From Terriglobia bacterium (GTDB taxonomy: Bacteria; Acidobacteriota; Terriglobia; Bryobacterales; Bryobacteraceae): a stretch of DNA of 36,047 nt. This document shows positions 1-36,047 of the stretch, piece by piece. Location: assembly GCA_020073445.1 (NCBI GenBank), contig JAIQFE010000042.1, positions 1 to 36,047 of the forward strand, read 5' to 3'. A program made the translations under genes and the position numbers. Under the pieces are notes generated by a model. It did no database searches. It worked only from the letters and a program-made list of their open reading frames with translations, and was not told where the DNA came from. Every line of letters starts with the position of its first letter. Position 1 is the first letter of the stretch.

Positions 1-44
1 GGCGGTGATCTTGCAAAAGGAAAATAAGGATGGGACCAGAGCAG

Positions 45-179
45 CCTGCCATTTCCTCCTCAACGAGGGTTTGGCATCGCCGCCACCCGTCCAGGCTTCC
101 CTTTCGGCTCGCTACACCTCGGCCTGGACTGGCCCCGGCCGCGATGCCGGAGTTGGTCCTTATAGGAGGAAATGGCAGG
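45..179. repeat. Nested long hairpin element
   Basis: Three perfect nested inverted repeats stack here: 45-60 with 164-179 (16 bp, CCTGCCATTTCCTCCT), 73-80 with 141-148 (GGCATCGC), and 89-96 with 122-129 (GTCCAGGC). A short CAAC (61-64) / GTTG (152-155) pairing also fits between them. The whole 135-nt stretch can therefore fold as one interrupted hairpin. No convincing gene lies in it. It could be a MITE or palindromic repeat remnant, or a structured RNA; the sequence alone does not decide. Confidence 0.6.
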
Positions 180-275
180 TATTGAAATGAGCTCTTGACA
201 CCGACCGGCTTTCTCATGGAAGGACCTATTTGCTTCCTGATCAGCGAAACTTAGTCGAATCAATCGTATGCCGCT

Positions 276-986
276 CTAACGCTGCTTACCGAAGACTTCC
301 TTGAGTAGCGGCGTAATCTGGGCGGCTGGATCGGTACGGATCTTCTTCTCCTCCTGGCCGAGCATGTAGAAGAGTCCGTCTAAAGCCTTTCCGACAACGT
401 AGTCGGTGATATCGAAACTCTGGCTGTGTCCGAACGGCAAGGCCGGGATGGCGCCCGTCAGTTGCCTGTACTGTGTCACTACGCCGGTGTCAGCCATCGC
501 TGACTCTACCGTGGGCCTGAACGTGGCGGTGAGATTTTCGGATGTCTTTCCCTTGAAGTACTCCGTGGCCGAAGTGTTTCCGCCCGTCAGAATCTTGCGA
601 GCATCTTCAAAGGTCATCTGTAGTAAGGCGTCCTTGAAAATACCACGAGCAGCAGGAGCAGCCTTTTCGGCAGCGCGGTTCATGCTGAGCTCGAATTCGT
701 CAATCTTTGCACCCATGCCCGCCATCCGCAATCCCTTTTCCACGGTCTGGATTTTCTCGGGCAGGAGAATCTTGATGGCTTCATTTTTGAAATATCCGTC
801 AGTGGTTCCCGTGAGATCCACTGCATGATCAGTCCCGATCTGAAGGGCTTCCTTCAGACCAGATGCAGTCTTGGAATCGCCCTGATCACTGCGGTTGGCA
901 AGACCTCCAAGGATCCTGTCGAGTTGGGCATTGGCCGGCAGCAAAAGCCCCAGAGTCAGCAAAGCGAGAACAATCTTGTGCGACAT
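276..986 (-). CDS. DUF4197 family exported protein
   Basis: A 236-aa protein starting at ATG 984-986, chosen because it opens with a clean signal peptide (MSHKIVLALLTLGLLLPANA); a longer in-frame reading up to 1148 adds 54 arginine-rich residues that look non-coding. The rest matches my recollection of DUF4197: a mostly helical secreted protein with the KEALxIGxxxAV..L...DGYFKNEAIKILLPE pattern near the front and a C-terminal K...DGLFYMLGQEEKKIR..P...TPLLKEVF segment. The function of the family is unknown. It is monocistronic and divergent from mscL. A 14-bp perfect palindrome (1039-1052) lies about 53 bp upstream of the start. Confidence 0.8.
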   Translation of the reverse strand: MSHKIVLALLTLGLLLPANAQLDRILGGLANRSDQGDSKTASGLKEALQIGTDHAVDLTGTTDGYFKNEAIKILLPEKIQTVEKGLRMAGMGAKIDEFELSMNRAAEKAAPAARGIFKDALLQMTFEDARKILTGGNTSATEYFKGKTSENLTATFRPTVESAMADTGVVTQYRQLTGAIPALPFGHSQSFDITDYVVGKALDGLFYMLGQEEKKIRTDPAAQITPLLKEVFGKQR

Positions 987-1299
987 AACGACTTTACCTG
1001 AGCAGTTGTGTGACCGTGGCTCGAATCGGTTGAAATTCTGCTCTTTAGAGCAAGGCGAGAGATGACGTTGCCGGCACCGGTCCGAGTTTGGGTGCTTTCG
1101 CGCAGGTCTGACGCGGACTGATCGATGGAGTGTGGCATCACCTTCCAAAGATGTGAAGGCAAGAGCTGGACGGTCGGCGACGGGCCGTGTTTACTATGAC
1201 ATAGGACTTGGGCATCAAGATGCTTTTGAATGGCCAAGCTCAGCGGGTGGAGGGCGATGTTCAACTCGGAATCCAAAGAGAAAGGGAATCTTATAAGGT
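987..1299. other. Divergent intergenic region, 1039-1052 palindrome
   Basis: This 313-bp gap separates the divergent DUF4197 gene and mscL and must hold both promoters. The only clear structure is TGCTCT-TT-AGAGCA at 1039-1052, a perfect 6-bp dyad that could be an operator. I could not identify a convincing -35/-10 pair for either gene. Confidence 0.4.
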
Positions 1300-1752
1300 A
1301 TGTTGAAAGATTTCAAAGCATTTGTAATGAAAGGGAACGTGCTCGACCTTGCCGTAGCCGTGATCATCGGCGCGGCGTTCGGTGCGATCGTGGTTTCATT
1401 CGTGAATGACATTGTCATGCCACCGATCGGGATGGCGCTTGGCCATGTGGATTTTAAGGAAATGTTCATCAGCTTAAACGGTCAGACCTACGCGACGCTG
1501 GCGGCTGCGAAGGCCGCGGCGGCTCCGGTCATCGCATACGGTCAGTTCCTGAACACAGTGGTTACTTTTCTGATCATCGCCTTCGTGATCTTCCTCGTCG
1601 TTCGAACAGCGAGTAAGCTTCAACGTAAGCCCGAAGTGGCGGCGCCGAGCACTAGAGATTGCCCTTACTGCTTCACGGCGATTCCGATTCCAGCAACACG
1701 GTGCCCCCACTGTACTTCTCAACTTGTGGCTCAGAAAGGCCAGCCCGCATGA
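1300..1752 (+). CDS. mscL: Large-conductance mechanosensitive channel MscL with C-terminal zinc ribbon
   Basis: A 150-aa inner-membrane channel that opens under membrane tension to release osmolytes. The N-terminus ([20 protein letters not shown]) and TM1 (about 15-43), with [10 protein letters not shown] and the NDIVMPPIG segment, are hallmark MscL. TM2 is about 84-104. Instead of the usual charged C-terminal helix, the protein ends in a four-cysteine knuckle, CPYC (121-124) and CPHC (135-138), which should bind one Zn ion. That tail is known in some MscL relatives from soil bacteria. The stop codon overlaps the ATG of the next gene (ATGA at 1749-1752), so the two are probably translationally coupled. 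Confidence 0.95.
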
Positions 1753-2789
1753 AACGATCGAATCACCGGTTCCTCATGCTTTACAGACCTGTTGTTCTGA
1801 TAGGGTTCGCAAGCCTTTTCGGCGGCGCTGCACGGGCCGACCAAATTACCCTTAAAAATGGGGACCGGCTAACTGGCAGCCTGCTCAAGAGCGACGACAA
1901 GAATCTGGTCCTGAAATCCGAGTCCGCCGGGACGGTCACCATTCCGTGGGATGGCGTGGTGGCGATCTCCGCGCCGGGTCCTCTCTATGTCGGCCTGAAG
2001 GACGGCCAGACCATTGTAGGCTCAGTCGCCACCGTCGACGGCAAGTTCGCCCTGACAACCCAGTCGGCCGGTGTCGTTACCGCCGCCAAGGAGTCCATTC
2101 AGTTCATCCGTAGCAAGGACGAACAAACCGCCTACGAAACGGAAATCGACCGATACCGTAATCCGCGGCTCGTAGATCTGTGGACCGGTACTCTGGACCT
2201 CGGCTATGCAGCGAGTAGGGGCAATGCCACGACGCAGTCTTTTACTCTCTCAGCCAATGCCAACCGCGCCACGAGCCGCGACAAGCTCGGGGTCTATTAC
2301 ACCTCGCTGTTTGCCAGCAACGACGTCGAAGGAAAAAGCATCACCAGTGCCAACTTCAAGCGTGGCGGGCTCGCCTACAACCTAAACGTGCGAAAAAAGA
2401 TGTTCGTGTTCGGGTCCGTCGATCTTGAGACCGACGAGTTCCAGAGCCTGGACCTGAGGTTCGTGCCTGCGGGCGGGATCGGCTATCATGCGATCGCAAC
2501 CGAGAAGACTCAGCTCGACCTGAACCTCGGCGCCGCCGCAAACCGGGAGTTCTACTCAACTGGCCTGAACCGCACATCGGCAGAACTGCTCTTGGGCGAG
2601 GATCTGGTTCACAAGTTCACGGCAACCACGTCCCTCCACGAAAGGCTGGTCTTCTTCCCCAACATGTCTGATGGTGGCAACTACCGCGTCAACTTTGATA
2701 CGACCTTGGTAACGTCCATCCGGCTGGTGGCTCTCTTGGCAGTTCACCGTGAGCGACCGCTTCTTGAGCAATCCAGTGCCCGGGCGTAA
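1749..2789 (+). CDS. DUF481 family outer-membrane protein, C-terminus frameshifted
   Basis: Starts at ATG 1749, which overlaps the mscL stop; an earlier in-frame ATG at 1659 would run inside mscL. The signal peptide ends near residue 31 (..GGAARA/DQ). Residues 32-130 form an SH3-like '[13 protein letters not shown]' module, followed by a DUF481 beta-barrel ([22 protein letters not shown] onward), as in YdiY-like proteins. The reading frame changes near 2718-2740. In the +1 frame the expected family ending ([33 protein letters not shown]) continues to a stop at 2839-2841, while the annotated frame ends in unrelated residues at 2789. This is either a true frameshift or an assembly or read error. 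Function is presumed outer-membrane, substrate unknown. Confidence 0.8.
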
Positions 2790-2841
2790 GAAGAACGACG
2801 CTCTGTTCAGCACGGGGCTGCGGTTGACGTTTGCAAAGTAG

Positions 2842-3248
2842 AATCAGCCAGGCATAGAAGGTCCCCCACCTTCTGAAACCTCGCTTTTGTCCCAGTAACT
2901 CAATCCTTTTGAGGTGGATCGCCGGATTACTCCCGAGTGGTCGGCTACTCTTCCCCTACTTTCTCGCGGGTCCTCAACTCTACGCCAAACGTGAGTTTCG
3001 AAAAAGTAAGTGACGGATACGCCGTCATCCCGGAGTTGGCGCCACAGATCGTGGAACGTTCGCTTCTACATTAAGCCGAATTCGGCCGAGGGCCCCGAAC
3101 CGGGCTTCTGGCCGGTTTCCAGACTTACTTTGTCGGCTTGCGCGGTTTGTTCTAAGTGCCACTCCATCTCTGCAACATCGTCTACGTCCAACTCCCCTTT
3201 GCTCACGATTCGACTTGCCCGCAAACCGCACCTCGTAGTCGTACGTTT
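2842..3248. other. Intergenic region carrying repeat copy A
   Basis: The 407-bp stretch between the ends of the DUF481 gene and kinase 1 (transcribed towards each other). No gene could be supported. It holds repeat copy A (2981-3027), described separately. Confidence 0.5.
2981..3027 (-). repeat. Palindromic repeat, copy A (inverted relative to copy B)
   Basis: Contains the dyad TGACGG-ATACG-CCGTCA (3011-3027). Read on the minus strand the similarity to copy B at 10685-10730 covers about 46 bp: a shared TGACGGCGTATCCGTCAC core, then TACTT, CGAAA and TTTGGCGT at corresponding places. The two copies lie in opposite orientation outside the two kinase genes. Confidence 0.65.
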
Positions 3249-6200
3249 CTAGCCGCCGGCCGCGCTCGCGATTACTTCTCGTACGGCGTCCATTTCCAGG
3301 AAAGTCTTGCGCGGCGCAGGATCAGTGATATTAGCAGCCAGCTCTCGCACCAGTGCTTCAGCTCTCTTGAAAGCATCGCGCGCGGCCCTGGGGCGATTGC
3401 GTGTCGCCAGCAACCTACCCAGCGCGACGTGGTTCCTCCACTCGATGAGCGGCATCGGGTGTGTTGCGAACGGCTCCAGAGACCGCATCAGCTCTTCTTC
3501 GGCTGTATTCGCATCGCTAGCCACCGCAGCGATTTCACCCAGCAGCCGTCGTGCAACGGCTGTGTATTTGGCAACCCTGTTCTGCTCCGCGTTGGCCAGC
3601 AGCGCGCGGGCGTGTTCCTCGGCGCGATCCAGTTTCCGCCGGACCAGCCAATACTCGGCCTGCGCGGCGTTGTGGCGAATTCCGTAAAACCGCCAGCGGT
3701 TCCAGCGCTCGCGCTCGTACAGCGGCAGGATGCGTTCGAGGGCATCCTCGCTTTTGTTGAGTTCCCCGGCCAGCAGATAGTCGTAGACCAGGTTGAGCAG
3801 CGCGTTCGCTTCGGCTTCCGCGGCCTTGGTGCGCCGGCAAACCTCCACGCATCCTTCGTTAAACTCGATCGCGGTGCCGAGCTCGCCCATCTCGCGGGAG
3901 ACCCAGCCGATTCCATTGGGAATTCGCGAAAGAGCCACTGCGTTATTGTTGCGTTTGGCCAAAACCAGGCCCTCTTGCATGGTCGCCATGGCTTCGGAAA
4001 TTCGGCCACGATTGGCCCTGGTAAGGCCCAGGTACAAAAGCGCCAGCGGCAGGTGAAAACCATCCCGGGCCTCCGCTGCCAGATTCGACGCCTCCACCTG
4101 AATGGGTTCGGCTTTGGCATAGTCGCTGTGCCAAAACTCCACGATGCCGCTGAAGGTCAGACCAACGACCATGGCCGGGCGATGCTTCAGCGATCGCGCA
4201 ACGTGAATCGCTTTTGCGAAGGCAGCTTCCGCTTCCGCAAGCTCACCGGATACCATCTGGTAAAGCCCCCACACATTATCGACCTCCGCCGTCAAGGCCT
4301 GATTTCCGATTCGCTCTGCAAGGGCCCTCGCTTCAGGGTTATATTGCTCCATGCTGGGTACGTCGCGAGCCTGTTGCGCAACATGGCAAATTCCGATCAA
4401 GGCCCGGCATTCCCCTTCCAGGTCCCCTGCGGCCAAGCAAACCTCTCGCATGGCCCGGTAGTCCTCGCCAGCCTCTTTCATCCGGCCCAGCGCCATCTGG
4501 GCCAAGGCGCGTTTTTGGAGCAGCACGGCTCGGCGTTCCGCTTGCTGGTTTTCCGGCAGTTTGTCCACTAGATCGATCCCGCGACTGAAGAGCCCTACGG
4601 CTTCGGAATTGGCGTAGCGCGATAGCGCCGTGTCGCCGGCCAGGATCAGGAACATAACGGCTTTCGAAAAATCGCGGCCCCTCTCGAAGTGTGTCGCCAG
4701 CGCAACAGCTACGCGGGCACGCTGGTCCGCATACACGCGCTCCAGCGTCTCACCCGCTCGCCGGTGTAAAAGGACCCGGCGTTTGCTTAGCAATTGATCG
4801 TAGAGAAAATTCTGGTACAACGCATGGGTGAAGCGGTAGATGGTAGCCACCGAGCCATCCGGCAAGTCTTCCTCGCTTTCCACGCGAATCAGCCGATGCA
4901 CTTTCCCGAGCACGTCTAACCGCTCTTCGAGGTCCAGCTCGTCGGCCTCCAGCAGCGAGGCCAGCACCGTGGAGGTGAATACTTCGCCCTCGATGCTGGC
5001 GTATTGCAGAGCCTGCTTCTGGGCATCGGTGAGCAATCCCACTTTCTTCTCGATCATGCTGCGCACGCTGACGGGAACGTCCAGCTCCATCTGCGCCAAT
5101 GGCTGCTCGAGCTTCCACGCGCCGTTGGTGCGCGCAATGTCGCCCCGCTCGGCCAGAATCTGGATGGCACCCGTGGCAAACAGCGGGTGCCCCTCGCTCT
5201 TGCGATGGATGACCAATGCAAGTTCGGCTGGGAACTCGTTGGGAGCGAATTGCGCATCCAGGTAAGCCGCAACGTCCTTGATTCCCATGGCCTGCAATGC
5301 GATCTCCTCGCAGACACCGCGCGCGTGCATCTCCGTGTAGCACTTCTTCAACGTCGGATTATTGCGCTCGATGTCTTCCGGACGGGCCGTGACAACCAAC
5401 AGCAGCCGCTGGCCATGGGCCCGCTCCGCGAGGTGCCGCAGCGTGTCGACGCTTGCAGGATCGGTCCAGTGCATGTCCTCCAGTAGCAGCAGCACCGGCG
5501 ACTCCGTGGTCAAGGCGGCCAGCGCGTCGCCGAGTTCGCGTACCATGCGGTCTTTGGTCGCACCCGTGGCTTCCCGCAGCATCTGGTCCATGGCTCCCGA
5601 AGAGAAGACTGCCGGAAACTGCAAGCACCACGTGGGTGCATGCTTGCGCAGCAGCGTGATTACTCGATTCCGGCCAGCACTCTGGAGCATGCTCCCCAGT
5701 ACGTCCAAAAATGGAAGATATGCCTCACCGGAACCGTACTGTTCCACGCAGGCTCCGCGGGCCACGATCAGATCTGAATTCTTCTTACAAGCCTGGTAGA
5801 CGAACATGCGGGTCAAAGCCGTTTTGCCAATGCCCGGTTCTCCGGACACCAGCACGACCCTGCCTTTGCCCTGCACGGCGGACAGCAGGAGTTCCTCCAG
5901 TTTGCCCAACTCTTTCTCGCGGCCGAATACGGGGTCTGGCTCCCGCTCCTCCAATCGCGGCGCGGTCTGCGGCACACTCCCGCGGAGTTCTTCGAACGCG
6001 CTAAACAAGTCCGCCGCCGATTGATAGCGCCGATCCCTGTCCTTGGCCAGCGCGCGCATCAGAATCGCATCCCATCCCGCCGGCAATTCAGGCCGCAGCG
6101 AACTAGGTGGCGGTGGATGGCCGCTTACCACTTCTCGCAGAGTGTCGAGGAGCGACGAGCCCCGGAACGGACGTACGCCCGTCGCCGCCTCGTACAGAAC

Positions 6201-6989
6201 GCTACCGAACGAGAACAGGTCGGAGCGCGGGTCCAAATCTTCGCCCCGTGTCTGCTCCGGCGACATATACGCAGGCGTTCCTAGAATCGTGTGCGCGGCT
6301 GTTGCATCCGCGGCTGCCTGCGGCCCGGCGAATTTCGCTAGGCCGAAATCGAGCACCTTTACGCCCGCCGCGGTCAGCATCAGGTTGGCCGGCTTCAAAT
6401 CGCGATGGATGATCCCGCGTTCGTGAGCCGCCGCCAATGCCTGTGATATTTCTGCCGCACGGCGCAGCAGTTGATCGAGCGGCAGCGGACCTTCCCGCAG
6501 GCGCGACGCCAGCGTCTGGCCTTCCACGAATTCCATCACCAGGTACGAAGCGCCGTCTTGCTCGCCGACGTCGTACAGCGTGCAAATGTGCGGATGATTG
6601 AGCGCCGCCGTAGCTTGGGCTTCACGCTGGAAGCGAATGCGGAAGTCGGGCCGCTGCGCTGCTTCCGCACGGATCACCTTGATTGCCACGGGACGTCCCA
6701 GACGCGTATCGCGCGCGCGAAACACCTGACCCATGCCGCCTTCCCCTAATAGCGCTTCCAATTGATAGGGACCCAAACGAGCACCTGGCCCTAACGATGA
6801 CGACGGTCCCGCCGCGAGGCTTATCTCCGCGGTAGCGCCCGAATCCGCGGCCAGCAGAGCCTCTACTTGGGTGCGCAGGCTGTCATCATTGCGGCAGGCT
6901 TCGGCCATATAGGTCAGCCGTTGCCTGGAATCAAGTTTCCGCGCTGCTGCGAAAACAGCCTCGATTTGGTCCCATCGCGCCGGAGACAT
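3249..6989 (-). CDS. Ser/Thr protein kinase - AAA ATPase - TPR multidomain signalling protein
   Basis: A 1246-aa cytoplasmic protein with no clear TM helix. Residues 1-60 are the leader helix bundle (RWDQIEAVFAAARKL...LLAAD) common before acidobacterial kinases. The Hanks-type kinase domain spans about 74-335: glycine loop GEGGMG 82-87, VAIK lysine 104, HRDLKPAN from 195, DFG 214-216, GTPAYMSPEQ from 237. An AAA_16-type ATPase follows from about 354, with Walker A GEPGIGKT 383-390 and Walker B LLLLEDMHW near 500-508. The C-terminal half (about 780-1240) is TPR-like helical repeats. This resembles the kinase-ATPase-TPR signalling proteins of Acidobacteria and Myxococcota. All catalytic residues look intact, so an active kinase is expected; the partner is unknown. 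It is followed downstream by repeat copy A. Confidence 0.92.
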   Translation of the reverse strand: MSPARWDQIEAVFAAARKLDSRQRLTYMAEACRNDDSLRTQVEALLAADSGATAEISLAAGPSSSLGPGARLGPYQLEALLGEGGMGQVFRARDTRLGRPVAIKVIRAEAAQRPDFRIRFQREAQATAALNHPHICTLYDVGEQDGASYLVMEFVEGQTLASRLREGPLPLDQLLRRAAEISQALAAAHERGIIHRDLKPANLMLTAAGVKVLDFGLAKFAGPQAAADATAAHTILGTPAYMSPEQTRGEDLDPRSDLFSFGSVLYEAATGVRPFRGSSLLDTLREVVSGHPPPPSSLRPELPAGWDAILMRALAKDRDRRYQSAADLFSAFEELRGSVPQTAPRLEEREPDPVFGREKELGKLEELLLSAVQGKGRVVLVSGEPGIGKTALTRMFVYQACKKNSDLIVARGACVEQYGSGEAYLPFLDVLGSMLQSAGRNRVITLLRKHAPTWCLQFPAVFSSGAMDQMLREATGATKDRMVRELGDALAALTTESPVLLLLEDMHWTDPASVDTLRHLAERAHGQRLLLVVTARPEDIERNNPTLKKCYTEMHARGVCEEIALQAMGIKDVAAYLDAQFAPNEFPAELALVIHRKSEGHPLFATGAIQILAERGDIARTNGAWKLEQPLAQMELDVPVSVRSMIEKKVGLLTDAQKQALQYASIEGEVFTSTVLASLLEADELDLEERLDVLGKVHRLIRVESEEDLPDGSVATIYRFTHALYQNFLYDQLLSKRRVLLHRRAGETLERVYADQRARVAVALATHFERGRDFSKAVMFLILAGDTALSRYANSEAVGLFSRGIDLVDKLPENQQAERRAVLLQKRALAQMALGRMKEAGEDYRAMREVCLAAGDLEGECRALIGICHVAQQARDVPSMEQYNPEARALAERIGNQALTAEVDNVWGLYQMVSGELAEAEAAFAKAIHVARSLKHRPAMVVGLTFSGIVEFWHSDYAKAEPIQVEASNLAAEARDGFHLPLALLYLGLTRANRGRISEAMATMQEGLVLAKRNNNAVALSRIPNGIGWVSREMGELGTAIEFNEGCVEVCRRTKAAEAEANALLNLVYDYLLAGELNKSEDALERILPLYERERWNRWRFYGIRHNAAQAEYWLVRRKLDRAEEHARALLANAEQNRVAKYTAVARRLLGEIAAVASDANTAEEELMRSLEPFATHPMPLIEWRNHVALGRLLATRNRPRAARDAFKRAEALVRELAANITDPAPRKTFLEMDAVREVIASAAGG

Positions 6990-7701
6990 GGATCTTCATT
7001 CTATAGCCAATCCGTTCGGCGCGAGGCTGGTGCCGCCTCGCGTCGGTCCGAACCCGGCTGCAGATGGGCACGTTAACACCGTCCTGGACTACAAAACGCT
7101 CGACGGAACTTGTACGCTTTGCAGAGAACAGGCCACAAATGGCGTTCTGGGAAGCGTCAGATTGGGATTCCGTCCGGATTGTCGGTAATCCGGAAGCTAC
7201 TCCGCGTGGGGTGTCCCTTGTTCAAAAAGATGAGGTTTTCGCACAGTTTCTGCCGTGGCGAAAGAGGACTGTTGAATCCGTCGATTATTCGATGGCGTCA
7301 GTGGCCATTTCGACACACCGGGTTTTCAGGCTTGCCGACGTTCACGGCCAAGTGATGCGCTATTTCCCCAAGCCGACTTCCTGCTACTAATCCGGCCAAC
7401 TTCCTCGCCCGTTGGTCTTAATCGAGCCATGGCTGTGGCTCATAAAGTCCGCTCACCCCTCATTAGTATTGTTTATGAAATGGTGGCCGACCATACATCC
7501 ACTATTCAAACAACATGTTTCCAATGTGAGTTTTAGCTGAAATTCCTACTTGCTATCGGCAACTGAGCATCTAACCTTCCATGGAGAATGAGTGCCGGCC
7601 AAAGATTCCCACTCGCCGTATCAGAGACTCTACAGGAGTTGAGTTACTCAGTTATTTTGCGAAGGTCATTTCTTTAGCTTCTGCAAGTCGATTCACAGCC
7701 C
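6990..7701. other. Intergenic region between the two kinases
   Basis: A 712-bp stretch upstream of kinase 1 and downstream of kinase 2. It contains a 108-codon open frame (7064-7390, +) that resembles nothing I recognise and has no ribosome binding site, so I do not call it. The kinase 1 promoter should lie near 6990-7100; a TAGAAT-like hexamer sits 8 nt before its ATG. No repeat or RNA gene was seen. Confidence 0.4.
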
Positions 7702-10533
7702 TCAAGGCTTCCGGTCGATCAGCACGATGTCCGAGTTTTCCTGCACGCGATCGAACAGAATCTCCTTCCCGTCCGGCGATAGATCGAAGCTGCGGACCTG
7801 GTATCCCGGTTTCAGCTTAGTCAACTGACGCTTCTGACCGCTGGCCAGATCTATGAGCACGAAATCCATCGCGCGGAACTGCCCCTGGATCACCACCATG
7901 CTCTTGCCGTCCGGCAGGAACCGGTAGCCTTCGTAATCGCCGCGATAGGAAATCTCAGGCATCGCGACCGGCGCTTTATCAGGACTCACGGCGCGCAGGG
8001 GGAAGGTTGCCCCGCCGCCCGATCCGTCGTAGAACACGATCCTCGATCCGTCCGGCGCCCACACCGGATTGAAAGACAGCACTTCGGTGAGGCGAACTGG
8101 ATCGCCGCCTTGACCTGGAATCTTGAAGATGCGGCTGCCGCCGTCGGTATCCGCCGCCACGGCGAGCCACTGGCCGTCGGGCGACCAGCTCGGCGTCCCG
8201 CGAAGGTCCATCGTTTCAGCCACTGGATGAGCGCCGGTTCCGTCGATGCTCGCGATGTGCAGCACATTGCGCCCGTTCTGGCGCACCGCGAACGCCAGGA
8301 GTTTCCCGTCCGGCGAGCGCGCAGCGCCGAACGCGATCCGCCCGCCCGAGCCGTTCCACAAGGGCAAAGCCATGCCATTCTTCCATTCCCAGAGTCCGCC
8401 TTCGCCGCCCTTTCCGGAAAGATAAAGGATGGACCCGTTGCCATACCGCCCGAATTTGGAGTGCGCCGCGGGCACCTGGACGCGCGTGGCTCCGGATTCC
8501 TCCACCGTTCCGGCGGTGATGGGAGCCTTCCACAGATTGGCGATGGGGTTCGACACGGTGACCACCAAACGGCGTCCGTCGGCGCTGGCGGAGACAGATT
8601 GGTATTCCTCCACGCCTTGCGTGATTTGGTGGGGAATGCGATGCTCCGGATCCATTCCGAAGAGCGCCCATCCGCTTCCGTCGTCCTTCGTAGCGCGATA
8701 CAGTAGCGTGCGGTTATCAAGCAGCACCGGATAGGCGACCTGGGAATTGTGGTGCGTCAGGCGTTCCGCCGCGCCTCCGGTCGCCGCCACGCGCCAGATA
8801 TCCGCCTCCGTGCTGCGCCAGTTGCGGGCGAAATAGATGTAGCGTTTGTCCGGGCTCACGTTGACATAGTGATTGTGCTCTCCCTTGCGGCCGGTGAAGA
8901 TGGCGCGCTCGCCACGCCCGTCCGGCTGCGCCACCATGATGGGATCGCCCGGGGTGGAGTGGTGAAACACGAGCTCCGTTCCATCCGCCGTCCAAACCGG
9001 GTTGAGCGAGGCCGGCGTGAGAAACGGCCGCATGTTTCCACCCAGGGTTGGGATGAGGCTGAGATTGGGAGCGTTGCCGGTGTTGGGAATCGCCAAGTTC
9101 GGCGACACCGTGCGCAGCCAGATATTGGTGCCATCCGCCGTGAAGCCGGTGGTGCGCGTCATCTCATGCAGCAGTGTGGGACTGTGCCCCTGCGTGAGAT
9201 TGTGAAACTCGCCGCTGCCCACTTGGGTGACGAAGGTGTCATAGATGCCGTCGCGATCGGCGAGGAACGTGACGAACTTTCCATCTTGAGAGATGGCCGC
9301 GTCCAGCTCCGTGCCATCCCAGTCCGTGAGTTTCTGGAATGTTGCGCCCTCTAGAGGATTCACCCAGAAGTAATCCATTTGTGCGAGCTTCCAGTAGACG
9401 CCGCCTGCGATGGAGAGGATCACAGCGGCAACTCCGGCGGCCATCAGCCACACCCGCTTGTGATTGCGTGCCGCCCTGGGGCGAGCGGGAACGGGCGTTG
9501 TGACGCTGCTCGCTTCCGGCTGCCGCGCGGCGCGCCGCAAATCCACTACCAGTTCGCGCATAGACTGGTAGCGCTCCTCCGGATCGCGCTCGAGCGCCTT
9601 CTCCGCGACGTTTCGCAGAGCCTGCGGCAGCTCTTCCGGCAGAGGTTCGGGAGTGCCGTGGATGATGGTCTTCAGCAGCTCCAGCTCGGATATGCCGTTG
9701 AACGGCCTACGCCCGGCGAGCGATTCGTATAGCACCACGCCGAAGGAGAAAATATCGCTGCGGGCGTCGAGCGCGGTGCCGGAAGCCTGCTCCGGAGACA
9801 TGTAGGCGATTGTGCCCACGATCATGCCGGGCTTGGTGTGGGCTTCAGTGAGCGTCTTGGTAGCGTCGGCTTCGGTTTCCGACTCGGTCAGCTTCGCGAG
9901 CCCGAAATCCGCCACCTTGGCGTAACCGTTTTGTGCCACCAGAATGTTAGCGGGCTTGATATCGCGATGCAGGATGCTGGCCTTATGCGCAGCCGCGAGG
10001 CCGTCGGCGACCCCGGCGAGCAGTTCCACCGTTTGCCTCCACGTGCGCTTTTCCGCCTTCAACCAATCCTTCAGCGTCCCGCCATCGACGAACTCGGTGA
10101 CCAGGTATTGACGGCCCTCGAACTCGCCGACGTCGAACACCGTGACGATGTGTGGATGGTTCAGCGAAGACGCCATCTGCGCCTCGCGCTGGAACCTGCG
10201 TCGAGCCGCGACATCCGCCAGCTGATCGGAAAGAAACTTGATCGCCACCGGACGGTTGAGCTTGGTGTCGAGCGCGCGGTACACAGTGCCCATGCCGCCG
10301 GAACCAATGGGGCTCTCGATCCTATAAGAGCCCAGCTGTGTGCCCAGAGATACGAACGGAATCGTTGCAGTCGCGGAAGTGAGCACGGAAGCGGGGTCCT
10401 GCGCGAGTAATAACTCCACTTCGCCACGCAATTCCGGGTCGGCTTCGCGGAGAACTCTGTCCCGGTGCGCGGCGGTAAGCTCCAGCGCCGCGCGGTACAA
10501 CTCCTCGACTTGCCTCCAGCGTTCGGGGGTCAT
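7702..10533 (-). CDS. Ser/Thr protein kinase with TM helix and extracytoplasmic TolB/WD40-like beta-propeller
   Basis: A 943-aa membrane kinase. It has the same N-terminal leader as its neighbour (MTPERWRQVEELYRAALEL...LLAQD), then a Hanks kinase domain at about 70-335: GSGGMG 77-82, Lys99, HRDIKPAN from 189, DFG 209-211, GTIAYMSPEQ from 240. A single TM helix lies at about 361-380, and an outside domain of some 550 residues is built of repeated 'SPDGK.LAF', 'W.PDG..LVF' blades typical of TolB/PD40 propellers. The propeller probably senses or binds an external ligand and the kinase signals inside. The lysine, HRD and DFG are all present. The gene is monocistronic. It shares the leader domain with the upstream-lying kinase 1, which suggests paralogous descent. 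Confidence 0.93.
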   Translation of the reverse strand: MTPERWRQVEELYRAALELTAAHRDRVLREADPELRGEVELLLAQDPASVLTSATATIPFVSLGTQLGSYRIESPIGSGGMGTVYRALDTKLNRPVAIKFLSDQLADVAARRRFQREAQMASSLNHPHIVTVFDVGEFEGRQYLVTEFVDGGTLKDWLKAEKRTWRQTVELLAGVADGLAAAHKASILHRDIKPANILVAQNGYAKVADFGLAKLTESETEADATKTLTEAHTKPGMIVGTIAYMSPEQASGTALDARSDIFSFGVVLYESLAGRRPFNGISELELLKTIIHGTPEPLPEELPQALRNVAEKALERDPEERYQSMRELVVDLRRAARQPEASSVTTPVPARPRAARNHKRVWLMAAGVAAVILSIAGGVYWKLAQMDYFWVNPLEGATFQKLTDWDGTELDAAISQDGKFVTFLADRDGIYDTFVTQVGSGEFHNLTQGHSPTLLHEMTRTTGFTADGTNIWLRTVSPNLAIPNTGNAPNLSLIPTLGGNMRPFLTPASLNPVWTADGTELVFHHSTPGDPIMVAQPDGRGERAIFTGRKGEHNHYVNVSPDKRYIYFARNWRSTEADIWRVAATGGAAERLTHHNSQVAYPVLLDNRTLLYRATKDDGSGWALFGMDPEHRIPHQITQGVEEYQSVSASADGRRLVVTVSNPIANLWKAPITAGTVEESGATRVQVPAAHSKFGRYGNGSILYLSGKGGEGGLWEWKNGMALPLWNGSGGRIAFGAARSPDGKLLAFAVRQNGRNVLHIASIDGTGAHPVAETMDLRGTPSWSPDGQWLAVAADTDGGSRIFKIPGQGGDPVRLTEVLSFNPVWAPDGSRIVFYDGSGGGATFPLRAVSPDKAPVAMPEISYRGDYEGYRFLPDGKSMVVIQGQFRAMDFVLIDLASGQKRQLTKLKPGYQVRSFDLSPDGKEILFDRVQENSDIVLIDRKP

Positions 10534-10684
10534 AGGCTGCCGTGTTGTGGGAATCCTTATCTTACCGAGTACTTACACTGCGCGCACCGCCTCGCTCATA
10601 GCCCGCATTGCGCGGAATGCCAGGACTACCGACTATTCGCCTAGTGTTTGCCAAATCTCGACTCGGCCGGACATTGTGCCCGAG

Positions 10685-10730
10685 TGACGGCGTATCCGTC
10701 ACCTACTTCCGAAATCCCCGGTTTGGCGTG
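10685..10730 (+). repeat. Palindromic repeat, copy B
   Basis: Dyad TGACGG-CGTAT-CCGTCA (10685-10701) followed by an extended match to the reverse complement of copy A. See copy A for the alignment. It lies about 150 bp upstream of the kinase 2 start. Confidence 0.65.
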
Positions 10731-10921
10731 GGACTGAGCTTCGACCAAAGAGTAGTGGAAGGTTGCTCAGTAGAACCACGACCATCAGTGGTCACATGGT
10801 CAAGCTAGTCGATAGCAACCAGCCATTCTTACTTTTAGAATGTTCCGTTCGGTTGCGGAGCCTCACGTGCTCTAAAGGAGCTGAAGTTATACAAGTAACG
10901 CGGCACAAGACCGCGATGCAG

Positions 10922-10957
10922 GGAGCGCCTTAGGTTTTTCGGAGGCTGGGGCGCTCC
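10922..10957. repeat. Small hairpin
   Basis: Perfect 8-bp inverted repeat GGAGCGCC / GGCGCTCC around a 20-nt loop. No T-run follows, so it is not a standard terminator, and no gene ends beside it. Confidence 0.4.
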
Positions 10958-11188
10958 GCACTTCTCGTATGGCTAACCCAACCGCGAACTAGAATTCCGA
11001 CGTACCCCGCAGGGCTAGTTTTTTCCCACAAATGCCGATCGAAGGGATGCGCGCAAAACGAACCTACTGAAGCTCAAGCCTTAACCAACACCGCCAAAGC
11101 ATCAAAAGCAGGCGAAGACGAAGGCGAAAACACAAGGGTGCCGAAAGACAAGGTGAGGCGAGGTTGTCCATCCGCTTTGGAGGGCTCT

Positions 11189-11431
11189 CTAGACGTTCGC
11201 GAGTTCCGCTGTTTCCGCGAGTTCTGTCGCGCCATCCGTTAGATCCGAGCCAAATATCGCAAGCCGGCGACTGTCCCACAGCACATACGCCAAGCGTTTT
11301 CCTGGGCCATATGGCCCGGATCTAACGATTATGATTCCGCCAATCGGAATTTCGACCCAACCGTGATTGCCAGACCCAGTATCAAAGCCCAATATGGACC
11401 TCGTTAGCTTGAAGCGTTTCCCGGTGAACAT
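11189..11431 (-). CDS. Small hypothetical protein (80 aa)
   Basis: Supported mainly by a strong ribosome binding site: AGGAGGT lies 5 nt before ATG 11429-11431. The sequence (MFTGKRFKLTRSILGFD...VEIPIGGIIIV...YVLWDSRRLAIFGSDL) reads as a compact beta-rich domain, and similar small proteins are widespread without function in soil bacteria. It stands alone in a mobile-element-rich stretch. I do not recognise a named family. Confidence 0.6.
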   Translation of the reverse strand: MFTGKRFKLTRSILGFDTGSGNHGWVEIPIGGIIIVRSGPYGPGKRLAYVLWDSRRLAIFGSDLTDGATELAETAELANV

Positions 11432-11613
11432 GCGTACCTCCTGCGTGTAACGGAAACGTTATTCCGTTAAAGCATCTGCTATTCAGCGGTTGGTGCGTTT
11501 CTTCGGCTCTAGCGCCGATCATGCGCTTTAGAGCGATACAAGTCAAGAGAAAACGTAGTCGTGACGAGTGCGTTCGTGAAGGGCGATGCTCCCAGCGGAC
11601 GGATAGTGCCTGT

Positions 11614-11633
11614 GTTACGGCGTATCCGGTAAC
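11614..11633 (+). repeat. Degenerate palindromic repeat, copy C
   Basis: GTTACGGCGTATCCGGTAAC keeps the ACGGCGTATCCG core of copies A and B with changed but still largely complementary flanks. It lies 4 bp beyond the stop codon of the recombinase remnant. Confidence 0.45.
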
Positions 11634-11637
11634 CGGG

Positions 11638-12141
11638 TTAAAGAGTTTGATTTATAACCATGGATTGCATCTCTGAAGAATCCGAATCCCCATTGAGAGC
11701 AGCTTGTGAAGCTACCAACTCTTTGTACGCCCGTCGTACTGTCGCGGCTCCCACTCGCAGCTTGCGAGCGATCTCGCGCCACGACAGACCCTCTTGGCGA
11801 AGCTTAACGACTTCGTCGCGATTGAATACGGCTTTGGGTCTGCCTACGGGTTGCCCGGATTTGGTCCCGTTTCGGCGGGCGTGTTCCATCCCTGCTAAGA
11901 CGCGCTCCCGAATAATATTCCGTTCGAGTTCCGCCATAGCGCCGATGATGGTAAACATGGCCTTACCGAGGGGAGTGCTGCTGTCTAACGCTTCCTGGTG
12001 AGACACGAACTCGATGCGAAGGGAGCGAAACTCTTCCAACGCCAAGACGAGCTGTTTTACGCTCCGGGCAAAACGGTCAAATCGCCAGACCACGACGACC
12101 TCAAAAAGCCCGCGTCGAGCATCGGCCATGAGTGCGTCCAA
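11638..12141 (-). pseudogene. N-terminally truncated serine recombinase (resolvase/invertase family)
   Basis: A 167-aa remnant of a Pin/resolvase-type site-specific recombinase. It retains VVVWRFDRFARS (about 14-25, the DR..RS active-site segment), the long E-helix (TIIGAMAELERNIIRERVLAGMEHARRNG) and a C-terminal HTH (GLSWREIARKLRVGAATVRRAYKEL). The first 60 or so residues, including the catalytic serine of the Y.RVS motif, are absent. Five more in-frame codons upstream (GLDAL) match the family, but two stop codons precede them, so the break lies near 12156-12165, where unrelated sequence begins. It is probably inactive. Confidence 0.75.
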
Positions 12142-12159
12142 CCCTCATCAGCGCGGGAA

Positions 12160-12470
12160 AGCTCCATTCCGCCGTTCGTCCGCAGAGGGTTCTGGGAGGC
12201 TTGCTGGCCGGGAGCTCGGTATGGGGCGAGGCAACGTTCGCGGACAGTATCACTCGGTGCGTGGCGGGGCACAAGGGGCAAGAGAGACTCGATTTGGTCT
12301 GCTGCCTGGAACACGGAACCCTTGGGTATCCGCAGGTGAGCAGTCCGGAGGAGTCGCTGATCTTCTTTATCCTGCGACTGCTGGAGCGGTTGCGAGCGAT
12401 GGGGACGGCTCCAGCCGTGGACTGGCAGGAGTACGGGCGGTCGCTGGGGTCGTTCCGAAAACGCACGTAA
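12160..12470 (+). pseudogene. Orphan coding fragment, 5'-truncated
   Basis: The frame reads like genuine protein near its end (HGTLGYPQVSSPEESLIFFILRLLERLRAMGT..VDWQEYGRSLGSF) and stops at 12470, but no plausible start or ribosome site is seen, and its 5' side abuts the recombinase break. I do not recognise the family. It is best read as the 3' end of a gene cut by a recombination event. Confidence 0.35.
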
Positions 12471-12487
12471 TCTTTCGCGGTAGACTT
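12468..12487 (+). repeat. Direct repeat flanking the toxin-antitoxin cassette, left copy
   Basis: TAATCTTTCGCGGTAGACTT, 19 of 20 identical to 13168-13187, with matching ACGCA just upstream of both. The two copies are exactly 700 bp apart. Confidence 0.7.
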
Positions 12488-12536
12488 CGTCGGACGCGGG
12501 TTCAACTCTGCCGCCTCAACCATTCCGATCTTTCCT

Positions 12537-12555
12537 ATTGGCAATCATTGCTAAT
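12537..12555. promoter_or_regulatory. Probable ParD operator
   Basis: ATTGGCAAT-C-ATTGCTAAT is a near-perfect inverted repeat (8 of 9 positions) overlapping the -35 and spacer of the parDE promoter, where an autorepressing RHH antitoxin would be expected to bind. Confidence 0.5.
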
Positions 12556-12566
12556 CGTGATATATT
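12538..12566 (+). promoter_or_regulatory. Sigma-70-type promoter of parDE
   Basis: TTGGCA (12538-12543), a 17-bp spacer, and TATATT (12561-12566). Transcription should start near 12573, a few bases before the GTG start at 12579. Confidence 0.6.
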
Positions 12567-12578
12567 TGGCTCAGGTTT

Positions 12579-12836
12579 GTGCCCACTCGCAATGTCAATT
12601 TGACTGAGGAACTTGACCGCTTCGTACTGAAGAAGGTCAAGACGGGACGTTACGAAAACGCCAGCGAAGTTGTGCGCGCGGCCCTGCGGACCTTAGAGCG
12701 CGAAGAGCAGGAGTACGAGGCCAAGCTCGCCGTTTTGCGAGCAGCTATCGACGAAGGCGATGCCAGCGGGATCGCCGAGGATGGCGTTTTTGAACGCGTC
12801 CTCGACACGCTAAAGCTTCCGAAGACCCGGCGCTAG
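12579..12836 (+). CDS. parD: ParD-type ribbon-helix-helix antitoxin
   Basis: An 85-aa antitoxin with GTG start. The N-terminal strand and helices (MPTRNVNLTEELDRFVLKKVKTGRYENASEVVRAALRTLE) are typical ParD/CopG DNA-binding RHH; the acidic C-terminal half (about 45-85) would wrap the toxin. The protein is expected to neutralise the ParE-like product of the next gene, 3 bp downstream, and to repress its own promoter through the operator at 12537-12555. The cassette sits between two direct repeats, which points to acquisition as a unit. Confidence 0.92.
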   Translation: MPTRNVNLTEELDRFVLKKVKTGRYENASEVVRAALRTLEREEQEYEAKLAVLRAAIDEGDASGIAEDGVFERVLDTLKLPKTRR

Positions 12837-12839
12837 GCC

Positions 12840-13136
12840 GTGTCCCGATTTCGTTTCACACGTCGCGCTGAAGGCGATCTGGTCAGTATCCGCATTCATG
12901 CCCTCAAAACCTGGGGCGCAGAGCAGACGATTCGCTACGTTGCCGATCTCCGAGCGTGTTGCCAGATGCTTGCCGACAACCCCGAGGCAGGTCGAGCCTG
13001 CGAGGATATCCGTCGCGGCCTGCGCCGCATGGAGCACGGACGGCATGTCATCTTCTACCGGCCCGATGCCGAGGGCATTCTGATCTCTCGTGTCCTGCAC
13101 CAACGGATGCTTCCCCGGAGATACCCCATCGATTGA
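12840..13136 (+). CDS. parE: RelE/ParE-family toxin
   Basis: A 98-aa toxin starting at GTG 12840, 3 bp after the antitoxin stop. The pattern FTRRAEGDLVSIRIHALKTWG..QTIRYVADLRACCQMLADNPEAGRACEDIRRGLRRMEHGRHVIFYR...ILISRVLHQRMLP is the classical ParE fold (PF05016). With a ParD partner a gyrase poison is more likely than a RelE-type ribosome-dependent RNase, but this is inferred from pairing only. Length and order are normal, and it looks intact. Confidence 0.92.
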   Translation: MSRFRFTRRAEGDLVSIRIHALKTWGAEQTIRYVADLRACCQMLADNPEAGRACEDIRRGLRRMEHGRHVIFYRPDAEGILISRVLHQRMLPRRYPID

Positions 13137-13166
13137 CGACAACAAGCCATCCGGATCGGAAACGCA

Positions 13167-13191
13167 GTAGTCTTTCGCGGTAGACTTTCGC
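13167..13191 (+). repeat. Direct repeat, right copy, with 13-bp tandem period
   Basis: The right partner of 12468-12487. Here GTAGTCTTTCGC (13167-13178) is followed at a 13-bp period by GTAGACTTTCGC (13180-13191). It lies immediately upstream of the ribosome binding site of the alpha/beta hydrolase gene, so it may also be part of its 5' region. Confidence 0.6.
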
Positions 13192-13205
13192 AGAGGAGAA
13201 GACTC

Positions 13206-14123
13206 ATGCCTAAGACCATCGTTATGGCAGCCGCGGCGCTGCTGATCAGTGCCGGCGTAACCCTAGCGCAACCGCCCGGCATCACTGCCGAGATGATTAA
13301 CCGGTCGTTGCCTCTCGAAGGTGCGCCGCTCGCGGTGCCTGGACCGTACAAGATCACCTCGGAAGGCGCCTTCGGCTCACCCGGACTCCACGTGTATCGT
13401 CCCGACGCCCTGGAGGCGTTTCCGAAGAAGGATTCGCTGCCCGTGATGGTGTGGGGCAATGGCGGTTGCGCAATCGACAGCACGCGCTACTCGGGCTTTC
13501 TGACGACCATCGCTTCGCACGGCTTCTTGGTGATGGGCACGGTTCCTCAGACTGGTGCGGCGCGACGGCAGGAAACCGCCGATGACGTGCGTGCCGCGAT
13601 TGACTGGGCCGCAAAGGAAAATGCGCGCGCCGACTCGCCGCTGAAAGGCAAGATCGCCGTGGACAAGGTCGCTGTCATGGGCCAGTCGTGCGGAGGATTT
13701 CTGTCGATCGAGCTCGGCGCCGATCCGCGGGTCAAGACGATCGGCGTCTTCAATTCAGGCGTGCAAGACGCGGCGCCTGCCGCGCAGGGCAAGGCGTCGC
13801 CGCAACCCACGCCGGACGCTCTGCCCAAATTGCACGGGCCCGTGCTGCTGATCAACGGCGGCGAACCCGACTTCATGCTGGCGGCTTCGTCCGCGACTTT
13901 CGACAAGATCGACAAGGTGCCCGCGTTTTACGGCTCCCGGCACAACGCCGGCCACACCGCGACTGTCTTTCATCCCGGCGGCGGCGAGTTCGCCAATGTC
14001 GCGTCGAACTGGCTTAGTTGGACCTTCAAGGGCGACAAGAAAGCCGGCCAGATGTTCGTGGGCAAGAACTGCAGCCTCTGCACCAATTCGAACTGGGACG
14101 TGCGATCGAAGGGGATCAAGTAA
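13206..14123 (+). CDS. Secreted alpha/beta hydrolase
   Basis: A 305-aa exported hydrolase; signal peptide 1-21 (..AGVTLA/Q). The start follows AGAGGAGA. The fold is seen in PVMVWGNGGC (oxyanion region, about 79-88), the nucleophile elbow GQSCGG with Ser161, a candidate acid Asp222 (GGEPDFM) and candidate His250. It resembles the cutinase/dienelactone-hydrolase-like enzymes of soil Acidobacteria; the substrate is unknown and probably an ester. The tail carries NCSLC. The gene begins just after the repeat at 13167-13191 and ends 13 bp before the convergent DUF6065-like gene. Confidence 0.85.
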   Translation: MPKTIVMAAAALLISAGVTLAQPPGITAEMINRSLPLEGAPLAVPGPYKITSEGAFGSPGLHVYRPDALEAFPKKDSLPVMVWGNGGCAIDSTRYSGFLTTIASHGFLVMGTVPQTGAARRQETADDVRAAIDWAAKENARADSPLKGKIAVDKVAVMGQSCGGFLSIELGADPRVKTIGVFNSGVQDAAPAAQGKASPQPTPDALPKLHGPVLLINGGEPDFMLAASSATFDKIDKVPAFYGSRHNAGHTATVFHPGGGEFANVASNWLSWTFKGDKKAGQMFVGKNCSLCTNSNWDVRSKGIK

Positions 14124-14136
14124 TCGCCGGTTAAGG

Positions 14137-14973
14137 CTAAGCCGGAGGATCGCCCGCTCCGTCCTCGCCACGCGGTTTGGACGCCGCCTTCCTCTGGCGA
14201 CTCGTGTTCTGATAGTGCGGGCTGTATTCCAATCCGTAGGGCGTCTTAACCTTGGTTTTCGCCTTTTCGTCGTAGAACGCCTGAGCGGTTTTGTGCCGCG
14301 CGGCAATTTCCTCTTCCGTGCCGTCGCGGAAGGTGATCTCTTCCCGTGGCACGAACATCACCTGCCCGATGGGCATGCTGTGCGACGCAGAAATGGTTTC
14401 GCCCGGCTGGAGGACATAGCGGAACTCGGAGTCGTGAACGTGCCAATCGGTCTCGACGCGGATCACCATCATCGGGGCGAAGGGCCGCTCGATCATGTTG
14501 AAGACCGGAGTGTAGATGGTATCCCAGCCGGGCGGAGTCTGGAAGTTCCACGCTCCCCGGAGGGTCACGGCGCCGGCCGGTGTCCCCATGTCGTCTTGCG
14601 AGATAAACATTCCAGGCATCAAGTGAGCGATCTCACGAGTCTGCGGCGTGTCCTGGATGTGCATCTTGACTTCGCGTTTGGTGGCGCCGATCCCGCCCAT
14701 GGGCAGCAGATAGGTCACGGTAAAGATCGGATCCCACTTGGTTCCTTTGGTGTTCACCGAGTAGACCAACTGATAACGGCCCTCCCCCTCATACGTGACT
14801 TGAAACGTTTCTTTGTCAGAGAGCGGAGGATAGACCAAGAAGCCTGCGCTGCTTCCGGCTTCGAGCACGGGACAGTGGCGGGCGTGCTGTGGCAGAAGGG
14901 GTCGCTGCCCTTCGCGGCGCGGTCGCAGGCCAATGCCGGGCCTGTACGGATTGGGAAAAAGCCCTACTTCCAT
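14137..14973 (-). CDS. DUF6065-like conserved hypothetical protein
   Basis: A 278-aa soluble protein without a signal peptide. The central part (SAGFLVYPPLSDKETFQV..., GAWNFQTPPGWDTIYTPVFNMIERPFAPMMVIRVETDW, FVPREEITF) recalls DUF6065, with its PPGW and ETDW signatures. The function is unknown. The C-terminus is a lysine-rich linker. The start is uncertain: no obvious ribosome site precedes 14973, and the first 40 residues are arginine/proline-rich, so an internal start is possible. Family assignment is from memory. Confidence 0.6.
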   Translation of the reverse strand: MEVGLFPNPYRPGIGLRPRREGQRPLLPQHARHCPVLEAGSSAGFLVYPPLSDKETFQVTYEGEGRYQLVYSVNTKGTKWDPIFTVTYLLPMGGIGATKREVKMHIQDTPQTREIAHLMPGMFISQDDMGTPAGAVTLRGAWNFQTPPGWDTIYTPVFNMIERPFAPMMVIRVETDWHVHDSEFRYVLQPGETISASHSMPIGQVMFVPREEITFRDGTEEEIAARHKTAQAFYDEKAKTKVKTPYGLEYSPHYQNTSRQRKAASKPRGEDGAGDPPA

Positions 14974-15061
14974 CTTCGAAGTATCGCACCGTGAACACGC
15001 GCTAGACTATTCCCGTCTGTCCCCAATTTCCCCAATTTCCGGTTTTCATCGGAGGCATTGC

Positions 15062-15712
15062 ATGTACTACGAAACGGACAAGAACGATCACGGCCTGCGC
15101 TACAACCCCCTCAAGGCGTGTGTGGTGCCGCGCCCGATCGGATGGATCACCACGATGAGCGCGGCGGGGGTGGTAAACCTCGCACCGTTCAGCTTCTTCA
15201 ACGTGCTGAGCTACGATCCGCCGTTCGTGATGTTCTCGGCGGGCACTCACGAGGAGGACGGAGGCAAAAAGGATTCGGTCCTCAATGTGGAGGCGACCGG
15301 CGAGTTCGTATACAACATGGCCACATGGGCGCAGCGCGATCAGATGAACCAGACAGCGCTTATCGTGGAGCATAACTTTGACGAGATGGCGGCGGCCGGA
15401 CTCGATCCCCTGCCCTCCCGGCTGGTGCGCCCGCCCCGCGTGAAAGGTTCACCGGTGCACTTCGAATGCCGGCTTCATCAGATCGTAGCGCTCCCCGGCC
15501 ACAAACCGTCATCGGAGCACCATGTGGTCATCGGCCGCGTGGTCGCAGTTCATATCGATGATGCGGCGCTGACGGACGATGGCCGCGTCGACGTGCTTAA
15601 GATACGGCCGATCGCCCGGCTCGGATACAAGGATTACACCAGCGTCGAGTCGGTGTTCCAGATGGAGAGACCGACGCCCGAAGATTACCTGGTCCCGCGG
15701 CAAACGGAATAG
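15062..15712 (+). CDS. Flavin reductase-like FMN-binding split-barrel protein
   Basis: A 216-aa cytoplasmic protein. ATG 15062 is preferred because GGAGG stands about 7 nt upstream and the homology begins at once (MYYETDKNDHGLRYNPLKACVVPRPIGWITT). This start gives the usual fold: PRPIGWITTMS..GVVNLAPFSFFNVLSYDPPFVMFSA is the standard FMN-binding motif of the flavin reductase/Flared family. It could reduce free flavin or bind FMN for an oxidoreductase partner; no oxygenase lies next to it. It ends 11 bp before the convergent exported protein. Confidence 0.88.
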   Translation: MYYETDKNDHGLRYNPLKACVVPRPIGWITTMSAAGVVNLAPFSFFNVLSYDPPFVMFSAGTHEEDGGKKDSVLNVEATGEFVYNMATWAQRDQMNQTALIVEHNFDEMAAAGLDPLPSRLVRPPRVKGSPVHFECRLHQIVALPGHKPSSEHHVVIGRVVAVHIDDAALTDDGRVDVLKIRPIARLGYKDYTSVESVFQMERPTPEDYLVPRQTE

Positions 15713-15723
15713 TTAAGCGGAAG

Positions 15724-16560
15724 TCACTTCATGTGCTTGAGGGACCGCTCGTCTTCCAGGCAGACTTCGTCGATCAAGTCGGTATCGACGATGATGCGTT
15801 CCTTGATCGTGACCGTCCACGGCTTGGTGTAAGCCTTGGGATCGTCGACGGTAACCTGGACGATGAGGTGTCCGAAGTCGGGGCGCCGCATCTCCTCTCG
15901 CACTTTGGCCGCCTCAGTCAGCTCACTGCCGTTCCAATCGATCCAGGTGCCGTTGCGTATTCCGATGGTGTCGATCACCAGCGTGTCGCCGGACCATTTC
16001 GCAGACGAATAGCCTTGCCACGAGGGAGTCGGATCCTCGGGCAATGGGCGTGCATCCGTGAATACCTGGCGATATCCGGCGTTCCATTCGTTGAGCACCA
16101 CCAGGAGACTGGGAGAGTGGACGAACTTCAGCAAATGCGGCATCCCGTAGGCGCGAAGAAAATTATCCGGGAAGCAGCGGATGTGGGGATCGTCCTTCGC
16201 CATGTTGGCGGTGCGCTCCTTGACCAGCGGCGCGAGCCAAGGCTGATAGGGCAGGCCTCCCGGAAGCTCGACACCGAGATTCACCATGCGGCGCGATGTC
16301 GTGGCGTCGCGAGGATTCGGCGCGACTCCCGGGCGGCGCGGATCGACTTCGTCACTGGTCCAGGTTCCGGAGAAATCGGGCTTGCCATCCGCCATGCGAG
16401 GCGCGGCGGCAGACAGGTCCACAGTGCCATCGGCGTTCCGCGGCGCTCCGGCGGTGGGATAGTGCATCCACTGAGCGGCCAATGGAGCTGATGCGAAGGG
16501 CGCTCCCAGAGTGAGCAGACTAGCCGTGATGATCGCTGCGTGAGCTCGGCGTCGACTCAT
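15724..16560 (-). CDS. Conserved exported protein of unknown function ('PDFSGTW' family)
   Basis: A 278-aa secreted protein with signal peptide (..FASAPLAA/QW). Characteristic elements are PDFSGTW (about 62), DPHIRCFPDNFLRAYG, RPLPEDPTPSWQGYSSAKWSGDTLVIDTIG and DDPKAYTKPWTVTI. It belongs to a large family that I know from acidobacterial and planctomycete genomes, always uncharacterised. Its ATG overlaps the stop of the upstream VOC gene (ATGA), so the two are translationally coupled. Confidence 0.8.
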   Translation of the reverse strand: MSRRRAHAAIITASLLTLGAPFASAPLAAQWMHYPTAGAPRNADGTVDLSAAAPRMADGKPDFSGTWTSDEVDPRRPGVAPNPRDATTSRRMVNLGVELPGGLPYQPWLAPLVKERTANMAKDDPHIRCFPDNFLRAYGMPHLLKFVHSPSLLVVLNEWNAGYRQVFTDARPLPEDPTPSWQGYSSAKWSGDTLVIDTIGIRNGTWIDWNGSELTEAAKVREEMRRPDFGHLIVQVTVDDPKAYTKPWTVTIKERIIVDTDLIDEVCLEDERSLKHMK

Positions 16561-17015
16561 GGGCGTTGAATCAGCTCCAGGCGGTTTCCGGCCGGATCGA
16601 TCGCGATGCCGATGACGACGCCGGTGTTTCCGAATGGACGCGGATCGCCGGTCATCGAGCCGCCGGCGGCCTTAATGGCGGCGACGGTCGCGGCCATGTC
16701 CTTGACGTTGAGGATCACGTGCGGGATGGGGTCCTTCAGGTCGTCGGAATCGCGATGCATGATCACGATCGGCTCGCTCTTGTTGGCTTTGGCGCTCTCG
16801 ACGGTTGCGCCGAAGTTCACGAAGACCTCGGGTCCTCCCTGTCCGTTGAGCCGATTGACTTCCTGCATGCCGAAGGCCGCCTGATAGAACTTCGCTAACG
16901 CGACGGTATCTTTCGCGCCGACTCGGACCGAGTTGAGCGTCACCTGGGCGTGTGCGGCGCTCGCGAGCAGGAGCGCGGCGGAAACCATAATCGCAGTCGT
17001 GTAGATGCTTTTCAT
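16557..17015 (-). CDS. Exported VOC (glyoxalase/extradiol dioxygenase-fold) protein
   Basis: A 152-aa single-module VOC protein (NSVRVGAKDTVALAKFYQAAFGMQEV..., HVILNVKDMAATVAAIKAAGGSMTGDPRPF, AIDPAGNRLELIQ) that carries an N-terminal signal peptide (MKSIYTTAIMVSAALLLASAAHA/Q). Export is unusual for the fold, which is normally cytoplasmic. The possible metal ligands are H133-like and E147-like positions, but I cannot confirm them. A GGGAGAG ribosome site stands 4 nt before the ATG. It is coupled to the exported protein downstream, which suggests joint extracytoplasmic work. Confidence 0.82.
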   Translation of the reverse strand: MKSIYTTAIMVSAALLLASAAHAQVTLNSVRVGAKDTVALAKFYQAAFGMQEVNRLNGQGGPEVFVNFGATVESAKANKSEPIVIMHRDSDDLKDPIPHVILNVKDMAATVAAIKAAGGSMTGDPRPFGNTGVVIGIAIDPAGNRLELIQRP

Positions 17016-17033
17016 CGAACTCTCCCGGAGAAC

Positions 17034-17047
17034 ATCATATTTATGAT
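17034..17047. promoter_or_regulatory. AT-rich palindrome upstream of the VOC gene
   Basis: ATCATA-TT-TATGAT, a perfect 6-bp dyad 18 bp upstream of the VOC start. It supplies candidate -10 hexamers (TATCAT, TATGAT) for the minus strand and could also be an operator. Confidence 0.35.
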
Positions 17048-17075
17048 AGATCGGGACGCCGTCGATTGCCGGGCG

Positions 17076-18077
17076 CTAGGCGCTGGCATGCCGGTCGGAC
17101 ACGATCCGAAGAGCATCCTGAAATCGTACGGTCCGCATATTCTCCAAAAGCTGGTTCATATGAACGAGCGCGTACTGAAGCTTCGCCTCGTTGCCGGCCA
17201 GACTGATATCGCCGGCCCAGATGCCGTCGTGAAAGTCGCGGAAGGCCGGGGCCTTGGCATTTGATTCGATCGGCTTGCCGGCGGAGCCGATCAGCATAAA
17301 GACGATCGCGCCAAGCATGTGCATGGTCTGGCGCATCAGATAGAACCGCGCAAGCCTGTATTCGCCCGCCGGTTCTCCGAAATACGTCCGTAGATAAGTT
17401 TCTTCTTCCGCCTCATTCGTGACAATAAAATTCGCGACGATGGCAAGATCGAAGTACCGGTCGTTCAGGAAAGCGGCTTCCCAATCCACCAGCCAGACTC
17501 GGTCGCCATCGAACAGGATGTTTTCGGGCTTCAGATCGTTGTGGCACGAAACCATGTCTGTATCGCGCGGGTAAACGCTGGTGACGCGTGCGTACCGTTC
17601 GAAGAGTTCCGCGGTTTCGCTTTCGGGCAGGATCTTTGCATCCTGGAATCGTCGAATGAATGCGTCCGGGCTGATGGTGTTCTTGGGTTTCGAGAACGGC
17701 GGCAGCGCGTGCAGCGCCCGAAGCGTAAGGGGTAAGCGGGCAAGCGCCTCGGTTCGCGGCAACGGCCGCGCTTCGACGAAATCGGTGATCGAAACGCGAT
17801 CTTCGGTGCTGGTGTACCAGACGCGGGGCGCAATTCCCGCTTCCGCTCCCAGTTTCATGCAGGCATAGTGATTGGTTTGATCGCCCCGGCCAGGACCGGC
17901 GGCGGCGCCGGTATCCATGACGACGCGCAACAGGTACGGGCATCCCCGCACGACGATGCGAAACACGTGGGCTGGGCTAAGTCCCGCGGTCAGCGTCCGG
18001 ATGTCTTCGAACTCGGTCACTCCAAACGCCTCTCGCAGCGCGCGTGCCACGGCGGATTTTTTCGCTTCCGGAATCAT
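17076..18077 (-). CDS. APH/choline kinase-like phosphotransferase
   Basis: A 333-aa soluble kinase-like protein. The catalytic loop is SCHNDLKPENILFD (HND 179-181) and the metal-binding segment is VWLVDWEAAF (Asp198), as in aminoglycoside phosphotransferase and choline/ethanolamine kinase families; the C-terminal helices (YRLARFYLMRQTMHMLGAIV) fit choline kinases. The substrate is not determined by sequence: a small alcohol, sugar or amine. ATG is preceded by AGGAGG. It is divergent from the LysR gene and stands upstream of the VOC and exported-protein genes, from which a 60-bp gap divides it. Confidence 0.85.
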   Translation of the reverse strand: MIPEAKKSAVARALREAFGVTEFEDIRTLTAGLSPAHVFRIVVRGCPYLLRVVMDTGAAAGPGRGDQTNHYACMKLGAEAGIAPRVWYTSTEDRVSITDFVEARPLPRTEALARLPLTLRALHALPPFSKPKNTISPDAFIRRFQDAKILPESETAELFERYARVTSVYPRDTDMVSCHNDLKPENILFDGDRVWLVDWEAAFLNDRYFDLAIVANFIVTNEAEEETYLRTYFGEPAGEYRLARFYLMRQTMHMLGAIVFMLIGSAGKPIESNAKAPAFRDFHDGIWAGDISLAGNEAKLQYALVHMNQLLENMRTVRFQDALRIVSDRHASA

Positions 18078-18143
18078 GAAATCCTCCTGTCTCGCTTGTT
18101 GATCGGCTTCCCATACTACGCGAAAAACATCTCGGAGGACAGA

Positions 18144-18173
18144 TTGTTTTCAATCAGTTACAGTTGCTATACT
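18144..18173 (+). promoter_or_regulatory. Candidate lysR promoter
   Basis: TTGTTT (18144-18149), an 18-bp spacer, and TATACT (18168-18173). A short ATTG-TTTT-CAAT dyad overlaps the -35, where a LysR protein could autoregulate and act on the divergent phosphotransferase gene. Confidence 0.4.
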
Positions 18174-18264
18174 TTAATTGGCGAGGCAGTTCAGACGCCG
18201 AAATTCCCCACGATTCACTGCACGGTTTGAGCACTGACCGGCATGGCTGCTATGATTGAGCGCC

Positions 18265-19155
18265 ATGGAGATTCGGCATCTGCGTTATTTCTGTGTGCTC
18301 GCCGAACAGCTCCACTTCACGAAGGCCGCTTTGCTGTTGAATGTCGCGCAGCCAGCGTTGAGTCATCAGATCAAGCAGCTGGAAGACGAACTGGGCACAC
18401 AGCTGGTGGAGCGGACCAACCGGCGCGTTCGCCTGACTGAGGCGGGCGAGGTATTTCTCGCTCGAGCGACGCGAATCTTAGAGCAGATCGATCAGGCGGC
18501 GCGGGAAACGGCCAGGGTTGGTCAGGGCGACGCAGGGTCGCTGGTGATCGGTGTTGTCAGCACCGCCGTGTGCAGCATCTTGCCGGAACTTCTGCGCAGC
18601 TTCCGCCGCGAGTCCCCTCACATCGCGATCGACATTCGCGAGATGGAACCAGGCGAGCAGGTAGAGGCATTGCGCAAGGAGACCATCGACATTGGTCTGT
18701 TGTTCTTGTCGATTCAAGACCCTGCCCTCGATTCCGTACTGGTTTCACGAGAACGCCTCATCGTGGCGCTGCCCACTGGACATCGAGCGGCCTCGGCAGG
18801 GAAAGTGCGCCTTCGCGAACTGGAGGCAGAGACGTTTCTGATCCCACGCCAGCAATCGGTCCCAGGCTTTCATGAACTGGTCCTGAACACGCTTCGGGCA
18901 GGCGGAGTAACTTCTCCTCGCCTGCAGCCGACGAGATTACTCCAGACCGCGGTGTTTCTTGTAGCGGGAGGCCTCGGGGTCGCTGTGGTGCCGGAGTCGT
19001 TTCAACAGCACCTGCGAGTGCGCGGCTGCGTGTACCGCGAGCTTGCCGGGAATCCAAGCCATGCCGACCTGATCGGATTGTGGCGACGCGACAATGTCCC
19101 GCCCGTACTTCGGCGCTTCATTCAACAACTCAATCGCGTCAGAGCTGGAACGTAA
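18265..19155 (+). CDS. LysR-family transcriptional regulator
   Basis: A 296-aa regulator. ATG 18265 is taken because the protein then begins MEIRHLRYFCVLAEQLHFTKAA, the canonical LysR start; a TTG three codons earlier would be odd. The winged HTH is about 1-60 (LSHQIKQLEDELGTQLVERTNRRVRLTEAG), with the substrate-binding domain from about 90 (GSLVIGVVSTA...). It is similar to regulators of aromatic catabolism of the BenM/CatM type, but the ligand is unknown. It is divergent from the phosphotransferase and stands 148 bp upstream of the tannase operon, which it may control. Confidence 0.92.
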   Translation: MEIRHLRYFCVLAEQLHFTKAALLLNVAQPALSHQIKQLEDELGTQLVERTNRRVRLTEAGEVFLARATRILEQIDQAARETARVGQGDAGSLVIGVVSTAVCSILPELLRSFRRESPHIAIDIREMEPGEQVEALRKETIDIGLLFLSIQDPALDSVLVSRERLIVALPTGHRAASAGKVRLRELEAETFLIPRQQSVPGFHELVLNTLRAGGVTSPRLQPTRLLQTAVFLVAGGLGVAVVPESFQQHLRVRGCVYRELAGNPSHADLIGLWRRDNVPPVLRRFIQQLNRVRAGT

Positions 19156-19169
19156 CGTCCATCCCCGAC

Positions 19170-19191
19170 GACATCGCTAGCCGGCGATGTC
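19170..19191 (+). terminator. Hairpin after lysR
   Basis: GACATCGC-TAGCCG-GCGATGTC, perfect 8-bp stem and 6-nt loop, starting 15 bp after the lysR stop. It is positioned as a terminator but has no U-run. Confidence 0.35.
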
Positions 19192-19303
19192 CTGGAGCAT
19201 CTCCACGTAATTTTCCCGTCGCCGGCATCAAGACGCAGCCGCTCTCAAACGATACACATTCGTTATTGGAGTGTGGCGACGCGCCTACTGTACAATTGCC
19301 GCT

Positions 19304-20935
19304 GTGCGATACACATCTCTATTTCTGGCGGCGCTCTTCCTGTTAGCTGCGGTGCAGCACAGCGAGGCGCAACAAGGCGGGGGCAAGGGGCCAGGCGGAG
19401 CCACGGGGACGCAAAAGAGTGCTTTGCCGGCCCGCGGAGGCGGCTTGGGTGCGCCGCCTCCCTTAGGAAAGACTCAAAAGGCTGCAATCCCGAACGCGAA
19501 ACCGGTGCGCACTTGCGAGAGCCTGGCGATGGTGGCTCTGCCGAACACGACGATCGAGTCGGCGAAACTCGATGCGAAGGACCCCAACGTATGCCGGGTG
19601 ACTGCCATCACGACCCATCCACCTGCCGGAGACCAAATACGCATCTGGGTGGCGATCCCGATGTCAAATTGGAACGGCCGTTTCCTGGGAACCGGCGGCG
19701 GCGGGTTTGTCGGCGGCAGCGAAGCAGGCGTGAATCAGCCCTTGGCGCTCGGCTACGCGGGCGGAGCGACCGATACCGGACACGCGGGCGGCAGCGGCAG
19801 CTTCGCGATGGATGCGAACGGGCACCTGGACTGGCAGCTCGTGCGGGATAACGCACACGTGGGGATCCATGAGATGACCGTCACCGGCAAGGCACTGACA
19901 CAAGCGCTGTACAATGCGGCTCCGAAATATTCCTACTTCAATGGCTGTTCGACGGGCGGACGCCAGGGGTTGATGGAGGCACAGCGTTACCCGGAGGACT
20001 ACAACGGCATCGTGTCAGCTGCACCAGCAATCAACTGGCCGAAGCTGATGATGCAGTCGATCTGGAGCACGGCGGTGATGAACGCGGCCAAGAATCCGGT
20101 TCCAGCTTGCAAGCTGCAAGCAGCCACGGCGGCCGCGGTAGAAGCGTGTGATGCCATAGACGGCGTGAAAGACGGCGTGATTGAAAATCCCGCCATCTGC
20201 AACTTCGATCCTAAAACGCTTATCGGCAAGCCAGCGGGCAACTGCGGCACGGTCACGGAAGCGGATGCCGATGTGATCAAGAAGCTGTGGGAAGGGCCGC
20301 GGCGCGCGGACGGAACGTTGATCTGGCACGGGCAACCGTGGGGCGCCGACATGGTGGCACTGTCAGCAACCAGAGGGAATCCGCTTCAGCCCCTGGCTTT
20401 CACATTCACCGCAGACTGGATCCGGTTCTGGCTGCTGCAGAATCCCCAATTCGACGCAAACTCCCTGACACCCGAGCTTTTCGGGCATTTCTGGGATCAA
20501 TCGATCGAGCAATACGGGATCGTGATCGGCACGGACAATCCGGACTTGACGGTGTTTCGCGATCATGGCGGCAAGCTCGTGTTGTGGCACGGTTGGGCGG
20601 ATCAGCTGATTACGGCGCAAGGGACCATCGACTACTACAAGCGTGTGCTGGCGCAGATGGGTGGTCCCGAGAAGACCGCGCAATTCCTGCGGTTTTTCCT
20701 GGCGCCGGGGATCGGGCACTGCGGAGGTGGTCCAGGGGCAATGCCGACGGGGCAGTTGGACGCCCTGGTCTCGTGGGTGGAGGACGGCAAAGCTCCCGCA
20801 ACGCTTCCCGCGTCGAAGCAGACACCATCGGGACCTCGCACACGCATCCTCTGCCAGTATCCGCTGGTGCCGAAATACAAGGGCAAAGGCAGTACGGACG
20901 ATGCGGCAAACTTCTCATGCAGCACAGGATTCTGA
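19304..20935 (+). CDS. Secreted tannase/feruloyl esterase family hydrolase
   Basis: A 543-aa exported esterase (PF07519). I prefer the GTG at 19304 because it opens a clean signal peptide (VRYTSLFLAALFLLAAVQHSEA/Q), while the GTG at 19271 only adds eleven unlike residues. The nucleophile is GCSTGG (Ser216 in this numbering); CDAIDGVKDGVIENP is the family's Ca-binding loop; Asp is in LVLWHGWADQLI and His in GIGHCGGG. It would cleave phenolic esters such as gallate or ferulate esters outside the cytoplasm. TACAAT at 19291-19296 is 7 nt from the GTG, so the message may be leaderless. It is followed at 35 bp by a second secreted esterase. Confidence 0.92.
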   Translation: MRYTSLFLAALFLLAAVQHSEAQQGGGKGPGGATGTQKSALPARGGGLGAPPPLGKTQKAAIPNAKPVRTCESLAMVALPNTTIESAKLDAKDPNVCRVTAITTHPPAGDQIRIWVAIPMSNWNGRFLGTGGGGFVGGSEAGVNQPLALGYAGGATDTGHAGGSGSFAMDANGHLDWQLVRDNAHVGIHEMTVTGKALTQALYNAAPKYSYFNGCSTGGRQGLMEAQRYPEDYNGIVSAAPAINWPKLMMQSIWSTAVMNAAKNPVPACKLQAATAAAVEACDAIDGVKDGVIENPAICNFDPKTLIGKPAGNCGTVTEADADVIKKLWEGPRRADGTLIWHGQPWGADMVALSATRGNPLQPLAFTFTADWIRFWLLQNPQFDANSLTPELFGHFWDQSIEQYGIVIGTDNPDLTVFRDHGGKLVLWHGWADQLITAQGTIDYYKRVLAQMGGPEKTAQFLRFFLAPGIGHCGGGPGAMPTGQLDALVSWVEDGKAPATLPASKQTPSGPRTRILCQYPLVPKYKGKGSTDDAANFSCSTGF

Positions 20936-20970
20936 GATCCAAACAGTAGAGAGGAAAGGAAACGCCGATT

Positions 20971-21852
20971 ATGAAGGTCAACAAAAACCTTACGACCATC
21001 GGTTCCGTAGGGCTAGCGCTGTGTCTCACCTTCGGTTTCGTGCGGACGCCCTCCGCCTTTGGCCAAGCGCCGGAAGGGAAGCAGGCCGCAAAGGGCGGCA
21101 TTAACCGGCCACCCGATCCTCGCGTGCAGCAGCGGAAGTATCACTTCGCGGACACCAACGAAGATCTGCCCTACGCTGTGTATGTCTCCTCGAAGGTTTC
21201 GAAAGACAAGAAGAACCCGTTGATTATCGCGTTGCATGGCCTGGGTGGCGACGAGAACTCGCTGATGCGCGGCAATGCGCTGGATCTAGCGGAAGAGGGC
21301 GGCTACATTCTCGTCGGGCCTCTGGGATACAACCCGCGAGGATGGTACGGGACTCCGGTGGGAACGCCCCGCGCGAGCAAAGGAGGAGGCGCGCCCAAAG
21401 GACAGCTGAACAACGATCCGCCCAATCTGCGCGAGCTCAGCGAGAAAGACGTGATGAATGTGCTCGAACTAGTCCGCAAGGAGTTCAATGTGGATGACAA
21501 GCGCACCTACTTGATGGGCCACTCCATGGGCGGGGCAGGCACGTTGTATTTGGGCACGAAGTACGCGTCGAATTGGGCCGCCATTGCGGCGATCGCGCCG
21601 GCGGCGTTCGCCATGCAGGCAAACGCCATCACGATGCTCACGCCCGTGAAAGATGCGATGCCCATCATCATTACCCATGGCGACGCCGATACGGCGGTCC
21701 CCGTCGCGAACACCCGTCTCTGGCACGACGCGATGGTGGAGCTGAAGATGCAATACGCCTATGTCGAGATGGGCCAAGAGGATCACGGTAGCATCATCTC
21801 CAAGGGAATGCCGGACATCTTCTCGTTCTTCAAGGCACACACCAAGAGGTAG
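20971..21852 (+). CDS. Secreted alpha/beta hydrolase (esterase/PHB depolymerase-like)
   Basis: A 293-aa exported hydrolase with a signal peptide to about residue 31 (..PSAFG). The fold elements are PLIIALHGLGG (oxyanion region, 83-93), the elbow GHSMGG with Ser185, THGDADTAVP with Asp240, and His272 (EDHGS). This matches the feruloyl esterase/LpqC/PHB depolymerase-type hydrolases. A GAGAGGAAAGGA ribosome site precedes the ATG. It is co-transcribed with the tannase, so the two likely act together on plant polyphenol or cell-wall esters. Confidence 0.88.
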   Translation: MKVNKNLTTIGSVGLALCLTFGFVRTPSAFGQAPEGKQAAKGGINRPPDPRVQQRKYHFADTNEDLPYAVYVSSKVSKDKKNPLIIALHGLGGDENSLMRGNALDLAEEGGYILVGPLGYNPRGWYGTPVGTPRASKGGGAPKGQLNNDPPNLRELSEKDVMNVLELVRKEFNVDDKRTYLMGHSMGGAGTLYLGTKYASNWAAIAAIAPAAFAMQANAITMLTPVKDAMPIIITHGDADTAVPVANTRLWHDAMVELKMQYAYVEMGQEDHGSIISKGMPDIFSFFKAHTKR

Positions 21853-22173
21853 CACCGGGGATCAAGATCACGAGAATCACTCAGGGCGCGTCATCGGCCT
21901 GCGGCTAAGACGTGCATTCGCGATTCGCTACGGATAGCAAATCGGCAAACTTACTCGATAACCGAGACATCTGTTCGGAGTGAGACTGAAGACATTGAGC
22001 CGTGATCGCGAAGGCCATTGAGCGCGAGATAACGCGCGTTTGGGTGCCGCTGACGCCACGGAGTTCCCGTGGCCTCATACCCTGGTTCGACCCATTCATG
22101 GCCAGAAGGAATCTTGTGGCACGCTCGCTGCGATCGTACCGGGAATTGGCCTTAAGGGCGTCGGACCGGCGGT
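21853..22173. other. Intergenic region, no gene seen
   Basis: A 321-bp stretch between the 3' ends of the esterase operon (+) and the electron-transfer cluster (-). Short open frames here have no ribosome sites or recognisable sequence. No repeat or strong terminator was found. Confidence 0.4.
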
Positions 22174-22659
22174 CTACAATCCGATCAGAATCGCGATGAT
22201 GGCGATGTGCAGAAGGCCCGAGCCCGCAAACTGCGAGGCACCCACCGTTATCGTGAGGTTCTCGACGGCTGTGCCCTCGATCTTGCCCTCAATACGTACA
22301 AGCTGGCCGACCAGCGAGGCGTTGTTCGCTTCGTTGATTGCGCCGGTGACGATGAGGTGATCGCCGTTGAGGATCGCGGACTGCAGCTGGACGTGGGCGC
22401 CAGCGCCGGTGTGAATGGTATCGCCGAACGTGGCAAACCCCGGAGAGGCTGTTGTCGCCGGAGTCATCCCCAGGGGGATCTGAACTTTCGCATCGAACTG
22501 GAGCAGCCAGTCGTTCATTGGCGCAGGGAGTTGCTGGCTCCAGACCATGCCATGCAGATAAATCACCTCCGCTTTCTGTTCCGATGCGGTCGCTTCGGGG
22601 ACGGCTGAAAGGGCGGCCAAACCGGCGCCCGCGGCGAGAAATTCTCTTCGGTTGTTCAT
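22174..22659 (-). CDS. Small Tat-signal exported protein, unknown function
   Basis: A 161-aa protein. ATG 22657-22659 is preferred over longer readings because GGAGG stands about 10 nt upstream and the N-terminus is a twin-arginine signal (NNRREFLAAGAGLAALS). The mature part (VQIPLGMTPATTASPGFATFGDTIHTGAGAHVQL..) is beta-rich with no cysteine or haem motif, and the last 15 residues are hydrophobic (LLHIAIIAILIGL). Tat export often means a cofactor is loaded or the protein folds in the cytoplasm, but no cofactor motif is visible. It is the last gene of the cytochrome cluster, 68 bp after the NapC-like gene; its role there is unknown. Confidence 0.72.
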   Translation of the reverse strand: MNNRREFLAAGAGLAALSAVPEATASEQKAEVIYLHGMVWSQQLPAPMNDWLLQFDAKVQIPLGMTPATTASPGFATFGDTIHTGAGAHVQLQSAILNGDHLIVTGAINEANNASLVGQLVRIEGKIEGTAVENLTITVGASQFAGSGLLHIAIIAILIGL

Positions 22660-22727
22660 CGTTTTGGAAACCTCCGCTAGTGAGCGGAGCGTAGAGCCGC
22701 GACTTCGAACAACGACACGGGAAACGC

Positions 22728-24155
22728 CTATTGTTTTGCGGCGCTGGAGAGGGTATCGCCCAAACCGAGCGTCTTCAGGATGGCGGGATCGGTCTCGTCG
22801 ACGGCGAGCATCTGATGGCAGGTGCTGCAATCTTGCGTGAGGGTTTTCTTACCGGCGGTGGAGTGGCCGCCATCGTGGCACCGGAAGCAGCCGGGATCGT
22901 CCATGTGCCCGAGATTGTTCGGATAGGTGGTCCAGGTTACCTTCAGATCCGGGAACACGTTGTCGCGATAAATGGCCAGCAGCGCTTGTCCGGCTAGCTG
23001 GACATCGTTCGCGCGCTTGGCCCAAATGTCACTGTACTTTTGCTGATAGAAGGCGGTGAGGCCGGAGGGGATTCTTTGCGCGGCATCGTCGTCACTCGAG
23101 TAACTTGCCTTCAACAACTCGATGCCGGTTTTCTTCACGAAAGGCAGCGTCACGGGAATCTGGCTGGACGCCAAGGCGCGATCGATGGCATGTTCGGGCG
23201 ATTCGAAGGCGTGACCCACGCGGTTATGGCAATCCACGCACTGCATTTCAAACGTTGGAAGAGCGCGGGCCGCATCGGGAGTGGTGCCGTCGGCGAGGTA
23301 AGTCTGCGTCGCACTGCCATTGCTGTACTCGACCCAGGGAATGGTCTGCCTCTTTTTGTCGGAGGCCGCGTAGCGAATGTGGACGCCCGGACCCATGTGC
23401 GCGCCATGGATGCCGCCCGCGTTCCCGCCGCCGACCATCATCATCAAGACGGTTTCGCTGCGCGTGTTGGCCTCATCGTCCTTGAAGCTGCTGTGCATGC
23501 GGAGGCGCGGGCCAATGACCTTACCGCGAGCGTGGCACTGCTCACACGTATCGGCGGAGGCGACCAGACGGTTGCTCTCCATGGCCGATTCGATGGGCCG
23601 CGGATAGTTGTTCAGCACTACTCCGATAAGCTGGCGGGTTCCGGCCATCTTCGAGGCAAGCCACCCTGTCGCGCCGGGACCGACATGGCAGGAGGCGCAA
23701 GCTACCTGCTGGTGCGGCGGCAGAAGGTGAGCCGTGAACTCAGGCTTCATGACGTGGCAGCTCTGGCCGCAGAACTGCGTGGTTTCCATGTGCTCGACGG
23801 CACGATAGGTGAGCTGGCTTCCGATAACCAGGTTCGCCATCGTCATGATGGTGAAAAACATGCCGGCGCGACGCCAGGCGGCCTTGCGGTCGACCGGCGG
23901 GTTCAGCGCCTCGGCAGCGCGGCGTCTTCCGAGCGTGATTCCGATGGGAATCAGAATCAGTCCCACAAAAAATACGATGGGGATGGCGATGAAGGTGAGC
24001 AGTCCGATATAGGGATTGCTGACATTCCCACGAATATTCGCCGGCAGCGCAAAAAGCCACGAGAAGCCGGCCAGCGTCACCAGCGCCACACCCGCCATGG
24101 TAACCCAATGGCTGGTGAGCAGGACGATTACGGGCTGCTTCTGTGGGTCGGGCAT
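22728..24155 (-). CDS. Membrane NapC/NirT-like multihaem cytochrome c (quinol dehydrogenase)
   Basis: A 475-aa membrane protein with three N-terminal TM segments (about 16-38, 49-76, 98-118), then a periplasmic cytochrome part. Haem motifs: an unusual CX3CH at 129-134 (CGQSCHVM) and five CXXCH at Cys153, 204, 306, 423 and 443, so up to six haems. The membrane-anchored NapC/NirT arrangement, as in CymA or NrfH, suggests a quinol oxidase feeding electrons to periplasmic cytochromes. It follows the tetra-domain cytochrome by 1 bp and lies in the same operon as the MtrCAB-like genes, so it is the probable inner-membrane entry point. Reverse flow cannot be excluded. Confidence 0.88.
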   Translation of the reverse strand: MPDPQKQPVIVLLTSHWVTMAGVALVTLAGFSWLFALPANIRGNVSNPYIGLLTFIAIPIVFFVGLILIPIGITLGRRRAAEALNPPVDRKAAWRRAGMFFTIMTMANLVIGSQLTYRAVEHMETTQFCGQSCHVMKPEFTAHLLPPHQQVACASCHVGPGATGWLASKMAGTRQLIGVVLNNYPRPIESAMESNRLVASADTCEQCHARGKVIGPRLRMHSSFKDDEANTRSETVLMMMVGGGNAGGIHGAHMGPGVHIRYAASDKKRQTIPWVEYSNGSATQTYLADGTTPDAARALPTFEMQCVDCHNRVGHAFESPEHAIDRALASSQIPVTLPFVKKTGIELLKASYSSDDDAAQRIPSGLTAFYQQKYSDIWAKRANDVQLAGQALLAIYRDNVFPDLKVTWTTYPNNLGHMDDPGCFRCHDGGHSTAGKKTLTQDCSTCHQMLAVDETDPAILKTLGLGDTLSSAAKQ

Positions 24156-24156
24156 C

Positions 24157-25290
24157 TTACTTAACCTTGTTCTGGCCGTTCAGGTAAGCGATCAGGTTCG
24201 CCATATCCGAGCCTCCGAAGCGCGGCCACGCGATGCCTTTGGCTTTCATTTGGTCCAGCATTTGCGGGCCATGATGCCAGAGGACCGAGACGATGGTGGC
24301 GGCGCTGAAGGATCGATCGGTGCCGGCGAGCTTGGGAGCTCCGGTCGAAGCATTGTTATGAGACGCGTCGTTATGACACGTGGCGCAGCGCTTGGCGGCG
24401 AATACGCGAGCGCCAGCCGCGGGGTTGCCCGCGTCTTGAAAAAACTGGTCGGCCCACAAGTAGCTCACGATCTCGCGCATCTCGGCCAGGCTGAGCGGCG
24501 CCGGGGCGGCGGGCATTCTGGGCTCGTGTTCCCACATCGCGACGGCGATATCGGTCAGCGTCTTGCCCTTGAGCCGCGAGGTGAGCGCGGCCTTTCCGTT
24601 ATGGCAGGCAGCGCAGCCCTTCGATTCAAATAATGCCTGGCCATTGGCTCCGGAGGTTATCTCCATGCGGGCGTTCGCATTGGGCGAGGAGGGAAGATTC
24701 CGGAGATAGACCAGCATATCCGTGAGGTCCTGCGACGTAAACTGGGGCCAGTCCAATTTCTTCTTCGCAAACTCCTGGCGCATGGTGGCGGCGTGATTCC
24801 ACAGCGCGTTCACGATCTCCAACGGCTGACCGAGGGACTCCCATTGAGCGACGGGTTTCGCTTCAGGGAGTTTCGCGTCCGTCAAGCCGTGGCATTCCGC
24901 GCAATGCTTGGACGAAAACAGGCGTTTCCCGCGCCCCGCATCGCCTAGTTTCTCAAAGAAACGCGCCGAATAGAAGTACGCGAACAGATCGGCGGCCGCC
25001 TGCTCATTGAGGTCGCCCGGACTGATGTTTCGCGTGCGCATGGCCGCCCACATAACCGGCGCGTGGTTCCACATGGTGGCGGCGAGCGACGCGGGCGTAA
25101 AATCACGATCGATGCGGCGGCCCAGGTCAGGTCCGACGGTTCCGCCCTTGCCGTTGATGCTGTGGCATTGCACGCAGGAGAGTGTTTCGAAAAGCTGCGC
25201 GCCGCGAGCGGAGTCCGCCGCGATGATGGCCGCGTGAAGGCCGCCCATGGAGAACGCCGCGAAGGAGAGAAACACGATCATCCGTTTCAT
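24157..25290 (-). CDS. Four-domain cytochrome c (tandem monohaem class I domains)
   Basis: A 377-aa exported protein (signal peptide about 1-21). Four CXXCH motifs at Cys39, 130, 226 and 302, each opening a separate class I cytochrome c fold of about 90 residues with a later W.H...M and D...YL signature, so it looks like a four-fold internal duplication. His/Met ligation would give higher potentials than the bis-His cytochromes around it. The position between the NapC-like and MtrB genes suggests a periplasmic electron shuttle. Its start overlaps the stop of the MtrB-like gene by 4 bp (ATGA). Confidence 0.87.
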   Translation of the reverse strand: MKRMIVFLSFAAFSMGGLHAAIIAADSARGAQLFETLSCVQCHSINGKGGTVGPDLGRRIDRDFTPASLAATMWNHAPVMWAAMRTRNISPGDLNEQAAADLFAYFYSARFFEKLGDAGRGKRLFSSKHCAECHGLTDAKLPEAKPVAQWESLGQPLEIVNALWNHAATMRQEFAKKKLDWPQFTSQDLTDMLVYLRNLPSSPNANARMEITSGANGQALFESKGCAACHNGKAALTSRLKGKTLTDIAVAMWEHEPRMPAAPAPLSLAEMREIVSYLWADQFFQDAGNPAAGARVFAAKRCATCHNDASHNNASTGAPKLAGTDRSFSAATIVSVLWHHGPQMLDQMKAKGIAWPRFGGSDMANLIAYLNGQNKVK

Positions 25291-27260
25291 CGGGTGAACC
25301 TCAATCCGGCGGTGACCAGATTCGTGCGGAAGCCTTCATAAAGGTAGAAGGCCTCGCCGTAGCCGTAATACCGCCAATCCGCGAACACGCTCATCTTTTT
25401 GTTGACCGGGAGCCAGAGTGTAGCGAGCGGCTGATAGTAGCTGGTCGCCCGGTTGCCCGAAGAGATGAAGAACGATCCGCCGGCCGAGAGCTTGGGCGCG
25501 ATTCCTTGAACCGCCGGGAGCTTGACGTTGAATAGAGCCGTCGCGGTGTGGGCGTTGTCGCGATATAAGGATGTTTGCGCCGTGAGCGTCTGCGGGATCA
25601 GATAGCCGATATTCGAGTGCAGCGTAGAGCGGGTATACGAACCCTGGAAGTCGAAGATCTTGCCGCCCGAAGGCGACCAGAACAGCGAGAGCGATTCCTG
25701 CTGCGACCGGTAATCGTAATTCACGCCCGGCACTGGGTTGTGATTGTCGAGCAGCGTAAAATCGGCGGTGAAATTGAGCGACGTCAAAGCCTGATAACGC
25801 GCCTGCGCGTGGACCTTTTGATAATCGTATAAGCTGGTGCGGAAGTACGAGCCTCCGCTCGATGCCGCTTCCGCGTCGGTCCGGATGGTGAGTTTCTGGA
25901 AGGGGCGGTACGTCACGCCACCGATGCCGACATTGCGGCGCAGTTTGGCTTGATCCGAGCTCATCAATCCCGCCGGTGGAAGAACCGCGTCGTTGGCTTC
26001 CCCCCATACATAACGATACCCGCCGCGCAGAGTGAGTTTCGACGTCGCGTCGTAGAAGATGTCGATCTCTTCCTGGTTGTAGTTCGTCACCAGCGAGGAT
26101 GCGAGCAGCGCGGCGATCTGTTGAGAGGCGCCGCTGCCGGCGAACGTCTGGGTCGACGCCGCGGATCCCGCGTTGTGGAGCCGATCCGTGAGCCAGGATT
26201 GGACGATGCGGACGCGGCGCAAGGGACGGATTTCCGCGCCCAGGCTTCCGCTGGTGTGGGGCAGCTTCGCCGCGGCGGAAACCAGATACTGCTGGCTAGT
26301 ATAGAACAGCGCCTGGCTCTGCAAGAACAGGTTCCCGGTAGCGGCCTGCTGATAGTGGACGTTGCTGTCAGGCTGGCTGTACAGAAATTGCCCGTACACG
26401 TCGAGCCACGGAGTCGCTTCGGCCGTAAACAGGCCTTTGCTGTAGATGCTGCTCCCGCGAACACCGTAGGTGGCGAGAAGACTGGTCAGGTCGGTTCTCT
26501 GGCCGAACACCGGCGTCGCCACGTTGCCGAAATTGAGCGAGCCGGGATTCTGGAAGACGCTCTGATCGTCTTTGAATGTCGTGCCGCCCTGCTCGAGCGT
26601 CGCGTGGAAACGGCGCAGCTCGAAACGAACGCCGCCGCGATAGAGATTGGTCTGATCGCGCAGAGTGTTGGGTACCGGAAACTCGTTGCCATCGGTTACG
26701 AACGTGGTTGCCCCGGTGCCGCTGCCGGAATCGCGATCATAGGCCAAATACGGGATGAACCAGTTGCCTGGGAACAGATCGAGCCGAAAGCTTCCGAGAT
26801 GGCGGCGCGTATCGAAGGATTGCTCGTTGAGCACGATTCCCCGCCCCAGCAAAGGGTCGGCGTAAGACGGAAGGAAGTTGAAGTAGGCGATGTCGCGATA
26901 GTCGGCGCTGAAATCGTACAGCTTGGATTTTTTCGCGTCGAGGTGAACAGTCTGGTAGGGATCGTCGCCCCAACCGTTCGCGCGCACCCGGATCTGATCG
27001 AAAGCCCGGTGCTTGGGATCGGCGAGCGTGAAATCGGCTCCGAGCATCTTGGGTCCCGAGCCCAGGTTTACGATGCTGCGGTAGGTGTCGAAGCTCCCAC
27101 CGACATCGGTGCGCCAACGATAGCCGACGTCGATTGAGCCAGTCAGCCAGGACTCACCCGAGGGAACGGGCGACGGAGTCTCGGCTGCCTGCGGCGGAGC
27201 CGGGGCTTCCTGCGCGAAAACAGGCACCACGATCAACGCGACGGTAATCAGCCGTCTCAT
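25287..27260 (-). CDS. MtrB/PioB-family outer-membrane beta-barrel porin
   Basis: A 657-aa barrel. The ATG at 27258-27260 is chosen because it gives a signal peptide (MRRLITVALIVVPVFAQ) and overlaps the upstream MtrA-like stop by 4 bp (ATGA). Early residues (ESWLTGSIDVGYRWRTDVGGSFDTYRS.VNLGSGPKMLGADFTL) and the alternating beta-strand pattern to the end match the decahaem-associated outer-membrane family (MtrB/PioB). No CXXCH is present, as expected for the barrel. In known conduits MtrB wraps MtrA so that haems span the outer membrane; the flanking decahaem genes fit that role. The last residues are FTR rather than a terminal Phe. Confidence 0.87.
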   Translation of the reverse strand: MRRLITVALIVVPVFAQEAPAPPQAAETPSPVPSGESWLTGSIDVGYRWRTDVGGSFDTYRSIVNLGSGPKMLGADFTLADPKHRAFDQIRVRANGWGDDPYQTVHLDAKKSKLYDFSADYRDIAYFNFLPSYADPLLGRGIVLNEQSFDTRRHLGSFRLDLFPGNWFIPYLAYDRDSGSGTGATTFVTDGNEFPVPNTLRDQTNLYRGGVRFELRRFHATLEQGGTTFKDDQSVFQNPGSLNFGNVATPVFGQRTDLTSLLATYGVRGSSIYSKGLFTAEATPWLDVYGQFLYSQPDSNVHYQQAATGNLFLQSQALFYTSQQYLVSAAAKLPHTSGSLGAEIRPLRRVRIVQSWLTDRLHNAGSAASTQTFAGSGASQQIAALLASSLVTNYNQEEIDIFYDATSKLTLRGGYRYVWGEANDAVLPPAGLMSSDQAKLRRNVGIGGVTYRPFQKLTIRTDAEAASSGGSYFRTSLYDYQKVHAQARYQALTSLNFTADFTLLDNHNPVPGVNYDYRSQQESLSLFWSPSGGKIFDFQGSYTRSTLHSNIGYLIPQTLTAQTSLYRDNAHTATALFNVKLPAVQGIAPKLSAGGSFFISSGNRATSYYQPLATLWLPVNKKMSVFADWRYYGYGEAFYLYEGFRTNLVTAGLRFTR

Positions 27261-28180
27261 CGCAGCAGGTTCCTGTCCACGTAACTTCCGTGAATCTTCT
27301 GATGGCACACAGTGCAGTTTTGGTAACGCGGCGAGCGCAGATCGTGAAACGACGGCGGCACGACGCCGATGGTGCCTGTGGTGTTCACTCTAGGCAGATT
27401 GGCGTGGCATTCCAGGCAGACGATGCGAACTTCCTGGCGCACCAGCATCCTGGGATTCGCCGATCCATGGGGCTCATGGCAGGACGCGCAGCCTTCGAAG
27501 CGCACCGGCCCGTGCTCGAACGTGAAGGGTCCGCGCTTGTCGCCATGGCAATTCAGGCATCCCGGCTCGTTCGCGGCGAAGGACTGCGCCATCGCCTTGC
27601 GAATGCTGCCGTGCGGATTGTGGCAATCGACGCAGCTCATCGCGCCTTCCGGCAGCTTGTGATGATTGGGCTTCTGGAACTGGGCCCAGATGTTGGTATG
27701 GCAGCTCGCACACTGTTCGTTGATCGCAACTGGCTTGCGGTTCACGAGTCCGTTGGGCCCGTTGGCGTGGACTTTGTGGCAAGACGTGCAGGAGACCTGA
27801 TCCTTCGCGTGACTGCTTTCCAGGCGCCCGACATGGGTCGGCTGATTCAGGTGGCAAGTGAGACAGATCTTGTCGGCAGCAGCCGCCACAAGCTTCGCCG
27901 GATTGCGGATCTCGGCGGCCGACGCGGTTTCCGTGTGCTTCTGGGCGGCTCCGTGGCAGGACTCGCAACCACGCCCCATCCAGCCGCGCTTCGCGTTGGT
28001 CTCGATCGCCTGGTGGGGGCTTTTCCCGAACCCGTTATAGATGTCTTCGTGGCAGATCTTGCAGGTTTCCGATCCGACGTAACCCGCGGGGAGCGCAGGA
28101 GGCGACGCGGCCGGGGTCTGCGCGCGCGTAGTCAGGCCAGCCGCGATCAGAAGAAGAACTGCCAGCTTAATACTGCGCAT
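27257..28180 (-). CDS. Decahaem c-type cytochrome, MtrA/DmsE family
   Basis: A 307-aa exported cytochrome (signal peptide 1-20). Ten CXXCH motifs at Cys40, 72, 106, 131, 157, 183, 208, 231, 255 and 289, the exact number and size of MtrA, DmsE and PioA. It is expected to lie inside the MtrB-like barrel and pass electrons between periplasm and cell surface. It overlaps the downstream MtrB-like gene by 4 bp and the upstream OmcA/MtrC-like gene by 14 bp, so the three are translated as one block. Confidence 0.94.
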   Translation of the reverse strand: MRSIKLAVLLLIAAGLTTRAQTPAASPPALPAGYVGSETCKICHEDIYNGFGKSPHQAIETNAKRGWMGRGCESCHGAAQKHTETASAAEIRNPAKLVAAAADKICLTCHLNQPTHVGRLESSHAKDQVSCTSCHKVHANGPNGLVNRKPVAINEQCASCHTNIWAQFQKPNHHKLPEGAMSCVDCHNPHGSIRKAMAQSFAANEPGCLNCHGDKRGPFTFEHGPVRFEGCASCHEPHGSANPRMLVRQEVRIVCLECHANLPRVNTTGTIGVVPPSFHDLRSPRYQNCTVCHQKIHGSYVDRNLLR

Positions 28181-30269
28181 GCACCTTATCGACCGCGAAC
28201 TCCGCCCCGGAGCTGTGGCAGACTGTGCAGGCCTCTCCGAGCGTGCTGGTGTTCGTGAGCGCGTGAGAGGCGGTGGGGATGTCGACGTGGCAACCCGTGC
28301 ATGCCGAAGCGATGGGCTGGATCGGGTTGATCGGTCCCTGCGGATCGGTCACCTGGTTGAGCCCCAACGGGAGATTCTGCTCACTGGTGTTGACGTGGCA
28401 CAGCGAGCAGTTACGCGTATCCGTCGCCGCCCCGGTGGGGCTCATCGCGGGGAAAAGCGTGCCGCTGAAATCGTTGTGCGTTCCGCCGAAGCCGACCACC
28501 ACGTAGGTGCGTTTGGACGCCTGCATGTTGATGCCGTAATGAATGCGATGCACCAGCAGGTTGAAATTGATGCCCTGCGGAGGAACCGCCTTATCGGCAG
28601 CGCTGGTGCGCCTGGCCGCATCCGTGTTGGACGGGTTGTGGCACATCACGCAATATTCCGTATTGTTGCGGAGTCCGCCATGCAGGGAAAGTGAAACGTG
28701 GCACGAATTGCAGTTGCCTAACGCCACCACTCCGCGTCGCGGTGCTAGCGGAGATCCGTCCACGGAGAAATACGCGACCTGGTTTTTAGCTCCGTACGTG
28801 ATGCTCTGCTGCTTAGGGTCGCCGGCCAGAATGACCTCGGTGCGGCGAGCCTCGACGCCAATCGCGTAGGTGCCCGTCGAGCCGGCCGGAACGGCGTGGG
28901 AAAATTTGTAGGTGCAATTGCTGTTCGCGTCGCACGTGGCTCCCAAGGCGCTTTCCGTCACGTATCCCGGTGTGGTCACGCCGAAATTGGTGTAGCCGTA
29001 ATCCGAAGTCGGGCCGGCCATGGTGAAGGAGAGCGTGCCCAGCGCCGACAGCGGAGCGGGCTTGCCAGCGCCGTCTTGCACGTTGAACGAAACCACCGGC
29101 AGGCTACCGGCCGTCCCATTCGCGACCTTCGTGATATTGACCACCAGACCCGAGAGTAAACTCGACGCTGTCGGCGGCACGTGCGCGCCCTTGATGGACG
29201 CGTCGAAATCGATTTCGCCTTGCGGGATGTGGCACGTCGCGCACTGAGTGTCGTCGAGCTGAGGTCCGCCAGGGTGATTGGCGCCGGTTGAGAAATTTAC
29301 ATCGTCATGGCATGCGCCGCAGGCCGCGCGCGAAGGATTCGTCAGATAAGCGGTCGCATGCGCGGCACCGGTGGTCTGCGAATGGCAGGTTTCACACCGC
29401 CGCGGATCGCCCGGATCGGCCGGGTACGCGACATCCGAGAAGTCAAACGTTCCGAACTGGTTGATGACCGGAATATAGGGCGTGCCGGCCTTGACGCTGG
29501 GCAGATTCTCGCCCATGTGGAGCTTGTGAAAGAACACCTTGGCATCGAGCGTCGCGCCGGTATTGGCATCGCTGGTTTGCGGCGTGTGGCACAACACGCA
29601 TAGATCCATGCCGCGGCGCGATCCGCCGTGCGCCGATAACTGATCGTGACATCCGTTACAGCTCGCCGTCTTGATGACGTCGCGGGTGCGGGTGACCGGA
29701 GCGCCGTTGGGAACAAAGTTAAACGTCGTGCTGGCGAAATTGGTCCCCAGATTGAAAATCGTCAGGTTGCGGGAGCCGTAAATGCCGATCGTATGTGTGG
29801 CGGTTCGATCGATTCCGGAAGGGGCTCTTGTATGGAACGTGTATTGATACTGGCCGGCTCCCACCTGCGTCGTTGTGCCGCCCGAATCGGCTGCCGCCTG
29901 TTGCGTGGAGGCAAGCACTTTCCCCGATTGACTACGTGTCGTGTAGGAAGTGTACTGTCCCTGATCGTTGGGGAGCACCGCGGCCACGAAGCTCAAGTTG
30001 ATGATGCCGGGCGTGGTGAGTCCCGTGGAATCCAGGGGCAGTCCCGCAGGATCAGTGAGGGTGTAAATCGTCGAGATCGTGCCGTCTGCAGTGATCTGCG
30101 CGGAATTCACCTTGATCACGAGACCTGGACGGACAAACTGGACCGTCTGATCATTCGCGAAAAACGCCTTCTCATGCGTGGAGTACGGCCGGCGAGGAGC
30201 ACTCGCCAGGCTCGCCGCGATCAGAACTACAATTGCCGCCACGCGCCATTGGGGCGCAAAGAATCTCAC
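28167..30269 (-). CDS. Decahaem OmcA/MtrC-family surface cytochrome
   Basis: A 700-aa exported cytochrome starting at GTG 30267-30269 (GGGAG 7-8 nt upstream). Signal peptide 1-24. It shows the four-domain OmcA/MtrC plan: beta domain about 40-190, pentahaem cluster with CXXCH at Cys204, 224, 292, 317 and 343, second beta domain about 370-510, pentahaem cluster at Cys520, 540, 621, 657 and 681. Ten haems in total. Cys446 and Cys452 (CX5C) in the second beta domain may form the disulfide that the family carries there. Unlike Shewanella MtrC and OmcA there is no lipobox cysteine, so how it is held at the surface is unclear. It begins the cytochrome block. Confidence 0.92.
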   Translation of the reverse strand: MRFFAPQWRVAAIVVLIAASLASAPRRPYSTHEKAFFANDQTVQFVRPGLVIKVNSAQITADGTISTIYTLTDPAGLPLDSTGLTTPGIINLSFVAAVLPNDQGQYTSYTTRSQSGKVLASTQQAAADSGGTTTQVGAGQYQYTFHTRAPSGIDRTATHTIGIYGSRNLTIFNLGTNFASTTFNFVPNGAPVTRTRDVIKTASCNGCHDQLSAHGGSRRGMDLCVLCHTPQTSDANTGATLDAKVFFHKLHMGENLPSVKAGTPYIPVINQFGTFDFSDVAYPADPGDPRRCETCHSQTTGAAHATAYLTNPSRAACGACHDDVNFSTGANHPGGPQLDDTQCATCHIPQGEIDFDASIKGAHVPPTASSLLSGLVVNITKVANGTAGSLPVVSFNVQDGAGKPAPLSALGTLSFTMAGPTSDYGYTNFGVTTPGYVTESALGATCDANSNCTYKFSHAVPAGSTGTYAIGVEARRTEVILAGDPKQQSITYGAKNQVAYFSVDGSPLAPRRGVVALGNCNSCHVSLSLHGGLRNNTEYCVMCHNPSNTDAARRTSAADKAVPPQGINFNLLVHRIHYGINMQASKRTYVVVGFGGTHNDFSGTLFPAMSPTGAATDTRNCSLCHVNTSEQNLPLGLNQVTDPQGPINPIQPIASACTGCHVDIPTASHALTNTSTLGEACTVCHSSGAEFAVDKVHAQY

Positions 30270-30397
30270 TCGGGATCTCCCTAGTCGGTATCGTACAGCA
30301 CTTTGTCAGAATCTAAAAGCAGTTTTCTCGCCGTTCTCTTGCCTGAACAAACGGCTACATGAGCTCTGCCGACTGGAAGTCCCCAGCGTCTTACCTA

Positions 30398-30409
30398 GGT
30401 GATATCACC
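30398..30409. promoter_or_regulatory. Perfect 12-bp palindrome upstream of the conduit operon
   Basis: GGTGATATCACC, a perfect palindrome 129 bp upstream of the MtrC-like start and 28 bp past the stop of the 69-aa gene. The half-site GGTGAT/ATCACC is reminiscent of CRP/FNR half-sites placed without a spacer. A candidate operator only. Confidence 0.4.
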
Positions 30410-30419
30410 CGTAACAGGC

Positions 30420-30432
30420 TGCAGCCCAGGGC
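30420..30432 (-). terminator. Short hairpin after the 69-aa gene
   Basis: CAGCCC-A-GGGCTG style stem just 5 bp beyond the stop codon of the small membrane protein. No T-run, so termination is doubtful. Confidence 0.25.
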
Positions 30433-30437
30433 TGAGA

Positions 30438-30647
30438 TCACCGCGCTTTGCGAGTGGGTTTCAAGGCTCTCGCCAAGTCCTCCAGGAACCGGAAGACTTT
30501 TTGATCCTCTAACTGAAGACCGAGAATAGTCTCGCCGACCAGGAGAATGAACACGAACGGTGCCGGCGGAACACCAAAATAACGGGCCGCCAGAATGACG
30601 GCGGCAAAAACGCCAATCGAAATAGGAATGTAGTGTTTCAGGTCCAT
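30438..30647 (-). CDS. Small membrane protein (69 aa)
   Basis: A 69-residue protein with two hydrophobic segments (about 7-21 and 28-40) and a basic tail (LARALKPTRKAR). The start is firm: AGAGGAGG stands 5 nt before ATG. It lies 41 bp after the DUF6152 gene and 168 bp before the MtrC-like gene, same strand. I do not recognise a family; a role in membrane assembly of the conduit is possible but unsupported. Confidence 0.7.
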   Translation of the reverse strand: MDLKHYIPISIGVFAAVILAARYFGVPPAPFVFILLVGETILGLQLEDQKVFRFLEDLARALKPTRKAR

Positions 30648-30688
30648 TTGAGCCTCCTCTTACTGTATGAACGAGCCGTGTGAACGAT

Positions 30689-31093
30689 CTACTTCGCCTC
30701 ACCACCCTGGGAGGATGCGCCCATCACCTGGGTTCCATCCGCCAAGGTAATCTTCCTTGCGTTAACAAGCTTGGTTCCATCCTTCGCGAGCGAGCCCGTG
30801 ACGGTCACCACGTCGCCCTTCTTCAGCGAGTTCCGGGTCCATCCCTCGTGCATCAGCCCGTTGGGACTGCCGAGCTCGAATTCCCAATTCGCGACCACGC
30901 CTTTGTCGTCCTTGACGTCGACATAAAAACGGGCGTGCGGGTTCATCCACTCGACCTTGGTGACGGTTCCACTGAGTGTCACCGGCTTGGTCGCGTCGTA
31001 TTCCGCTGCGAAGGAATGGTGCGGAAGGGCCGGCACGCACGTCAGTGCTAAGCCTGCGCTTACTGCGAAAACGTTCAACAACGTTTTTCTCAT
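30689..31093 (-). CDS. DUF6152 family exported protein
   Basis: A 134-aa protein, ATG 31091-31093 (an upstream in-frame ATG at 31117 would add eight residues and spoil the signal peptide). Signal peptide to about 24 (..CVPALP). The rest (HHSFAAEYDATKPVTLSGTVTKVEWMNPHARFYVDVKDD..NWEFELGSPNGLMHEGWTRNSLKKGDVVTVTGSLAKDGT) is the DUF6152 OB-like family, abundant in Acidobacteria. The function is unknown. It heads the minus-strand run that leads to the cytochrome genes, so it may be co-transcribed with them. Confidence 0.82.
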   Translation of the reverse strand: MRKTLLNVFAVSAGLALTCVPALPHHSFAAEYDATKPVTLSGTVTKVEWMNPHARFYVDVKDDKGVVANWEFELGSPNGLMHEGWTRNSLKKGDVVTVTGSLAKDGTKLVNARKITLADGTQVMGASSQGGEAK

Positions 31094-31261
31094 GACACGC
31101 GGATGGGAGCACGCCACGGCCCAAACATGCGTTCACCGGTTGTTGTTGAAGACACGCCTCTTCGGAATCGATAGCGCAATCCAGACAACTTTTGTCCGCA
31201 TCGCGTTCGGGTGCTTTCACCCAGACGATGCGCGATCCGGCGACCCTAGCGGTTCAGGAGA

Positions 31262-32041
31262 TTAGCAGGCTTGGCTGGAATGGATTCCGGCCGACCGGAA
31301 GACCTTGGCGATCTTCTGCACCGCCGTCTTGTGGATCTGCGAAGTGCGGCTCTGGTGGACGCCGAAGATCTCGCTGATTTCGGTCATCGAAGTATCGTTG
31401 TGGTAGTAGAGGGTCAGCATCTGCCGCTCGCGCTCGGACAGGGTCTGCATCGCGCCCTGAAGCATCCCGAGGATTTGGTTGCGGGCGCACAAAGTATCGG
31501 GCCGGTTCTCCGCTTTGTCCGGAAACTCCATAGGTGCGGACTCTTCGGGATCACGGGAATTCGACGCGGCCGACACGAACTCGATCCGTAGACCGATCAT
31601 CATTTGACGCCAGTCGTCCAGGTCCATTCCCATCCTGTCCGCGATCTCGGATTCCGCAGGAGCGCGCTGCAACTCGGCAGAAAGTTCGCGCGTCACTTCC
31701 TCCACGCGACGATGGCGGCGGCGAGTGTCTCGTGAAGCCCAGTCCTGCTGGCGCAGACTGTCCAGAATGGCGCCCCTGATCCGATGCTTCGCGTACGCAC
31801 CGAAGGCGACCTTGTCCCTGGAATCAAACTTCTTCATGGCATCGAGCAAACCGATCGTGCCAGCCTGAATCAAGTCGTCGAGATCCACATGTTCCGGCAG
31901 CTTCCGGCTGACATGCACCGCGATGGCCCTGACCAAGGGCAAATGCTCCAGAACGAGATCGTTCTGCGGGGTCTCCCTGGGAAACGCGCCAAAGGCTTTG
32001 ACGCTAATCGCATCGAATCTAACTTCTGCTTGTGCCGCCAT
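31262..32041 (-). CDS. RNA polymerase sigma factor, FliA/WhiG type
   Basis: A 259-aa group 3 sigma factor. ATG 32039-32041 is chosen for normal length; a longer frame reaches 32128. Region 2 is LPLVRAIAVHVSRKLPEHVDLDDLIQAGTIGLLDAMKKFD, region 3 includes ELSAELQRAPAESEIADRMGM, and region 4 is LSERERQMLTLYYHNDTSMTEISEIFGVHQSRTSQIHKTAVQKIAK. No flagellar genes are nearby, so its regulon is unclear. It stands 168 bp upstream of the DUF6152 gene on the same strand, so it could control the electron-transfer cluster; this is inference. Confidence 0.9.
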   Translation of the reverse strand: MAAQAEVRFDAISVKAFGAFPRETPQNDLVLEHLPLVRAIAVHVSRKLPEHVDLDDLIQAGTIGLLDAMKKFDSRDKVAFGAYAKHRIRGAILDSLRQQDWASRDTRRRHRRVEEVTRELSAELQRAPAESEIADRMGMDLDDWRQMMIGLRIEFVSAASNSRDPEESAPMEFPDKAENRPDTLCARNQILGMLQGAMQTLSERERQMLTLYYHNDTSMTEISEIFGVHQSRTSQIHKTAVQKIAKVFRSAGIHSSQAC

Positions 32042-32186
32042 GCCTGGTAGTAAGGCACGTGGCTGGCCGCAGTAAGCCACTGATTCTACAAGACTGAGGC
32101 GGCTGGATGGCGTCCAGATTCGAAACACGGGTTGCAGGCTGAAACCTTCGGACCGAGCCGTGCCGTCGGCCCCGGCCCGTGAACGG

Positions 32187-32498
32187 TTACATCTTTACTT
32201 CGCTGATCTGGATGGTCGGAGCGATGTTGGTATAGCGCGGAATGTCTCCCTGGATCTCAGCCGCGTGGGGGATGAAAGCGTGCTCGAAAGCCTCCACCGA
32301 ATCGAACAGCAGCGTCGCGATCACACGATTTGCGGCTTCGGTTCCTGGCTGCCCGCCGGTCAGGCCGTGGTCCACAGTCATGCCCTTGAGGGCCTCTCCC
32401 AGCTTCTCCCGCACCATGGGCATGTGCTTAGCCAGGTAGTAGTCCATGTCGAAAGTGCCGCCGGAGTTGTTGGGATAGATTACGTAGACTTTAATCAT
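32187..32498 (-). CDS. EthD family protein
   Basis: A 103-aa protein of the EthD/dimeric alpha-beta barrel family (MIKVYVIYPNNSGGTFDMDYYLAKHMPMVREKLGEALKGMTVDHG.., FDSVEAFEHAFIPHAAEI..DIPRYTNIAPTIQISEV). The HMPMV and DIPRYTNI segments are family hallmarks. It may bind a small ligand or support an oxygenase; no partner is near. No Shine-Dalgarno is seen, and TATACT lies 6 nt before the ATG, so the message may be leaderless. Confidence 0.88.
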   Translation of the reverse strand: MIKVYVIYPNNSGGTFDMDYYLAKHMPMVREKLGEALKGMTVDHGLTGGQPGTEAANRVIATLLFDSVEAFEHAFIPHAAEIQGDIPRYTNIAPTIQISEVKM

Positions 32499-32504
32499 CG
32501 ACTT

Positions 32505-32523
32505 AGTATAGGCGCACTATGAT
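32505..32523. promoter_or_regulatory. Back-to-back -10 elements of the divergent leaderless pair
   Basis: TATACT (minus strand, 32510-32505) and TATGAT (plus strand, 32518-32523) each stand 6 nt before the start codon of their gene (ATG 32498 and TTG 32530). Clear -35 boxes are absent; on the minus strand TTCAAG is about 18 bp away. Confidence 0.45.
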
Positions 32524-32529
32524 AGGACC

Positions 32530-33984
32530 TTGAAATCGATCCGAATCGCGTTGCTTTCTGTCGCGGCGATCACGGCCGCGATCGTCGCATCACGGATGCT
32601 GTTCGGTCCGTTTCGGTTCGGCCCCCTGTCGGTCACGACGCCGCTCAATCCCGAGGGATTCTTCGGCTTGGCCGTAACCCTCCTGCTGCTCACGCAAATG
32701 ACCACGAATCCCCCGATGTCGAAATGGAACCGGAGCAGCGCAGTCCTGGCGGCGCTGGGTGTTACAGTCATCAGCCTGATCGCGCTGCGCAGAGCGCTTG
32801 GGATTTACTTTCTCTCCGACGACTTCATCCTTGTGAGGATCGGCCAGGGATGGACCGCGGCTGCGTTCTGGTATACGATCACACACGGCGGCGGCGATGG
32901 CTTCTTCCGGCCCCTCGGTTACGTCGCCTTTGCACTGAATGCCCGTTTCGGCGGCAGCAACCCCTTCTTGTGGCACGTCTCGTCTCTGGCGATCCACAGT
33001 GCGAATGCCGTGTTGGTGCTGTTCATGGCCCGGCGGCTAGGAGCGTCGGCCTTCGCTGCCGGATTCGCGGGGGCTCTGTTCGCGGTTCATGGGATTCATC
33101 CCGAAGCCGCGGTCTGGATCGCCGGAAGGTTCGACCTGGTGGCGACGTTTTTTCTGTTGTGCGGGCTTCTGCTGTTAACGAAGACGTCCGAAGGCGGCCA
33201 TATTGCGACGCACGTCATTGTGCTTCACGTGACGGCACTCACGTGTTTCGGAGTGGCGGCGCTTAGCAAGGAATCGGCGTTCATTTTTCCTCTCCTTGTT
33301 ATCGGATACACGCTCGCGAAACGACGGCCGCTCAGATCGACTGCTCCGTATTTCCTGCTCGCGGCAGTCTTGTTCGCTTATCGGTGGAGCCTGTTCGGAG
33401 GGATCGGCGGCTATATCGATCCCGCCACAGGACGCCCAACGGCACTCTCGCTCGGATTTGGGTCGACGATCAAGGCAGTGGCCGTGCGGCTCTGGACGTC
33501 GCTCTATTTCCCGCTGAACTGGAGCACCGATCCGTCTCTGCCCCTGGCTTTGCTCGCTGTGGCTTATCTCGCCGCGCTAGTCTGGCTGGCCTTGCGAGCG
33601 AATCCATCGCGGCTCGTGTTTCCAGTGGCGGCGGGAATTCTCGTCTCGGTGATCCCCGTGTTGTCGCTATTGGCCGGTTCGCCGACGCTAGCGGGATCGC
33701 GGGTTTTGTATCTGCCCTCAGTATGGTTCGCGATTTTGCTTGCCTTGGCGGTGGACGGCGCGCCGGGACGCGTTCGATACGCCACAGCGGCCGTCATTCT
33801 CCTGTTTCAAGTCGCGGCGCTGCAGCACAATCTTGGTTTCTGGGAGGCGGCGTCGGCGCAAGTGAAGGCGGCGTGCGCGACGGGCGCTCCCACGCTCCCG
33901 GCCGCGATTGACGGGGTCCCGGCGCTCGCCAACGGCAGACCGGAATGTATCGAAATCGCACGCAAAGAATCCAGCCAGCCGTGA
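32530..33984 (+). CDS. GT-C type membrane glycosyltransferase-like protein
   Basis: A 484-aa multi-pass protein with about ten hydrophobic helices. Hallmarks of GT-C enzymes are seen: an extracytoplasmic-loop diacid YFLSDDF (Asp97-98), FFRPLGYVAFALNARFGGSNPFLWHVSSLAIH, and the HPEAAVWIAGRFDLVATFFLL segment (190-209) known from TMTC-like and DUF1736-linked proteins. It would move a sugar from a lipid carrier to an external acceptor. The start is uncertain: TTG 32530 gives full homology, with ATG at 32596 or later possible. TATGAT 6 nt before TTG supports the TTG. The GT2 gene follows 69 bp later. Confidence 0.75.
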   Translation: MKSIRIALLSVAAITAAIVASRMLFGPFRFGPLSVTTPLNPEGFFGLAVTLLLLTQMTTNPPMSKWNRSSAVLAALGVTVISLIALRRALGIYFLSDDFILVRIGQGWTAAAFWYTITHGGGDGFFRPLGYVAFALNARFGGSNPFLWHVSSLAIHSANAVLVLFMARRLGASAFAAGFAGALFAVHGIHPEAAVWIAGRFDLVATFFLLCGLLLLTKTSEGGHIATHVIVLHVTALTCFGVAALSKESAFIFPLLVIGYTLAKRRPLRSTAPYFLLAAVLFAYRWSLFGGIGGYIDPATGRPTALSLGFGSTIKAVAVRLWTSLYFPLNWSTDPSLPLALLAVAYLAALVWLALRANPSRLVFPVAAGILVSVIPVLSLLAGSPTLAGSRVLYLPSVWFAILLALAVDGAPGRVRYATAAVILLFQVAALQHNLGFWEAASAQVKAACATGAPTLPAAIDGVPALANGRPECIEIARKESSQP

Positions 33985-34053
33985 TATCATCGCGGAAAGC
34001 GCATGCCAAATACGCCGGACGGGCTGGGGCCAAACGGATGTGGAGAAGCATGA

Positions 34054-35157
34054 GTGCTTAGCAGTCCGTGGATGGCTGTGGCCCTCCAGTTTTTGACGCC
34101 GAGCATAACGGCGGCGTTGGTCTTCGCGCTGGTGACATCGGTCTTGTTCTACCAGGCGCGGCGAAATTATTCGCGTGTTCCGCGGCTGCCGCGGGTTCCG
34201 CCGGGTAAGACGCCTCCCGATTGCATGGTGGTGATCCCGGCTCGCAATGAACAAGGCGTGATCGCGGGCGCGGTCAAGAGCTTTCCTCCCGACACCGTGA
34301 TCGTGGTGGACGACGGATCCACGGATAGGACCGCCGATGAAGCGCGCGAAGCCGGAGCGGGTGTTCTGGAGCCTCCGCCGATCAAGGGAGCCTTGGGGAA
34401 AGCGAACGCCTGTATCGCGGGCGCGCGCATCCTGACCTCGCGCTGGATTCTGTTCGCGGATGCCGATACTCGTTACCAGCCGGGGTTCCTGGAGTCGGCG
34501 ATCGAGGGCGCCTATCATTCGGAGCTGTTTTTTCTTTCGGTGCATCTCACGCCGCGGGCCGAAAGCTTAAGCGAGCACTTGCTCGAACCGTATACAGAAG
34601 CCTTGCTATTCAGCAGCTCTACCCTCCAGCGGGAGCCGGCTCTTCTGTTCGAAGGCAAGTGCATCCTGGCGCTCCGGGAAGCCTACGAGTTTATCGGCGG
34701 CCACACGGCGATCGCGAAATTTCTGGCCGAAGATTTCCATCTTGGCATGCTGGCGCGCAGACACAAGATGGGAATCGCGGTGGTGCGGGCCGCGGGACTG
34801 GGCCACGCGCGCACCTACGCCGGCTGGAAGGGGGCATGGCGATGGATCGAACGAAAAACATTCCGCTTCATCCATATGGAGCCGCGGATCACCGTGAAGA
34901 TCCTGCTGACCGCCTCGATCGCCGCTCTGTGGCTTCCGTTGGGGGCTTGGCTGTGGTTCGCAGGGTATCGGATTGGTCCGTTCCTGTTGCCGGTCCTCGT
35001 GATGCTGCAACTCCGGCCGTGGTACGGAAACCGGTTGCGCTGCCTGCTCGCGCCCGTGGCGGTCTATGCCGCGATTCCGTTCCTGCTGCACGGCCTGACT
35101 ACCGCGTTTTTCGGGAAGCAAATAGTATGGAAAGGTAGAAAGGTCACACCGGCTTAA
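34054..35157 (+). CDS. Family 2 glycosyltransferase, membrane-anchored
   Basis: A 367-aa protein with an N-terminal TM helix (about 14-32), a GT-A domain, and three C-terminal TM segments. GT2 motifs: VVIPARNEQ (59-67), VDDGSTD (85-91), GKANA, ADADT (135-139), EDFHLG (226-231) and the WRWIERK element in place of QxxRW. It resembles hopanoid/carotenoid-type and ceramide-type GT2 enzymes. The GTG at 34054 is supported by GGAG 8 nt upstream; ATG 34072 is the alternative. Follows the GT-C gene, so the two probably build one glycan or glycolipid. Directly abuts the response regulator. Confidence 0.87.
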   Translation: MLSSPWMAVALQFLTPSITAALVFALVTSVLFYQARRNYSRVPRLPRVPPGKTPPDCMVVIPARNEQGVIAGAVKSFPPDTVIVVDDGSTDRTADEAREAGAGVLEPPPIKGALGKANACIAGARILTSRWILFADADTRYQPGFLESAIEGAYHSELFFLSVHLTPRAESLSEHLLEPYTEALLFSSSTLQREPALLFEGKCILALREAYEFIGGHTAIAKFLAEDFHLGMLARRHKMGIAVVRAAGLGHARTYAGWKGAWRWIERKTFRFIHMEPRITVKILLTASIAALWLPLGAWLWFAGYRIGPFLLPVLVMLQLRPWYGNRLRCLLAPVAVYAAIPFLLHGLTTAFFGKQIVWKGRKVTPA

Positions 35158-35781
35158 GTGTTGGAGACAACCGCACAGACTCTGGCCGATATCGCCATCC
35201 TGGACGACGATCTCGACTTTCGCACCTACCTTGAGGATTTTCTGAAGGACGAACGCGCCTACACGGTGCGCACCTTCGGCAACGCGACCGAGTTTTTCGC
35301 CGGCTGCGAAGAGCGCCTGCCGGACATCGTGCTGCTGGACATGAAGATGGGAGACGTGACCGGCGACAAGGTCCTGGAGCAGTTGCTGGCGCGCTGGCCC
35401 GGACTGTGCGTGATCGTGATCACGGGATACCCTTCGCTCGAAGACATGCGAGCGACGTTCAAGCTAAAAGTGTTCGACTATCTTTCGAAGCCGTTTTCGC
35501 TGGCGCAATTGCGGCAGGTATTGAAGAACGCCATCGAGGCGTTCGGGCTGGGACAAACGGCTCAGGACCGGCTGCGGGAGCGGCTGGGACATGCAATCAA
35601 GCTGATGCGCGTCGCGCGGGACTGGTCGCTGAAGGAGCTGGCGGCCGAGACCAAGCTCAGCGTCTCGCAGATCAGCGCCATCGAGCGCGGAACGAATCTC
35701 CCGAGCATCGAAAGCTTCCTGGCGATTTGCCGGGCGTTTGAGAAGAAGCCGTCGGAAGTGCTGGGGTCGATCGATTTTTGA
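35158..35781 (+). CDS. Response regulator with C-terminal XRE-type HTH
   Basis: A 207-aa protein beginning at GTG 35158, the base after the glycosyltransferase stop. The REC domain (about 10-128) has acidic Asp16-18, phosphoacceptor Asp61 (VLLDMKMGD), Thr89 and Lys111 (YLSKPFS). Instead of the usual OmpR/NarL/Fis output, residues 143-204 are a lambda-repressor/XRE helix-turn-helix (IKLMRVARDWSLKELAAETKLSVSQISAIERGTNLPSIESFLAICRAFEKKPSEVL). No histidine kinase is in the window. The REC-XRE fusion is uncommon. Cotranscription with the glycosyltransferase genes suggests control of that surface-glycan locus or of its own operon. Confidence 0.9.
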   Translation: MLETTAQTLADIAILDDDLDFRTYLEDFLKDERAYTVRTFGNATEFFAGCEERLPDIVLLDMKMGDVTGDKVLEQLLARWPGLCVIVITGYPSLEDMRATFKLKVFDYLSKPFSLAQLRQVLKNAIEAFGLGQTAQDRLRERLGHAIKLMRVARDWSLKELAAETKLSVSQISAIERGTNLPSIESFLAICRAFEKKPSEVLGSIDF

Positions 35782-35794
35782 GGAGCGGACTGTA

Positions 35795-35812
35795 GTGAGT
35801 CAGTTGACTCAC
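35795..35812. repeat. 18-bp palindrome after the response regulator
   Basis: GTGAGTCA-GT-TGACTCAC, perfect 8-bp arms and 2-nt centre, 14 bp after the stop. No T-run, so more likely an operator or mobile-element end than a terminator. Confidence 0.5.
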
Positions 35813-35868
35813 AGTTCCTGAAAAACCGACCTTCACCGCCAGCTAACCATAACGCCGGATTGAACTAA

Positions 35869-35881
35869 GCCGCTTCGCGGC
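35869..35881. repeat. GC-rich hairpin upstream of the integrase
   Basis: GCCGC-TTC-GCGGC, perfect 5-bp stem, 52 bp before the recombinase start. It is probably part of the element that carries the integrase, or its 5' UTR. Confidence 0.35.
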
Positions 35882-35932
35882 GGAACGGTAAGCGGGACGT
35901 TTTGTCTATCGTGGATCGCGGAAGGAGATTCC

Positions 35933-36047
35933 GTGACCCAACTTCGCAAGCGAATGCAGGAGGAGTTGCAGCGACGCAACTACTCCGAGTCCACCACTGT
36001 CTGCTACCTGCGGCAGATCACCGAGTTCGCCAAGCACTTCAAGCGCA
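35933..36047 (+). CDS. Tyrosine recombinase/integrase, N-terminal fragment (runs off the window)
   Basis: Only the first 38 codons are present. GTG start with GGAAGGAG 5 nt upstream. The sequence (VTQLRKRMQEELQRRNYSESTTVCYLRQITEFAKHF) is the SAM-like N-terminal domain of phage-type integrases and of the site-specific recombinases that accompany IS91-like elements in Acidobacteria. Marks the edge of a mobile element to the right. Catalytic part is outside the window. Confidence 0.8.
   Translation, partial: MTQLRKRMQEELQRRNYSESTTVCYLRQITEFAKHFKR

Follow-up and report, generated by a model that had tools for sequence, protein, structure and literature searches.

Gene organisation of the locus

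The window, which is the whole stretch of 36,047 nucleotides that was analysed, comes from a soil-type member of the Bryobacteraceae (Acidobacteriota) and carries a minus-strand block of five genes encoding an MtrC-like protein, an MtrA-like protein, a barrel, a tetrahaem cytochrome and a NapC-like hexahaem cytochrome. These genes and their small neighbours are listed below.

22174..22659, minus strand: small protein with a Tat-like signal (PF10518 19.4 bits, below the cut-off of 22.7); neighbour gene
22728..24155, minus strand: ImcH-like inner-membrane quinol oxidoreductase (NapC-like); predicted function
24157..25290, minus strand: tetrahaem periplasmic cytochrome built of four cytochrome c domains of class I, each with a single haem
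25287..27260, minus strand: MtrB-like outer-membrane beta-barrel, 657 aa from the ATG (673 aa from a GTG at 27308)
27257..28180, minus strand: MtrA (DmsE family) decahaem cytochrome, 307 aa
28167..30269, minus strand: MtrC, decahaem cytochrome of the OmcA/MtrC family, 700 aa, GTG start
30438..30647, minus strand: hydrophobic small protein of 69 aa with no Pfam or NCBIfam family match; neighbour gene
30689..31093, minus strand: DUF6152 protein (PF19649 1.2e-29, searched from 31117); neighbour gene

Motif counting on the ORFs of the five-gene block yielded 30 haem motifs (10 + 10 + 0 + 4 + 6, from MtrC to the NapC-like protein), in agreement with the first-pass annotation, which had counted about 30 sites by hand. 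Across the six frames of the window, 29 of the 32 CX2CH motifs fall inside this one block, which excludes chance. The mtrC, mtrA and mtrB genes are adjacent and overlapping, and their clustering is kept in relatives. The overlap amounts to 14 bp between MtrC and MtrA, to 4 bp between MtrA and the barrel with the barrel ATG at 27260 (52 bp with the GTG at 27308) and to 4 bp between the barrel and the tetrahaem cytochrome, followed by a gap of 1 bp to the NapC-like gene; hence four tight junctions are counted, instead of the five of 14 bp or less claimed earlier. A scan of the region for a sigma-70-like promoter found none, and terminators occurred at chance level.

The locus had also been described as a unit of eight genes, two of which encode small unknown proteins. 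Such a tight eight-gene operon is rejected, since the genes for the DUF6152, 69-aa and Tat-signal proteins do not travel with the conduit. None of the three gave a tblastn match (E <= 1e-4, either strand) in 80 + 53 related loci, a set in which 24 of the 53 duplicate places already among the 80 and several of the loci are short. Hence the five cytochrome/barrel genes make up the conserved unit. The Tat-signal gene lies 68 bp from the NapC-like gene, and the gene for the 69-aa protein is separated from MtrC by 168 bp and from DUF6152 by 41 bp. A FliA/WhiG-type sigma gene upstream (31262-32128), considered as a regulator, has a weak match in related loci (27% identity, opposite strand) at one place (L064 and L161, which denote the same position).

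The outer-membrane conduit

The decahaem OmcA/MtrC-like protein of the first reading is borne out by a TIGR03507 score of 450.6 bits (cut-off 209.3) and ten CX2CH motifs, and its PDB matches include MtrF (1.1e-27), OmcA (9.2e-13) and the MtrC of 6r2q (4.2e-8). Shewanella MtrC is a lipoprotein, whereas the protein in the window begins with a Sec-type signal lacking a lipobox cysteine, and no cysteine was found upstream of haem 1. Among 68 related loci with an MtrC ORF, 48 could be surveyed after dropping those shorter than 600 aa (8) or without the search motif (12); a cysteine is present within the 55 residues examined in 10 of these 48 and a lipobox-like pattern in 3. Type II secretion is the route of MtrC in Shewanella, and the GspD found over its cut-off in the host genome would allow the same here. 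MtrC presumably occupies the cell surface, its anchoring there being left unexplained by the missing lipobox. Two adjacent mtrC genes occur in some relatives (L104, L125 and L151).

Similarly, the claimed decahaem MtrA-like protein scores 255 bits with TIGR03508 (cut-off 192.2), carries ten CX2CH motifs and matches chain 6r2q_A over residues 36-300 (E 9.6e-36). This chain is tabulated as 'Cystathionine beta-synthase'; the fold search gives entry 6r2q as the Mtr complex. As the MtrA family carries the name DmsE, and DmsEF works with DmsAB in a DMSO-type extracellular reductase system, MtrA and the barrel might instead feed a molybdenum enzyme at the surface, an arrangement which the MtrA-barrel pairs present without MtrC in relatives (L081-L093) would also suit. 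It is nevertheless very improbable at this locus, where Pfam/NCBIfam profile searches assigned none of the block's genes to a molybdenum enzyme family and an MtrC scoring well above its cut-off fills the surface place.

The barrel, for which the ATG at 27260 yields a signal peptide, gave no match to the MtrB/PioB profiles (TIGR03509, PF11854) or to any other Pfam or NCBIfam profile. Because sequence and profile searches failed here, the barrel was approached through an alignment of its orthologues, a structure prediction and a search by fold. Among 20 close orthologues, window included, PF11854 matched three and TIGR03509 one (E <= 0.01), and in a wider set (n=52, E <= 0.1) they matched 12 and 4, respectively. 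The AlphaFold2 model (pLDDT 88.4, pTM 0.78) has 27 strands, and its best Foldseek match is 6r2q_B, the MtrB of the solved Mtr complex (E 2.2e-15, TM 0.68/0.69); the runner-up reached E 4e-10 with a TM of 0.39, and the highest other TM among the 50 matches listed was 0.48. By its predicted fold, the barrel is MtrB-like. The first-pass annotation had named it an MtrB/PioB-like barrel and had set profile failure beforehand as a refutation. The profiles do fail on the window protein, but this is outweighed by the fold and the weak MtrB_PioB matches of some relatives, so the MtrCAB-like conduit, supported also by the TIGR03507 and TIGR03508 scores, stands.

Periplasmic and inner-membrane partners

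The tetrahaem cytochrome possesses an N-terminal hydrophobic signal, four CX2CH motifs and stretches matching PF00034 (3.6e-29, 3 stretches) and PF13442 (5.6e-25, 4 stretches), as anticipated for a four-domain cytochrome c, with a WxHxxxM motif in every one of the four domains. Class I His/Met haems are usually of high potential, so inward electron flow would suit this carrier too.

The fifth gene product, annotated earlier as a NapC-like hexahaem cytochrome, scores 34.5 bits with PF03264 (cut-off 24.1) and 54.9 bits with the NrfH profile TIGR03153, below its cut-off of 134.2. One CX3CH (CGQSCH at 129) precedes five CX2CH, confirming six haem motifs, and the motif cysteines and histidines are kept in all of the 29 aligned ImcH-like sequences, window included. 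AlphaFold2 computes helices at 17-41, 48-82 and 90-123, before the haem domain, at moderate confidence (mean pLDDT 75.8); a simple hydropathy scan flags only the first two. The top matches of the fold search are NrfH chains (E 0.03-0.05). According to Zhong and Shi (2018; PMC6295460), ImcH is marked by three N-terminal helices, a CX3CH nearby, CX2CH motifs and a NapC/NirT-like core. The window protein, with three predicted N-terminal helices, the atypical CX3CH beside them and a CX2CH number within the range of 5-9, looks ImcH-like, the likeness to Geobacter ImcH being drawn from this published description. It differs from the Geobacter protein as described there in having six haem motifs rather than seven and in lying inside an mtrCAB operon; that survey found no mtrAB/mtoAB adjoining imcH. 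A search of the open literature (imcH beside mtrCAB, Bryobacteraceae MtrC, fusions) found no report of an ImcH-mtrCAB link. The conduit was rightly credited with its own inner-membrane and periplasmic partners, and these form the new part of the finding.

Conservation and co-occurrence in relatives

Searches with the barrel found 80 related loci, in which partner ORFs were counted on the same strand. The barrel is accompanied by MtrA in 76, by MtrC in 68, by the tetrahaem cytochrome in 57 and by the ImcH-like gene in 24, counts that are lower bounds because many contigs are short. No ImcH-like gene lies on the same strand in 56 of the 80, contig ends included, and its linkage to the conduit is not essential. 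Going by their record titles, these loci stem from bins of peat bog, palsa, fen, lake, groundwater and soil. MtrC is carried by 64 of the 91 sampled Bryobacteraceae genomes, against 5 matches in Acidobacteriia reported by Baker et al. (2022; PMC8805035), a gap due in part to newer genomes.

These data also bear on whether the ImcH-like protein belongs to the conduit, as it might be a neighbour serving general periplasmic respiration, with other routes bringing quinol electrons to MtrA for export. Outside the family, 15 of 53 relatives without MtrC have ImcH-like genes. Elsewhere in the family, imcH commonly has a CbcL-like neighbour: such an ORF lies nearby in 17 of the 20 separate ImcH-like loci retrieved (the host genome has no CbcL-like match). 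Within the Bryobacteraceae, however, the gene tracks MtrC closely, being found in 59/64 MtrC-bearing genomes (no match in the other 5) and in 4/27 MtrC-lacking ones, and in the host's genus in 8/9 and 0/14, respectively. Furthermore, the linkage shifted repeatedly during descent, parsimony giving 6 changes and the starred branches of the tree requiring at least 4, and in the window it is spaced 1 bp from the tetrahaem gene. A mere neighbour is therefore an unlikely explanation.

Proposed electron path and its direction

The evidence favours, with a probability of about 0.7, a trans-outer-membrane conduit of the MtrCAB type that has an entry gate of its own. If the proteins are made and assembled as proposed, quinol in the inner membrane, probably menaquinol, would be oxidised by the ImcH-like hexahaem protein, which would pass electrons to the periplasmic tetrahaem class I cytochrome; this in turn would reduce MtrA inside the MtrB-like barrel, and MtrA would deliver them to MtrC at the cell surface, from where they may pass, when oxygen is short, to an acceptor outside the cell, for instance Fe(III) minerals or humic matter.

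Whether the partner is an acceptor or a donor had initially been left open, and outward flow is now the better-supported direction. In the reverse arrangement, Fe(II) or some other outside donor would feed electrons to MtrC and MtrA, and the tetrahaem cytochrome would hand them on to a terminal oxidase, much as MtoAB/PioAB systems do. The three COX1-type oxidases of the host genome are in keeping with this, though also with the outward reading; the class I domains of the carrier are likely of high potential, and PioAB, which are homologues of MtrAB, operate inward (Baker et al., 2022; PMC8805035). Nevertheless, no RuBisCO large subunit match, this being the one carbon-fixation route looked at, was obtained in the host genome (95.8% complete), and ImcH homologues have so far been implicated only in quinol oxidation, according to Zhong and Shi (2018; PMC6295460). 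Together with the ImcH marks, this favours the outward direction and makes inward flow improbable.

Comparison with known systems and implications

The closest described arrangement is the mtrCAB 'Group 5' of Acidobacteriia with its c-cytgroup 5 tetrahaem cytochrome, for which Baker et al. (2022; PMC8805035) report neither a putative inner-membrane quinone oxidoreductase close to mtrCAB nor any duplication of mtrC. The window shares the Bryobacterales host, the mtrC-mtrA-mtrB order and a periplasmic cytochrome of four haems directly downstream of mtrB; unlike Group 5, it has an ImcH-like gene in fifth place, and in some relatives mtrC occurs as an adjacent pair. With Shewanella MtrCAB and CymA it shares the MtrC and MtrA families and the MtrB fold, but its periplasmic carrier is of class I and its gate is ImcH-like with three predicted helices and six haems, CymA being described as tetrahaem in PMC6295460. 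The iron-oxidation conduits MtoAB/PioAB have a similar MtrA/MtrB-type core and class I carrier (MtoD in the Mto system); by contrast, the window has MtrC and the host genome lacks a RuBisCO match. What appears to be new is the joining of a Geobacter-type inner-membrane gate to a Shewanella-type conduit in one five-gene block.

A bolder and tentative reading, rather doubtful at present, is that Bryobacterales possess a hybrid, self-contained export cassette in which the ImcH gate is hard-wired to MtrCAB with an exchangeable periplasmic wire between. This wire might be the four-domain class I cytochrome of the window, joined in some relatives by extra 9- to 11-haem proteins, or, in other relatives, a stretch of 12 haems covalently extending the gate; in L074, one unbroken reading frame of 28 haems, with an internal hydrophobic segment, could lead from the quinol site into MtrA. 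Crossing of the periplasmic gap is usually ascribed to cytochromes that diffuse; if this reading is true, a fixed wire spans it in some of these bacteria.

As most close barrel orthologues escape the standard profiles, a survey demanding an MtrB profile match would undercount the trait. The operon provides an inner-membrane partner of the kind that Group 5 was reported to lack, and its five genes make a quinol-to-surface path testable in bacteria whose role in iron and humic cycling has been little tested.

Identification of the barrel and the conduit

The window forms an entire contig (C11, 36,047 bases) of a host genome of 6.58 Mb, which is assembled in 102 contigs and 95.8% complete. Five tightly packed genes run along its minus strand from 30269 to 22728 and encode 30 haem motifs:

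28167-30269, minus strand: MtrC, 10 haem motifs
27257-28180, minus strand: MtrA, 10 haem motifs
25287-27260, minus strand: barrel protein, 0 haem motifs
24157-25290, minus strand: tetrahaem cytochrome, 4 haem motifs
22728-24155, minus strand: ImcH-like protein, 6 haem motifs

With the barrel start taken as the ATG at 27260, the successive junctions are overlaps of 14, 4 and 4 bp followed by a gap of 1 bp. In profile searches, MtrC and MtrA well exceed the curated cut-offs, and no second protein of either kind over the cut-off was found in the host genome. Downstream, on the plus strand (19271-21852), lie a tannase/feruloyl esterase gene and then an alpha/beta hydrolase gene; plant phenolic degradation genes thus neighbour the conduit.

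The barrel protein gave no match in Pfam or NCBIfam at E 0.1, the MtrB/PioB profile TIGR03509 found nothing in the host genome even at E 10, and neither the protein nor the barrel profile matched PDB sequences at E 10. The first-pass annotation had named such a profile failure as grounds against its MtrCAB-like conduit, and for the window barrel this is literally what was found. Nevertheless, this failure is outweighed by other observations. At E up to 0.1, PF11854 hits 12 of 52 aligned relatives of the barrel (best 4e-8) and TIGR03509 hits four of the 52 (best 3e-5). For the structure predicted for the window barrel (pLDDT 88.4, pTM 0.78, 27 strands), the top fold match is MtrB of the Mtr complex 6r2q (E 2.2e-15, TM 0.68/0.69); TonB-dependent receptors make up most of the lower-ranked matches among the 50 listed, at E 4e-10 or weaker and TM no higher than 0.48. 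Furthermore, every one of the 53 unnamed related loci examined has MtrA next to its barrel relative; 24 of these loci recur in the named set and are not independent of it. The window barrel is therefore taken as a diverged MtrB, and the conduit claim holds. MtrA-barrel pairs of a second lineage, with barrels 23-33% identical to that of the window and without MtrC, occur in 13 distant loci among the 53, from the same and related families (L081-L093).

The ImcH-like protein and its linkage to MtrCAB

The annotation had also proposed that the conduit carries its own inner-membrane and periplasmic partners, which is borne out by the ImcH-like and tetrahaem genes of the same tight block. The ImcH-like protein (475 aa) has three long N-terminal helices in a predicted model of moderate confidence (pLDDT 75.8), followed by one CX3CH and five CX2CH motifs, and its haem-motif residues are kept in 29/29 aligned rows. 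Its sole PDB sequence match at E 0.1 is NrfH (1.8e-5), which also provides the top fold matches (E 0.03-0.05). As ImcH homologues are described to possess three helices, an adjoining atypical CX3CH and 5-9 CX2CH motifs (Zhong and Shi, 2018; PMC6295460), marks which the window protein shares, we call it ImcH-like, by likeness to the published description of ImcH homologues.

Within the family (91 genomes), the ImcH-like gene is present in 59/64 genomes with MtrC versus 4/27 without, and within the host's genus in 8/9 versus 0/14; outside the family the two are weakly associated (5/7 versus 15/53). The Fisher values (6e-13 and 2e-5) overstate independence, because the genomes are kin. A quick-method tree combines 29 linked ImcH-like proteins with 20 separate ones; "linked" means that the gene lies in the locus as fetched, and L148, counted as linked, has it on the opposite strand. 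The tree requires six changes of linkage against a shuffled-label mean of 15.8, and at least four of the six are forced by starred branches. The window falls in a 19-row clade with 17 linked members (SH-aLRT 100, quick method). The link of the ImcH-like gene to MtrCAB is real.

CbcL is another Geobacter quinol gate (PMC6295460). An ORF resembling it, the reference protein having nine haem motifs and a cytochrome b561 domain, lies near the separate ImcH-like gene in 17/20 fetched loci (L181-L200), mostly directly adjoining; in L187 and L198, a 15- or 19-haem ORF stands between the two. This reference protein has no match in the host genome. In L167, L170 and L171, genes for MtrA, barrel, tetrahaem, CbcL-like and ImcH-like proteins are consecutive on one strand, and a CbcL-like gene adjoins the cluster's ImcH-like gene in L103 and L104 as well.

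Fused variants are also found. A single 1164-aa frame with 28 haem motifs (L074:9811-13305, minus strand; a 500 kb contig of G098, a genome of the host's order) joins an ImcH-like part (6 motifs), 12 c7-type motifs, a signal-like hydrophobic segment and MtrA (10); it is a putative fusion, seen in the single genome of its genus that was covered. The locus is free of N and third-position G+C is even along the frame, which speak against a simple frameshift. From the last motif of the 12-haem part to the hydrophobic segment there is no in-frame ATG, GTG or TTG, the first in-frame start codon being a TTG within that segment. In L076:10817-13450 (minus strand), the ImcH-like protein is fused to the 12-haem part (877 aa, 18 motifs), and MtrA follows as a separate gene in another frame with an 11 bp overlap.

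Distribution and gene order

With the barrel alignment as query, 147 places were confirmed in genome contigs, and the best 80 of them form the named set. Titles of 78 name Acidobacteria or a subgroup, many being Bryobacteraceae, Bryobacterales or Solibacter; Nevskia soli (L102) and Candidatus Sumerlaeaceae (L172) are presumed to be mislabelled bins. Same-strand neighbours in these best 80 include MtrA in at least 76, MtrC in at least 68, the tetrahaem cytochrome in at least 57 and the ImcH-like protein in at least 24, lower bounds since contigs are often short. The commonest order is MtrC-MtrA-barrel-tetrahaem (34 loci); the tetrahaem gene is missing from MtrC-MtrA-barrel in 14, and another 13 share the order of the window, which ends with the ImcH-like gene. 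Across the host and 150 relatives, MtrC is matched in 73/151 genomes and the ImcH-like protein in 84/151 (E <= 0.001); phylum-wide, TIGR03507 exceeds its cut-off in 58/396 sampled genomes. Another Acidobacteriota genome has a 1966-aa open frame with a tandem pair of full OmcA/MtrC matches (G175:C1:353104-358722). In some relatives the operon is followed by an 11-haem cytochrome that has a hydrophobic segment at its C-terminus and may act as an alternative periplasmic wire:

L045:1692-2801, minus strand: 11-haem cytochrome
L049:10020-11237, plus strand: 11-haem cytochrome

Proposed electron path

Quinol oxidation by the ImcH-like protein would most likely be the entry step, from which electrons would reach first the tetrahaem class I cytochrome, next MtrA inside the barrel, and via MtrC an outside acceptor. 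We infer this outward direction from the literature record of ImcH (as given in PMC6295460), the aerobic respiratory background of the host and the lack of a RuBisCO large subunit match in its genome (95.8% complete). A lipobox is absent from the window MtrC, and a similar pattern occurs in 3/48 relatives (68 rows, less 8 short and 12 motif-less); MtrC is therefore probably anchored by MtrAB and not by lipid. The host genome also encodes a type II secretin.

Relation to published conduits

The operon encodes a genuine MtrCAB conduit and belongs to an Acidobacterial group already described. Acidobacteria were suggested earlier as iron reducers from decahaem genes in an Arctic peat study (PMC3669403), and Group 5 mtrCAB is reported from Acidobacteriia including Bryobacterales, with a tetrahaem gene below mtrB (Baker, 2022; PMC8805035). 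In that description, Group 5 has no mtrC duplicates, whereas L104, L125 and L151 carry two adjacent mtrC copies upstream of mtrA. The new part is the ImcH-like gate within the operon, for which no earlier report was found in the literature consulted. A 2025 Desulfobacterota study describes ImcH, CbcL and MtrCAB in one bacterium, its account as available giving no placement of ImcH within the mtr operon (PMC12133095). Group 5 is described without a nearby quinone oxidoreductase (PMC8805035), and Zhong and Shi (2018; PMC6295460) report no mtrAB adjoining imcH; in contrast, the window operon and some of its relatives hold an ImcH-like gene beside mtrCAB, and so alter both statements.
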